This document shows, piece after piece, positions 1-64,000 of a stretch of 64,000 bases of DNA. The notes under the pieces were generated by a model. That model was not told where the DNA came from. It saw only the letters and a list, made by a program, of their open reading frames with translations, and searched no databases. The position numbers and the translations under genes were made by a program. The stretch lies in the NCBI GenBank assembly GCA_947561395.2, contig OX387184.1, positions 17,216,205 through 17,280,204 on the forward strand, in the 5' to 3' direction. Positions within the stretch are counted from its first letter, which is position 1. The number at the start of each line of letters is the position of its first letter. The DNA is from Buxus sempervirens. Lineage: Eukaryota; Streptophyta; Magnoliopsida; Buxales; Buxaceae.

Positions 1-1373
1 TTCGACCGACTGCCGCCGATATTGCGAGTATAGGAAAACTCCGTGGGCATTATGAGGCCCGTTACCCAGGTAGCTTTCTTTATTCTCTTGCAAATTGATT
101 CTTTCTATTCGGTCGCGTCTGACTTTCTTTTTCTCTATTAGATGATCGTCGGTCCTCCAACGCGAAGGGCAAGAAAAAGAAAGCTGAGATGACGCCGATG
201 GTCACCGTCAGCTGGAGGCGACCTTCAAAGGCTTCTGCCAGTCGGAGCAACCCTTCCTCCAAGAAGTTGCCACTAAAAAAGCAGAAAATTGGTGAGGTAT
301 CAGATGGCCGTGCTTACGTCACCCGTTCCAGCTTGCGATTTCGAGTTCAACATCCGGATGAACATATCATTTTGGCTGACGATCCTTCGGACGAGGAAGA
401 AGATATTGATTTATCTCGCCCTCAGCATGGGCCTTCCGTTCATTCTGGAAGCAGTGGTCGATCATCTCCCATGCCGACTCCTCCCCGTGCATTCCATTAT
501 GTTAGTCCCCCATCTCGTCCTCCAACGAATTCTATCTCTTCCATGGCCGATCCATCTCCTAGCGCGTCTAGGCAGATTCCTCTCATTCCTTCTCCTGGTC
601 TTGTTGAAGCCAGCCCATCCACTTCCCCTGGTGATGTTTTATCGGATTCTTCTTTCGATGAATTACCTGACGATCCAAAAGTCCCAGTGGTCAATGAAGA
701 TAACTTTAGACCTCTTCCTGGCACTTGCTTTGGATTTGTCAGATCGTGTTTCATGGAGATAGATCGTTGTCTCGCTTCTCCAGAATTCCATGACCTTCGT
801 CCAGCCTTTCTTTCAGGATTCGACAGTCGTGACGAACTCCGTTCTTTAGTTCTCCGTCGACCTGAAGATCTCTCTAATGATGAGCTGGCTGTGATCTGAT
901 TGCTAATATGTCGTGCCGCGGTGACTAATCCTCATGGGGATCCTACGGCTGAAAGTCAGCTAATGTCCATGCTCGGGTTTTACAGCGCCGTGCCGCGACT
1001 ACGAGAAGCTATGGATTATCTTCGTTCTATCAATATCAGATGTTCCGACTTTCACCAAGAAATCTGTGAGGTGTTCGGTTATCATCGTCAGCTGGAAGCT
1101 TTGTGGCGGACTCTAAGTGTCAACTCTCTCAATCAGGTCTCTGTTGCTGATAGTCCATCGGCTGCTAATTTGACCGAATTATCTCGACTTCAATCTGAGG
1201 AACAACGCCTTAAAGAATCTATTAAGGCCCAGTTGATACTGGTCGAGTCGAGCCGTCATCGCTTGGAGGAGCATATGAGAGACGAAAGAGAGGTGGAGGT
1301 ACGCCGGGCCGAGATGCAATTCTTGCTGGAGCGGGCAAAGTATGATCATGCCCGATTTAAAACTTGGTTTTGA
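1..1373 (+). pseudogene. Antisense accessory ORF (aORF) of the Tat element
   Basis: This reading frame runs opposite to gag-pol and converges with the integrase end, which is where Tat elements carry captured aORFs. A first exon enters from the window edge and ends near 69. Positions 70-141 have a GT...AG intron shape with a pyrimidine-rich 3' end, and the second exon starts near 142. The product is rich in Ser and Pro in its first half, with an acidic stretch, and ends in a charged segment rich in Glu, Arg and Leu that looks coiled-coil. Known Tat aORFs often carry a plant mobile domain (PMD). I cannot confirm one here because the N-terminal part is outside the window. It is broken. Confidence 0.55.
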
Positions 1374-2226
1374 GGGGTAAGATCTTCTTAAACAATTATA
1401 CCGTTTGTTCGGTGTTAACTCTTTGATGGCAATGCCATATGGTTGGCATTTTAAACTTCATTTAGCCGGTTTCTCGGCTTTTTATTTAAACGGTAGTTCT
1501 TTGCATGTCTTTAGATGCGTAACATACTCGTTTTATTTCATATCAACTGCTCGTTACAGAAAGACTAAAACTTGAAACAAGAATAAACAAAAATGTATTT
1601 ATTTCAACATTGATCTTTCATACAATCAAAGCCGAGCTCTTCCGGCTCTTTCATATAACTAAGGCCAGATGTTTCAGCCGGGGCCTGATAATACAGCCGG
1701 GGCCGGTATGTCCCTGAAATTGCTCCGCACGCCAATCATGGATGGCGTGAGCGAGGGCCAGTTCAATCAAAGGGACAAGAGGAAAGAGGGGGAGATGGCG
1801 ACTATTCCGACCGGCGTAAATGTTGGTCGGAGAAGAGAACTCTCGTCTCTACCCAGAACTCGGTAGGAGAAGACCTACCATGATGGGGTCAGCGAGAGTG
1901 GAGCCACCTTTTCTGATCCCGCCCATTCCTATGAAGTAATCGGCTTTGTTGACCTCTTCTTCTTCGATCATCTCCTTAGTCCGTAGTCGGCTTTTGATCG
2001 CTCGCCATTCCTTTTCCTTCATACTACTCCGCTTCCGTTTCTTGAAAGAATGGCGAACCTCGCCTTTAGTAGTTATAGACCGAACGTTCAGAAGAAGATC
2101 AATGGATTTGAGAGGATCTCGAGGAGATCTTCTATTTCGGTCTAATCCACATCGTGTATTGTCGGCGCTTCGATTTGACAATGCCATTTATTTGGCGTTG
2201 CAGGTACCGAGCAGTAGATATCTATT
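1374..2226. other. Spacer between aORF and integrase of the Tat element
   Basis: This is non-coding internal sequence of the Tat element, lying between the convergent ends of pol (minus) and the aORF (plus). Two short open frames on opposite strands (about 1,669-1,866 and 1,849-2,187) overlap and resemble no family I know. Such long 3' spacers are usual for the Tat lineage. Confidence 0.5.
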
Positions 2227-3420
2227 TTATTCCTGATTTTCCTCAAGTTGGTTATCGATTTCGCGGCTTTCCCATAGAATGGGAAAATACCGTTTCAAAA
2301 ACTGGCTGTTGATAATCTTCTTTTCTTGGCCGTCTAATGACTCTATGTGATATGCCCCCCCGGGCAATACTTTGCTGACTTGCAGTGGTCCTTCCCATGT
2401 AGGTGACCACTTTCCGTATAAGGAATCCTTTTTCCCTATTGGTAGAAGTGTTTTCCACACTAGGTCTCTTTGAGCAAATGACTTATGCTTCACTCGGCGG
2501 TTATACGATCTCGCAATCGTTTGTTTAAGTGCCTTTTGTCGGTCTAGGGCTAACCTCCTCATTTCTCCCAAGTCTTCTAACTCGATTAACATTGCTTCTG
2601 TGTACTCCTTGGGAGTAAAATTATTTTGAATAGCCACCCTCAAAGATTTGACCGTGATCTCCACTGGAATAACTGCCTCATGACCGAAGGTTAAGGCAAA
2701 AGGGGTAGTTCCAATAGACGTCTTGTAAGACATTCGATACGCCCATAATGCTTCAGATAGAAGTTTATGCCAACTTCTTGGCTTATCCTCAATCATCTTT
2801 CTCAGAATATTTTTCAACACTTTGTTGGTTGCTTCCGCCTGTCCATTTGCCTGTGCGTAATATGGTGTCGATTGAATCATTCTGATGCCATATGTTTTGG
2901 CAAATTCAACCATTTCCTGTCCCACAAAAACGGTGCCTAAATCGGTCGTGATGGTTTCTGGGATACCGTATCTGTGAATTATCTGCTCCCTGATAAACTC
3001 AATCACATCCGATTGTTCCACCTTTTTCAAAGGTTTGGCTTCCACCCACTTGGTTAAGTAATAGGTAGCTACTATGATGAAATTATGTAGTCCAGCTGAA
3101 GGAGGATACACCTTTCCGATTAAATCCATTGCCCATCCTCTGAAGGGCCATGGTTTGACTATTGTTTGCAATGTGAATGCTGGTACCCTTTGAACGGGTC
3201 CATGTTTTTGACACTCTTGACATCCTGTGGCGAATGTTTGGCAATCTTTCAATATTGAAGGCCAGTAATAACCATGCCGACGTAATAACCATCACATCTT
3301 GATCCCAGCCTGGTGTGCGCCACAGACCCCTTCATGTACTTCGGCCATTACTAACATAGCCTCTGTAGGGTTGACACATCTAAGTATGATGTCGTCAATA
3401 CTCTTTTTGTATAATTCACC
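2227..3420 (-). pseudogene. Integrase region of the Tat element
   Basis: An HHCC zinc-binding region near 3,190-3,420 (Cys pair in CQECQKHG) is followed by the rve core. The core shows the expected acidic residues: Asp in WAMDLIGK, Asp in TTDLGTVF, and Glu in QANGQAEATNK. A C-terminal segment of the kind found in plant Ty3/gypsy integrases follows, ending near 2,227. The integrase would insert the element's cDNA into the genome. This is part of a broken element and not a host gene. Confidence 0.85.
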
Positions 3421-5400
3421 GCCCAAAATGAAATAGTTGGCGGCTTTCCTTTTGGTTGATCTGCTAGTCTTCACAGTAGGATCTTTGAGATATCCCCAGA
3501 TTTCACCTCTCCAATCCTGTCGTATTGCCTGATTACAACATGCCAGTGAATCTACCAAAAATGGTCTTTTCTCGGAATTTGGGAGAGATTGTACGGTCAC
3601 TGTTCTGATTGAATCACGCAATCTGAGTCCGGATGCTAACTGGGCCAATTCATTAGCTTGGTAATTTTTCTTCCTCGGCCGATGTTCAAATTCGATTCTA
3701 TTGAACTGCTGGACTAAGAACCTCGCTCTTCGTAGTAAGAGTACCAATGACTCGCTATTGCAGTTATATATGCCCTCCATTTGCTTTAAGATGAGTTAGG
3801 AATCCCCAACAATATTGACCGCTCGAGCACCCATTTCCCATAAAATTTCCAACCCTATAATCGTGGCTTCAAACTCCGCTTGATTATTCGTAGACAATTC
3901 TTCGAGCTGAAATGCATGTTCGTGTTTGTCGCCGGTTGGTAATGTTATTACCACTCCAATCCCAGAAGCGAATTCTGTCTTTGAACTATCAAATTCCAGT
4001 GTCCATGGTTGGAATTCGGCGTAGCAAAAACTGGCATGAAACACTGGGATATCAAGTTCTTTTTCTTGTACGCTGGATGGATGATCGGCCAAAAAATCGG
4101 CCAATGCCTGTCCTTTTACCGCTTTCTGTGGTACATATTTGAAGTCAAACTCCATCAGAGTCAGAGTCCATTTCCCGAGTCTACCACTCACCGTGGGTCG
4201 AGTGAGCATATATTTAACCACATCGGTGGCTGCTATGACAAAAATTTCTCTGGCTGAAAGGAGATAATGTCGCAATTTGGTAGCTGCATAGTAAAGCGTG
4301 AGACATAACTTCTCCAGATTGGTGTACCTTTCTTCTACCGGAGTGAGAAATCTACTAAGAAAATAAATGGCCTGCTCAAACCCTTGTTCATTCTCTTGGG
4401 CCAATAAGACTCCAATCGAATCATTTGCAGCCGCTATGTAAAGCTTTAGCGGCCGTTCTTTTGAAGGTGGTACTAAAACCGGTGGCGTTGCCAAATATTG
4501 CTTGATGCTTTCGAACGCGGCTTGGTGCTCCTCATTCCAAATAAATTCTTCAGTATCTTTGATCTTTAGTAATGGAGATAGGACCCTGATCTTTCCAGCC
4601 AAGTTTGAAATGAATCTCCTCAAGAAATTCACTTGGCCGAGCAATCTTTGTAGCTGCTGTTTCTTATTGGTCGGTGGTTTGGCCTCTATGACCGACTTTG
4701 CCTTATTTTTGTCAACCTCTATTCCTCTTTGGTGCACGAGAAAGCCTAGGAAATTTCCGGCCGATACTCTAAAGGCACATTTTAATGGGTTCATTTTCAA
4801 GCTGTACTTTCGAAGTCGCTCAAAAACCTGCTTTAAATGTTGTAAATGGTCTTTCTCGGTCTGAGATTTTATTACCACATCATCAATATATACCTCGAGT
4901 ATCTGACCGATCATATCATGGAAGATAAGATTCATTGCCTTCTGATAGGTTGCACCAGCATTTTTCAACCCGAAGGGCATAACTACCCAACAGTAAGTTC
5001 CTAATGCTCCAGGGCAACCAAATACCGTTTTGGCTACATCATCTTCGGCAATAAAAGTTTGATTATAGCCGGAGTGGCCATCCATGAATGACAAATACTT
5101 ATGCCGTGATGCATTATCAACTAAGATATCAGCGATCGGCATTGGATATTCATCCTTGGGTGTTGCAGAATTCAGATTGCGGAAGTCAATACATACTCTT
5201 ATTTGACCATTCTTTTTTATTACAGGCACCACGTTAGAAAGCCAATCAGCGTATCATATTGGCCTAATGAACCCGGCTGATAAAAGCCGTTCTATTTCAA
5301 CCTTTACTTTACATATCACGTCGTTACCCATCCTCCTTGAAGGCTGTCTGAATGGTTTGAATTCTGGCTTGATAGGGAGCTTGTGTTCTACCATTTTTCG
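3421..5400 (-). pseudogene. Reverse transcriptase, RNase H and second (archaeal-like) RNase H of the Tat element
   Basis: The RT palm is clear: VCIDFRNLN, FMDGHSGYNQ, MPFGLKNAGATYQ and the catalytic YIDD box. The usual gypsy RNase H follows (LYIAAANDSIGVLLAQ, FLSRFLTPVEERY). A second RNase H of the plant/archaeal type lies downstream at about 3,600-4,000 (LEFDSSKTEFASGIGVV, NNQAEFEA, VGDS). This dual arrangement is established for the Tat lineage. Part of a broken element. Confidence 0.88.
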
Positions 5401-5931
5401 ATCCAACCCTGGCATCTCTTGGTAAATTCAGGCAAAACAGTCCAAATAATCGGCCAATAGTTTTTCCATTTCTTGTCTGACCGAAGGTGGTAATAACTTG
5501 CTTATGAAAACAGGCTTTTGTTCTGCTTCTGTTCCCAGGTTGATTTCTTCTAATGGATCCTGGGTGTCTACCTTCAGGTCCTCTAGCTTGGCTGGTGCTG
5601 CTTGCAGATCAGCGAGAGTAATCTCATCCTGATCTTGTATCCTTTCATCATCTTGTTCGTTGATAAATTCGGCTGAGTTCACCATTACCTCGCTGTTTTC
5701 CGGCCATTCCTGATCCTGTTGCAATTTCCCTACTTTTTCTTCCTGTATGTAAGCCGTCATCTTTCTCAAGACGGCCTTTGCAACTTCTGATGGTTTAACC
5801 ATCATTTGGTAATTCTTTGAGCTCGGCGACTGCGGCTACCTCTGTAAGCCGGTGTTGTGCCGATTGTAGCATAGCCGAACTTGAAGCGATCGACTGCCCA
5901 TTCTTGTCATATCCATTAAATGAAATAGGTT

Positions 5932-6948
5932 TTACCCTTCGTGATAAAGGGATGCATGTGCGGCATTGGAATCTACGGCAAATGGCCGCTTGTCGGCTTT
6001 CACTTCTTCGATCTTGCCATCTTTCCAAAACAGCAATGATTGGTGTAAAGAAGATGGTACACATCTATTCGAATGGATCCAATCTCTTCCCAGCAATGCG
6101 TGGTATCCGGCTAATGATTCAATCACGAAGAATATCGTGAGAGATTGCCGTGCCCCAACCGTTAGTTCGATTGGGAGGATTCCTCTAGTTCCTGTAATAC
6201 CCCCTGCAAAGTTAGTAACAGTAATTTCGAAAGGAATTAAATCCGAATAAGACTTACCTAGCTTCTTCAATATGGAGATTGGGATGAAATTTATTGCTGC
6301 CCCATTATCAATTAGAATTCTATTGATAGGGATCACGTTCATGTGCGCCTTTATAAATAAAGGCCTCAGATGTTGAGTCATGGCTAAAGATGGTTCAACA
6401 AAACATACCTCTCTAACCGGACCGATTTTATCATCATCGGCCGGTCTTTGGTCTTTTTCCTCTTTCTCGAGGTGTTCCGGATCGATCACATACAAAGCTA
6501 TTGGATATTCCTCTTCATTGATCTCTTGTAACCGTGGCAATTCCTGGCTCGCCCCGAAAGTCATAGGTAAAGTGAGGACCATATGGCAGTCAAGTGGTAT
6601 CGGGGGCATCCGGCCGAAACAAATTTCAGCTATTGACGCATCAGCACTCAAAGGAGGTTGACTCAGTGACTCGCTGATCTTGTCTTTTGGAGTTTCGAGC
6701 GTCAATTCCTCCGTTATTTCTACCGTAGAAGGAGTTGAGATCCTGTTATATTCAGTTAACAATTGTTCAACTAACAATTGTTCTCCTTCTCCTCCGACGA
6801 AATTGTCCGTCAATTCTTCGTCAGAAACCAGCTTTTCGGTTACTGCATTGGAATTGTGTTCGGGCGTAGTATCTGGAGCAACTGATGAATCGGGTAATGG
6901 GCTCCTTACGAGCCTTTTGTGGTTTTGGAATGCGCCTTTTGGCGACAA
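5932..6948 (-). pseudogene. Aspartic protease region of the Tat element
   Basis: A retropepsin-like segment has the active-site motif RILIDNGAAINFIP, followed by the hydrophobic pattern LGRDWIHSN typical of Tat and Athila proteases. The protease would cut the gag-pol polyprotein. The sequence N-terminal to it (about 6,500-6,948) is an acidic linker of the kind found between gag and protease in these elements. Between here and gag (6,950-7,870) lies more gag-pol linker sequence rich in Arg and Lys, including a CxxC pair near 7,360. Part of a broken element. Confidence 0.75.
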
Positions 6949-7872
6949 ACCTAGAAGACCAATATGGCTCGGATGATCCAGTACTCTGTTCCTGGTATCG
7001 TCTCTTAGCTTGCTGTCGCTGCCAGTGTCGCTTCTGCATTCTGGTTAGTTTTGCGATACTTGCCTGCGCATGGAAAGGAAATTTAGGATAAGTCAATCTT
7101 TTCCAGTGACCATCTTGAATAATAGGGGGTTTTACCATCCTGGGTTTGACCCTGTTTACCATCCTATATTGTTCGTGAGTCATATGGCCGCTGTCCCTAG
7201 CGGAGCTATATGTGGCTGCCGTCCTGGTCGGCGAGCCTACTTGTCTTCTAGAAGTCAAGTATAATGGTCTCTTGCCCGCCTGAGTGTGGCGGGCATTTTC
7301 ATGCTTGATGGATTTCCCTTTATACTGGGAATGCTGGTATTCTGTTATCACTTTTTGCCTGCAGTTTTGGCAAAGATGATCTGGTGATATTTCTATTTTC
7401 TGCGGAACCTTGCATGGTACATCCTTATTAATGGAAGAATCCTCTGAGGATTTGGCAACCGTCTCCGGTCGCTTTCTGGTTGCCACTTGATTGGAAGATA
7501 ATTCAGAGGAAGCCGAAGCCGATCTCATTGTTGTTATCTCGTTAGGATCTTGCTTTCTGCTTTCTTCCATTCTGGGTTCGCGCCTAGATTTATGCCACCA
7601 TTCGCCCCATATTTCTCCTCTTCTTTCTTGACGCCATGCCGTCCTTGTGTAGGTGGATACCTCCAACAGTTTCTCGGTCGTAGGTTCACCTGGTTTTGCT
7701 CTGGTTGCACTTTTTTCCCCCATTTTTCTGACGAGGATCCATCCAGGTCGACTTTAACTGTTGGGGTGCGTTTTGGTAAACCAATGGTGACCATATTCGC
7801 CGACACCTCCTTAGGGAAAGGTTGTGTATCAACTTGCATTTTCCCTTTGTCCGTTTCTGCAAACTTTAGGAG

Positions 7873-9507
7873 TCATTTATCAATATTCTCCTGTATCACA
7901 TTACGAAGCACAGTACACTCATTAGTTTCGTGAGTTTTCACTCCGTACCATTTACAAGATTTGCCCTTGGCCGCCACATTGGCCGGGATAAAAGGATGGT
8001 CTTTAGTCAGTCTGAAGAATCCCTGTTTTAGAAGGTATTCAAATATTTCGGCCGTTTTATTTATGTCAAAGGAATAATTTCGGCTAAAAGTATTTGTTTC
8101 TTTCGTTGCTTTTGTATCCTTGGTTTTTCGAATAAGAATCGGACAGGTGATTGCTTGTTTTCTAACAACTTCTACAACTCCGTATTCAAAGTTCGGGTCC
8201 CTGTAATAGGACCCGTAAGACGAGACTTTCTTTTTGTTGTCTTCTTGTAACAGCCATTCATATTTGGCTGCTCTGGCCGACAATTCAGATAAATCTTCGA
8301 ACTGTTCACCTTCGAATTTCTTTCGAAGTTCAAAGTGTAGTCTGTTTAAGGCCAAATTTGCAAATTCCGATTCCGGTAAAAGGATTCGGCATTTGTTTTT
8401 CATATATTTAAAGCGAGCGATATACTTATCGGCCGACTCCCCTGGTTGTTGTCTTAACCGAGCAAGATCAACCATGGTTACTTCGGGTTCCGTACGATAA
8501 AATTGGGAGTGGAATTTTTCTTCCATCATTGCCCAATTTGTAACGGAATTGGCCGGTAATGTAATATACCACGTAAAGGCCTGTCCGGTTAATGAGTTTC
8601 CAAATAGTCTGAGCCTGAGGAAATCATTACCAGACGCCTCTCCACATTGTACCATAAATCGGCCAATGTGTTCAATGGTAGACTGTTGACCTTCTCCTGA
8701 AAACAAAGTGAATTCGGGAATCTTGTATCCCCTAGGAAATTCAAATTGCTGGTCAATCCAGCCCGGGTAAGGTTTCCTATAAACTGGCCTAGTCATTCGT
8801 CGGTGATATTGATCTCCGATCATCTCTTGAATTACATTTTGGATGTAATTACGGTTTACGGCCATATTTCTTACCCCAATATCTTCTCTATGGTTCTCCT
8901 GTGCTTCCCTTTGTCCCATTGGACGCACCTCTATTGGAGGCATATTATGAGGAATTGGGATACCATGTGGTATTTCTCCCCTTAAAGCAACGGTGTTGGC
9001 TTGTTCATTTCGGCCATTTCCACCTAAGTTCATGGGCGGTGGTTGCTCAGGGATATTAATCCTTTCATGAGCATTCGAACCAGCGGCCGATGTTTCGGCT
9101 CGCTCGGCCATCATAACCGGTCTTGCCATTGTGGAGAAACCTTCCTGTAAAACTGCTAGGATTCTACCATTATCAAAAGAAATCTTGTTAATACCCTGAC
9201 CAAAGCCTGCCATTTGTTGGCTAAGACCTTGTATGGCATGGATGAGTCGTTCATTAAGATCCGGCTGAGAACTCGAAGGTCCTTCTGAACCATAAAGAGG
9301 ATTTACCTGAGATTCGGCAGGTTCCTCTGGCGTTGCATTTTCAGCATGCCGAGTACTTCTTCTTGCTGCCATTAGTGCTCTTTCAAAGACTAATGGTCCC
9401 ACCGGGCGTGCCAAAAAAGGATATTGCTCCGAAATTGAGCCGGTGTGGACACGTGTCGAAGGTGATGATGTGTCTCTACGCGGGCGTGCCAGTATCGTTT
9501 GATACAA
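7873..9507 (-). pseudogene. gag region of the Tat element
   Basis: The frame carries a Retrotrans_gag-type core near 8,380-8,760, with GQAFTWYITLP, NSVTNWAMMEEKFHSQF and the LARLRQQPGESADKYIARF stretch shared by plant gypsy gag proteins. An acidic and Gln-rich N-terminal part precedes it. The start is uncertain: the first Met is at 9,507, and a second candidate (MAARRSTRHAEN) lies about 45 codons inside. It would form the particle shell. Part of a broken element. Confidence 0.85.
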
Positions 9508-9579
9508 ATGATTTCGGGTCGAACCCTGACCCCAGGCACCTGTTCCGAATCTGAACCGGAATCGGTCCAGTCGTACTGC

Positions 9580-10413
9580 AAGTCACTTGTAATAAAACGG
9601 GTTAGGCGATGATATGAAGACTAGGGGTCCGGTCTTCGTTTGGGTTCTTGCAAGTGTTTGAAAGCGAAAGCAACTAATGGCACACAAATCCTTTTATTAT
9701 AAAATCGGCCGACGAGCCGAAAGCGACAACAGATAATCCTCAAAATGGAAACAAAAAGTACAAAAGAAAACCGACAGGGCTTGCAGGACCGGCCTGTCCT
9801 GATCTTATAGCCGTAATCGGGTATAAGCGCAGGAGGAAGGGGGCGGCTGCTTGCAAAGTCAGTTCAAGGGGTTCACCTTGGATTGCTACTTACCCGAAAA
9901 TACACAAGTCACCTGGCGTGATCAGAGCGAGTCTCGGGACCGGCTGCTCGGGATTCTGTAAACACAGAACTGCGAGTCAGGGGCGGCCTCAACTTACTCT
10001 CCGGTGGCAGAATTCTGGTGTTAATCGGAGTAAAGAGGGGTCGAAGATGTCACTGCGACTGGAAGCAGTGAGAGAGGTCCTAGTTTATCCTTCTGAATTA
10101 GAGGGGATAAAGGATCACGGATGATCAAAATAATATAATAACCGGTTGCGGTTGGGTAGATTGTGTCCCTGAGCTCTTCGAATTGGTGCCTTTTATAGCT
10201 GATCTTTGACGGTTTGCTCAACGTCCTACTCTTGCACGATCTTCTGATATTCGTGGTTTTGTCGTGACTCGAACTGTATTCTTGGTTCTGTGTTCATGCT
10301 GACGTGGCCTAACCAACTGTGCAAGGCCTGCATACTTTGATGCCGTGGCCTAAATACGCCACATAGGCACCACGTGTCCTTTTCTTATTCATCGGTCATA
10401 TAGGGTGTAAACA
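9580..10413 (-). repeat. 5' LTR of the Tat element
   Basis: On the minus strand the LTR starts TGTTTACACCC at 10,413, and it is followed outward by the host sequence gatat. The inner edge is placed near 9,577-9,588, where two TG starts on the plus strand are possible. Length is about 830 bp. I could not assign a primer binding site with certainty. Confidence 0.6.
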
Positions 10414-11108
10414 GATATACATGCCCAAGCCAAAAAGCTTACATGTGTTTTCTTTCCGATCTATAAAAATACATGTTTCATTTTTACTCTTCATTTTTGC
10501 CGTTATTTTCAGTTCCCTCTTCAAAAGTCTATTTTAATTAATAAAATCACTTCACTAATATTTATCGATGTAACTTTTATTCATTCCCGTGCATCGCATA
10601 GGGTGTTTGCTAATATATATATAAGATACAGCAATCGATGGACTCACGAGAAAGTTTCAAACTTGAGACTCTTAAACCTGATATCTCCACATCATCGCTT
10701 ACATAGCTGCTTATTTGGAGATCTCAGTTTTCTTTGTTTTCAGGAAATTCGTGATAAAACGGGACTTCAAATTATCTGTCATGTTTCCTTGATTTGTTCC
10801 CTCGCGGTGCCGGAGCATCTCACAGATACTCTTTTTATTTTTTTAATGTGCGGCCCATTTGAAACATTTATAACACATGAAAGAAAAGTGGCCGTGATAT
10901 GGCAGCATCTACATTACCAAAAAAAAAGATGGCAGCATCTAACGGCCGTTACATCAGGTACAGTTCATGGAAAATGGCAGCGGATTTCATTCCGTAAAAC
11001 GGTCGACAACTCAAGCATTCGCCGCTGTAAACTGAAGACAATTCAAGCGTCCAGCCTTATAAACGGTCGCCAGAAGCGGTTGATCTTCCCAAACGGAAGA
11101 GGATTCAA
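10414..11108. other. Intergenic DNA right of the Tat LTR
   Basis: No convincing gene. A 12-bp phrase (gatggcagcatc) occurs twice near 10,900-10,940. An open frame at 10,603-11,112 has no coding features that I recognise. Confidence 0.4.
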
Positions 11109-11157
11109 TTGAAACCCCTCTTCTGTATTAATCGTCGACGTCTTACCAGCACCCGTC

Positions 11158-11403
11158 ATGAAGCTCTCAGTCTCTGCGGGGATATCCTCAGGGCCACCCT
11201 TTTGTCTGTGGCCCGGTTCTCGTGGTGTGTTATGGCGAGACCTCTTGATGGAGAATGCTCAGCGAGAATTCGAAGAGGCCCGGTTCAAAAGGGACGAGGA
11301 AATCATCACTTTATTGCTTATTGGTGGCCGAGATGCAGTGCAGGCGGTGCTTGTCAAGGTTGTGGAGAAGAATAAAATAACAACAGATGTCACAGGAAAG
11401 TAA
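11158..11403 (+). CDS. Small ORF, possibly LYR-motif-like gene fragment
   Basis: The 81-aa frame ends in a charged helix-like segment (VLWRDLLMENAQREFEEARF, then DEEIITLLLIGGRDAVQAV) that reads like real protein, unlike the random ORFs around it. The pattern of a hydrophobic-aromatic-Arg motif followed by an amphipathic helix, and a second helix after a DEEI/DPE-like turn, resembles small Complex1_LYR mitochondrial assembly proteins, with LWR in place of LYR. The frame closes at GGAAAGTAAC, which could also be a splice donor, so this could be a first exon. I see no sure downstream exon. A short segment at 12,178-12,235 between AG and GT is a candidate. The identification is an inference, and it may be an ancient fragment. 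Confidence 0.3.
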   Translation: MKLSVSAGISSGPPFCLWPGSRGVLWRDLLMENAQREFEEARFKRDEEIITLLLIGGRDAVQAVLVKVVEKNKITTDVTGK

Positions 11404-14046
11404 CAAAGACCATCGGTGATAAGGGTAATTTTTTTTACTATGTCGAATCTATTTGGAAACCCTAATTTATATTTTCTCCCTAGGAAGCATATTGGCTTCT
11501 ATGATGTAGAGGATTTCACGAAATAGGGCTTAGGCCACCGATATTGTGAAGGTAATCTAAAGATGTTCGGAAGAGCTTTCTCTCTAGGCGTAAATGGTGA
11601 CGAGGAGCCCCCAAATCTCTGATGGTATTGTGTTTTTAAAGGATCAGTCTTCCATCAAATTTTCTTTGGTCCATCTTTGTTTTGATATAGAAGCAAAACG
11701 GTTGATGTGTGCGAGGAGATTTATATGGATTCTAAGGGAAATAATTTAGCTCCTTATCTTTTCATCATACTTGTTCCTTCCTTTAGATTTGTTGAGGCTC
11801 TCTGAACGAAATAGGAGCCCCGATCCGGATGCATTTGATTATGGCAAATTTGAAGCTTGTTAGGAAATAATTTCACATTTCAACCAAAAGACTGAATTTC
11901 TGGCTCTTGAAGAACATAACTTATTTGTGATAGATTTCATATCTTATTTGGGTTAATTCTAGAGTAAATTGAAGTAATGCTTGGATATTGAATGATTAAT
12001 TTTACAAATGTGTAATCTCTTTGTTTTCATGCTTTTCCCAAAATATTTAAATATCTCAAATTGCTTGAGTACCCTGGTTCTGCATCTGTTTACAAATTCC
12101 TTTTTTCCTTTTTTAAATCCTAACAATGAAATGGATTTCTTGAGAAATTTTATTTTCATAGGTAAATAATGCAGGGGATTGCGGGGTCACAACTGATGCT
12201 GGTACTATAAGGGCCTTGGAACTTCATGCTTCTAGGGTAAGCCTCTAACAGGGTGCATATCTTTTTTTTTATTTGTATATATGCCCCATGTCCTGTTAAA
12301 CCTCTCTTAACTTTTGCTATTACTTTGTAATTAACTTTCATCTTTAGTCATTGGTATAGCATTTCTTTTGTATTGCATATATTTATGTCACTATTAATAT
12401 CTATATACAGATATAAATATCGATATGATTGTGCATACCCTGCCACCACGATGAACTAACCTGGAATTTATGAGCCATTGTATAAAGTTTGTTAAATGGT
12501 TTTCAAATCATCTATCATGCAAAGAAAAAAGAAATAAACCAAAGGAAAGAAAAAAAAAAGACAAAAATCTAAATAGGTATGGACTGATCCGTGCATCATT
12601 TTACATATAAGTTTATAAAGTCATTTTACTGGTTAATGCTTGCCTGCATCGCTAAAAGCTTAAAGTGTATTCTATCCATAAGCAATTTCTTTGACTCACA
12701 AAGTTATAATGGTAACCAATACAGCCCTCAGTTTGGCCTAATTAAAAAAAACAAAAACAAAAAAAAAAGGAAAAAAAAAAGGAATTTCAAGTGGGACATA
12801 TCTTGTTTCTCAATTGATTTTGGGTTAGATGTATTTTGGGTTTGTAATGTTGGGTAGTTTTGGCTTATGGTGATAGATTTCGAGGGTCTTTGTTTTTTTT
12901 TTTTTGGTTTATTGATTTGCTTTCCCTCTTTATTTTGGTGGTGACATTGGGTTCCTACTGCAAAATTGGTTAGTTCCAACTACCTCCCCCTTGGTACCGC
13001 TGTCGAATGGACCCATCATGCTTTGGAAACTGTCACGACCTCGTTGAATCACATCCATCGACCTTTTGTGGTAATATTAACAAGACCAATTTGTTTAAAC
13101 ACGACGATTGTTTTGCTTCTCTCACATTTACTTATTTTGCTAAAAAACCTTTTTCCTTTAGTGATGGATGCAATTCAGATAATTGGATCGACTTCTTGTA
13201 TGTTTCTTCATTGTTTTTTTTCCCATTTGTTTTAGATTTTGTGTGTATTAATCTTTTAAGTTTTAGTCTTGGAAACTAAAATCCCAAAATATTATTCAAT
13301 CACTGTGTAATTTTAACAATGTTTAATGAAGTGGTGTTTTAGATTGGTGCAAGTGCATTTGAGGCGAGTTGCTACTAGAATTGGTGGAGACAGAAAATGG
13401 TGTGAAACTAGGCAACGACACTAGAGGAGACAAAGGCCTTGGGTCTTTGGTCTTGCTAATGAGTAGAAATCAAAGAAAGCCGTGGGAGTGAATTAAAAAT
13501 CATCTCGGAGGAATGCAACGACACTGTGCTAGGAATGTTACGTTCATTCCTACCAATGAACAGCCCCAGCCACACATCCAATCCGGGCTGGAAAAAATAT
13601 CATTTTACATCGTCCAATTATTTCAATATCTATTTTTAGGTTTCTAATCATATGTTGCAAGTGTTTAATGCGAATGCAAAGTTATGAAGGGCAGATCCTG
13701 CCAATGCTTTGAAGATTATGATCGCCAAGAACGTATATTAGAAAGTGAGAATATTTGGTGTTTACTCCCTCCTTAGTGCAGCTCTTGCATTGCCTGATGA
13801 TGGGTTGCTACGAATTTCATAGCTAGCTCGTGTGAGTATGTTATCTTTGCAGACAAAGATGAACCCATCAACCACTGAAATCATGTTTTTGTAGATAGTA
13901 ACAATAGAGACCCCGGTAAAGAAGCCTATGAACTCGGGTTTCCACTTATTCAAAAGTAGGGAATGGAGCACATGATCATATTCATTCAATCATCAGCCAT
14001 GTTTGTGTTGTAAGTTTTGTTGAGCAATGTGCAATTAGGTGTTTAT
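11404..14046. other. AT-rich intergenic DNA, no firm gene
   Basis: The composition is AT-rich, with homopolymer runs (T-rich near 12,890, A-rich near 12,540 and 12,750). A short GC-richer island at 12,175-12,240 sits between a CAG and a GGTAAG and could be a remnant exon. A 75-codon frame on the minus strand at 13,762-13,989 resembles no family I know. Confidence 0.4.
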
Positions 14047-14150
14047 GCAACCCACTTCTTTTTCTACTCTTAGAACTCAACTTTCAATGCACCTAACTTC
14101 TTTATCTACTCATAGAACTCAACCACGTCCAATGTAGCTAACTTCTTTAC
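14047..14150. repeat. Short tandem repeat, about three units of 50 bp
   Basis: Three imperfect copies of a unit containing 'acttcttta', 'tctactc' and 'agaactcaac' follow each other. They are diverged, so this is an old minisatellite. Nothing coding is seen from here to 14,810. Confidence 0.5.
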
Positions 14151-14809
14151 CCTTTTTTATCTACCCTAAGAAGCATGGAATTTCAATGTATCTTCAAAAT
14201 TTTCTTCTTGGTCTCTCTTTTTATTTTTTTTGTTTTTTATTTTATTTTCTCCTTGCCTTTTCCCATCTTACAAATACATTATAAAATCCCATACTGGCTG
14301 TACAATGGGTTAGACGATTTGAGTTGGGGTTCTTGGTTTATTGTCTATGACTTATATTATTGTGTTCTCAAACATTAAGATGTATGATATATGAATCATT
14401 TTGAATGTACCAAGCATTACACTTCCCATGATTGATCTACAATACGAACTAAGCATTACATTTGCAGATTAACGTATACATTAAGGAATAATGTAAGAAT
14501 AAATCTACCTTTATCATAGACATGGAACACTACTCTAACTCTCTATGTGAAATTTCTTTATAATATGAATTCTTTTTCTCTACTCCTACCATGTTTCAAG
14601 AAGAACATGATTTTACATGTTCATAAGTCTGCACTTGTTAACATCTCCGGTTCTGAATTTGTTATGATTTATGATACACTTCTAAAGTGAGATAGCTACA
14701 CTTCAGATTTGTGTAAACCTTGTTTTTTAAACAATATGTGAGTCTTTTTTCTCTTAGTTATTATATTAAAATATTTGTTTAAAGCTTCCTTGTTTTTTTC
14801 TCAATAAGC

Positions 14810-15345
14810 ATGGGGTTTTTGCTAGTTTATATAAACAAACCAGCACCCACAGTTATAGTATGAAGAGATTTCTACACTTCATCATTTTATCACTTTCTTC
14901 TAATCTCACTTTACCTCCCGAGGTTTCCAAAATATCTATTTATCACCTTAAAGTTTTCTATGTGTAACAATCTCCCCCTCTTATTACATTATTCAAATCA
15001 AAAAGCAAGATTTATGCCTTGATCACCTAAAATGCCCTTGCGGTAGATGTAAATTGGGTCTAGTTTTTTTTTTTTGGTCTTTTCATTTGAGCTAATTTTG
15101 TAAACACTGAATCGATATGATAATTTTGGTATTTAATTTTAAACAATCAAAATAACAAGAAAATAGTCAAAGTGTGTTTTTCCTCTTGTAAAACTACAGC
15201 AGGAGGGAGATTGTTACACATAACAAACCTCAAGGTGATAAATTGATATTTCAAAAACATCAGGAAGGAAGTAAGATTGTATAAAGCTTTATCCTTTCAT
15301 CTTATATTGATCTAATTGTTTATTACCTTGTATATAGATCTTCTT
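14810..15345. repeat. Inverted repeat with shared promoter-like segment
   Basis: About 70 bases at 14,905-14,975 reappear in reverse complement at 15,205-15,275 (shared cores ttatcacctt and gtgtaacaatctccc), separated by about 230 bp of AT-rich DNA. The left side also carries tatataaacaaaccagcac (14,829), which recurs at 20,334. The right side carries a 'taccttgtatata' phrase that recurs near 19,455 and 20,310. This looks like two head-to-head fragments of a dispersed repeat, possibly LTR-derived. Confidence 0.5.
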
Positions 15346-15711
15346 TCTATATGAAGAACTGATATTCTTTCTTCTTATGGTGTTAATGTTTCAATCCTTA
15401 GCAAGTGTATTCCAGATCTTTAAAGGTTTCAGCCTCCTCTGTGGTGCCTGCTTTTATGTAAGATTTGAATTAGACATTTTTCTTATGAATCACTCAACAA
15501 AGTCTTAAATCTTCTTCTCTCCACTATGTTTTTATAGTGAAAATGGTACCGGTTAGAATCTTTAAGTTGGACAGTCTAGTTTCATGTTTGCTCTATACAT
15601 AGCCTGAGGTATACTTTCAGCAAAACTACCATACAAGTGTGCCACCTAATCCTCAAATTCTGAAAATCCCAGGTTTGGAATCATGGTGTTAGTTGACAAG
15701 ACAATGTAGAA

Positions 15712-15915
15712 ATTAGGGTTGCTTAATGGGTCGGCCTGATACGGCATGGGCTCATTTAGCCCATGACTGGAGGGCCGTAGGCCAAGCAAGACACGACACG
15801 GCCCACTTAGAAGATGGGCCATGTCATGCCTGGCCTGTAACCCAGTACCCCAGGCATGGTTTGACTCCAGGCACAGTTAAGGCCGGGCCGTGTCGAGCCA
15901 AGTAGATTGTCAGTA
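15712..15915. repeat. GC-rich dispersed-repeat fragment, possibly hAT-like end
   Basis: A GC-rich island in AT-rich DNA begins tagggttgcttaatgggtc and consists of many GGCC, GGGCC and cacggcc palindromic words. Such word-rich ends are common in plant hAT-type MITEs. No matching right end or target duplication was found, so it may be truncated. The next 180 bases (15,930-16,110) are A-rich and empty. Confidence 0.35.
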
Positions 15916-16114
15916 GGTCTCGGGTATTTTTTTTTACAAAAAATATAGAAAAATAGAAAAAAGTAAAAAAAAAAAAAACATAGAAAATTATGAAAAAATA
16001 TATTTATTATTTACAAAAATATCGAGATAAAATTTTCTCCAAAAAATTAAATAAATTATTTCTTACAAGTAGAAAAGTAATTTTCTCGTTTCAGGAAAAA
16101 AAAGCAACAAATCA

Positions 16115-16120
16115 TTTATT
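16115..16120 (-). terminator. Candidate poly(A) signal of the receptor kinase gene
   Basis: An AATAAA on the minus strand lies about 250 bases past the kinase stop codon, in a T/A-rich context. This is a plausible 3' UTR length, but it is only a motif match. Confidence 0.35.
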
Positions 16121-16368
16121 CTCAATAGCTCAATAGAATTGGAGAATACAAGCTATATAAGAGTCATATTAGGCGGCATGCCAGCTCCTGTAGTAAAGGC
16201 TGCGCTAGTAATAGCACTGGTTGTGCGATCAATTCCCACTCTCATCAAACTCTAACCCTAATAAGAAAAGATAATGATAAAAATTATTACAATAATCCTA
16301 CTTAACCTATGACTCTACCGGGATATGCCTCGGAGCACGGGTGGGCTCCACTGTCTACATCACAGAAC

Positions 16369-18726
16369 CTATACAGAACTAAGAAATGAAGAAGGACTAG
16401 GAGGCACTGGTATGTCAACAGTACCTTCCAACATCAACACCACCTTCTTCATTGAAGGACGCAGTGATGGTTCATCCTGAATGCACCAGATCCCCACCCT
16501 AACCATCCTTTCTAATTTTCTCTTGTCCACCTCTTCATCACCCACGAGCTTCTGCAACTCACCAGCCTCGAAGCATGTATACACCCAGTCCACCAGAATA
16601 ATCTCATCCTCTGTAAAATTCATGTCCATGTTTCTCCGACAACATATTATCTCTAACAACACAATCCCAAAACTATAAACATCAGCTTTCACTGTAATGG
16701 CTGTTCTTCGGTGCCATTCAGGAGCAACATAGCCCCGCGTCCCTCGGATCCCAGTGAAGGTCTTGGTTTCCTCTGGCTTCAGCATCTTTGCCAAACCGAA
16801 ATCCGAGATCTTTGTGCATCGATTGTCGCCCATGAGTATGTTTTGGGGCTTTATGTCACAGTGAATGATTTGGGTCTCGCATTCTTCGTGTAAGTAAAGG
16901 ATGCCTCTGGCCACGTCCAAAGCGATTCCAACTCTTTCATCCCAACATGGGTGTGTTTCGGGCTTGAAGAGCATATCTGCAAGAGTCCCGTTGCTCATGA
17001 ATTCATACACCAGAAGTCGATTAGGGCCTTCATGGCAATAACCAAGCAATCGAACTAGATTCTTGTGCTGAGTTCTTCCTATCACCTTCATCTCTGTTCG
17101 AAACTCTCTCTCTCCTTGAGCCACGACATTCTCTAATCTCTTAATGGCGACGAGCCTCTGGTTGTTCAATAAGGTCCCTTTAAAAACTATCCCAAAAGAT
17201 CCCCTGCCCAATTCGTCCCTGAAACCGTCGGTTGCTACCTCAAGCTCTTTGTAAGTAAATGATCGTAGAACAACATCCTCTGCTAGGCCAATGTTTTGCT
17301 GTTCTAGGATCCTTTTGTATGCCCAAACGCGATGTCTATGAACAATGACCCCAGAAATTGCTAGGACGATAAATGCGGTAGTGACAAACGAAATACCGAT
17401 AATGAGAATGACAAGTCGTAGCTCTTTCTTCTTCTCTGCTGGTTTTCCTCTCGTTGCAGAATCACCATCGTTGCTTCTCACTGGGGTTTTAGAGCTCACC
17501 TTGACCAACGCCACGGTTGAGTCACCTCCTTGATTTCTTCTCCCGTATCTCAACGGAAGCTTCTGCTTTCTGCACTCTCCATCTTTGAACAACGCTGCAT
17601 CACAGCTACAGTCTTTCAAGCATTCGTCCTTGCAGGCGTCTTTCGTTGTAGATGATAAAACAAAATATGGGTCATTCTCCCAAATGGTATTCTCCACCGT
17701 AAATATGGTGTATCTGCCTTTCTCGCTATTGTTCGGGCAACCCCCTTCATTGAAATTCCTCACGCAGCCCAATTTCTGCTGCGACCGATCGATGAAATCG
17801 AAACCAGGAAGACATTTGCAATCGGGTTCTTGGTCCATGAGAGTGCAGAAACCATTTAGACCGCATAAACCTTTGGGATCACACCCGCTTTTTGGGGATG
17901 AATATTTGATCGACCAGCTGCCATTCCGATCGGAGTCGTGCGAGTACAACCGGAAGATCCCATCTGCATCGAGTTTCAAACGGTATATTGTTCCGTTGGT
18001 GGGACGGGGAAGCTCACCACTAGTAATATTTTGTAGACTGAAACCAGTGCCATTGAGCAAGTAGAGGCGGCCATCATCGTCAAGGTTTAGCGTCACATTA
18101 TCTCCTTGAAATGTAGCAAAAGCCCCATAAGAATATGGGGCAGTGTCCGGAGTTTGCACAGGGTACTGTATAAGATTCCCATCGTTCTGCATCTTAAGCC
18201 GAAAAATCCCCGTTGAAGAATCGGTTTCCGAGAGACCAGAGAAAAGCTCTTTCCCGGCGATCAACCTCTGCCCCTGCAAAAGGGTATCGGTTGGGTAATC
18301 GAAGCTTTGCCATATGACCTTCCGATCAAAATCATAGAGTACGAAGTTGCCCGAGTCCTGCATGGATGCTGAGGAAGCGGATTGGGGGGCATTGATCACT
18401 GTCACTTCGTCCCCGTCCCCCTCCGTTGGTTGTAAGACGAGCCTGCCGTCGCTGGTGAAGAGCAGTGCAACGTCGCTGGAGACCGGTGGATCGTCTCGGT
18501 TGGCCGTCCAGACTAGAGATTTTTCGGGGAATCTAGCAAACCAAATTCCTACGATAAAGCCGTTGCGTTGTGGGTAAAAGCCAAAGGCGAAGAGACCCGA
18601 GGGAGAGAGCCAAGATGAGTTGGTGGTGGGAGACAGGGAAGAACCGTTGGTTATGCTGGATTGAACTTGTTGTGCTGATACGCTAGAGAGTGCAGAGACG
18701 AGAAGAAACAGAAGGATGGCAGCCAT
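16369..18726 (-). CDS. LECRK: G-type lectin S-receptor-like serine/threonine protein kinase (LECRK/RLK1 group)
   Basis: An intact 785-residue, intron-less receptor kinase. A signal peptide (residues 1-18, ending SVSA/QQ) is followed by a B-lectin (bulb-type mannose-binding) domain at about 25-150 (SPSGLFAFGFY, LVWTANRDDPP, SGNFVLYD, WQSFDYPTDTLL). Next come an S-locus glycoprotein-like region, an EGF-like Cys cluster near 285 (CDPKGLCGLNGFC), a PAN-like Cys-rich segment (330-395), one membrane helix (about 438-462) and a kinase domain (about 500-770). Kinase features are LGRGSFGIVFKG, VAIKRL (ATP lysine), HCDIKPQN and SDFGLAKML. HCD replaces HRD, so this is a non-RD kinase, the class often tied to innate immunity. 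Length and single-exon structure are normal for the family. The Met start is supported by the signal peptide directly behind it. It probably acts at the plasma membrane in pathogen or stress perception; the ligand is unknown. Confidence 0.96.
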   Translation of the reverse strand: MAAILLFLLVSALSSVSAQQVQSSITNGSSLSPTTNSSWLSPSGLFAFGFYPQRNGFIVGIWFARFPEKSLVWTANRDDPPVSSDVALLFTSDGRLVLQPTEGDGDEVTVINAPQSASSASMQDSGNFVLYDFDRKVIWQSFDYPTDTLLQGQRLIAGKELFSGLSETDSSTGIFRLKMQNDGNLIQYPVQTPDTAPYSYGAFATFQGDNVTLNLDDDGRLYLLNGTGFSLQNITSGELPRPTNGTIYRLKLDADGIFRLYSHDSDRNGSWSIKYSSPKSGCDPKGLCGLNGFCTLMDQEPDCKCLPGFDFIDRSQQKLGCVRNFNEGGCPNNSEKGRYTIFTVENTIWENDPYFVLSSTTKDACKDECLKDCSCDAALFKDGECRKQKLPLRYGRRNQGGDSTVALVKVSSKTPVRSNDGDSATRGKPAEKKKELRLVILIIGISFVTTAFIVLAISGVIVHRHRVWAYKRILEQQNIGLAEDVVLRSFTYKELEVATDGFRDELGRGSFGIVFKGTLLNNQRLVAIKRLENVVAQGEREFRTEMKVIGRTQHKNLVRLLGYCHEGPNRLLVYEFMSNGTLADMLFKPETHPCWDERVGIALDVARGILYLHEECETQIIHCDIKPQNILMGDNRCTKISDFGLAKMLKPEETKTFTGIRGTRGYVAPEWHRRTAITVKADVYSFGIVLLEIICCRRNMDMNFTEDEIILVDWVYTCFEAGELQKLVGDEEVDKRKLERMVRVGIWCIQDEPSLRPSMKKVVLMLEGTVDIPVPPSPSSFLSSV

Positions 18727-18861
18727 GAAAGACTTATATCCGTTACAACTGCAAATCCTCCACCCGTGTCTTGCCCTTTTGCAACATGACTTATCAAAGT
18801 ACGCGTCGTTGGCATGTTTTGATTAATGGTGGCAGGCCAGACCAGACCAGCAGGGGATTCA

Positions 18862-18881
18862 GGTCAATGCAGAGAAGTCAA
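18862..18881 (-). promoter_or_regulatory. Two W-box cores upstream of the receptor kinase
   Basis: TTGACC (18,862-18,867) and TTGACT (18,876-18,881) lie on the coding strand, 8 bases apart and about 135-155 bases before the start codon. WRKY factors bind TTGAC[C/T], and paired W-boxes are common before defence genes. Evidence is by motif only. Confidence 0.4.
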
Positions 18882-18887
18882 TGTACG

Positions 18888-19475
18888 CTACGTGGTTAGA
18901 TTAAGATTCGAACCATGTTTTTCAATCCAAAGAATTGGTCGATGATCGGAGGTCTGGTAAGCATTGGGCAGCCGGCAGCAGATCAACAGGAGACAAATAA
19001 GTGAAGACGAAGAGCGAACGGAGACAAATAAGTGAAGACGAAGACCGAACGACTTTGAGAGGAGTCCTACAATTAATTATTTTCACCTGGCTCTGTACAC
19101 CAAAGACAAAACAGGGGAAGTGATTGTAAAAGTTGGACGGGTGATCAAATTGAGTTTGATCTCCCTAAGATCATGGAAGAACATGAAATGTTAATTATTT
19201 GATCAGCTACAAGCCTACAACCAATTCTCCCAACTCTAAATCAGTTACAGTGAACTTATTAGTACAAATTTCAAACTATAAAGAGCCTTATATGGAAGCC
19301 TTAGTTGGATGTGATATTTTAGATAAAACTAAAAGTAATGCCAATCTGCAGAATTCTAGCTCAAGCAATAACAGAGCTGATTAGCCTCATTGATTAGTGC
19401 AATCTGTTTTATTTGTTTCCTTGCAAAATTCTTCTTTCTATTATTAATTGTTATTTACCTTGTATATCGATCTAA
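18888..19475. repeat. Tandem segmental duplication, copy A
   Basis: About 590 bp directly upstream of the kinase promoter is repeated at 19,592-20,340 in the same orientation. Shared phrases include tggttagattaagattcgaa, gatcggaggtctggtaagc and tgattagtgcaatctgtttt. Copy A also has an internal tandem duplication of about 30 bp (ggagacaaataagtgaagac, twice at 18,989-19,049). Confidence 0.85.
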
Positions 19476-19591
19476 TCTATATATATCATATCATATATAT
19501 ATTTATATATACTAAAGTAGAATACAAAAAAGCCACATTTTCTCTCCTCCATGTGGACATCCCTTTCTTCCTCCAATGGCCTTTATGGGCC

Positions 19592-20340
19592 CCACGTGGT
19601 TAGATTAAGATTCGAACTATGTTTTCCAATCCAAAGAATTGGTCGATGATCGGAGGTCTGGTAAGCATTGGGCAGCCGGCAGCATATCAACAGGAGACAA
19701 ATAAGTGAAGACGAAGACCAAACGACTTTGAGAGCCCTAGAGTTAATTATTTTCACTTGTCTCTGTACACCAAAGACAAAAACTGGGTAAGTAATTGTAA
19801 AAGTTGGACTGGTGATCAAATTGAGTTTGATCACCCTAATATCATGGAACAACGTGAAATGTTAATTATTTGATCAATTACCAAATGATTGATCCAATTT
19901 ATTGGAGTCCACCGCGTAAACCCTATGTTTCTATCTCAGTCTCCTAAAATCTGTTTCTTTATCAGTTAGCTCATGAATATTCGAATACTTTTTAACTTGT
20001 TCTATCTCTCCTTTTTCCTTTTTAGTTTACTCAACTATTTCAAAAAGGCGAATTAAGATCCAAATAGGAATGGTCCTTTCCTTTTCTTTTTTTTACTAAC
20101 TCTAAATCAGTTACAGTGAACTTAGTACAAATTTCAAATTATGAAGAGCCTATATGGAAGCCTTAGTTGGATGTGATATTTTAGATAAAAGTATTTCCAA
20201 TATGCAGAATTCCAACTCAAACAATAACATAGTTGATTACTCTCCTTGATTAGTGCAATCTGTTTTATTTGCTTCCTCGCAAAATTCTTCTTTCTATTAA
20301 CTGTTTGTTACTTTGTATATCAATCTAATTGTCTATATAA
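19592..20340. repeat. Tandem segmental duplication, copy B
   Basis: The second copy of the 18,888-19,475 segment, with point differences and about 210 bp of extra sequence (about 19,880-20,095) not found in copy A. It ends with tatataaacaaaccagcac, which also occurs at 14,829. The copies are separated by about 115 bp of AT-rich sequence. No reading frame is conserved between them. Confidence 0.85.
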
Positions 20341-20530
20341 ACAAACCAGCACCCACAATTACATCCAACTAAGGTTTCTAAAATATCATTTTGCCATCCA
20401 GTCAAAAGATTCAACCAAGGAGCAAGGAGCTGCTGTTTATAAAAAGTAGATGGAGCTCTAAATCTCTGTAAATGATATATAGGAAGACAACCCGTTGATC
20501 TAATATCTACATACATAGAGCAGTTGCTAT

Positions 20531-20687
20531 AGGGTATGTGAATCGCTGTAGGAGATGCGAATCTATCGCCACCTTTCATCATTGGAACACAATATTGATT
20601 GTGTAGGGTCCTCAAATGAATGGTAGGGGATGTGAATCGCTGTAGGAGATGCGAATCGATCGCCACCTTTCATCATTGGAACACAAT
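20531..20687. repeat. Direct repeat of about 60 bp, two copies
   Basis: The segment from 'atgtgaatcgctgtaggaga' to 'cattggaacacaat' occurs at 20,533-20,592 and again at 20,627-20,686 with only a few differences. The second copy abuts the TIR element that starts at 20,697. Confidence 0.8.
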
Positions 20688-20696
20688 CAAACAATT

Positions 20697-21617
20697 GGGA
20701 TCCTCTAAGGTGGAACTTGTAACCTGCTCCAACCCGTAATCACTGCCACGTTATCAGACCAAACCGCGTTAGGATTTTGGACCAAGGAACTAATTTTAGA
20801 CAGCGTCGACCGAGGAACTAATTTTTTATTCAGTTGAACTTAGTGAAGACGAACTCGTTCTCAAGGAGTTGGATATTTTGAACGAGGACGCGAATGTCTT
20901 TAAATTGATAGGTCCGGTCCTCGTGAAATACGATTTGGCGGAAGCAAACGCTTACGTGTGCAAGAGAATTGAATATGAGCTTGTCAGCATTAACTTCTCT
21001 TTCGCCTTCTTTTACATCCGTTTTTCCCCTTGGTAGTCTCTGTTTTATGGTTTCTTACTGTGTCTCTCTTGTTCATACATGGCATCAAATAATCCCAAAC
21101 TTTGTGATTCGAAAAAACAAAAAAAAAAATATGGCACATTCGGAGACAGAGCTTGGGGCCAGAGGAAAAAAGGAGAAGCAAGCTTGTAGTCAATCCGTTC
21201 AGAAGCCAATCCTCCATCGATCAGGAGGGTGAAACTTTTGTTTGCTGAGAAACATTTTATTTTAGAGGAGAGCCATTGATTCGATCTCTTTTATCGCTAG
21301 GATCTCTTTGTTATCTTGCATTAAAAAGGAAACCAATTTTCTTGTGAAATTTTTTTAGTTGAAATGGAGAGCTTGCTTGCAGAGAGGCGGTGGAGAGGAT
21401 GAAGAGAGGGAAGAAAGCTCTAAAAACGGAGAGAAATGATGCTCGACAGTCAAGGCGCCTAACCTAATAAAAAAATTAATTCTTTGTTTGACACAATCTA
21501 AAATCCTAACGTGGTTCTGTCTGATGATGTGGCAGTGACGGTCTAACTTTGTTGAGGTGGCATCGTATCAGTGGTTACAGGTTGGACTAGGTGACAAGTT
21601 CAACCTTAGAGGATCCC
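20697..21617. mobile_element. Long-TIR DNA transposon (Pack-MULE-like) carrying a prefoldin 6 exon
   Basis: The left end gggatcctctaaggtggaac and the right end (reverse complement gggatcctctaaggttgaac) begin arms of about 80 bp on the left and 110 bp on the right. The arms share cttgt[a/c]acct, gtaa[t/c]cactg, atcagac and cgttaggatttt; the right arm has about 35 bp extra. The element is 921 bp and has no transposase, and it carries a piece of a host chaperone gene (next entry). Long TIRs around captured host exons are the hallmark of Pack-MULEs. I could not find a clean 9-bp target duplication, so the superfamily is inferred. Confidence 0.7.
20845..20976 (+). pseudogene. PFD6: Prefoldin subunit 6 exon fragment inside the TIR element
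   Basis: Forty-four codons read as the central helix and hairpin region of prefoldin subunit 6: ELVLKELDILNEDANVF, KLIGPVLVKYDLAEANA and KRIEY match the family in order and spacing. Changes at usually conserved places (Tyr and Cys where the family has Gln/Asn and Arg) suggest loss of constraint. Prefoldin 6 is part of the six-subunit co-chaperone that passes actin and tubulin to the CCT chaperonin. Both ends stop abruptly, so only one exon was captured. It is in the sense direction with respect to a 264-base open frame starting at 20,969 that belongs to no known family. It is not a functional gene. Confidence 0.9.
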
Positions 21618-21773
21618 GATCGTAATTCGAGCATCTCCTTATGAAATCTGGAGATGAGGCTACCGTTAGGCCTGATATGATGGCGAGGAGTTATTCTTGT
21701 ACAGAATTACCATCCGCAACAAGCCCGATAAAAAGAAATGTTGGGTTGTAAGTTGTAACAAGGGCTAATCTTC

Positions 21774-22232
21774 ATGGACCTCTTAATAGCCAAGCATGGG
21801 AATGCTGACTGGTGTGTTCTTCGTAGGCTCGTAGCAATGGAGTGGGCTTTGTCGCAGCTATGGTATTCTTTGCAAGAGAAGAGAGGGTGTTTTTGCAGCA
21901 ATGAAGAGGGTTTGGTCGGTGCTTGTTCTGGCAGTTTTGTTCTTCATAGCAACGGAGAGAGTTTTGCCGGTGCTGGTTCTGGCGGCTATGTTATTCTTCA
22001 TAGGAGAAGAGGTGGTGTTCTTCGCAACAAAGAAGAGGCTTGCGTAGGTGTTGGTTTCAGCGGTGGCAGTGTTCTTCACAAGAGAAGAGAGGGTGTTCTT
22101 CGCAGGAAAAGGCTGAATAACTTCTTCGCCTTGTCAACTCCTGTAACTACTGTCATGCATCGCAGAACCTCTGGAGGTGAGTTCGGAACAAGATCATTAC
22201 TTACTCTCAAAACAAATCACTATGTAGGCTAA
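21774..22232 (+). other. Repetitive ORF, unknown
   Basis: A 152-codon frame covers a GC-richer block with internal repeats of about 60-80 bp (phrases 'gttcttc', 'gaagaga' and 'ggtgttggt' recur), giving a Gly- and Val-rich product with repeated VLH and RRREGV-like words. The frame is probably kept open by the repeat composition. I do not recognise a family. The region sits between two TIR elements (20,697-21,617 and 22,391-23,447). Confidence 0.3.
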
Positions 22233-22390
22233 ATAGATACTTCCATCATTTAATTTGGCTGACAAGATTATAATTTTGTGTGCATTTCTTTGTTATTTTA
22301 ACTCTTGAAGAAATTGTTGAAGAAATTGTTTCTTAATGGCATGGAAGTAGGTTAAGATGTAATGGAAGCAAATCCTCTGCGATGCAGGTG

Positions 22391-23447
22391 TTTACAACGA
22401 GTTTTACTACGCCTACATCCGTGTGACGCGTGGCAAACCATTTAACCTTTAAATCATAGTTAACTTTGACCTTAGGTATACGACCCGATTCGATACTTGT
22501 CGGAATTTGTCTGAAATGGAGACCATCGAATCGACCGCCATTTCTCCGTTATATTTGTGAATGAGCAGCACCTTCGTGGCATGAAAAGAAAGGCAAATTG
22601 AAGCTCCTCATAATCTCGTCTAGTTGGCTCGTTTCGAAGTGGCGGAAATTGGCAAACAACAGCCTTCCCTCTGATTCCTGCAAGTTTCCCTCTATTGACA
22701 GTTATGGAAGTCTTGATTCCGACAAGTCTCTTTTCCGACAAGTTTCCCAGAGAATTTCAGCGATTCCGGTTGCAGAGATTGGGCTAGAAGAGGGAGCTTG
22801 CAGGCTTTACATTCAAGCTTAATCAACAACCTGGCACGCTCTTCTGGGGATTGCAGAAATCAGAACAGATAGTAGAGAGATAAAGGGTGTACCTCCCGTG
22901 TTCGAAGTTCTCCACCAGTACTTCACAGAGAGTTTCAAGCAAGCAAATCAAGATTCCCCATTGACAAGGCATGTTACTCGTGTACACTCCCATCTTTTCT
23001 TGCTTGCGTCGCCTCCTTCAACCTCCTTCTTTCAACCTTGGAATCGAGAATTGCCGGAAGTTGGAATCTGGAATCATATGTTCTTTTCTCGTCGGAATCC
23101 TGATTACAATTGAGACCTGCCGGTCGAAAGCCAGAATAATAAATGATTTGACTTGTCGGAATCGAGACTCGCTAGAATCCTGCTTACAATGGAACAGTGA
23201 AATTCTACCGGATGTGAATCCTACCAACCCCCTCTATCGAAAGTTGCTGGAATCGAGACTTGCCGAAATCGCTTAAAACTTTCCAATGGAAACTTAGCCG
23301 GAAAAATGCATCATGGGTCGTCGACATCAAACAAACCGTGGTTGGTAGGATTTATGTGGGTGAGGCGGGGCTATGGTTCGCCGGTTTCCAAATGACCCGA
23401 CCTGCCACACGTCATCTTCTTATCAGCGTAGTAAAACTCGTCGTAAA
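22391..23447. mobile_element. TIR element, about 1.06 kb, anonymous cargo
   Basis: The left end tttacaacgagttttactac and the right end in reverse complement (tttacgacgagttttactac) match for about 25 bp. Weaker similarity (gtgtgacgcgtggca versus gatgacgtgtggca) extends the arms to about 55 bp. The inside has many short words such as tcggaatc, gaatcgaga and ccgacaag in both orientations, and no recognisable gene. No transposase. No target duplication was found. Confidence 0.6.
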
Positions 23448-24301
23448 AAATTGCGTGGATTTGCTTTCAAGAACTTGTAGGTTGTGTTTGGAGCCTTGGA
23501 TTTGGGGAGAAAAGAAAATAAAATGAGCAAAAAGTCATTTCCTCCGTTTGGTAAGTGCTGGAAATCATAAAAAATAAGAAAATGAAAAGAAATTTTGGTA
23601 CCAAATTTTCTTTCATTTTCTAAAATATTTTTTCCCCAAAAACCAAGAGATTTTGGGAGAAACGAAAACACGGGCTCTTCGAGAGAAACAAACGAAGTCT
23701 CTTCGCGCTCTTCGTGTTCATTCTCCTCGACCTAGGTCTCTCTCATCTCGGAATCGACAGTGAAAGCATCTGTCGCTCTCTCACCTTGAGGCTCAGATCT
23801 CAACTCGACAGCCCTTTCTCAAATCTCAAGACTCTCAACTCTCAATCGACAACCACTATCAACAACGAAGCAAACTTCTCCTCCAACAGGGAGACCCTCG
23901 GCATTCGGCGATTTCATCTACCCATCGTTGATAGCCCTCTAGCAATGCAAATGTTCTTTTCCAACAACTCTTTTTTTATGCAGGTCATCAGGTTTTCAAA
24001 AAAATTTATAAGATTTCCAGTGTTTTTTACTTCATCATGAGACAATCTCTTCTTCTTGTGAAATTTTTTTACTGCGATTGCATTTGTTTCTAAGGCATGC
24101 CATTTTTTCTTTCTGGGAGATTTCGATCAATCCTTTATTTGGGGAAGAGACTTTGTGACAGTTTGTTTATAGCGATTACATTTGTTTCTTATTGTGAAAG
24201 TTTTTTGCTGCGATTTATGGTTAGGCAACAAAAGTCTCATTTCTATCAATCCTTTATTTCCCTTTTCATTGAATTTTTCCTCTTGACAATAAGCCCAAGA
24301 A

Positions 24302-25255
24302 GCTACTGCCATAGTCCCCTTCAATCGAAAAGCCATGTTCACCATATGCTCTCTTTTCTTCTTCTTGGTGTGCAGCCAACTCCCTCTCTATGGCATCTAT
24401 TCAACGACAAGCGCAGATCCATTTTATTGGATTCATGTTATTCTTGCCTCATGCCATGGGACTGTCATGGAGCTTGGGATCACACCACTTGTGACATCCA
24501 GCATGGTTATACAACTACTGGTTGGGTCCAATATTATCAAAATCAATAACAATTTCCGTGAAGATCGTGCCCTCCTATAAGTGTTATTAGTTGCTAAATT
24601 TTACTTTTAAGCTCATGTCATGCTTTATGTTCAACAACTATGTTCTGCTATTTCTTCTGATTCTCACATTTCTTGGGCTGATATTTACTTTCAAACTTTT
24701 CTAATAAAGAAAACTGTGAGATGGAAATCAGGATTTGAACTTAGAGCTATGACAATAACTGTAACTATACTGCTAATGAGTATCCCTTCTCATTAAACAA
24801 AGGAAATGGTTGCAAACCTAAATCTTGGATAAAATGTTCCATATGATTTTGCTTTGATATTAATTCTTAGAAGTGATGAAGTTCAATGAATGTTTTTCTA
24901 TGCAACTATGTCATGATCTGCCTTTTTTCTTTTGAACTTTTGGATGGCTTTGCTTCTTTGTACATGCATATGCACTGGCACTTAGGAAGGAAAAATATAT
25001 TGACTGATGTTACCACTTTGCCTACAGAAATGCTGCACAGAAGTTGCTGGGCATTTTGCTTTACATTTTTATGGCAATTGTATCTGTTCTATCTGGGAAC
25101 TATGGCAGTGTCAGTCAGCTTGGCATGGGCAATGTTCTTCTCATAATTACTCAGCTTTGTTGTGCTGGTGTCATTGTAATTTTCTGGGATGAGCTTCTCC
25201 AAAATGGATATGGTCTAGGCTGAGGAACTTCCCTATTTACAGCAACCAATATCTG
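24302..25255 (+). pseudogene. SEC61A: SEC61 alpha (protein translocation channel) pseudogene, two exons with intron
   Basis: Exon 1 (about 24,302-24,576) contains FFFLVCSQLPLYGIYSTTS, ADPFYW, GTVMELGITP and NNFREDRALL, in step with the first cytosolic and luminal segments of SEC61 alpha. Exon 2 (25,028-25,255) contains NAAQKLLGIL, VLSGNYGSV and DELLQNGYGLG. The 451-base gap is an intron in phase 2: a TACAG acceptor remains, but the donor reads AT where GT is needed. Exon 2 has an in-frame TGA at 25,221 where the family has Ser. It ends at a proper GTAAG donor with no next exon found. The ER channel needs about 475 residues and ten membrane helices, and only about 160 residues remain. The intron shows a DNA-level copy, not a retrocopy. 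It lies inside the 23,481-27,895 TIR element. Confidence 0.93.
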
Positions 25256-27539
25256 GTAAGCCAATGATATCCATTAATTCATTTCTTGTCTAATAAATAC
25301 ATTTGAACACGGTGCATACTTGATTAGCTACTTTATTGACCATGTGAATTCTAATATGCTTAGTTAGCTATTTTATGAAGGGGAGGGATCATTAGCTATT
25401 TTATAACTAATTTGAAATCTAATAAATGTTTTATTATATAATGTTTGTGTTATTATCATTTTTTCTTGGAGTAGAAATTTAATACAAGTCCTACTGAAGT
25501 TTTATAATGCGTGAGAGGGTATGGACAGTAATTTATAAGATCCTCCATTACTTGCAATTGATTTCCTAGTGACATGCTTCATCTTTGAACCACTCTGACA
25601 GTAAGATGAGTTGTGACTTGGAGCATGAGCCGTCATCTAGTTCTGAGTGTATCACTTGTAGGAGCCTCGACAAAGGCTTACCTTGGTAATCATTAGCAAG
25701 CTTAATTGTTGTTGGAAAACAGGGGAATAGAGATTTTCTACAGCACTTTTATATCTGTTTTTTTATTTGATTTACTACTACTCTAGAATACAATTTTCAA
25801 TGTAGAGTTCATATAGGATTCTAATAATAGATGTTACTTACATAAAAATCCCAACTTTTAAGATAATGATTACTGCATGGTCAAGATGCAGCAACCAAGT
25901 CTTGAAAAATGCATAAGCTTCAATACACTTACTTGATTTGTCTTTCTGAGACTCCAAGCATGCTTCTTAGAAATTGAAATTTAACTACCGTTGGTGCTTT
26001 TATGAAAATATTTGCAAGTAATTCTTCTTTGTTGCAGAATTTGAGCCCAAATCCTTTTGATGCTACTACACATTTGTAGGTTCTAAAGTAGATAAATTGT
26101 GGGTTTTATATTCTCACTTAGAGGTCTTACCCTTCTAGGTGAAGATACCTCGTGACTTGGAGTTGCTCCCATAGTTCAGAGTTACATGTAATTCTTTTTT
26201 ACAATGAAAGAATTGAATAGGTTTGTATTTGTATGTGTTAAGAAATATCTTTAAACAACAAGCCATCTTTGCATATAGGTTTGTGTCTGTATACCTAAGG
26301 TTTCTTGTATCTTGTAATAAAGTTTTTTTGTTGTATAAGCCTGGAGGAGTGGGAATAAAATGTGACTGTATATGTTACCATGTCTATTATCTCCAATTTT
26401 TCTCAATTATTAAAGCCATTACTTTAATTGATTATTTTTTATACTATTTTGTCTTATGAAGTCATCTTTTATTTAATTATATGTAGCTGGACAGTATTTT
26501 TTATACAAAATAACTCACCCCAAAAAAAAAAGTATACAAGAGAAAAATATCTATAGTGAAATTTTTTTTCAGGAAATTGTTTAGTCTGTCTGAAGGTTTC
26601 GTCAAGATGATACTTAACGTCTTTTTGTTAAGCAATAGGCTGACGGAGCTTCCAGTTTTGTGTGTTTGCCTAATCTAGTCCTTTTCATCTAAATTATACT
26701 TATTGATTTATTCTTCAGAGGATTTACATGGCTTTATCTTCATGAGGCTATTGTCTCATGTGTATGCGACAGAGCAAGTATTGTTGATAACCTGTTTGGT
26801 CATCATCTTGTGGCTACGATGGTTTGGAAGTTTCTTTTTATCATTATGACACTTGTCTAGCTCCTCTAGATTTATCATTATCACTAATTGTATAGATTAA
26901 ATTTGTGTTGACTTATATAACACTTGTCATTAATTATTGCCATGAATTTCTTAATACTTACAATGATTTTGTGGAAAAATATGCAGGCATCAGAGCAAGG
27001 AGGTGCAGAGATACATTCTTCTCATATGCAACTGTCAGATAAATGAGCAATGGTGGAAAGCTGAAGATGGACTATTCTTAGTTCTTTTTCTCTTTTTAAC
27101 AAGAACAAAATGAACTTATTGTGTGAAATTTTCCTTTCCAACATGTAAATAATTTTGGATGTCAAAATATTACATTTCATTTGTACTTCATATTTTTATC
27201 AAAATATTATAAATTGTTGTTATATTGCAATTTTTGACAGGTATAGAATTATATGAATGTTTGTGTATATTCTTTGAATTATTTTATAAATTAATTAAAG
27301 GTCTTGATAGATATATAAAAGAAGGTGAAGAATGGTGCCTTTTGTGGGAGTTTTTTAAAAATGCCATTAAAAAAAATGATCTTCAAAACTGCATTTTTAG
27401 CGGTCACTAAAACTTATGAAACGCCAACAAATCCTCTCCTACCTGTCGGTCTGGGACGTGGGGCGTTATATATATATATTTATGTATTTAAAAAAGATTG
27501 GTTTTTTTAGTGACATAATTCGGTAAAGGGCCAATTGGT
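25256..27539. other. AT-rich interior of the SEC61A-bearing element
   Basis: No further SEC61 alpha exon was found. A block at about 26,990-27,040 follows a TATGCAG acceptor and reads about 18 codons to a stop, then a T/A-rich tail, like the last exon of some gene; I do not recognise it. A block near 26,718-26,820 after CTTCAG is similarly exon-like but broken in all frames. Confidence 0.35.
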
Positions 27540-27617
27540 GGTGGACATCTTTAGCGGCGAGCATCTAACTTTTAGTGGCGGTCCTTGCCTACTGCTAAAA
27601 GATTATTTTTTTTAGTG
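27540..27617. mobile_element. CACTA-type transposon end
   Basis: Read on the minus strand from 27,617, the sequence begins CACTAAAAAAAATA and continues with repeated subterminal words (ttttagcagtagg, gccactaaaag, gccgctaaag). This is the typical pattern of plant CACTA (En/Spm) termini. Similar words occur near 27,395 (tttagcggtcacta). A matching other end was not found. Confidence 0.45.
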
Positions 27618-27896
27618 TAATTGGAAGGCTATGGTTCATCTTATAAAAAGTTATAAATTATGCTCTTTTAACATCAATTACAAAATCAAAAAGTCAAAAT
27701 AATTGTTTGATTTTCTTTATGGTTTTCTTTGTAAACAACCAAATAGCAGAAAGTGATTCTTAAAAAATTTCTTCTTACTTTTCTCTAGCAAACCAAACAA
27801 GAGAAATTACCTTTTTTTCATTTCTTTTCCCTTCATTTCTTTTCCTTTTGGGATTTCCTTTCTTTTCTCCCCAAATCCAAGGCTCCAAACACAGCT

Positions 27897-28218
27897 GTAG
27901 GAGCTGAGAAGTTTCTATGATTATGTGACAGTGACAGTGGAGCGTCAATTGTCTCCAAACTATCTCCGTCTTACGGTTTCCTGTTAGGTTCGTAAGAACG
28001 TAACGCGTGTCCGACTAGATGGGCCCCACAAAAGTAGAGGCAAACGTATGGCTGTAAGGCATTTTTTTCTTTTGAATATTTTAAACCTCAAAGGGAACCG
28101 CTTTCGTTTGGCGCCCAAAGGGACGAAATTTTGGACGAGTTTTGATGATTTCAGTCCCGCATTCTTAGTGTCTTTCTTGTTAGCATCCTTTTGGGGAGTC
28201 AAGTCTTGCCAATGTTTG
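27897..28218. repeat. Segment shared with 59,071-61,938
   Basis: Two blocks here match two blocks far to the right in the same order and direction. 27,899-27,960 (aggagctgagaagtttctat; gtcaattgtc) matches 59,071-59,145. 28,055-28,218 (tttggcgcccaaagggacga; ttcttgttagcatcc) matches about 61,790-61,938 at roughly 90 percent by eye. On the right the blocks are 2.6 kb apart because a TIR element lies between them; here they are about 100 bp apart. Confidence 0.85.
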
Positions 28219-28377
28219 GGTGGAAAAGGGTTCTTTGATTGAATGGAGTTACATAATGAATGGCCGAAGCATCCTTGAAGACTGAAACGATGATGCCATT
28301 TGGTCGGAATGAATGTTGGGGGGTGGGTGGGGGGCATGGTGTTCTAATTCATGGTTTATTTCTCAAAACAATTATGC

Positions 28378-28834
28378 TTTTCTCTTATTTTAATTTTTAA
28401 TATTTCCGAAAATCATAAGACGAAAAATACTTAATAGAGGAAATTAGTTAAATATCTAACTTTATCTGTTTATTTGTAAAAATGCCTCAATCAGTTTATT
28501 TCAAAGAATCGTGAAAATCAAGTTTTAAGTTATGACTTACCAAACGCATTTTTGTTGATTTTGAAAATTTTAATCGTTTTGTATCAATTGTTACCAAACA
28601 GGTTTTTTGTCACATGTTTTCAAAAACCCAAAAACAATTGGAAACGTTTTCAGTTTTCAAACTATTTTAAAAAAAAAAAAACGTTATCAAACAACCTCAA
28701 AGCTTTTCTCCGATTTTAGTTTTTAATATTTACGAAAATCATAAGACAAAAAATACTTAATAGAATAGTTTATAATTTGCCACATTTCTTTTTTTACATT
28801 AGAGGAAACCAGTTAAATATCTAAATTTATCCGT
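28378..28834. repeat. Direct duplication around a MITE-like insert
   Basis: The phrase 'cgaaaatcataagac' followed by 'aaaaatacttaatag' and then 'agttaaatatcta' occurs at 28,407-28,470 and again at 28,731-28,824, the second time with about 50 extra bases. Between them (28,535-28,700) lies a T/A-rich block with inverted words (ccaaacgcatttt, ttgttaccaaacagg, acgttatcaaacaacc) typical of small plant MITEs. The rest up to 29,220 holds only short repeats of 'gcttttgaaatga'. Confidence 0.5.
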
Positions 28835-29284
28835 TGATTCGATAAAATTTTCTATGTAAACGCAGTGATGGTGGGCAATGAGTGATAAAGTTAACAAGTT
28901 GGAAATTTGTAATACGAAGGCGAGCTTAATAATTTTAAAAAATAAATTATATAGTAGTCCTGAGCTTTTGAAATGATGATTTTTTTTTTTGTTTTTGTTT
29001 GTGGTAACAAGCTTTTGAAATGAATGATCGTGTGCATTTTGAAATGAGCTTTTGAAATGAATTTTTTTTTGTTGGTAAACGAGCTTTTGAAAATGAATGA
29101 TCAACCCAAGCGCGACATGCGTCCAACCCAATGTTCCTCAGCGCAAGTCCGTTTCGTTGCGTTTCCGTTAGTTTTCATTTGAATGCCGTCCGTTTCCTCT
29201 CTCCGTCATTTGTGAACGATTAATATAATCGATAATTTTTGAAAAATTCAAACACCGTTTCCGTCCTTTCCCCCTCCCGATTGG

Positions 29285-29471
29285 ATGCGAAAACGACAGT
29301 CGAGGTCTGCGTCTCGATTGCCGAACCCGAGACACAGAAGTAAGAAGGAACTGCTCTTCCTCTTCCTCCATGTCTTGTTATCCTTTTTGTTCTTGTGCAA
29401 GCAGAGAGCATTCAAGCAACGCACAAGAAACTCCGGCGGCGGCACAAACAGATTCGAACGGTTCGGAAATG
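29285..29471 (+). CDS. Gene-like first exon, unknown product
   Basis: A GC-richer block with two open frames ends at GGAAATGTAAGT, a strong splice-donor context, and it is preceded by a pyrimidine-rich leader. In one frame a short product begins MSCYPFCSC at 29,370 and continues with a Ser/Ala/Gln-rich segment. A Cys-rich start can serve as a membrane-anchor N-terminus, but no family is recognisable. The next exon, if any, would lie beyond the solo LTR that starts at 29,540. It could be an orphan exon. Confidence 0.3.
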
Positions 29472-29539
29472 TAAGTTTTTCTAGCCACTATTCTTTTCTC
29501 CCTTTCCTCTATTCTTGTGACATACACCAATTCAATTCT

Positions 29540-32500
29540 AGTATCTTATGGCCTAAACCACAAAAATACTAGAATTGGTATGTCGGGCAACAAGTAAATC
29601 CGGGTCTTAATTAAAATTTAAGACAATAAATCCGAATTCACTCATTTATGAACATTACCAATCAGCTGATACCAACAGATAATACATGTTCATCAAATAT
29701 ATCAGAGTGCAGTAAATCAAATGATGATAAAGCAGAAGACTTAATAGAATATCTAACTCGAAATCATAATCTCAGAATGTAAAATCACTGAAATGAAATA
29801 CAATAAATGAGGATAACTACTATACCTCTAAACTTGGATCTACCCGAAACCAACTGCTAACACTCTGGAATCTGTACAGTCTATATATATAATAAACTAA
29901 ATGAGATTGGAGATCCCAGTAAACCATCATATGATAAATTAAATATACATGCAGATATATCTCAAATCATAATACATCACAAGTAATCAAGTGCAAGTGA
30001 GACAATCTCGTATCCCACTAAATAATATGAATTCACAATAAGGTTCAGAAGAATTACAATAATCATCAACTGGAATATATAAATCAATTTATAACTTAGA
30101 ACCAGACCAATTCTATTAATCCGATAAACCATATCATATTATTCACAAGACTAATTAAAGTAATGTCTAGCCGGAACTATAGACATCGGCCAGGACTACA
30201 ACTATAGTATTCAGACTGGGATGCACAGTCCTTGGATCACAAGATCACCACATACACACATTTCGGGTAAATCCCCTTCTACCGGGAAGTACCAATCACA
30301 TCGCTCACACTGCCAAGAGGAATCGAACGTCTCGACTGGCCCTGTCAGGAAGAATCACATATCGACTGACTCACATCACAAAATAAATAAAAACATGCCG
30401 GGAGGAATCCTCAACTCAATCAGCTTCATCGCTCCAATCAGTACGACTCCCTCTACTCCCATACTGATGAGCCTTCACACACTCAAGTTTTAATTATCTT
30501 TTTAACATTCACACAATAATTCCATATTCAAAACATAATAAGGATCTCATTGAGATCAAATAGTGAAATTCATTTTTCTACCTTACATATCGGTAAAGTG
30601 CTAACCCGCTATTGATAAGTTAAACTTATCGCAGCGTAAAACAAATTTAATTAGGGTGCAATATACACAAATCAAAATTATGAATACTCATGTGTGTGTC
30701 ATTTTATTCAAATATGCATATTTTTCTCAAAATAATAATATTATAATATAAATGCAATTTAAAAATCATGCTAATGGAATTCACATGAAATATTTAATAA
30801 CAAGGATAAACAGCATTGTTTGAAAGTTACTATACATATATAATCGATAAAATCCGATTTAAGATTCTCTGATGCAAATATATAAATCATACTATCACAC
30901 AACCATTCACTTACCAACCCCAACTTTTAATTAAATTGACAAAAATTCTCTTTCATATAATATGCTAAATCTCACCTAAGTTACACATTCCTTCTTTAAT
31001 TTTTATTAAATTAACTTTATCCTATTTTTAAACTAATTTTTAAATCTTAAAATACACTTTTAAACACTTTTCCTTAAATTTTGATTTTTCTTTCAAAAGG
31101 TGACTAAAATGTAATTATATATTCTTGTTTGCACCTATTTGTTGAATTTAACTAAAATCTAAACTAACAATTAATTCTTTAAGTTCTGCACACTAATTTA
31201 ACAATAACTCTCCAATTTATAACTGTTTGCAGATTACTATATCAATTTTGGATTGAAACTTAAATACTTTTCAAATTCGACGCTGCCTTCATTTTTCTCT
31301 TTTTTCTGTGATCAAATGTGCTACTTTGAGGATTTTTGTAGGTCAACACAGGAAGCCTATGAATCTAAAATCAGTTCCTATGTGTTCTATACCTGGCAAA
31401 CTAATTTTGGAGCAATTAATTTGAGATTTATAATACAAATGCATAAACTTAAAGATATCTTAATACCACCCAAAACCATTTGCAACTGTCATGGTAAACC
31501 ACAAACAGAGCATCTGTATATGATTCAAAACTTGAACAAAGCCTCTAATTAATCAACTAAAATCAAATGAGTACAATATTTAGACATTCAACAACCAAAA
31601 TACCTATTTTAAATCAAATTAAATTGATGAATTACTTTCTTTAGTGCATAGCATTCAAGTACTGTCTATACTATAGTAGAAATCGACATTATTGTAAAAT
31701 CCAAAAGCAGATGGTGATTAACTTTATTTAGTTTTAGAATAGATGGTGATTAACCTTATTTTAAGCCAGAAATTTTACTAATTTGTAATACCACAGAAAT
31801 TAACATTGTTGTACTAAACCAAAATAGATGGTGACTTACAGGTTTCTGTGTGCAGATTACGGCACCTCAAAGCTTGGACCTTCTCTTTAGTTAAGCAACT
31901 CACAAAACACAATCCTCATAGACTCAAAATACTCTTATGCGAACTCAAATTAGCTCCCACACTGCTGTAGAAACTCTCCTCCAAACCATCAGCAAACTAC
32001 GGGGAAAACACGGAAAAGGAAACTGGGGAAAGAAAAACAAAGAAGGGGAAACTAAGAGAAGAGCGAGATAGGTTTCTGTCGACTATTCCAGAACCTGGCA
32101 CCAAGCTTAAAGTAGGTGTAAGACTCGATTAAACAGGTGTATCAACCAAGCAACACCGTCGGTTTGCCCAATCACTTTGCTGCTTAGACTAAGGGACCTC
32201 TATGGTACATAGACCAAATACAGCTAAGTCAAACTTCAGCTTAAATACAAGAGCTTGCAAGACAAATAGGACTTCTAGAATCCATCGAGTTGAAGTTAGA
32301 TGGGTTAAATGATTTCATACATTGTCTTTGTTGAAAACTCTTACATAAGCATTAGAGAATCAATTTGTAAAATTAGAGAAAGCGAGAGAAAAGGCGTAAA
32401 GCACGCTAAGTAATAGAAGTATACTATGGTCCTACTCCCTTAACACCCTTCACACATACTCTAATCATTAAGAAGACCCCTAAATTGCACATGCTTAAAT

Positions 32501-32890
32501 ATAAGGCCAATAATCAAAATTTTTATACCAATAATTTACATATTAATAGAATAAAATAATTTAATAATTTTCCTCCAACAAAATACCAAGTTAGTCCTCC
32601 ATTTAGCAACTACATTTAAAATTGCACAAATTAAGGAATAAAAGCCTTGAATTTAAGTTAAGTTAACTCTAGTAAATCCTCAAATAGATGTAAAATAGTT
32701 GATAGAAAATCACCACAAGCAAAATATAAATAATCTCGTATCTAAAACATGTGAGTTAAATTTCAAATAGGCCAATTAACCTAATTAATAAATATAATTA
32801 ATTACAATTAATTCAATAAATACAAAAATAATTAATAGAAAATCTTTTAATTAGTCCAAATACCAGATTAGAAAATTTTGGGATGTTACA
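29540..32890 (-). mobile_element. Solo LTR, Ty3/gypsy Tekay-like, 3.35 kb
   Basis: The right end reads TGTAACATCCCAAAATTTTC on the minus strand and is flanked outside by attct (32,891-32,895). The same attct stands at 29,535-29,539, which sets the left edge. The middle has the conserved layout of the LTR at 51,648-54,121 (an AT-rich part, a 'gagtgc[a/g]g' phrase near the inner end, a GC-richer block around 30,190-30,450) but little base identity. No gag-pol is present, so it is a solo LTR left by recombination. An alternative is a non-coding LARD-type element. Confidence 0.65.
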
Positions 32891-33333
32891 ATTCTTCTCT
32901 CCTTTTCTTCTCTGTATTTACTCTGCATAAAGAGCCATGTTCTCGACAATGGCTTCTCAGTCTCTGGGCCTGATAATTTTTTCTTTCTCCTTAATCTAGG
33001 GTTGTCTTTCTTGCCTTTTTCTTTTGCCTTGAAATTAAGGCATCATTTCATCTTGTATCATTCAACATCATCCTCAGCATAAGCATAAGGATCAACCTAT
33101 CGTTCAATACCAAGGGTATAACATGCGTCCCTCAACAGCTTAACGTGAGCTACCATGTATATTAACCCTTCTTCGTCACCATCTTTCTTACTAAAAGTCC
33201 CAAGTTGTGGTTCGACATGAGGTGGGTTTTGAGATGTCTCATGGAGTCAGTATCATTGTAATATCTTATTTTGTCCTTAGTTTAGCTTCTGAGAAGCTCC
33301 TTCTGTAGTTTGGTATTCGTCAGGTCTACGTGT
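32891..33333. other. Intergenic DNA between solo LTR and fold-back
   Basis: Pyrimidine-rich sequence with no convincing gene. 'tctctccttttcttctctg' continues the pyrimidine-rich style of the sequence left of the solo LTR, as expected if the LTR split one region. Confidence 0.4.
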
Positions 33334-33982
33334 CCTTGTATTCTTCTTCTTGTTCGCCCATATATACTTCATATTCTACTGACTCAATCATGAATCAAAA
33401 ATCGATACTCTCCTTTGTATTGGAGATTTAGGAAAGTTATTTGGTTGGAAGATGGTGCGCCTTCATGTGGCCCTTGCATATGTGATTGTCTTCCTCCTTT
33501 GTCTCTCAATAAGATAGCCCCTGGTATGATTTTTGTTTTAAATTTCTCGTCATTTCTTTTCTTTTCTTTTTTTTTTCTCTTAATGTGTTTTGTGGTTTCA
33601 TTCTCGTTGTTTCAAGTATTTGTGTTTCCCGGTGTCTATTTGTTATTTGTTTTAACTGTGATTGGATAGGGAGGCTACCATATTTGATCGAGATTTGTAT
33701 GAAATCATTTTGTTTTGTGGTGTATGTTTGTCTCCTTTTCCTTATGATTGTCTTACCAAGTGTTTGCTCCTTTTTGTTGGCCTAAATTTAGCAGGCCATG
33801 AGCAAAAACTGAATGTGACGATATAAGGCTTCAGACCATGATATCTCAAGCTGTTAATGAGACTGAAGGCGGGTTCGGTGTATTGGCTCTTACATATCCA
33901 GAAATCAAAGTGATCCACAAAACGATGTCAGTGTCCGACATATCAAGGAGGAGGCTTTGTACTCGGCGAAGATTATCGTATT

Positions 33983-36900
33983 TGTAAGCACCTCATTTTT
34001 GCGCTCTCAAAAAGCCAGAAATGCAAAACCCGGCTAAAAAGTCAAACCCTGAGGGGTGAAAAGTTGACCTTTTAATCAGACAAAATTTGGCCACCTTACT
34101 TTATCTCAATGGATAGAGAATCTCGACACGAGTCCAACGCAACTGGGTTTGCAGGAATCGGAGTCCGGATGAAGGTTCCGCGGGAGGTCAAACTCAAGGA
34201 AAAGCCAAGAGTTGACTTTTCCTCGATTTCCGTGTCAAGTACCTTGCTCTATACCATTGGATAAAGAACCTCGACACGGTTCCAACGCAACTGGGTTTGC
34301 AGGAATCGGAGTTCGGATGAGGGTTCTAAGGGCAGTCAAACTTAAGGGAAGGCAAAAAGTTGACTTTTCCTTGAACTCTGTGCCAAGTGCTTAGCCCTAT
34401 GTCATTAAATAGGGGGCTCCGATACGAGTTCAACGCAATTGAGTTTGCTCAAATCGGAGTTCAGATGAGTAAAATATGAGCTGTCAAAGTTTCCGAGCAG
34501 CAAAGCCGGAAGCTGCACACATGGCGCAGAAGCTGCACACGTGGCAGCCAACGCAGCGAAATATCTCGGGGACTAAATCTTAAATATCCAAAATTTAATA
34601 AAAATCCCAGGGACTAAACTGAAATTCGCAGGGACCAATCTGTAATTGTTCAAAAGTGTCGAATCGGTCGAATCGGTCAAGTCGAAGGGCAAATCCATAA
34701 TTTTCCAACTTGTATCCGGTCATATATGCCGGATACACATACTCCCCTTTGTATCCGGACTTGAAGGCCGGATACAAGAAGATTTTCGCGCGAGATTCGC
34801 GCCGATTGCCCGACACATTCGTGGCGGCATTTAATTTTTGAATGATTATGTTTTGTATCCGGCATTTAATGCCGAATACAAAGGAAAACTAGTGTATCCG
34901 GCCTTGAAGGCTGGATAAGGGGGAGGCCTTAATGTATCCGGCCTGAGTTGCCGGATACATTAAGTTTTCTATAAATAGCAAATCAGCAGCTCATATCCGG
35001 GGTTGGCTTTTTTGGGTGGCTTCACAGCTCTCTCCCAGCACTCGTCCCCACCTGAACTTTGCCTCCTCCAGCCCCTTTTGCCTTCCCTAACACCCCCACA
35101 CCTTTGCAAGGCCATCCAACCTCCTGTTTCTACTTCTTCTCCACCCCCTCACCAAAGTCTAAGGAGGGTAGCTGCTGTTGGTGGTTGCAAGGGAGTGCTC
35201 CAGCTCCATCCACGCCCAAAGGAGGTTGAAGCATACCTCAGAAATCAGTTGTGCATAGCAGGTAAGGTTCCTCTTCACTTCATGTTATACATATATTAAA
35301 ATGGATTTTTTCAAAAGAGTTCAAAGAGTTTGATCTCCCACTGCTGTATGGCTGTGTTATTGTTCCTTTGCATGCATTTTCTTTCATGGTTGGGTAATAT
35401 AGTGGTCTCCAAGGGCAAGTGAGCCCTCAGGTGTGGTTTTCGGTTAGAGTAAGAGGATTGGTTGTCCCACTCTAAGCCACCAAGTGCGCTTTTTGGGGAC
35501 TTCGGTTACTCAAAGAAGGGAGTATGTTCCCTCATGCAAGGCATGTCTAATGTATCCCTATATAAGCCCCCTTCCCTCACCTTTCTGTATATTTTCGTGG
35601 CTGTATGAAGTCTTGGGTTTAGATGTCGCTAGGAGGTGGACAAGATGCATGTTAGATCATGGTTCGTTCCCTGGGTTTCCTCTCTTACCTTAGTTTTTTC
35701 TCTTGCTGATTCCCTTACCTCTTGCATGCTGTGTTTTTTTTTTTCTGTTAATTGATAATGAATGCTAGACTCCTTTAGTTATACCTGTGTGTTTATGCAT
35801 GGCGAGTCATCTTCTTGTGTGCATACATGTCCTGGTCAATCATGGAAGCATGCCTCAAGCCATGGACCCTTGCTATTGTGTGCTGTGGTGGAGCTTCAGA
35901 AGCCAAGGCAGGGACACCTTGGTCCCTACCATAGTGACATGCATGATCCCAAATGGGAGAGACACCAGGATGTCTTTCCCTCCTCCATTTACTTTGCCGG
36001 AAAGTCCCCAAAATAGGCCGAATGAAGCCTTTCCCCCAAACCTGAACCCCTGTGGGCCCATCTAGGGGCCCATACAGCCCACAGAAACCCCTGGGAACCC
36101 CCTGGAAACACCCCGAATGGCAAAAAGCCCAAAAAAGGCCATTCCAGGGTGATCCGGCAACTCAGGCCAGATCACCTGTGGCCTGGGTGTATCCGGCCAG
36201 ATCACCCATGGCCTCTGTGTATCCGGCCACTCAGGCTGGATCACTTGCAGACCCTGTGTATCCGGCCTGAGTTGCCGGATACACACAGAAATGTGTTTTT
36301 TTGTGTATTTTAATGTCTTGCTAAATTTTGGAATGATTTGAAGCTAAACCAATTGAACCGATAGGGTTTCCGGGTCACCCGGAAACCCAACTTGGGACTT
36401 GGACCAACCGGTCCAACTTGGCTCACTAGTGGGCCTTCCAACAGGGCCCACCAAGTCCAATAAACAGCAAAGCATGCTATTAAATAACTTAAGTAAAATA
36501 AACCAATTGAATCGAGCGGGCTAGACCCAATGCGGCCCACCCAAGCCTTGTCATGTGTGGATTAATGCATAAACTGCTTGGTTTGGCCGTGACCGCGGGC
36601 AAGGGTCTATCGGGCCCGCCAAAACCCACTAACCGAACCGAGTTAGGGTGCAAGCCCTAAACTCCAAAGAACTGGGTTTTCCAGCCCAAAACCTGGATCA
36701 CGGGCCCCAAGCCCAGTGACCAACCCATTGTGGCAAATTAAAAAGATAAAAATGTAAAATTCCTTGGCCACCATGTGGACCCACCTAAGGGGCCCACAAA
36801 CCAATCCGACCCACCTTTTGCATAAGAAAACACTTAATCTTCCAAATCCAAACCTAAGCAAAATCAATTCATTATCCCAAGGCCCGCAGGGCCTCCTAGG

Positions 36901-37332
36901 GCTAGATAGAGGCCCACCAAGGGCACATGGGCTCACCCAAGCCCGCCAAGGACGCCGTGGGCTTTCCAACGGGGCCCACCCAGCCAGACCTAGACCACTT
37001 AAGATAAGCAAAGATAAAATCAACTAAAGGGACCCACACCACTCAGGTGGTCCCGCCAAGACCTAACAAAAAGCATGCTGGATTAGGAATCGGGTGAAGA
37101 CCAAATAGTAAGCTGACTCAAATCAGGGAACCCACGGGACCCGTCATCCAACGGGGTGGACTGGGGTGTCTACGGACTTCCCCAGACCGCAACCGAGAAC
37201 CAAACATAGAATCTCAAGCCGCAGACCAAAAGCCCTTAAGTAGACAAGATTAGGCATCCAGGTGTCCGCCTGCACCCCATCAGGCGGTGGCGACTCTGAA
37301 TTACCCCGTGCCGCGTTTCCCACGCGCGCACA
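33983..37332 (+). mobile_element. Solo LTR, 3.35 kb, in the left arm of the fold-back
   Basis: Starts TGTAAGCACCTCATTTTTG and ends GCGCGCACA, flanked on both sides by GTATT (33,978-33,982 and 37,333-37,337). The right arm of the fold-back carries the same site with a single GTATT and no insert. Inside are a TATA box (tataaata, 34,970), a candidate splice donor near 35,260 (agcaggtaagg), and many dyads built on TATCCGG/CCGGATA. It is related to the LTRs at 43,182 and 48,685 (shared 'caacgcaactgggtttgc'-type words). The lineage is Ty3/gypsy by general layout; no coding part is present. Confidence 0.88.
34690..36290. promoter_or_regulatory. Dyad array around the TATA box of the solo LTR
   Basis: Inverted pairs of TATCCGG and CCGGATA occur at least four times before the TATA box (about 34,714, 34,751, 34,854 and 34,930) and again after it (36,146-36,285). 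The clearest pair has 13-base arms TAATGTATCCGGC and GCCGGATACATTA at 34,930-34,962 with a 7-base loop. A second copy with the same core and loop at 36,255-36,285 has arms TGTGTATCCGGC and GCCGGATACACA. The role is unknown. Confidence 0.75.
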
Positions 37333-38013
37333 GTATTTTGAGACACAGTCGATGAGGGAGCTCCCACGTCTGAGGGTGAAGCCGGGCTAGATGAAGAGGG
37401 AGTGGATTTGATTGGTAAAATGATACTCGCGGAGAAAGACTGAAGCTTTGAGGGCTTGTGGGTAGAGGCCGTGGCTTGTTAGATTTCAAATGCAGCTCTA
37501 TTGAGAAACAGGGCACGAGCTTCATGCATATTCGGTCGCATCAGCTAGCTTCAAATAAATCAAAAGCCTTGCCTAACATGACACTCTTTTATTGTACTTG
37601 CTAACTTTCTCCTATCACTATCCTTTTTTTTTCCAAGTAATCCTCTTGTTTTGAATGGAAAGATAGAAATTTTCATTTTTTTGAATGGAAGGATAGAAAC
37701 TGTGTTACATGCAACAAAGCATAATTTAGCACTTGCGGCTTATCCAAGCCATGTCGTGTAAATGCTTATTAACCTATAAAATGGCAGAGAAAATGAATGT
37801 TCAGGATTACTTATCAAGATTGTCCACTTATCAAGATTACTTGTCAAATGGATGTTAAGGATTTACATATGGTGCAAAGTTTTCTATTTTATCATAACAG
37901 TATTCATCTACTTTTGTGATGAGGACCATCTTTAGCATATAGGTAAACTATATGGTTAATCTAACATGGACAGGCTCAATGTTGAACACGGTATTTTAAC
38001 CTATTTGTATATA

Positions 38014-38999
38014 TCCCACCATGCCCCGTTACAAGTCTCATCATGCCTGGTTACAAGTCCCACTATGCTTGGTTACAAGTCCAACCATGCGTGGTTACAA
38101 GTACAAGTCCCACCATGCTGATTATTTGTCCTACAATGTCTAGTTACAAGTCCCACCATGCCCCGTTACAAGTCCTACCATCCCTGGTTACAAGTCCCAC
38201 CATGCTTGGCATGGTGGGACTTGTAACCAGGCATGGTGGGACTTGTAACCAAGGATGGTGGGACTTGTAACTAGGGATAGTGGGACTTGTAACCAGGGAT
38301 GGTGGGACTTGTAACTGGGCATGGTGGGACTTGTAACCAGGGATGGTGGGACTTGTAACGGGGTATGGTGGGATTTGTAACTAGGGATCGTGGGACTTGT
38401 AACTAGGGATGGTGGGACTTGTAACCAGGCATGGTGAGACTTGTAACCATGGATGGTGGGGCTTGTAACGGGGCATGGTGGGACTTGTAACCAGGCATGG
38501 TGAAACTTGTAACTAGGGATGGTGAGACTTGTAACCAGGAATGGTGGGACTTGTAACTGGGCATGGTGGGACTTGTAACCAGGCATGGTGGGGCTTGTAA
38601 CTAAGTATGGTAGGACTTATAACCGGGCATGGTGGGGACTTGTAACCGGGCATGGTGGGACTTGTAACCAGGGATGATGGGACTTGTAACGGGGCATGGT
38701 GGGACTTGTAACGGGGCATGATGGGACTTGTAACCAGGGATGGTGGGACTTGTAACCAGGCATGGTGGGAAGACTTGTAACGAGGCATGGTGGGACTTGT
38801 AACGGGGCATGGTGGGACTTGTAACCGGGCATGGTGGGACTTGTAACTAGGCATTGTAGGACTTATAATCAGGCATGGTGGGACTTGTACTAGTAACCAC
38901 GCATGGTTAGACTTGTAACCAAGCATAGTGGGACTTGTAACCAGGCACGGTAGGACTTGTAACGAGGCATGGTGAGACTTGTAACAGGGCATGGTGGGA
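38014..38999. repeat. 22-bp tandem array with internal switch of direction
   Basis: The unit core is catggtgggacttgta, with a variable 'accagg/actagg/acgggg' joint. About 35 units run in one direction from 38,206 to 38,999, and about 8 units run in the opposite direction from 38,014 to 38,205. The switch is at ccatgcttggcatgg (38,199-38,213). The long open frames across it come from a repeat unit not a multiple of three but poor in stops, and they are not genes. Confidence 0.95.
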
Positions 39000-40308
39000 T
39001 ATATACAAATAGGTTAAAATACCGTGTTCAACGTTGAGCCTGTCCATGTTAGATTAATCATATAGTTTACCTATATGCTAAAGATGGTCCTCATCACAAA
39101 AGTAGATGAATACTGTTATGATAAAATAGAAAACTTTGCACCATATGTAAATCCTTAACATCCATTTGACAAGTAATCTTGATAAGTGGACAATCTTGAT
39201 AAGTAATCCTGAACATTCATTTTCTCTGCCATTTTATAGGTTAATAAGCATTTACACGACATGGCTTGGATAAGCCGCAGGTGCTAAATTATGCTTTGTT
39301 GCATGTAACACAGTTTCTATCCTTCCATTCAAAAAAATGACAATTTCTATCTTTCCATTCAAAACAAGAGGATTACTTGGAAAGAAAAAGGGATAGTGAT
39401 AGGAGAAAGTTAGCCAGTACAATAAAAGAGTGTCATGTTAGGCAAGGCTTTTGATTTATTTGAAGCTAGCTGATGCGACCGAATATGCATGAAGCTCGTG
39501 CCCTGTTTCTCAACAGAGCATTTGAAATCTAACAAGCCACGGCCTCTACCCACAAGCCCTCAAAGCTTCAGCCTTTCTCCGTGAGTCTCATTTTACCAAT
39601 CAAATCCACTAGCTCTTCATCTAGCCGGCTTCACCCTCAGACGTGGGAGCTCCCTCATCGACTGTGTCTCAAAATACGATAATCTTCACCGAGTACAAAA
39701 CCTCCTCCTTGATATGCCAGACACCGACACCGTTTTGTGGATCACTTTGATTTCTAGATATGTAAGAGCCAATACACCGAACCCGCCTTCAGTCTCATTA
39801 ACAGCTTGAGATATCATGGTCTGAAGCCTTATATCGTTTCGGTTTCTGCTCATGGCCTGCTAAATTTAGGCCAACAAAAAGGAGCAAACACTTGGTAAGA
39901 CAATCATAAGGAAAAGGAGACAAACATACACCACAAAACAAAATGATTTCATACAAATCTTGATCAAATATGGTAGCCTCCCTATCCAATCACAGTTAAA
40001 ACAAAGAACAAATAGAAACCGGGAAACACAAATACTTGAAACAACGAGAACGAAACCACAAAACACATTAAGAGAAAAAAGAAAAGAAATGATGAGAAAT
40101 TTAAAACGAAAATCATACCAGGAGCTATCTTATTGAGAGACAAAGGAGGAAGACAATCACATATGCAAGGGCCACATGAAGGCGCACCATCTTCCAACCA
40201 AATAACCTTCCTAAATCTCCAATACAAAGGAGAGTATCGATTTTTGATTCATGATTGAGTCAGTAGAATATGATGTATATATGGGCGAACAGGAAGAAGA
40301 ATACAAGG

Positions 40309-40477
40309 GGATGGTTTGGCAAATTTTGCCTTTGACCATTACCCTTGTTTCTGGTTAAACTGAGTTCTCGGTACCTTATCTCCTCTGGTGAGGTATGACT
40401 TTGTAGGCAAAGCGTTGTTGTGTTTTATCCCTGATTAATGAAAGTATGCTAAATTTGTTATTAGAAAAAAAAAGTGT
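40309..40477 (+). mobile_element. LINE 3'-end fragment
   Basis: Starts at the fold-back edge with gatggtttggcaaattttgc, which reads DGLANFA as in the RNase H tail of plant L1 elements (usually A-D-G/W-L-A). It runs through a short 3' UTR and ends in an A-run at 40,466-40,475. The size and A-tail fit a fragment of an L1 3' end. Confidence 0.4.
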
Positions 40478-41151
40478 AAAACGTAAAAATCTATTTGTAG
40501 CTAGAGCTTTAAGTAGAGTGGATTGGGCTGGGTTTTGATGAGTCTAGGCTCAACCCAATCTAAAATCAATTGGCCCAAACTCACCTTGGTCTACCCTAAA
40601 CCCAAACTGCTTGAACCCAAAACCAACCCTAAAATTATTTCTCGAGTTCAGACTAGGTTCGAGTTTGCCCAAATTAATAGGATCTATCAAGGATCTAATG
40701 AAATATAATAGCAAAGGCAACAAGTCTATAATGTTTTTAGTATAAGAAAGCAAAAAATTGAGTTTTTAAGTTATAACATTTCTAAGATTTATTGACTAAA
40801 TTATAAAACAACACATTCAACATTATGAAAGAAATAATTACTGAAAATGTGGTCATTTGTAAATCTCAAGTCATTATCCATACAAAGGTCAACATTGTCA
40901 ACACTCCTAAATCTTGAAAAGGTTATAGTTTTGAAGCTTTATGCTCAATTCTATGGAACCTTATCTATTGGGGAATTGATTGGAAAAATAGAGAGGAAGG
41001 GCTTGGAGTTTGAAAGAACTTAGGAAGAAGATGGGATTTGCGATAAATCATTTAACCTTGGCTTTATATAGTTCGGACTTTTTGGGGTTTTCAGGCTATG
41101 AGATTCAAACCCAAGCCCAACCCAAACTCAAGTTCAGGCCTAAAATCAAGC
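40478..41151. other. Intergenic DNA with a proline/asparagine-codon-like low-complexity patch
   Basis: Near 40,520-40,640 and again at 41,095-41,150, 'aaccca' and 'aagccca' words are dense and partly mirrored (gggctgggttt versus aaacccaagccca), like the ends of a small hAT-type MITE. No target duplication was found and no gene is seen. Confidence 0.35.
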
Positions 41152-42110
41152 TGTAACGCCCCAAATTCAGGTCTGCCCTATCACAGCACCAACCCGTACC
41201 CGAGACCTACTTATGGGCCCAATAGAACCGGATTAACACAATTAATCCTGGGAAATTTCAAAGTAATCATCAGAGTGCATGACTAAAGAAGCATGGAATA
41301 AAAATTTCCATCTAATCAAAATGTCATATGTACTATAATCTCTAAAACATGATATATATGTGAATAAAATACAACTAAGGCAACTAACCATTTACAATGA
41401 TCTCTCCAAAATATATAGACATGTACAAAAGATATCTCCCAAGAGTATAGGTCCAAAAATAATATTTACATCCCATATACAATCCCCAAGACAAAATACA
41501 TCATTATAAAAAGAACCCTACTATGGTTGGTAGAAATCCTCTGGCCTGAACTAAAGCTCACCCTCAATGCCTGCCCCAATATGCGGCTCACCAAGCGGAT
41601 CTGAAAACAAATCTGGTAAAACAAAACATGCGTGAGACTTAAAGTCCCAGTAAGCAGCGAACATGCATGTAGAGAAATAGTTTATGCAATTTTGTAACAT
41701 CATGATAATATTCACAAGTATAAGATACCAAATGTAAACCAAAACATCTCAAAAAGATATAGAGTGTAATTCCAAGTCAAATATCTCAATCGGGTTCGTG
41801 TAATCAAATCAACCATTCCAAGTCAAATGTCCAAATCAGATTAATAATCGTTGTCCAAGATTAAGGCCAAGCGGAGTATTTCAACACTGCCGACGGATCA
41901 AGGCCCAGTGGAGTACTTCTACACTGCCGATGAAATCAAGGCCAAGTGGAGTACTTCTACACCACCGATGCATCAAAGCCAAGTGGAATACTTCTACGCT
42001 GCCCGATGAATCAAGGCCAAGTGGAGTACTTCTACGCTGCCCGATGAATCAAGGCTAAGCGGAGTACTTCTACACTGCCCAGTTCATGAAATCCAAAATC
42101 AATCAAAACG
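41152..42110 (-). mobile_element. Tekay-like LTR fragment with internal minisatellite
   Basis: Begins TGTAACGCCCCAAATTCAGG on the plus strand, matching the inner-end style of the LTR at 51,648 (TGTAAAGCCCC). Also in common are a 'gtaagcag' phrase and a 'tctgaaaacaaa' phrase at similar spacing (41,610-41,660 versus 52,080-52,140). No matching opposite end was found, so it is a fragment. It contains the tandem repeat at 41,865-42,085. Confidence 0.5.
41865..42085. repeat. Minisatellite, about six units of 37-40 bp
   Basis: The unit is built from ggccaagtggagtacttcta, then c[a/g]ctgcc and cgatgaatcaa. Six imperfect copies are in a row. Such arrays inside large plant gypsy LTRs are known. Confidence 0.85.
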
Positions 42111-42939
42111 AGTACCACGGAATCCTCAAAATACATTTTGGATGAGTGGGATAGTCTTAGGATTCCAAAATAAGTCATCCTACCAAAAATCAATGGATTC
42201 CGAGACAAAAAGTTTTGGACCTCGAAAATATTCTTAAGTCTGGATAAAAACGTTGACTTTTCAGTGTAGAATTTTTCTAGACAAATCTACAAGGAGTTTG
42301 GGGCTCAAATTCTGGTTATAGTCTATTGGAGGGTATACAAATCTTCTAGAATTTTCTGGGATTCTGAATCACTCGTTTGGGTATCAAACTCAAAAAGTGG
42401 CCCTTTTTGAAAATCGGGAAAACTGGAAAATTAGGCACAAACTGGAAAGTTGACTTTTTATTGGTTGGGAATTGGGCCTTGGGAGTATTTTTATTGGTTC
42501 CAAATGGGGGGTAAAATCTTATTTATATGTAAAGACTTAAGTAAATGGAGCAATAAATACACAGGACATTTACTTAAATAAGGGTGTTGTACAAAAGGCT
42601 TCGGTTGTTTGGGAAAGGGTTGGAGAGAAAAAGGGTGAAGAACAATCAAAAACAATGAGCGAATTATATCTTTATTCGTTCGAAATATCTTTGTGGATAA
42701 AGGATTGGCATGATCTTGTGTTTAACTCAAACTGAAACTCTATCTTGCCAAACCTTGGACAAACCATGCCCCTGTGTTTGCCTATAAATAAAGGGCCTTT
42801 CCTCAAGCAAAAGGCCACGAAAATTTGAAGTCCAAGGAGCTCCAAGAGAAGAGAGGAATCCCTGCTGCTCTGCTTGCTCAATCCAGGTAAGTCCCTTTTC
42901 CCTTTTATTTTCTGTCTTCAATTCTAGAAGTAATAGGAT

Positions 42940-45745
42940 CTTCTCTATTGCTGTAGAATAAGGCCATATCTTTTATTCTGTATTCCTAAACTTGCCTTTA
43001 AGTACCTTAAGAGTCTCTTTAACCGTAAAACGTGAAGAGAGAGCTAGGGGAAAAGATAACAGGTGGATCCCTAGAATAGAACCCCATATCTATTTTTCTC
43101 CTTTTTTATAGAATAAAGCCTTGGATTGTGTTTGTAACACCAAACCTATCTCTAAGTACCTCAAGAATCCTCTCTAGCCGTTGTGCGCACCTAAACCTGG
43201 CCTAGATCGCACACCGGGCGCACCTTTCGTGCGTGCCTCGGGACATTCGGAGTCGCCACTACTTGAGAGTGCAGGCAGACACGGTTTTGCCCTAACCGGG
43301 TCTAAGTCTGGTCTGCGGCTTTTTAGAGATCTAGCTAAGTCCTCGGTTACGGTTCGGGGAAGTCTTAAAGACACCCCGATCCGCCCCGTCGGTCTAACGG
43401 GTCCCTCGGGTCTCCCTGGTTTTTGAGTCAATCTCACCCTTCCTAGACCAGCATGCTGCCTTATCAGGTCTGGCGGGGCCCTCTGAAGGTGTGGGTCCCT
43501 TTTATTTTGATTTTATCTTTCTTATTTATTTAGATGAAGTGGGTCGGACCCGGATTCCGTTGGAAGACCCGTGGGTTGCCATGGTTGGGCTGGAGGCCTA
43601 GTAGGGTTATTGGGTAACCTTTTTTGGTTATTTATTAAATTTTATAATATTTACAAATTTTTGGGCTTGGTGGGCTTGAGTTTGGCCCACTAGCCTGGAG
43701 TCAGGTGGCCCTGGGCCTGTTTTATTGAAAACGGGCCGGGTTTGGGCCGGTCTGAGATGGGCCCCACAAGTAGGACCAGGGTGGTCTTAGTGGGCCCATT
43801 TGGGCCTATAGTCCAAAAATGGGCTTAAGATAGCCCAAATTATTTAAGAGACTGGTTCAGGCTGGTTTGGGTCGAATTGGGTTCAACCGGATCAAATACA
43901 TTAATTTTAAGTCATTTTTCTAATATGACCGCACTTATTGTGCGGTTTGGTCAGAACTGTTCTGTGTGTGCGGTTGCTGCTTAGTTTCACTTGTTTGCAC
44001 CGATTTCAATCTGGATCACTTTGTTTGATTTTCTGGGGCTTCCAAAAACCTCCGTCAGGCTTCCAACTCCTTTGAGATACTGCATTTGCCTCTTTTGGCC
44101 TAAAAGGCCTCTTTCTTACTTTCTTTCAGGTTCTTTAGAATCATGAGCTTCTCCTCCTTTTTTGTTCAGTCAATCACAACTACTATCCAGTAGGGAAACG
44201 GGGAGATTACAGGGGTGGATTAATTCTAAAAAGAAACCAACCATCATAGCAAAATGAGTTAGTTTAAAGTGTCCATATTAATTGATGGATAGCCTCCTCT
44301 TTTTTAATGAAATAACCACCTTAATTTAGCCTTTCATGGCCTTAGACAAGCAACAAAATAGGTTAGAAATAGTGAGGTAATAAAAGATATATGAAGACAT
44401 AAAAAATGATTATGTTATACTTTGCAAAATAAAAAATACTTACAATGAAGCTTTTTTGTTGATTTACTTGTACTTTGTGGTACTTCGAAAAATTGGGCAG
44501 CGCTTCCGCGTCCCCTTAGATCTCCAAATTGGGTTTGGGCAGGGTTTTGATGGGTTACTTATGTTTATAGGGTGAAGGGTGAGAGTTTAGGCAAGGTTTG
44601 AGCAAAGTAAAGGTATTTTGGGGATTTGAGGTTGGGTATTGATAGAGACAGGGTGTGGGCAGAGTTTCGGATGGGCAAAGAACAGGGAGAGGGTGTGGGG
44701 ACCGAAAGGGGGCTAGCTTACTCCAAATGGGGGGTGGTCCCCCTTTTATAGGCAAAAATTGGCCGGAACCGTGCTTTAAGTGCGGTTTGGTCACAACCGT
44801 ACTTAAAGTGTGGTTGTGACAAGATTGTACTAAAAAGTCAAAAACTGCGCTTTAAGTGCGGTTGGCATTCAACACGTGCAAATCTGCGCGAACCTACCAG
44901 CTGTAGCCGTACAAGACACGCGTCCACCTTCTAGAAGATCAAACCGTATCTGAAGTGCGGTTCAGATCAAACCGTACTTCAAGTGCGGTTTCGCACGTTT
45001 TTTAAATGCCTGATTTCAAACAGTTTATGAAATTTGATTTTTAATAAAGATTTTATTATAAAATTCGAGATTCTTTATTGCTATATTATTAAAATATTCA
45101 AAATATCTAAAATTATATTATTAAAACATTAATATATGAATATTTTATTTATTTTGCTTTATCCTGCTGTTTTTGCCACACGGGCTGTTTTCTTGAATTT
45201 TCAACTGCTCATAACTTCTTCGTTTGGTGTCCGATTTGAGCAAACTTAGTGTTGTTGGAATCAGCTCAGAACCAGCTATCTATTGAGATCAAGCTTGGCA
45301 GTTGGATTGGGGCCGAGCAAAAAGTCAACTTTTTGCTCTCTGGAAGTTTGACCGGGCATATTTTTCTCACCTGGACTCCGATTCCAGCAAACTCAGTTGC
45401 GTTAGAACCGTGTCGAAATGCTCTTTTCAATGATATAAAGTTTGATGGCCAAATTTCCTTAATTGGGAAAGTCAATTTTTTGACCCCCTTAGGGTTTTGA
45501 CTTTTCATTTTCCTTCATTTTGGGGGTGCAAAAATCAAGTGCTAACAGCCGTAAAACGTGAAGAGAGAGCTAGGGGAAAAGAGAACAGGTGGATCCTTAA
45601 AATAGAACCCCATATCTGTTTTTCTCCCTTTTTTTAGAATAAGGCCTTTGATTGTGTTTGTATAAACAAACCTATCTCCAAGTACCTTAAGAATCTTCTC
45701 TAGCTGTAAAACGTGAAGAGAGAGCTAGGGGAAAAGAGAACAGGT
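42940..45745. repeat. About 155-bp tandem repeat, three units, split by a solo LTR
   Basis: Units contain 'gtagaataaggcc' or its variants, 'aagtacctcaagaatc' and 'aaaacgtgaagagagagc' followed by 'aggtggatcc'. The last phrase occurs at 43,026, 45,552 and 45,708. The solo LTR (43,182-45,547) sits between the second unit's 'tctctagccgt' and its continuation 'gccgtaaaacgtg'. Confidence 0.85.
43182..45547 (-). mobile_element. Solo LTR, 2.37 kb
   Basis: Starts TGTGCGCACC and ends GGTGCTAACA-like (agtgctaaca), flanked by the perfect 5-bp duplication GCCGT (43,177-43,181 and 45,548-45,552). On the minus strand it reads TGTTAGCACTTGATTTTTGC, close to the starts of the LTRs at 33,983 and 50,882. A minus-strand TATA box lies near 44,740 (tataaaagg). 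Dyads of the form ACCG..CGGT lie at 43,925-43,980 and 44,765-45,000. No gag-pol is present. Confidence 0.88.
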
Positions 45746-46707
45746 GGATCCGTAGGGTAGATCCCCATGTGCTCTAATCTGTGAGATGTGGCTGCTTTGA
45801 ATATCCTGATCATGTTTTAATTGTTTTTATGTTGAATCTGAATGAATCACATGAATTCATGATATTTATAGCATGAGATCCCCACTTTTTGCTAAAATTT
45901 GGATTTTCCACATATTTGCACCTACAGCACTGTTTTTGTGATATTAGGCTAATGGATTTATCATGATCAGTATGATAGATCTGGATTCATAAGCCTAAAA
46001 GTAAATTCTAGGGTTTTATGATATGGTTTTTGAATCGTTTTTCATTATTGAGAGAAGACCCTACGGTCTAAGTTCTCCCCTTTTGATGTTCTTCATCAAC
46101 ATGGGTATTTTTGGTTTTGACTTCTTGATTTAATGTGAAATTTGGGCTATATCTATGTCCTAGACTGTTCAAGTTCAATTCTGAAATATTTTATAAAAAT
46201 CATATTTTTCTAGATTTCTAGAATTTAACTTGAAACCAGATTTTTGAATATTTCACTTTAGATTGGTTTTATCTCAATTTTATTTTAATCATGAAACCCC
46301 AGGAATGGTATGATCATATTTGAAAGTTCTGGATCAATCAGGCTATTCGTATGAAAAAACCATACAGTTTTGTCTTTTTTTTGTGATTTTTCATGATTTT
46401 TATAGCAAGCCTCTTTTCTTTGAAAAACATGAACAATGCCTGGCAACCACTTTGTGTGGATGAATAGGGGTGCCTAACACCTTCCCCTGTTCATAACCTA
46501 ATCCCCTTACCTATCTCTGGTTGTTTTTTTAGAGAGTTATTTTTACCCTAAAATTGCCTTTTTGAGCTTATTTGATATTTTGGTATCCATTCACACCTAA
46601 AAGGAATGGTGGTGACTCTTTGTTTTTTACCAATCTCGTGTGATGATTGAGGAAGTCATTGAATTGATTTTTCCCATGTCTCACAAAATCCATCCACCTT
46701 CTCTGCC

Positions 46708-47583
46708 TCATGTTAAGATCCCTCTGGAAAATATGTATCTCAAACTCTTATAATCTGAGAAAATCTCAAACTCAACCCATAAGTAATGCCTCCATATCTT
46801 CAATGCGAAGACTATGGCTGCCAACTCCAAGTCGTGAGTGGGGTAATTATTCTCATGAGGTTTTAATAAACGGGAATATGCTTCAACTCGATCCTGCTGC
46901 ATTAGCACACAACCCAAACCAATCCTGGATGCATCACAATAGACAGTGAAAGGCTCATCCATGGATAGTACAATCAATACTGGAGTCGTGGTAAGTCTCT
47001 ACTTCAACTGCTGAAAACTCTGCTCACACTTGTCATCCCACTTAAATGGAATTGCTTTCTTAGTTAAATTGGACAACGGTGATGCTAGCTCAGAAAAACC
47101 CTCAATGAATTAGCGGTAATATCCAACCATGCTAGGGAAATTGCGCATCTCTGTCATTGTGGTAGGTCTAGGCCAATCTGAAACTGCCTGGACTTTGATG
47201 GGGTCCACTGAAATACCCTCACCTGAGATGATGTGACCAAGAAAAGAGATTTGCCTCAGCCAAAACTGGCACTTACTGAAAGTGTGGAGTACTATTCTTA
47301 GATGCCCAACATTCTTCTCCTGAGTCTTGGAGTATAACAAAATATCATCGATGAAAACCAACACAAAGTTATCCAGATACTGATGGAAAATTCGGTTCAT
47401 AAGGTTCACGAATTCTGCGGGGGCATTAGTCAACCCAAACAGCATGACTAGAAACTCATAGTGCCCATACCTAGTCCGAAATGCTGTCTTCTCTATATCT
47501 TCTTCAACTACTCTTAACTGATGATAGTCTGATCTCAAATCAATCTTGGAAAACCAAGATGCGCCTCTCAACTGATCAAACAA
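46708..47583 (-). pseudogene. Reverse transcriptase and RNase H start of the Tekay-like element
   Basis: Chromovirus RT signatures: [36 protein letters not shown] and the catalytic FIDDILLYS. The fingers-palm end reads [11 protein letters not shown]. RNase H begins near 46,977 with [15 protein letters not shown] and [20 protein letters not shown]. Part of a broken element. Confidence 0.85.
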
Positions 47584-47593
47584 GCCGTCGATC

Positions 47594-48631
47594 CTAGGTC
47601 TCTTCTACTGTGTCACTTCTGGTCTCTTTTACTGCAACTGAAGCAACTAACCCAATCCGACTATCCAATCCCTCACAGATAAAGCAATAAGTTGGCTGAT
47701 CAAGCTTACTAACTATAACTGTCCCTTTATGATAGTCAATAGTGACATAGTGTCTAAATAACCGGTATATCCCCAATATCACATCAAATCTGCTGAACTC
47801 CAGCTCAATTAAATCCCCACGTAACTTTACTCGACCCATCCTGATCATACAGTCTCTATATACAATTTGGACCCTAGTGGTCTCTCCCAAAGGTGTGTGC
47901 ACAGAAAAAGTAGAATCCAAAAAAATAGACAACAACCCAATACGATGTACACATGCAGGTGTGATAAATGATCTAGATGCTCCAAAATCAAATAAACATA
48001 CAGTAGATCTACTACAAATAAATAGTATACCTCTGACAAGTTCTGGTGCTCCATACTCCTCCTCATAAGCCTCTACGGCATTCACTCTAGCTGCCTTGGG
48101 TGCTGCACCTCGGCCCTGGGGTCCTGTCCTGCCCTGTGGTTTCTGTCCCACAGCTGCCTTGGGTGCTGGTAAAGTCTGAGTCTGAATCGGTGCACCCGAT
48201 GGCTGCAATCCCATAGGAAAACGGCCCATCTGTAAGTTCTGATAAGTGGAGGGGTTAGAACAATCCGAGATGCGATGTCCAAACTTCCCACATCTAAAGC
48301 ATGCTCCATATGGCGCAGCACATGGCCTTGGGACATGGAACCTCTCACACTGCTGGCATCTAGGAGGTCCAGGTCTATAAGCCTGCTCACCACTGGGTCT
48401 ACTGCTCTGACCCTCAGTCTTAGGTTTCTTGACTGCTTGAGCCAACTGCCTCTGCGGGAACCTGGGTCTACCCTGATCTGGTCGCTTCTCATCAATTAGG
48501 TGTTCTGCTCTCTCAGCTCGGCGAACTAACTCTGAATAACTGGGGCACTCAATCACAAATACCCGGTCTTTAATTTCAGACCTCAGTCCCCTCTCAAAGT
48601 GCTCCCGCCTATATGTCTCACAAGTAACCAT
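47594..48631 (-). pseudogene. gag C-terminal part, zinc knuckle and protease of the Tekay-like element
   Basis: CETYRREHFERGLR continues the gag core; a CCHC knuckle (CFRCGKFGHRISDC) lies near 48,240-48,300. A retropepsin segment follows with LFDFGASRSFI and VILGIYRL, the place and order usual for chromoviruses. Part of a broken element. Confidence 0.8.
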
Positions 48632-48684
48632 CTGCGGGGCAAAACGGCTAATTCATCAAATCAAGCCTCATATTGTAACACTGT

Positions 48685-50882
48685 TGTGCGCACCTGTTTT
48701 TGCATGGCGAAGCGCACGTGAGAGTGCGTGCCTCGGGACATTTGGAATCGCCACTGCCTGAAAGGTGTAGGCAGACACCAGGGTACCTATTTGGTCTAAT
48801 TTTAATTGGTCTGCGGCTTTTTAGAGACTCTGGCTAAGTTCTCAGTTACGTCCAAGGAAGTCTGAAGACACCCTGGCCCGCTCCGTCGGTTTTGCGGGTC
48901 CCTCGAGTCTCCTTGGTTTGAGTCAACTTAGTCTCACCCTTTCCTAGTCCAGCATGCTTGTTTATTGAGTCTGGGTGGGGGCCACTGAAGGTGTAGGTCC
49001 CCTTTATTTTAATTGATTTTATCTTTTTAATCCTTTTGTGAAGTGGGTCGGACATGGGCCCCGTTGGAAGGTCCATTGGGCTCTCATGTTGGACTTCAGT
49101 AAAGCCCAAGGCCCATTAGGGTTATTGGGTAACCTTATTGGGCTTGGTTATTTGGTTTAAAGATTGATTAAATATTTATAAGATTAGTGGGTTAAAGCTT
49201 TTAGGGCCCAATGGGCTTGGATTTGGCCCATGGACAATTAACCAAGTGGCCTTGGGCCCGTTTATCGGAAACAGGCCTTGGTTTGGGCTGAATTGAATGT
49301 GGGCCCCGTTGGAAGGCCCAAAAAAGCCTTGGTGGGCCCAGATGGGCCCCTGGTCTCAAAAAGGGAAGCCCAATGGGTTCGGATTGTATCAAAACGGGTC
49401 AAAGAAAATGGATTTTTAATTAATCGTAGAACTTGATCGCATATGCAATGCGGTCTAGGTAGAACCGCATTTGCTCTGCGGTTCAGGTCTGACGGCATAT
49501 ATAATGCGGTTCAGGTCTGACCGCATAGAGAACCACACTGAGTATGCGGTTCAGCTCGACTTTCGAAAATGGCCAAAATTTCTCTAAGAACCAGTTCACC
49601 TTCCTTCCCACGCCGTTCGTGACTTACTACGAGCTTCAGAATGAATTCACAGTGGCTTTTAAATCTCATTCAAGACCCAAAAACATACTTTTCATCCATT
49701 CATTCACATGCATATGGGATTGACCACAAATAACCATACGAGCTAAACCAAATCATACATGAGAATAATAGAATAAAGCATATGATAACAATAACAGATT
49801 CTAAAGATTTAAACTTGATTTTGAAAGAGATTTAGAAATTCCAAAGGTGGAACAAAAAGTGTGTGACCGTGACTTAAAAAAAGATTTCATGTTAGTATCT
49901 GTAATGGATGAAAGCAGACCAAAACAGGCCTTAACGTGCTATCCTATATACTCCCAGTGTATGTGTGTGAAGCCTGTGCCCTAGAAGAATACTAAAACAG
50001 TTAACAAAATGAAGTGAACGGGGTTTGTGGGTCTTGAATGGGTTGAAGGTGGTAATGGAGGCTGTAGAGAGGCAGGGGTCGGCAGGGCATAGAGGCCTCA
50101 CAAACAATAGGGGGTGGACGCCTATTTATAGGCAAAAACTCCGTGGCCGCATTTGTAGTGCGGTCATGCCTTGACAGCATTTCAAATGCGGTCGAGCTGC
50201 CCATGTGCACAAATCCATGCTAATCTGCCAGCTGTCGCCATTGGTGACACGTGGCAGCCTTCTAGAAGGATAGAATCGCATTTTATGTGCGGTCATGCCT
50301 GGAACGCATTTAAAATGTGGTCGCGCACGTTTTTTAAATTCTGGATTTGAAATCCTTTATCTAATTTAGTTTTGAGTTCAGATTCTATTCGATTTCTTTG
50401 GATATTTTGATTATTTTAATGCAAAAAATCTAGATATTCTTTATAAAATAATTATTTAATTTCTGATATTTATTTATTCTACCTTTTGCTGCTGTTTTGC
50501 CACGTGGGCAGTTTTTCTGAAATTTTGACCAGTCATAACTTTCTTGTCAGATGTCCGATTCAGCAAACTTAGTGTCGTTGAAATCAGCTCGGAATTCTCT
50601 ATCCACTGAGCTAGAATATGGCGGCAAATTCTATTTTTAACAGAAAGTCAATTTCTGCTCTCCACAAAGTTTGACCAGGTCATAACTTCTTCGTCTGGAC
50701 TCCGATTTGAGCAAACTCAGTTGCGTTGGAGCCGTGTTGGAGTTTCCTTTTCATTGGGAAGAAGTTTAGTGGACAATTTGCACCTGATCAAAAAGTCAAA
50801 TTTTGGCTCCCTCAGGGTTTGACTTTTTAGTTAAAATTTTTATTTTTTGCATTTTTTTGGGTGCAAAAATCAGGTGCTAACA
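48685..50882 (-). mobile_element. Solo LTR, 2.2 kb, inserted in the gag of the Tekay-like element
   Basis: The edges are TGTGCGCACC and GGTGCTAACA. The flanking 5-bp repeats are actgt (48,680-48,684) and attgt (50,883-50,887), one base different. It shares end sequences and layout with the solo LTR at 43,182. The minus-strand TATA box is near 50,122 (tataaatagg). Dyads of the form CCGCA..TGCGG stand at 50,145-50,320 and at 49,430-49,560. No coding sequence of its own. Confidence 0.87.
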
Positions 50883-50887
50883 ATTGT

Positions 50888-51505
50888 CTGTCCTCCCTGA
50901 GTGATATACATGAACTCCCTCGCCTTCTGACGGCGGAACTCAGCAGTAAAATAGAGCTCAAAGAAAAGCTCCTTGAATCTCCCCTATGAAGTCTGCTCAT
51001 CAGGCTCAGTCCTTCTCTTCATAGATCGCCACCAATGGACAGCCTCTCCCTCAAACATGAAAGTGGCCAGTCTAACCCGTCAGTCCTCGGGGCACTCCAT
51101 AGCGTCAAGTATCCACTCCATCCTAAGCATCCATCACTTAGCCTCCATAGGGTCTGCCTGACCTCCAAAAGACGGAGGTCCCATTTTATGGAACCTCTCT
51201 AGCTCCCGTGCATCGTAGTCGTCAATGTGATCTCTCCTCGGGGCCTTTTCATCCTCTCGGTTCCTCTTCGATCCGCCAATAAATTCGGTCACAGCCTTAA
51301 TAGCTCTCCAAATATCCTCATATGGGGTGAGGGCAACAACAGGTGGTGGAGGTGGAATAGGTTGCTCTACAGCTGGAGGATCCACATACTGCTCTGCCTG
51401 TGGGGCCACAAATGGCTCTGGCTCCCCAGCTGGCATCATCCAGGGAACGGATACTGCTCTACCTCTGCCTCTTGATCTAGTGTTCATGATGAAGATCAAC
51501 TGCAA
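50888..51505 (-). pseudogene. gag N-terminal part of the Tekay-like element
   Basis: Starts MNTRSRGRGRAV just inside the primer site, with a Pro/Glu-rich stretch (PPPPPVVALTPYEDIWRA), then FHKMGPPSFGGQADPMEAK, the standard start of the Retrotrans_gag core in chromoviruses. It continues on the far side of the inserted solo LTR. Part of a broken element. Confidence 0.8.
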
Positions 51506-51630
51506 AAGACAAACATTAAATTAGGCAAAAAGGACCTCTCATCCTAGAAAATCAATTAGGGTACAATCTAGTGTATCACACATCACCCAATTCCTTGCCT
51601 AAAGGTCAGCTACCTAGGATTAGGATCCTA

Positions 51631-51643
51631 TTGCTCTGATACC
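51631..51643 (-). other. Primer binding site for initiator tRNA-Met
   Basis: On the minus strand it reads TGGTATCAGAGCA, the standard complement of the 3' end of tRNA-iMet, four bases inside the LTR edge. It fixes the orientation of the element and the LTR edge. Confidence 0.92.
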
Positions 51644-51647
51644 ATCT

Positions 51648-54121
51648 TTGTAAAGCCCCAGATCCAAGTTTATTTAAAAACATAAACCCAAATATGGTTC
51701 GTTAGGGAAAATGGCCCAAACAACTAATCCAGACTTAAACAATTTCATTTATTATATTAGAGTGCGGAAATAAACGACATCTTTCAAGAAGCGTGGAATT
51801 AAACCACCAAAATAATCCATTAATATTTCATCTATGAAGTCTGGAAAGGGTTCAACTAAAATAAAATAAGTGACATCCACCAATGGTGTGTAATTAGAAT
51901 ACTAATAATCCTTCAAATAACATCAAAATCCTCAAATAATATAACTAAAGTCAATCCCTCAAAATAAATCTAATTATCTCTCCATGTCCTCCTGGACCTA
52001 CACAGGAATGAAATACTCTTCTTCCTGGTAATCACAGTAATCCCCCGAAGTCTCTACCCTAGGAACATCCTCTCTAGGAATATCTGAAAACAAAACCGAT
52101 AAAACGATAATGTGAGAAACAACATCTCAGTAAGCAGTCATGCAAATAGTTAACCACAATAAAATATGCAACGCTTAATTAGGATAATTACAATAAAATA
52201 CAAGACAACAATAAAATAAACAATTGTCCACCTCATGGAACTCATAAAATAGAATACCAGAGAAAGAGAGTAGACATGTGCCAATATGCTACCTAACCGA
52301 ATTACAATGGACCAGCCGCCTTGCAGTCTGGCTATTCAACACCAATAGAAGAATCCAACCATGAGTTAGCATGTACGACCCAACCTATCCAGGAGTGGGT
52401 AACGTAGTGACCGACCTATCCAGGAGCGGTACCATCCTTGAGATGATGGAATGCCTCAGATATAGAATTCAAACCCTTCTAATAAATGTTTCACTTACTA
52501 GCTATTCTATGGATCCATATAACTGCTAAGCCCACTTAACAGTGAGAAAACAAACCAGGGAATGGACATACTTTTCAATAACAACCACAAATACAGAACC
52601 TTATCCATATAACCAAATCCGCCCTGTGGAAATAATAAATCAGGTACCTGCCTTATCACAACAGTGACCCAAAAACCAAAACAGAATGCACCAAGTCATA
52701 TGTCCAAAACTCTAGTTTTCAACAGGCGAATATGTCTCGAATGTGTATCGACTCCATCGATGCACCAAATACCCTCATATCACCTTAACACAGGTGTATG
52801 AACTCACAAAACCAACTTTGGTTAAAAGTAAAATCCTTTGGAATAACGGAATCAAGTAAAAGTGCCTCTTTGGAAACATCTGCCCAAAATCTTTATAAAA
52901 TTGAATTTTAAACATTTGCTAGTTCAAACAATCCCCAAATACCCCAAACTTGATGGTATATAGGATAAAATTAGATAAAAACACTTCCGTAGTGAAAAAC
53001 TAGGTTGAAAGGTCATTTTCAAAAAATCTGACAGACAGGGTGCTCTAACGGCCTTACACAATGGGTCGTTTCAGGGTTGGTCACTTGATAGATTGCTCGA
53101 GTGACTGTTCAAGCCACAATTCAATTTCAAAAAATTGCTCTCGGGTTTTGAAATATACATAGGGCGCTCGAGCGACTACTCAGGCGGCCCGATACGTTAA
53201 AAATCCGAAAGTTTACAAAAATTCAATAATAATTTCACAACTTAATATCCAATGCATCAAATCCATTCTAAAACACTTAATAAAAATGTTAGAACAATTT
53301 CCAATAAGTAAAATATCATAAATAACAAATACAACTCATCAAATTACCGAATAACCATGAATATCGACTAAACAAGACTTTATTTTTGTGCAAGATTTAA
53401 AGGGACTACTTACCTGGTTTTGGGAACTAAAACCTCTCCTAAAAGCAACAAAATATCATCACAAATATGCTCCAACAATCTTACAAGCCTTGATCTCGTC
53501 TGAGTTAAGAAAAATCATGTTTTTTGAAATCTAACAACACATCTTTCTCTCAAAAACATAATTTTCTCTTGGTTTGCTCTTACCTGAGTTTCTATGCACG
53601 AAAATCTCCTTCTTCCTTCTCTAAGACGGATCCAACAGGTTGTTTAGGGTTAAGTTTTGATAACAAGAAGCGAAGAGAAAAACAAGAGGAACAATAGAAG
53701 TGGGCGTGCGGCTGCTTCTATTTGTGTTTTGATCTCAACGTGCATAATCCATGCAATATTAGGTTTTGTTTATTATTTGTTTCTTTTACCAATTTGCCCT
53801 TCTTCTTTAAGCTAAACCCTTAAACCAACTAAACCTTTGGGTCAACCCATTATCTTTAGATTCGACGAATCTCCCTAATTCCTTATCTTTTATTTTAATT
53901 AGCTCATACTAATTTAAACCACAGCAATAACTAGCAATTATTTACATAAAAATTGTATTTAGTCTAAAATCATGAACTCGTCTTATATAGGTTCCCCACT
54001 TTCCTCCGGTTCATTTTGTACTCTTCCAGGTCGAACCAAAATTTCATCTCCTGCATATTATTTACCCAATTAGTCTATTTAATAATTAGTTTTATCTATC
54101 ACTAAAATCTGGGATTTTACA
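51648..54121 (-). repeat. 5' LTR of the Tekay-like element, 2.47 kb
   Basis: On the minus strand it starts TGTAAAATCCCAGATTTTAG at 54,121 and ends CTGGGGCTTTACA at 51,648. The outer neighbour is LINE sequence starting gagac. The partner LTR is not in the window, so no age can be read from LTR divergence. Confidence 0.85.
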
Positions 54122-55320
54122 GAGACACCAAGATATCTTATTGGTAGAGAACCTATAGGGAACCCAGACGTACCTGCAATCTCTTTCTTAACTTGCTCCT
54201 CCAAACCCAACAAGAATATAGCACTCTTGTCTCTATTTACATGCAACCTCGCCACTTGCTTAAATTTTTAAAGAGCTTTCATCATGCACGTAATCGATTG
54301 TTGGTCCCCATGTGAGAACATGAACAGATCATTTGCGAAGTACAGAGCTTTGATGCCTATTTTTTTCATACCTGTAGTGGTATCGAAAATTTGATTTCGT
54401 GTTTTCCTGAAGAATCATGTTGAAGGTTTCCATGACCAGCACGAAGAGATATGGCGATATTGGATCACCTTGCCTAATGCCTTTTGAACTTTGGAAGAAA
54501 CCCACCATGCTCCCATTAATCATCAGAGAAAAAGATGGAGTAGTTACACACTCCATGATCCAATCTATGAACCTATGGGGAAAGTTCATACCTTGAAGTG
54601 TTTCTAATATACATTTCCACGATATCGTATCATAAGCCTTGCGCAAATCCACTTTTAGTGCACACTTGGGTTGGGGGCTTCGGAGGTGGTACTTGTGCAG
54701 CAACTCTTGAGAGAGTAGGATGTTGCCCGCAATATTCCTGCCTGGAATGAAGGCGGACTGATATTCCCCAACAATGTCATTAATCACCTTTTTCATCCTA
54801 TTCGCCAAGATTTTTGCGATACACTTGTAAAGAGTATTAACACAAGAGATCGGCCTGAAGTCGCTTACCTTCGCTGAATTTCTTCCCTTTGGTATGAGGA
54901 TGATACACAAATTATTATCCTGTTTCAGCATTTTCCCTGCCCTGAAGAAGCTGCCGATGGCTTCCAACACATCATCCCCTATTACATGCCATGCTTTTTT
55001 AAAGAAGGATGGAGGGAACCCATTGGGGCCTGGTGCTTTATCTTCTTTTGCTTTGATCTCGTCTCTGGATACCTCCTTCTCCAGTTCATGGGTTTTGTGT
55101 TCGTCAATTTTCCTTTCGAACTGTGGAATTTGCGTCCAACTTTCAGTCTGCTCCCCTCCCAACAACTGTTTGTAATATTCTACAAACATGTTTTGTATTT
55201 GCACCTCATCTTCAACCTTGATTCCGTCCTCTGTATACACACTCATAATATGGTTGGTAGCCCTCCTTGCGATCAGCGAATTATGAAAGAACTTGGTGTT
55301 AAGATCACCTTCCTTTAGCC
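54122..55320 (-). pseudogene. LINE A reverse transcriptase
   Basis: Domains in order: KAPGPNGFPPSFFKKAW, IILIPKGRNSAKVSDFRPIS, YQSAFIPGRNI, ALKVDLRKAYDTISW and GIRQGDPISPYLFVL. The catalytic box reads FAND at 54,328-54,339 where L1 elements have FADD, so a catalytic Asp has been lost, and a frameshift lies just before it. The sequence ends at the LTR edge. It starts near 55,246 (MSVYTEDG), with the linker WLKEGDLNTKFFHNSL upstream joined to the endonuclease part past an in-frame stop near 55,322. Confidence 0.9.
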
Positions 55321-55321
55321 A

Positions 55322-56382
55322 CTAAACTCGTGATTTCTGTTTATTCAGAGCTTCTTCATCCCTTAGAGATTGCATTAATTCAGAATGGATCTCATGCTCC
55401 TTAACTTGCAGTCGACTATCAAAAGGCCTCCCTTGCATTTCAATTTGACATAGGTGTAGTTCCCTCCTTAGATCTTGTGTTTTAGCAGCAACATCATGCA
55501 GTCCTTTCAAATTGCACCACTCCTTAAGCTTTTCTTTGACTAATTTCAGTTTTTTAACCACTCTAAACATGGGGGAACCACTCACTTGAGTATCCCATGC
55601 TTCTTCCACCACTTGGATAAATCCCACATGCTCCGTCCAATAGTTAAAGAATCTAAACGGTTTAAGTCCAGGACTGCTATCCCTCCAAATTGTCACAACA
55701 GGAGAGTGATCCGATATTCCCTGTGGCAAAACTCAGCTTCAGATGCATTGTACTTTGTTAACCATGCCATATTAACAAGAGCTCTATCCAATTTACATAA
55801 AATTCTGTTTGTACCCTCACTTCTATTACTCAATGTATACATAGCTCCTTTGAACTTTAGGCCCTGTAGGCCACATTCATCAACACATTCATTAAATTCA
55901 CTGACTGCATTAGTATTGATCTGGTTTCCACCCACTTTTTCTGCCGCAGATCTAACACAGTTAAAATCTCCAACTATCAGGGTTGGTTGGTTGGTAGCCT
56001 GTAACTTCAGATCCCTCCAAAGACTTCTTCTTTCTCTACTATCATTTGCCCCGTACACAAAACTTACAAGACATGTCTTCTGCACTTGGAAGAAATCCAT
56101 GTAAGTCTGTACAACCTGATCCGAACTGGCCAATTTTGTTACTGAAACCACCCCCGGATTGAACAGAATCCAGATCCGACCTTTGAGTGCCCTATCGTAA
56201 TTGGTCATTAGATCCCAGCTTTCATTGATCATGTTCTTCGCAAAATAAGAGTTGATTTGTCTGACTTTTGTTTCCACCAGGCATAGCACACTAATTTTTT
56301 GCATTCGAATAAGGTTCCTTACCTCACCCTGCTTTCCGGGGTCATTCAAACCCCTAATATTCCACATTGCAATCTTAAACAT
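55322..56382 (-). pseudogene. LINE A endonuclease and linker
   Basis: An exonuclease-endonuclease-phosphatase fold begins MFKIAMWNIRGLNDP at 56,382, with LCLVETKV, LIVGDFNCV (Asp and Asn of the active site) and LDRALVNMAW. The SDHSPVV motif lies in another frame at about 55,715, so a frameshift near 55,720 separates it. The linker up to 55,322 is helical and charged. Family length for this part is normal. Confidence 0.88.
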
Positions 56383-57699
56383 TACTGGGTGGCTCCCCCT
56401 TCCACCCTATAGATCATATCTGAGATGTTACTTTTGCTAGGAGCTTTTGCTTGCTTCATAGCAATCTCGTCCACCAAGATGTTTTTCCTGTTTGTCCTTT
56501 TGCTCTTTTTCTTGGAAGCTTTAGTCTCCTGATGAGTCACTGGCAAGTCTGATAAAATCTGGAAACTGTTAGGACTCTCCACAGCAATCGGTTCCACACC
56601 AATCAGATCCACACTGATTGATTCCACAGCAATCGGTTCAACATCAATCCCTTCAAATTGGTCCTCTTGTTGTCTCTTCTCTTCACTATCGGTTGTGCTC
56701 AGTATATTGTCTTGAACTTGGTTGTCAGCCAGCACTAGTTCCTTCCCCACACTTGCTTCCTCAGTATTATTACTTGGTGTTGCTATTTCTGATCGAGCTG
56801 ACCCATCCATGAGTTGAACATCATCAAAGCCTTGAGGGCATTGACTTACCCCACCTTTATTCACTACCTCCTCCTCGGCATTTCTCTCCCAAGTATCATT
56901 CAGAGATATCTTCTTTCCTGTTGGTTTCCATACATGAACTTGGGCAGGGCATTTCGAGCTGTTATGACCAAAAACCTTGCATTGGGCACAGCATACCGGC
57001 TTCCACGGATACTCAACCTTAATCTTAATAACATCCTTCTGAACTTGCAGCATAACAATATCCGCGAATGCACAATCCGTATCCACTTCGACACATATTT
57101 TAGCAAACTGAAGTCTGGACCGTTTTTGCGTAGCTTCATCCATGTATTGCAGCACACCTATGCCACTAGCAATGTGGCTCAGGCCTTCCACAGACCAGAA
57201 CTCAAGGGGAATATTGAACATTTTCACCCAAATAGGGATACGATTGAATTCAGACTTCTGAAACTGCATACCCGGTTTCCACTCTTGAACCACCATAAGC
57301 CTTCCAGCAAAATGCCACTGTCCCTCATCCAATACCTTATCCCTGATTCTATGGTTAATGAATCTAAAAAGGAAAAAACCATCGGCAGTGATGCTTGTCT
57401 CCATTGTGCCATGACGCCCCCATAATGGCTATCAACTTCACAACAGCAAATGGGAGCTTCTTATCCATGAAGTGACCCACTAAGCATCCTTCCTAGCTCT
57501 TGATGCCATTCTCTACAACCTCTTGAGGAGGAGAAATGAGAGGTATCCCATCAACAACTTCATGCTGAAAAAAACGTAGCTTGGTTCTCTGGGATGGAGA
57601 AGACTTTCCAAACAGGGCAGACCAGTTCTTTGGCTCTGCATTAGTTTGAGTCCGCTCAATAGAAGAACCCGGCTCAGACACTCCAATATTGCGGTTCAA
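56382..57699 (-). pseudogene. LINE A ORF1 (DUF4283 and zinc knuckle)
   Basis: Starts MNRNIGVSEPG near 57,699. NWSALFGKS and LRFFQHEVVDGIPLISPP form the N-terminal arm, and DUF4283 follows (DGFFLFRFINHRIRDKVLDE, WHFAGRLMVVQEWKPGM, RIPIWVKMFNIPLEFWS). A CCHC knuckle is seen as CCAQCKVFGHNSSKCP near 56,970. The last third is acidic and repeats 'ESISVD' and 'EPIAVES' words, and ends in a basic KKKSKRTNRK stretch. ORF1 proteins bind the LINE RNA. The frame is broken between 57,404 and 57,493. Confidence 0.87.
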
Positions 57700-57739
57700 A
57701 AGATTCGCGGCTAGGCTGGTTCAAGAAGACTATCACCAC

Positions 57740-58440
57740 TAGAGGTGACAATTGTGACCCGTGACCCGCCAACCTGCCCAAACCCGCCCGGTCTTAGGCG
57801 GGTTAGGGTTGACTGTTTCAACAAATGGGTTGGGTTAGGGTCATGAATTCTCAACCCGATTATAAACGGGTTGGGTTAGGGTTTGACCCCTCAACCCGAA
57901 ATGACCTGATTACAACCTGTTTATTTTTTTGTGTAATAAAAGTTCGGAAAATTATAATAACAATACTTGTGGCTATTCAATCTTTCTTCTTTTAATATAA
58001 ATAATGACAAAAGGATAAAGTGAAGAAAGACTTTTTACGTATAAATATTTCAAATTTCTTAGTCTCTACTAATATAAATTGATGTATTGATGACAAGTAA
58101 AGTCTTTTAAAACTTTATTAGTATGTTTTAGTTCTTTTCTTCATGTTATTTTAGTTATATCTTAAGGATTGTTATGTTATTATGCTTGTTAGGTGTCCCT
58201 TAATATTAACATGAATTAAAAAATAGAATTTGTATAGACTTTGATATTAGAATGAATTAAAATTTTTAATAGTAATTTAAATTATTTAAACAGGTTGGCG
58301 GGTTGAAGCGGGTTAGAACGGGTTGGGACATTGTCCCAACCCGTTTATTAAACGGGCGGGTTCGGGTTGAGCCTTGGCTTGTTAACCCCATACATCAACC
58401 CAATCCGAACCCGCCCGAACCTGACCCATTGCCACCTCTA
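57740..58440. mobile_element. hAT-type MITE, 701 bp
   Basis: The left end tagaggtgacaattg and the right end in reverse complement (tagaggtggcaatgg) are hAT-type TIRs. A perfect 8-bp target duplication ATCACCAC flanks it (57,732-57,739 and 58,441-58,448), the hAT length. Subterminal parts are rich in ggcgggtt and gggttgggtt words in both orientations, and the middle 360 bp is AT-rich. There is no transposase, so it is non-autonomous. Confidence 0.95.
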
Positions 58441-58448
58441 ATCACCAC

Positions 58449-59238
58449 AAATTCACCACCCAATGGCGGGAACTCCGAATTTGAAATGGCCATACCGGAA
58501 CCACGACGAAAACCACTTACTCTGACACCCGGCGAACACCTGCGCACACACCTCCTACAGATATCCCTTCACGAAGCCACCCACCACAGATGGCTTCTAT
58601 CGCTCTCGCCTACGACGAAACCTTCGTCTATAGCCGCACTGACCTGCAGACACCACTTCGCCTTGAAACTCCCTTCGTCTACAGTCGCTCTGCCCTACAG
58701 TTGCTCTGACCAGCAGTCAGCTTGGATCAAACCCCGCTTACGAAGCCTGATGAACCCGAACTTAGACACCGGCAGGAGGTCGGCTGTTGCCGACCCTACA
58801 CGAACCCTGTACACGAAGCCTGCTCACGAGCTCTTGGACCACCCTGCTCACGAGCTCTTTTATCAATGATGTTGCTCATACCAAACAAATGTAATTGCTC
58901 TTTTTTTTTGGGTGGAAATATGTAGTTGCTCATGAAACCAAACTACTTTAAATCAAATAATAAATATGCTCTTATCATGGAAAAGTTGTAGCCCATTGAC
59001 GTGGGGCAAAACTTACGGCGGGCAAAACTTAAGCCTCTACTTGCAGCCCATTGACGTGCGAGAAAGTTGCAGGAGCTGAGAAGTTTCTATATTGACTGAC
59101 TGATAGGGACAGTGACAGTCGAGGGTCAATTGTCACCAAACTGAGTTTACATCTTTTTATTTTATTTTATTTTGGGTAAACAACTTTTTTTTGTTTTTTT
59201 TGATAAACAACTGAGTTTACATCTGCTGGTAATTTTCG
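58449..59238. other. LINE 5' part and flanking DNA
   Basis: 58,449-58,870 is GC-rich with repeated 'cacgagctct' (twice near 58,825-58,860) and 'ccttcgtcta' words, as in plant L1 5' UTRs. Beyond it, 'gcccattgacgtg' occurs at 58,992 and 59,046. 59,071-59,145 is the left block shared with 27,899. 'actgagtttacatct' is repeated at 59,139 and 59,210. No gene. Confidence 0.5.
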
Positions 59239-61615
59239 TCTACTCCGTTTTTACTACATCTACCCTTACACGACACGTGTCCTCTAGGCATTTAATAACT
59301 GGGACCCACCAAACCGTGGTCCATCGAAACGTCTTGTTTTTGTTTTAACTATTAAATGCTTCAGCCAGAGAGTGGATATCTGGGTAAAACGTAAAAATCT
59401 ACTTGTCGCAGCCCCATGACTTTCTTACATAACATTTGGAAATGTCTGCCAGTTACGCTTTTATACCAGCGAATACAAGAGAGAACCCTTTTACGTGAGA
59501 TCATGACTTTGTCAAAACAATAATGTTTAGTAGATTGAGTACCATTATCTTTTTTTTGGTAGGCAGATTGAGTACCATTCTCGGTTATCAGTAAATAAGG
59601 AAAAATGATAAAAGAGAAAAGGGGCACAATCTGACTTTATTCTACAGATATAAAAGTGTTCCAGATGCATGTCACGTGGAACACTCACTACATGGCATGC
59701 ATTTGATTTTGGAAAAATTGGTTTTTAGTGTTATTTTTTCAAAATAATTTGGATTCAGTCGGTTAGTTCTTAAAAATTGAGAATTAGTGATACTTTTTTC
59801 AAATAATTGAGATTCTTATAAAGACTTTCTTCCACCAATGCCCTCAAATCAAAAGACTTTGAAAACATTTTCACTCATTTAAGTACAAATAGGTTTGCAA
59901 GTTTTTTTGAGGGTATTTTTGGAAGAAATTCTTCATAAATAGTAAAATGACACTAAATCCCAATTATATGAATAAAGTACTACAAATCCTTAATTTTCAA
60001 GAATTGATAGACTAAATCTGAATTATTTTGAGAAAATATCACTAAAAACCAATTTTGCCTATTATCATTTCTATTTTCCTTCTGTACAACATTCATTTGT
60101 GAGGCATCATTTGTAGTTTGCTTAACATTCAAATCCTTCAAGATCTTACCCATCCCATTTTTGAAATCTTTAACAAGATCAACAGCAAAATCATAAGACT
60201 CACATGCCACAAAAGAAAAAAAAAACAACAACAAAAAAATCATAACACCAATACAAAAAAAACCAAAAAAAAAAAAAAAAATCATAACACCAATACATTA
60301 TCATAAAAGACATTACCACAAAAGAAATGAAACATTTATTTTACTATTCTAATTACATGCCGTATGAAACTTAAGGGATCGCAAAGCATAGAAAGTCCAC
60401 AATCATCTTCAAACTTGAAAGCATACTAGAACATACATTATTCTAATTAAATACATGTAGTGTGAAACTTAAGGGATGGCATAGCATACAAACAGTTTTC
60501 GAACTTGAAACAGAGACAATAACGAAACAACAAGCTTTTCTTCTATAGAGAGAAAGATTCTCCCAAAAATAGAGAGTTGCCTTCTTAAAGTATGTTTTGT
60601 TTTATGCTTATATTATAGAATTAAAATTTGTTTTTTGATCTAGTAACGTCAATATATAAACAAGAAAATCCTAGTTAATCCATTAATTAAAGCTACAGCT
60701 TTAATAAAAAAAAAAAATTTGCTTTTCTAAGCCACGACAACCCAAAATTCTTCAAATTTCGAGTAGTCTTGAGTAGTGAAGCAAAGAAATCCCAATTACA
60801 ACAGCTAAGACATTTAGAACTCCACTCTAACCCTCTAAGCAACTTAGTTAAATCTAAGAACAAAATCTATCCATACCAATCAAAGAAAACATGTGTCATT
60901 CTTATTTGTTATCCTCCCATAGGTAACCTCAATAAAGTAATCATTTTTGAAAATGATGCAAAGAGCATTCACACTATAATTTCTGTCGCTAATCTAAAAA
61001 AAATGGCATATAATACTTGATAAGAAAATTAGGGAAAGATCAATGTGGCAACATACTTGCTATCCTCCAAGCATAGCAAGCTCCAATGGTAACAGTAAAT
61101 TCTTTTGGAGGTGTTTCACAGCTCACAAAAGTCACAGGAAAGTAGATAGGGGTTGGGCGTCACACCACCACCAAAGCTAATGGCTATCTCTTGAGGGCAC
61201 AAATGGCTCCTTGTTTGAGGTTGAGTATGACAATAATAAGAAGGAGAGGAAGAAGATACCTGTGGATTTTCAATAGTTTTAAAAAAATGCAGGTGCAAAT
61301 AAGCTTCTTGGACGTCTTCTTTCTCTTGGCAGAAAACAGGGTCAAGAAGTGCAGGACATTCTATCCCTTGCTAGGAGGCAAAAAATGTCTTTGGGCAGGA
61401 GACTAGAAAATGTCCAATGGTATTAAAAAGAAAAAATAAAAAGGAAGGCTCTCCCCAAAAGTTCTTTACCTCCGTTAAAGCAAAGTTGACGAAGGTAGTT
61501 TGAGACGTTTTGACAGAGGTGTGCGGCAATTGAGGACGGGTTTGGTGGGCCCAGTTATTAAATACTTAGAACACGTGTCATACAGGGGTGGATGTAGTGG
61601 ACAAAACGCAGTAGA
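59239..61615. mobile_element. Long-TIR element, 2.4 kb, MULE-like
   Basis: The left arm (59,239-59,335) and right arm (61,500-61,615) are inverted copies. Read inward, both have tctact[c/g]cgtttt, actacatc[t/c]acccc, gacacgtgt, atttaataactggg and cccaccaaacc. The arms are about 100-115 bp. No transposase. The inside is AT-rich. Two minus-strand frames at 61,116-61,298 and 59,980-60,285 resemble no known family; the second has VACESYDFAVDLVKDF after a poly-Phe start coded by a T-run. No clean target duplication found. Confidence 0.7.
60348..60515. repeat. Direct repeat of about 75 bp, two copies
   Basis: 'attctaattacatg' plus 'gtatgaaacttaagggatcg' (60,348-60,385) recurs as 'attctaattaaatacatg' plus 'gtgtgaaacttaagggatgg' (60,439-60,479), each followed by 'catag' and 'gaacttgaaa'. 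This is an internal duplication within the long-TIR element. Confidence 0.75.
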
Positions 61616-61779
61616 AGATAGGCCCCACACGTGTGGAGACCGTTTCATTTGGAGCCTCTCAGTGGTTCTAGCATGAAATTTGCCGATGTATGGCACTTTT
61701 CAATAGTGGAGTCCACACCCCAAAATGCATCTGAGCTGGAACCATCGGATTTTGGCTCTAGAAGAAATGTTCACTTAAC

Positions 61780-61938
61780 TCTAAGGTTTTTTTTTTGGAA
61801 TATTTTAAACCTAAAACGGTGTTGCTTTCGTTTGGCGCCCAAAGGGACGAAATTTTGGACGAGTTTTGATGAGTTCAGTCCTGCATTGTTAGTGTCTTTC
61901 TTGTTAGCATCCTTCTGGGGAGTCAAGTTTTGCCATCA
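61780..61938. repeat. Right block of the segment shared with 28,055-28,218
   Basis: From 'gaatattttaaacct' to 'gtcaagttttgcca' this block matches 28,071-28,218 at about 90 percent by eye. The match ends exactly where LINE sequence starts. Confidence 0.88.
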
Positions 61939-64000
61939 TGGATCTGAGCTGGAGGGATGGTGTATTGCAAATGGACAAGACATTAACATCACGGATATGA
62001 GCTGGAGGCCAGATAGTGGGCAACAATGTTCTGACACTAACAGATTGATCTGCACTGGAAACCACAATTTGAGTGATAAACTTGTCTTTTTCGGTAAGAA
62101 ACTTTTGCTTTGGAACAAATCTTGCATTGGTAACCTGCATTCCAAAGCAACTAGGCTTTTTTCTGATCTCAAAGATATTCAATTTTTGTTAGAGATAAAC
62201 CACGACCCCCATCTCCTCTCCAAGGAGAAAGCCATCAGATTAGAATACTGTCATATTCTTAACCAACAGGAGATCCTCTGAGCTCAAAAATCTAGAATCA
62301 ATTGGCTTAGAGAGGGAGATTAGAACACCAAGTTTTTTCATGTGTCAACCTTGAACTGTAGACAGAGATACAGAATTACCTGCATCAAGGATGGCAATAA
62401 TGATATGCATAGTGATCAAGATGGTATTGAAATAAGTTTTATTGATCATTTTACTAACTTGTTTCATGAAGGTGTTACTAACAGGGTTTTGCAGGACCAA
62501 CTCATTTTCGACTCCACTATCATTGAAGAGGATAATAGCTTTATCATGAGACCAGGGACCGAGGAGGAGATCCTTGAATCTGCTAAGGGTATGGGCCTTC
62601 GTAAGATTCCGGGACCGGATGGGTTCCAAGGACTGTTCTACTTGAATTACTAGGAAATTCTCCAGCTAGAATATGCAACATGGTTAAAGAATTTTTCACC
62701 TGTGGGCTTCTCGACAAAGGTATAAATGATACTCACATTGCTCTTATCCCCAATGTAGAAAACCCAACCAGAACTAGTGATTTCAGACCCATCAGCCTGT
62801 GTAACTTCTCCTACAAAATTATTTCCAGAATCATGGTTAACCGCATGAGACCCTTAATGGATAACATCATTGCCCCTAACCAAAGTGCCTTTTTGGCTAA
62901 AAGATCCATCCATGACAACATCATTTTAGCCCAAGAGATTTTGCACCACATTAGGGGTAAGAAAAAGGGAAAAGGCGGGGACTTTGCCCTCAAAATTCAT
63001 CTGTCTAAAGCCGATGATAGATTAAACTGGGACTTGATCCAAAAAGCTTTGAAAGCAGCTGGGTTTTGCCAACATTGGACTTTCCTAGTCATGAGATGTG
63101 TCACCACAGTCTCATATTCCATCTTGGTTAATGGCAACCCTGTCGGTTATATAAAACCCCAAAGAGGCATTAGGCAGGGGGATCCTCTGTCCCCCTACCT
63201 GTTTATCCTAACACAACAGATTCTTTCCAAAGCTCTCTCTAATGCGGAAAGCATTAACACTATCAAAGGAGTGAAAATCAGCAAGAGATCCCCTTCATTA
63301 AACCATCTCATGTTCACGGATGATCTTCTACTATTTGGGAAAGCAACCCAGAGAGAAGGTATGAATTTTCAAAAAATCATTTCTGAATTCTGTTCTATTT
63401 CTGGTCATGAAATCAATTTGGCTAAATCTGAGCTTATCGTGAGTCCTAGTGTCAAGGGTAGGGCTAGGGGCAACATCGGTAGGATTTTTTGTATCAAAAC
63501 TTCTGTTAAATTCAAAAAATACCTTGGAATCCCATTGCCGGATGGTAGACTTTCAAATGCTTTATTCCAGGAGATCATTGATAGGATAAATAGAAGACTG
63601 GCATCTTGGAAATCTAAACTTCTCACTCAAGCAGGAAAAGTCACATTGATAAATTCGGTGATCATGGGGATGCCCCTTCACTTGATGTCCTACACTAAAA
63701 TCCCTAGGAAAACTCTTAACCTTATGCAAAAGGGTGCCAGGACTTTCTTATAGGCTAAAAATAATAAAGAAAAGCCCATCCATAACATTGCTTGGGAGAA
63801 AATATCAATGCCAAGAGATGCTAGGGGTTTAAATGTCAAGAAGTTGAGAGAATTCAATGAAGCCCTCCTTGCTAAGAAGGGCTGGGATCTCATGCAGAAT
63901 GAAAGAAGATTCTGGACTGTCTTCTTCAAGACTAAGTACTTCAATGATGGGGACTTTCTGGAAAGCTCATGCAAGAGCAGGGATTCAACAATCTGGAAAA
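61939..64000 (+). mobile_element. L1-type LINE B, 5'-truncated, runs off the window
   Basis: LINE sequence begins in the linker between endonuclease and RT (KKLLLWNKSCIGNLHSKA, then NWLREGD and NTKFFHVS). The RT follows: GLRKIPGPDGFQGLFY, IALIPNVENPTRTSDFRPIS, NQSAFLAKRSIHDNI, GIRQGDPLSPYLFIL and FTDDLLLF (63,313-63,336; Thr in place of the usual Ala). In-frame stops include TGA near 62,279, TAG near 62,321, TAG at 62,651 and TAG at 63,751, and a frame change lies near 62,660. After 63,753 the same frame goes on (EKPIHNIAWEKISMPRDARG) to the edge. It is a dead copy. 5' truncation is usual for LINEs. Confidence 0.9.
62680..63753 (+). pseudogene. LINE B reverse transcriptase core
   Basis: A 357-codon open stretch covers RT fingers, palm and thumb. 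The palm Asp box reads FTDDLL. Upstream palm residues read KIHLSKADDRLNW where L1 elements have K[V/I]D[L/M]xKAYDxxxW, so a catalytic Asp has become His. The thumb ends with KYLGIPLPDGRLSN and LTQAGKVTLINSV. It is closed by a TAG where the family usually has Trp (FLW). Confidence 0.9.

Follow-up and report, generated by a model that had tools for sequence, protein, structure and literature searches.

A Pack-MULE-like fold-back element with palindromic arms in Buxus sempervirens and a proposed history of its inverted arms

Introduction

What is the palindrome at positions 33,334-40,308 of a 64,000-nucleotide stretch of the Buxus sempervirens genome (C4:17,216,205-17,280,204; hereafter the window), and how did it come by two long inverted arms around a short tandem array? 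The window was compared with the 676.5-Mb assembly from which it comes. We consider it very likely that the locus represents a fold-back Mutator-like element (MULE) of Pack-MULE type, non-autonomous and now degraded, with the history proposed below; its identity as a MULE fold-back is the firmest part of this reading and highly probable.

Results

Architecture of the palindrome

An inverted-repeat search of the window paired a left arm, in two parts, with a right arm in inverted orientation, giving about 1.3 kb of unique sequence per arm. The parts are as follows.

33,334-33,982, plus strand: left arm, outer part, 95.1% identical to the right arm
33,983-37,332, no strand: solo-LTR-like insert of 3.35 kb, TG...CA, target duplication GTATT
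37,338-38,013, plus strand: left arm, inner part, 97.5% identical to the right arm
38,014 to about 38,205-38,209, minus strand: short half of the 22-bp array, 8.7 copies
38,187-38,227, no strand: palindrome centre with the direction switch, near-identical in the sister locus L009, with other centres elsewhere
38,208-38,999, plus strand: long half of the 22-bp array, about 35 (35.5) copies
39,000-40,308, minus strand: right arm, which repeats the left arm's gene fragments in inverted orientation

The original prediction of near-identical inverted arms was confirmed over 650 aligned columns in the outer and 682 in the inner parts; judged from length and identity, such a match is far beyond chance, and a chance origin was ruled out. 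The predicted 22-bp array and its flip are also present, the direction reversing at about 38,207, where a short palindrome sits; with 8.7 against 35.5 units, the two halves are unequal. Long inverted arms with inner tandem repeats place the window copy in the fold-back structural class. A false inverted join in the assembly would be conceivable since long inverted repeats are difficult to assemble, but it is extremely improbable, as the arms differ by 2.5-5%, the LTR is in one arm only, and both the sister locus, with its near-identical centre, and a relative on C14 share the design.

The LTR insert foreseen within the unit proved to be a TG...CA unit in the left arm, flanked by GTATT at 33,978-33,982 and 37,333-37,337 as read in the sequence, and the corresponding site of the right arm is uninterrupted. 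Its longest open reading frame has 126 aa, none of those listed reaching 130 aa, and its sole internal direct repeat (minimum repeat length 80) is a 148-bp tandem, so that it is read as a solo LTR. Stretches related to this insert are dispersed in L033, L035, and L037.

Extent and edges of the window copy

The original prediction treated 33,334-40,308 as the unit; this describes the palindrome correctly but not the transposon, because element DNA reaches left to about 29,104. Further parts of the element and its flank are given below.

29,104-29,262, plus strand: remnant of the left Mutator-like terminus, 84-90% identical to the termini of L010, L030, and L031
29,263-29,515, no strand: unpaired interior of the element, flanked by the terminus and the nested LTR
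29,516-32,890, no strand: second solo-LTR-like unit, TG...CA, target duplication ATTCT
32,896-33,333, no strand: unpaired internal part of the element, containing two short matches to a C11 gene locus (L012)
40,306-41,151, plus strand: host flank, which in the paralogue L050 lies about 714 bp from the counterpart of 27,896-29,102

The outer edges of the palindrome were rejected as element ends since they carry no termini and a remnant terminus starts at 29,104; inspection by eye found no 9-bp duplication at 33,334/40,308. The remnant is without its outermost ~48 bp, and host homology to L050 ends at 29,102. In L050, the matches to 27,896-29,102 and 40,306-41,151 of the window are separated by 714 bp, which places an inserted block at about 29,103-40,305. 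On the right, the block ends in the arm itself, so its terminus on that side was apparently lost along with host DNA. No intact terminus or terminal inverted repeat was found beside the palindrome of the window copy, nor was a target duplication seen. Three terminus-like matches, at 44,687 in the far flank (two mismatches to the motif), 45,074-45,147 (74%), and 30,735-30,766 (84% over 32 bases), were judged to be due to chance.

The unpaired segment 29,263-29,515 has no counterpart on the right side and is covered by the sister copy alone among the best 40 of 549 candidates; the same holds for the coverage of 32,896-33,333 among the best 40 of 246 candidates. The second LTR-like unit is bordered by ATTCT at 29,511-29,515 and 32,891-32,895, and many dispersed genomic copies start or stop near its ends.

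Relatives and family membership

Further genomic copies, a check named beforehand, were found. The outer arm, searched against the genome, has 10 matches, two of which are the window's own arms. The sister copy L009 (C4:16.926-16.930 Mb) lies about 326 kb away, is without the left-arm LTR insert, and differs from the window centre by two bases; its flanks match those of the window at about 98%, making it a segmental duplicate and not an independent insertion. L010 (C14:11.750-11.754 Mb), judged by its sequence, is an independent copy: a complete palindromic relative with arms of about 2.2 kb (2.16 kb), 96% identical including the arrays, that shares the window's gene fusion and 22-bp array. 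Its termini, CAGCCCGCATCCTCTC, are of Mutator type, both arms begin CAGCCCGCATCCTCTCC, and the identical 9-bp flank TCCAAATCT on either side forms a perfect target duplication. The probable Mutator-like membership of the degraded window copy rests on L010 and the wider family.

The array search returned at least 100 matches from the best 40 of 508 candidates, and 20 further loci were examined, 4 chosen from inner-arm and 16 from array matches. Seven of 23 array loci (L010, L030, L033, L040, L042, L047, and L049) showed an exact 9-bp duplication next to matching ends (at most 4/16 mismatches), compared with 21 of 506 control pairings in which halves of different loci were swapped; the other 16 loci showed none by this automatic test. 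Some of the control matches fall within the array. A duplication had to contain three different letters, a rule that left out L052, whose duplication AGAAGAGGA was read by eye; this fold-back relative is 9.28 kb long, its arms are identical at 99.2%, and it carries an eIF3c piece. Also by eye, 8 of 9 bases agree at L032, no clean duplication was readable at L011, and none was found at the ends of L031. L011 resembles a related one-armed element.

The terminal motif occurs 220 times (115 + 105) in the genome with at most three mismatches, and its reversed control not at all. The PF10551 profile gave at least 150 matches (the best 150 of 1051 candidates). Among the matches listed, 15 of 100 ends had one within 5 kb inward and none outward, with 0.11 expected, and 26 of 100 had one within 20 kb inward, with two outward pairs and 0.44 expected. 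MULE transposase domains are linked in this way to the same termini, and it is very probable that some members with these ends bear a transposase. At the level of sequence, a family in this genome is shown to share termini, 9-bp target duplications, and inner 22-bp arrays; duplications of about 9 bp, as is usual for MULEs, are thus present in the family but not in the window copy with its lost ends.

These family data bear on two rival origins. An origin without transposons, as a host palindrome or a local inverted segmental duplication, would fit palindrome edges devoid of termini and target duplication, as well as the copy ~326 kb away, a segmental duplicate with matching flanks. We regard it as very unlikely, because the complete C14 element, which holds the same fusion and array between 9-bp duplications, largely refutes it, and because the left break retains the remnant of a MULE terminus and comparison with L050 reveals the block as an insertion. 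The likeness to Drosophila FB elements drawn in the original prediction holds for shape, with long arms and inner tandem repeats, but very probably not for kinship: a Foldback/Galileo-type element of the P superfamily is extremely improbable given the 9-bp duplications and, in a search for PF10551 alone, the MULE domains behind the same ends.

Host gene fragments in the arms

The outer arm matches two pieces of a single C11 locus, L012, at 79-85% identity.

33,410-33,788, plus strand: DUF1068-like fragment, part of exon 1 plus intron, 83.7% identical to L012 1476-1852
33,791-33,982, minus strand: first part of a PPR gene fragment, 84.9% identical to L012 7389-7205 over 33,791-33,973

The PPR fragment is split by the LTR insert and continues at 37,338-37,575 (79-80% to L012). 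PF06364 is detected in the C11 gene with an E value of 2.6e-15 and in the window piece with 9.4e-5, at 22.8 bits, under the cut-off of 25; L012 6934-7698 matches PF13041 (E 6.3e-28). At L012 the two matched pieces lie ~5 kb apart in genes that are both on the plus strand, whereas the window pieces point in opposite directions. The unpaired left part also matches L012, at 32,909-32,980 (82%) and 32,999-33,048 (88%). On these matches L012 would be the closest relative found for the gene pieces, its parenthood not being proven, and L013 on C21 likewise matches the DUF1068 exon at about 80%. The DUF1068-PPR fusion is present in the window, L009, L010, and the one-armed relative L011, and in L010 it lies inside intact ends, that is, host gene fragments inside MULE ends as in Pack-MULEs. 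With DUF1068 and PPR pieces in its arms, the window element is Pack-MULE-like as well as fold-back.

Origin of the inverted arms

We propose that a MULE transposase supplied in trans moved an ancestor element; that an asymmetric element had one of its ends copied, in inverted orientation, onto its other side while a break or an excision gap was being repaired; and that at the window locus the junction of the two end copies fell within the 22-bp array, so that both arms of the resulting palindrome stem from a single end. A maize precedent is Mu killer (Muk), a Mutator derivative described as having both ends from one element end, which meet in an inverted duplication (PMC3440606).

L031-L033 are asymmetric: their terminal repeats are short and their arrays run one way. 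End A of L031-type elements matches both arms of the window, L009, L010, and L030, and the match continues past the shared terminal repeat. This one-end test took in nine loci, and the window and L009 form one lineage among the four end-A loci; both sides of L042 weakly match end B (67-71%), and L040, L047, L049, and L052 favour neither end. Among carriers there are at least four types of centre junction (window/L009; L010; L039/L049; L040/L047). These differing junctions, together with four loci whose arms both match one end, suggest Mu-killer-like palindrome formation. At L011 there is a further direction switch, located beyond the element. The array is reversed in L040 and L047, even though their ends match over 65-66 bp only, and L035, L042, L044, L048, and L038 carry opposed arrays with long spacers between. 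L030 has two type-A ends and arrays that all run one way, so that the duplication of one end does not require a join within the array; for this reason, we hold the one-end mechanism to be evenly balanced between right and wrong.

The main rival is a single palindrome origin, followed by homogenisation of the arms through gene conversion and by array turnover that blurred the centre, which we rate as possible though somewhat doubtful. Of the sites split two to two among the arms, all 20 in the inner part group by locus and none by arm, and this, with the differing centre junctions, speaks against it, although gene conversion between arms could likewise yield grouping by locus. In the outer part, seven of eight such sites group by locus and one by arm; that one site and the outer-arm tree, in which the left arms of the window and L009 join L010 (support 0.886), connect left arms across loci and favour a single origin, as do the wide differences in array length between loci. 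The data are tentatively read here as repeated one-end duplication, joined in the array at some loci. A broader proposal is that palindromes form repeatedly at the 22-bp array, such that this MULE family would keep making Mu-killer-like hairpin loci from ordinary two-ended elements by joining two copies of one end there. It would in this way generate silencers of itself, which at the present locus contain DUF1068 and PPR sequence from the host; we consider this proposal unlikely.

Discussion

At present the window element is most likely a dead, non-autonomous transposon copy. In the proposed scheme, a transcript across the palindrome would fold into a long hairpin and be processed to small RNAs; a read-through transcript could form such a hairpin with arms of more than 1.3 kb, for which Muk, as described, offers a precedent (PMC3440606). 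That the locus is a small-RNA source today is a tentative prediction, which we put a little short of even. A cruciform, also suggested in the original prediction, would likewise be putative. On its own, the window element adds one fold-back MULE to a kind already known. The genome, on the other hand, contains asymmetric and short-arm forms as well as palindromes whose centres differ, and with such mixed forms in one genome the origin of long-arm (Mu-killer-like) transposons could be tested.

The view that such architecture is rarely described in plants does not hold, since FARE, Tnr8, MuTAnT, and Mu killer are known plant fold-back elements; PMC3169594 cites FARE and Tnr8 together with a paper from 1997 on fold-back elements of plants, and PMC4486113 discusses FARE and MuTAnT. 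No family like the present one was named in the literature searched, the coverage of which was partial. FARE of Arabidopsis, likened here by its description, is a fold-back element with long palindromic repeats, now classed among MULEs (PMC3169594, PMC4486113). MuTAnT of Medicago is, like the window element, a plant MULE with fold-back arms, but its members are mostly 200-300 bp and insert in TA microsatellites (PMC4486113). The Tm1 Mutator/Foldback family of root-knot nematodes shares 9-bp duplications and composite arms in which a short tandem motif recurs in varying number, as well as a member with a MULE-like transposase and a possibly acquired host motif; it differs in being an animal family with a motif of about 14 bp and different ends (PMC3169594). 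Tetris of Drosophila virilis is also a fold-back with tandem repeats in its arms, the unit of which also forms free arrays, but this unit is about 220 bp, and the transposase of Tetris is reported as not found (PMC4079207). Pack-MULEs likewise place MULE ends around host gene fragments (PMC3169594, PMC8277862), here DUF1068 and PPR, with eIF3c in L052. In contrast to the Pack-MULEs so described, gene pieces here occupy both palindrome arms.

VANDALs are MULEs. Those of Arabidopsis carry tandem repeats in non-coding parts that are reported as targets of the transposon-encoded anti-silencing protein VANC (PMC5735166), and the window array, likened to them by its repeats alone, may have a putative binding-site role only by analogy. 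Muk is alike as an end-derived inverted duplication of a Mutator-type element and is the proposed source of a hairpin RNA, with short antisense transcripts also found and proposed as another route (PMC3440606). It differs in duplicating mudrA, whereas the arms of the window element, likened to Muk from the DNA alone, hold pieces of host genes and a 22-bp array.

Related Copies and Flanking Repeats

The fold-back relative L052 spans 9.28 kb, and because its arms are 99.2% identical, recent movement or conversion is suggested there. Inside it lies a gene fragment:

L052 4434-4895, eIF3c fragment (PF05470)

A second subfamily of loci bearing the 22-bp array, with ends resembling CGACCGATTTCCTCTA, comprises L036, L038, L042, L043, L044, L045, and L048.

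The window element, together with its flanks, is itself duplicated on C4 as a segmental duplication, the copies lying ~326 kb apart and sharing ~97-98% identity over the compared stretches. A second solo-LTR-like unit nested in the element has numerous dispersed copies, and the right flank holds a dispersed high-copy repeat of ~650 bp (mostly ~91-92% among 40 scored of 2716 first-look candidates) as well as a tandem repeat. The features, in window positions, are as follows:

28700-29713 and 31591-42061, segmental duplication (other copy, C4:16.919-16.932 Mb)
29516-32890, second solo-LTR-like unit, ATTCT duplication
40500-41151, dispersed repeat
41863-42079, 38-bp tandem repeat, 5.8 copies
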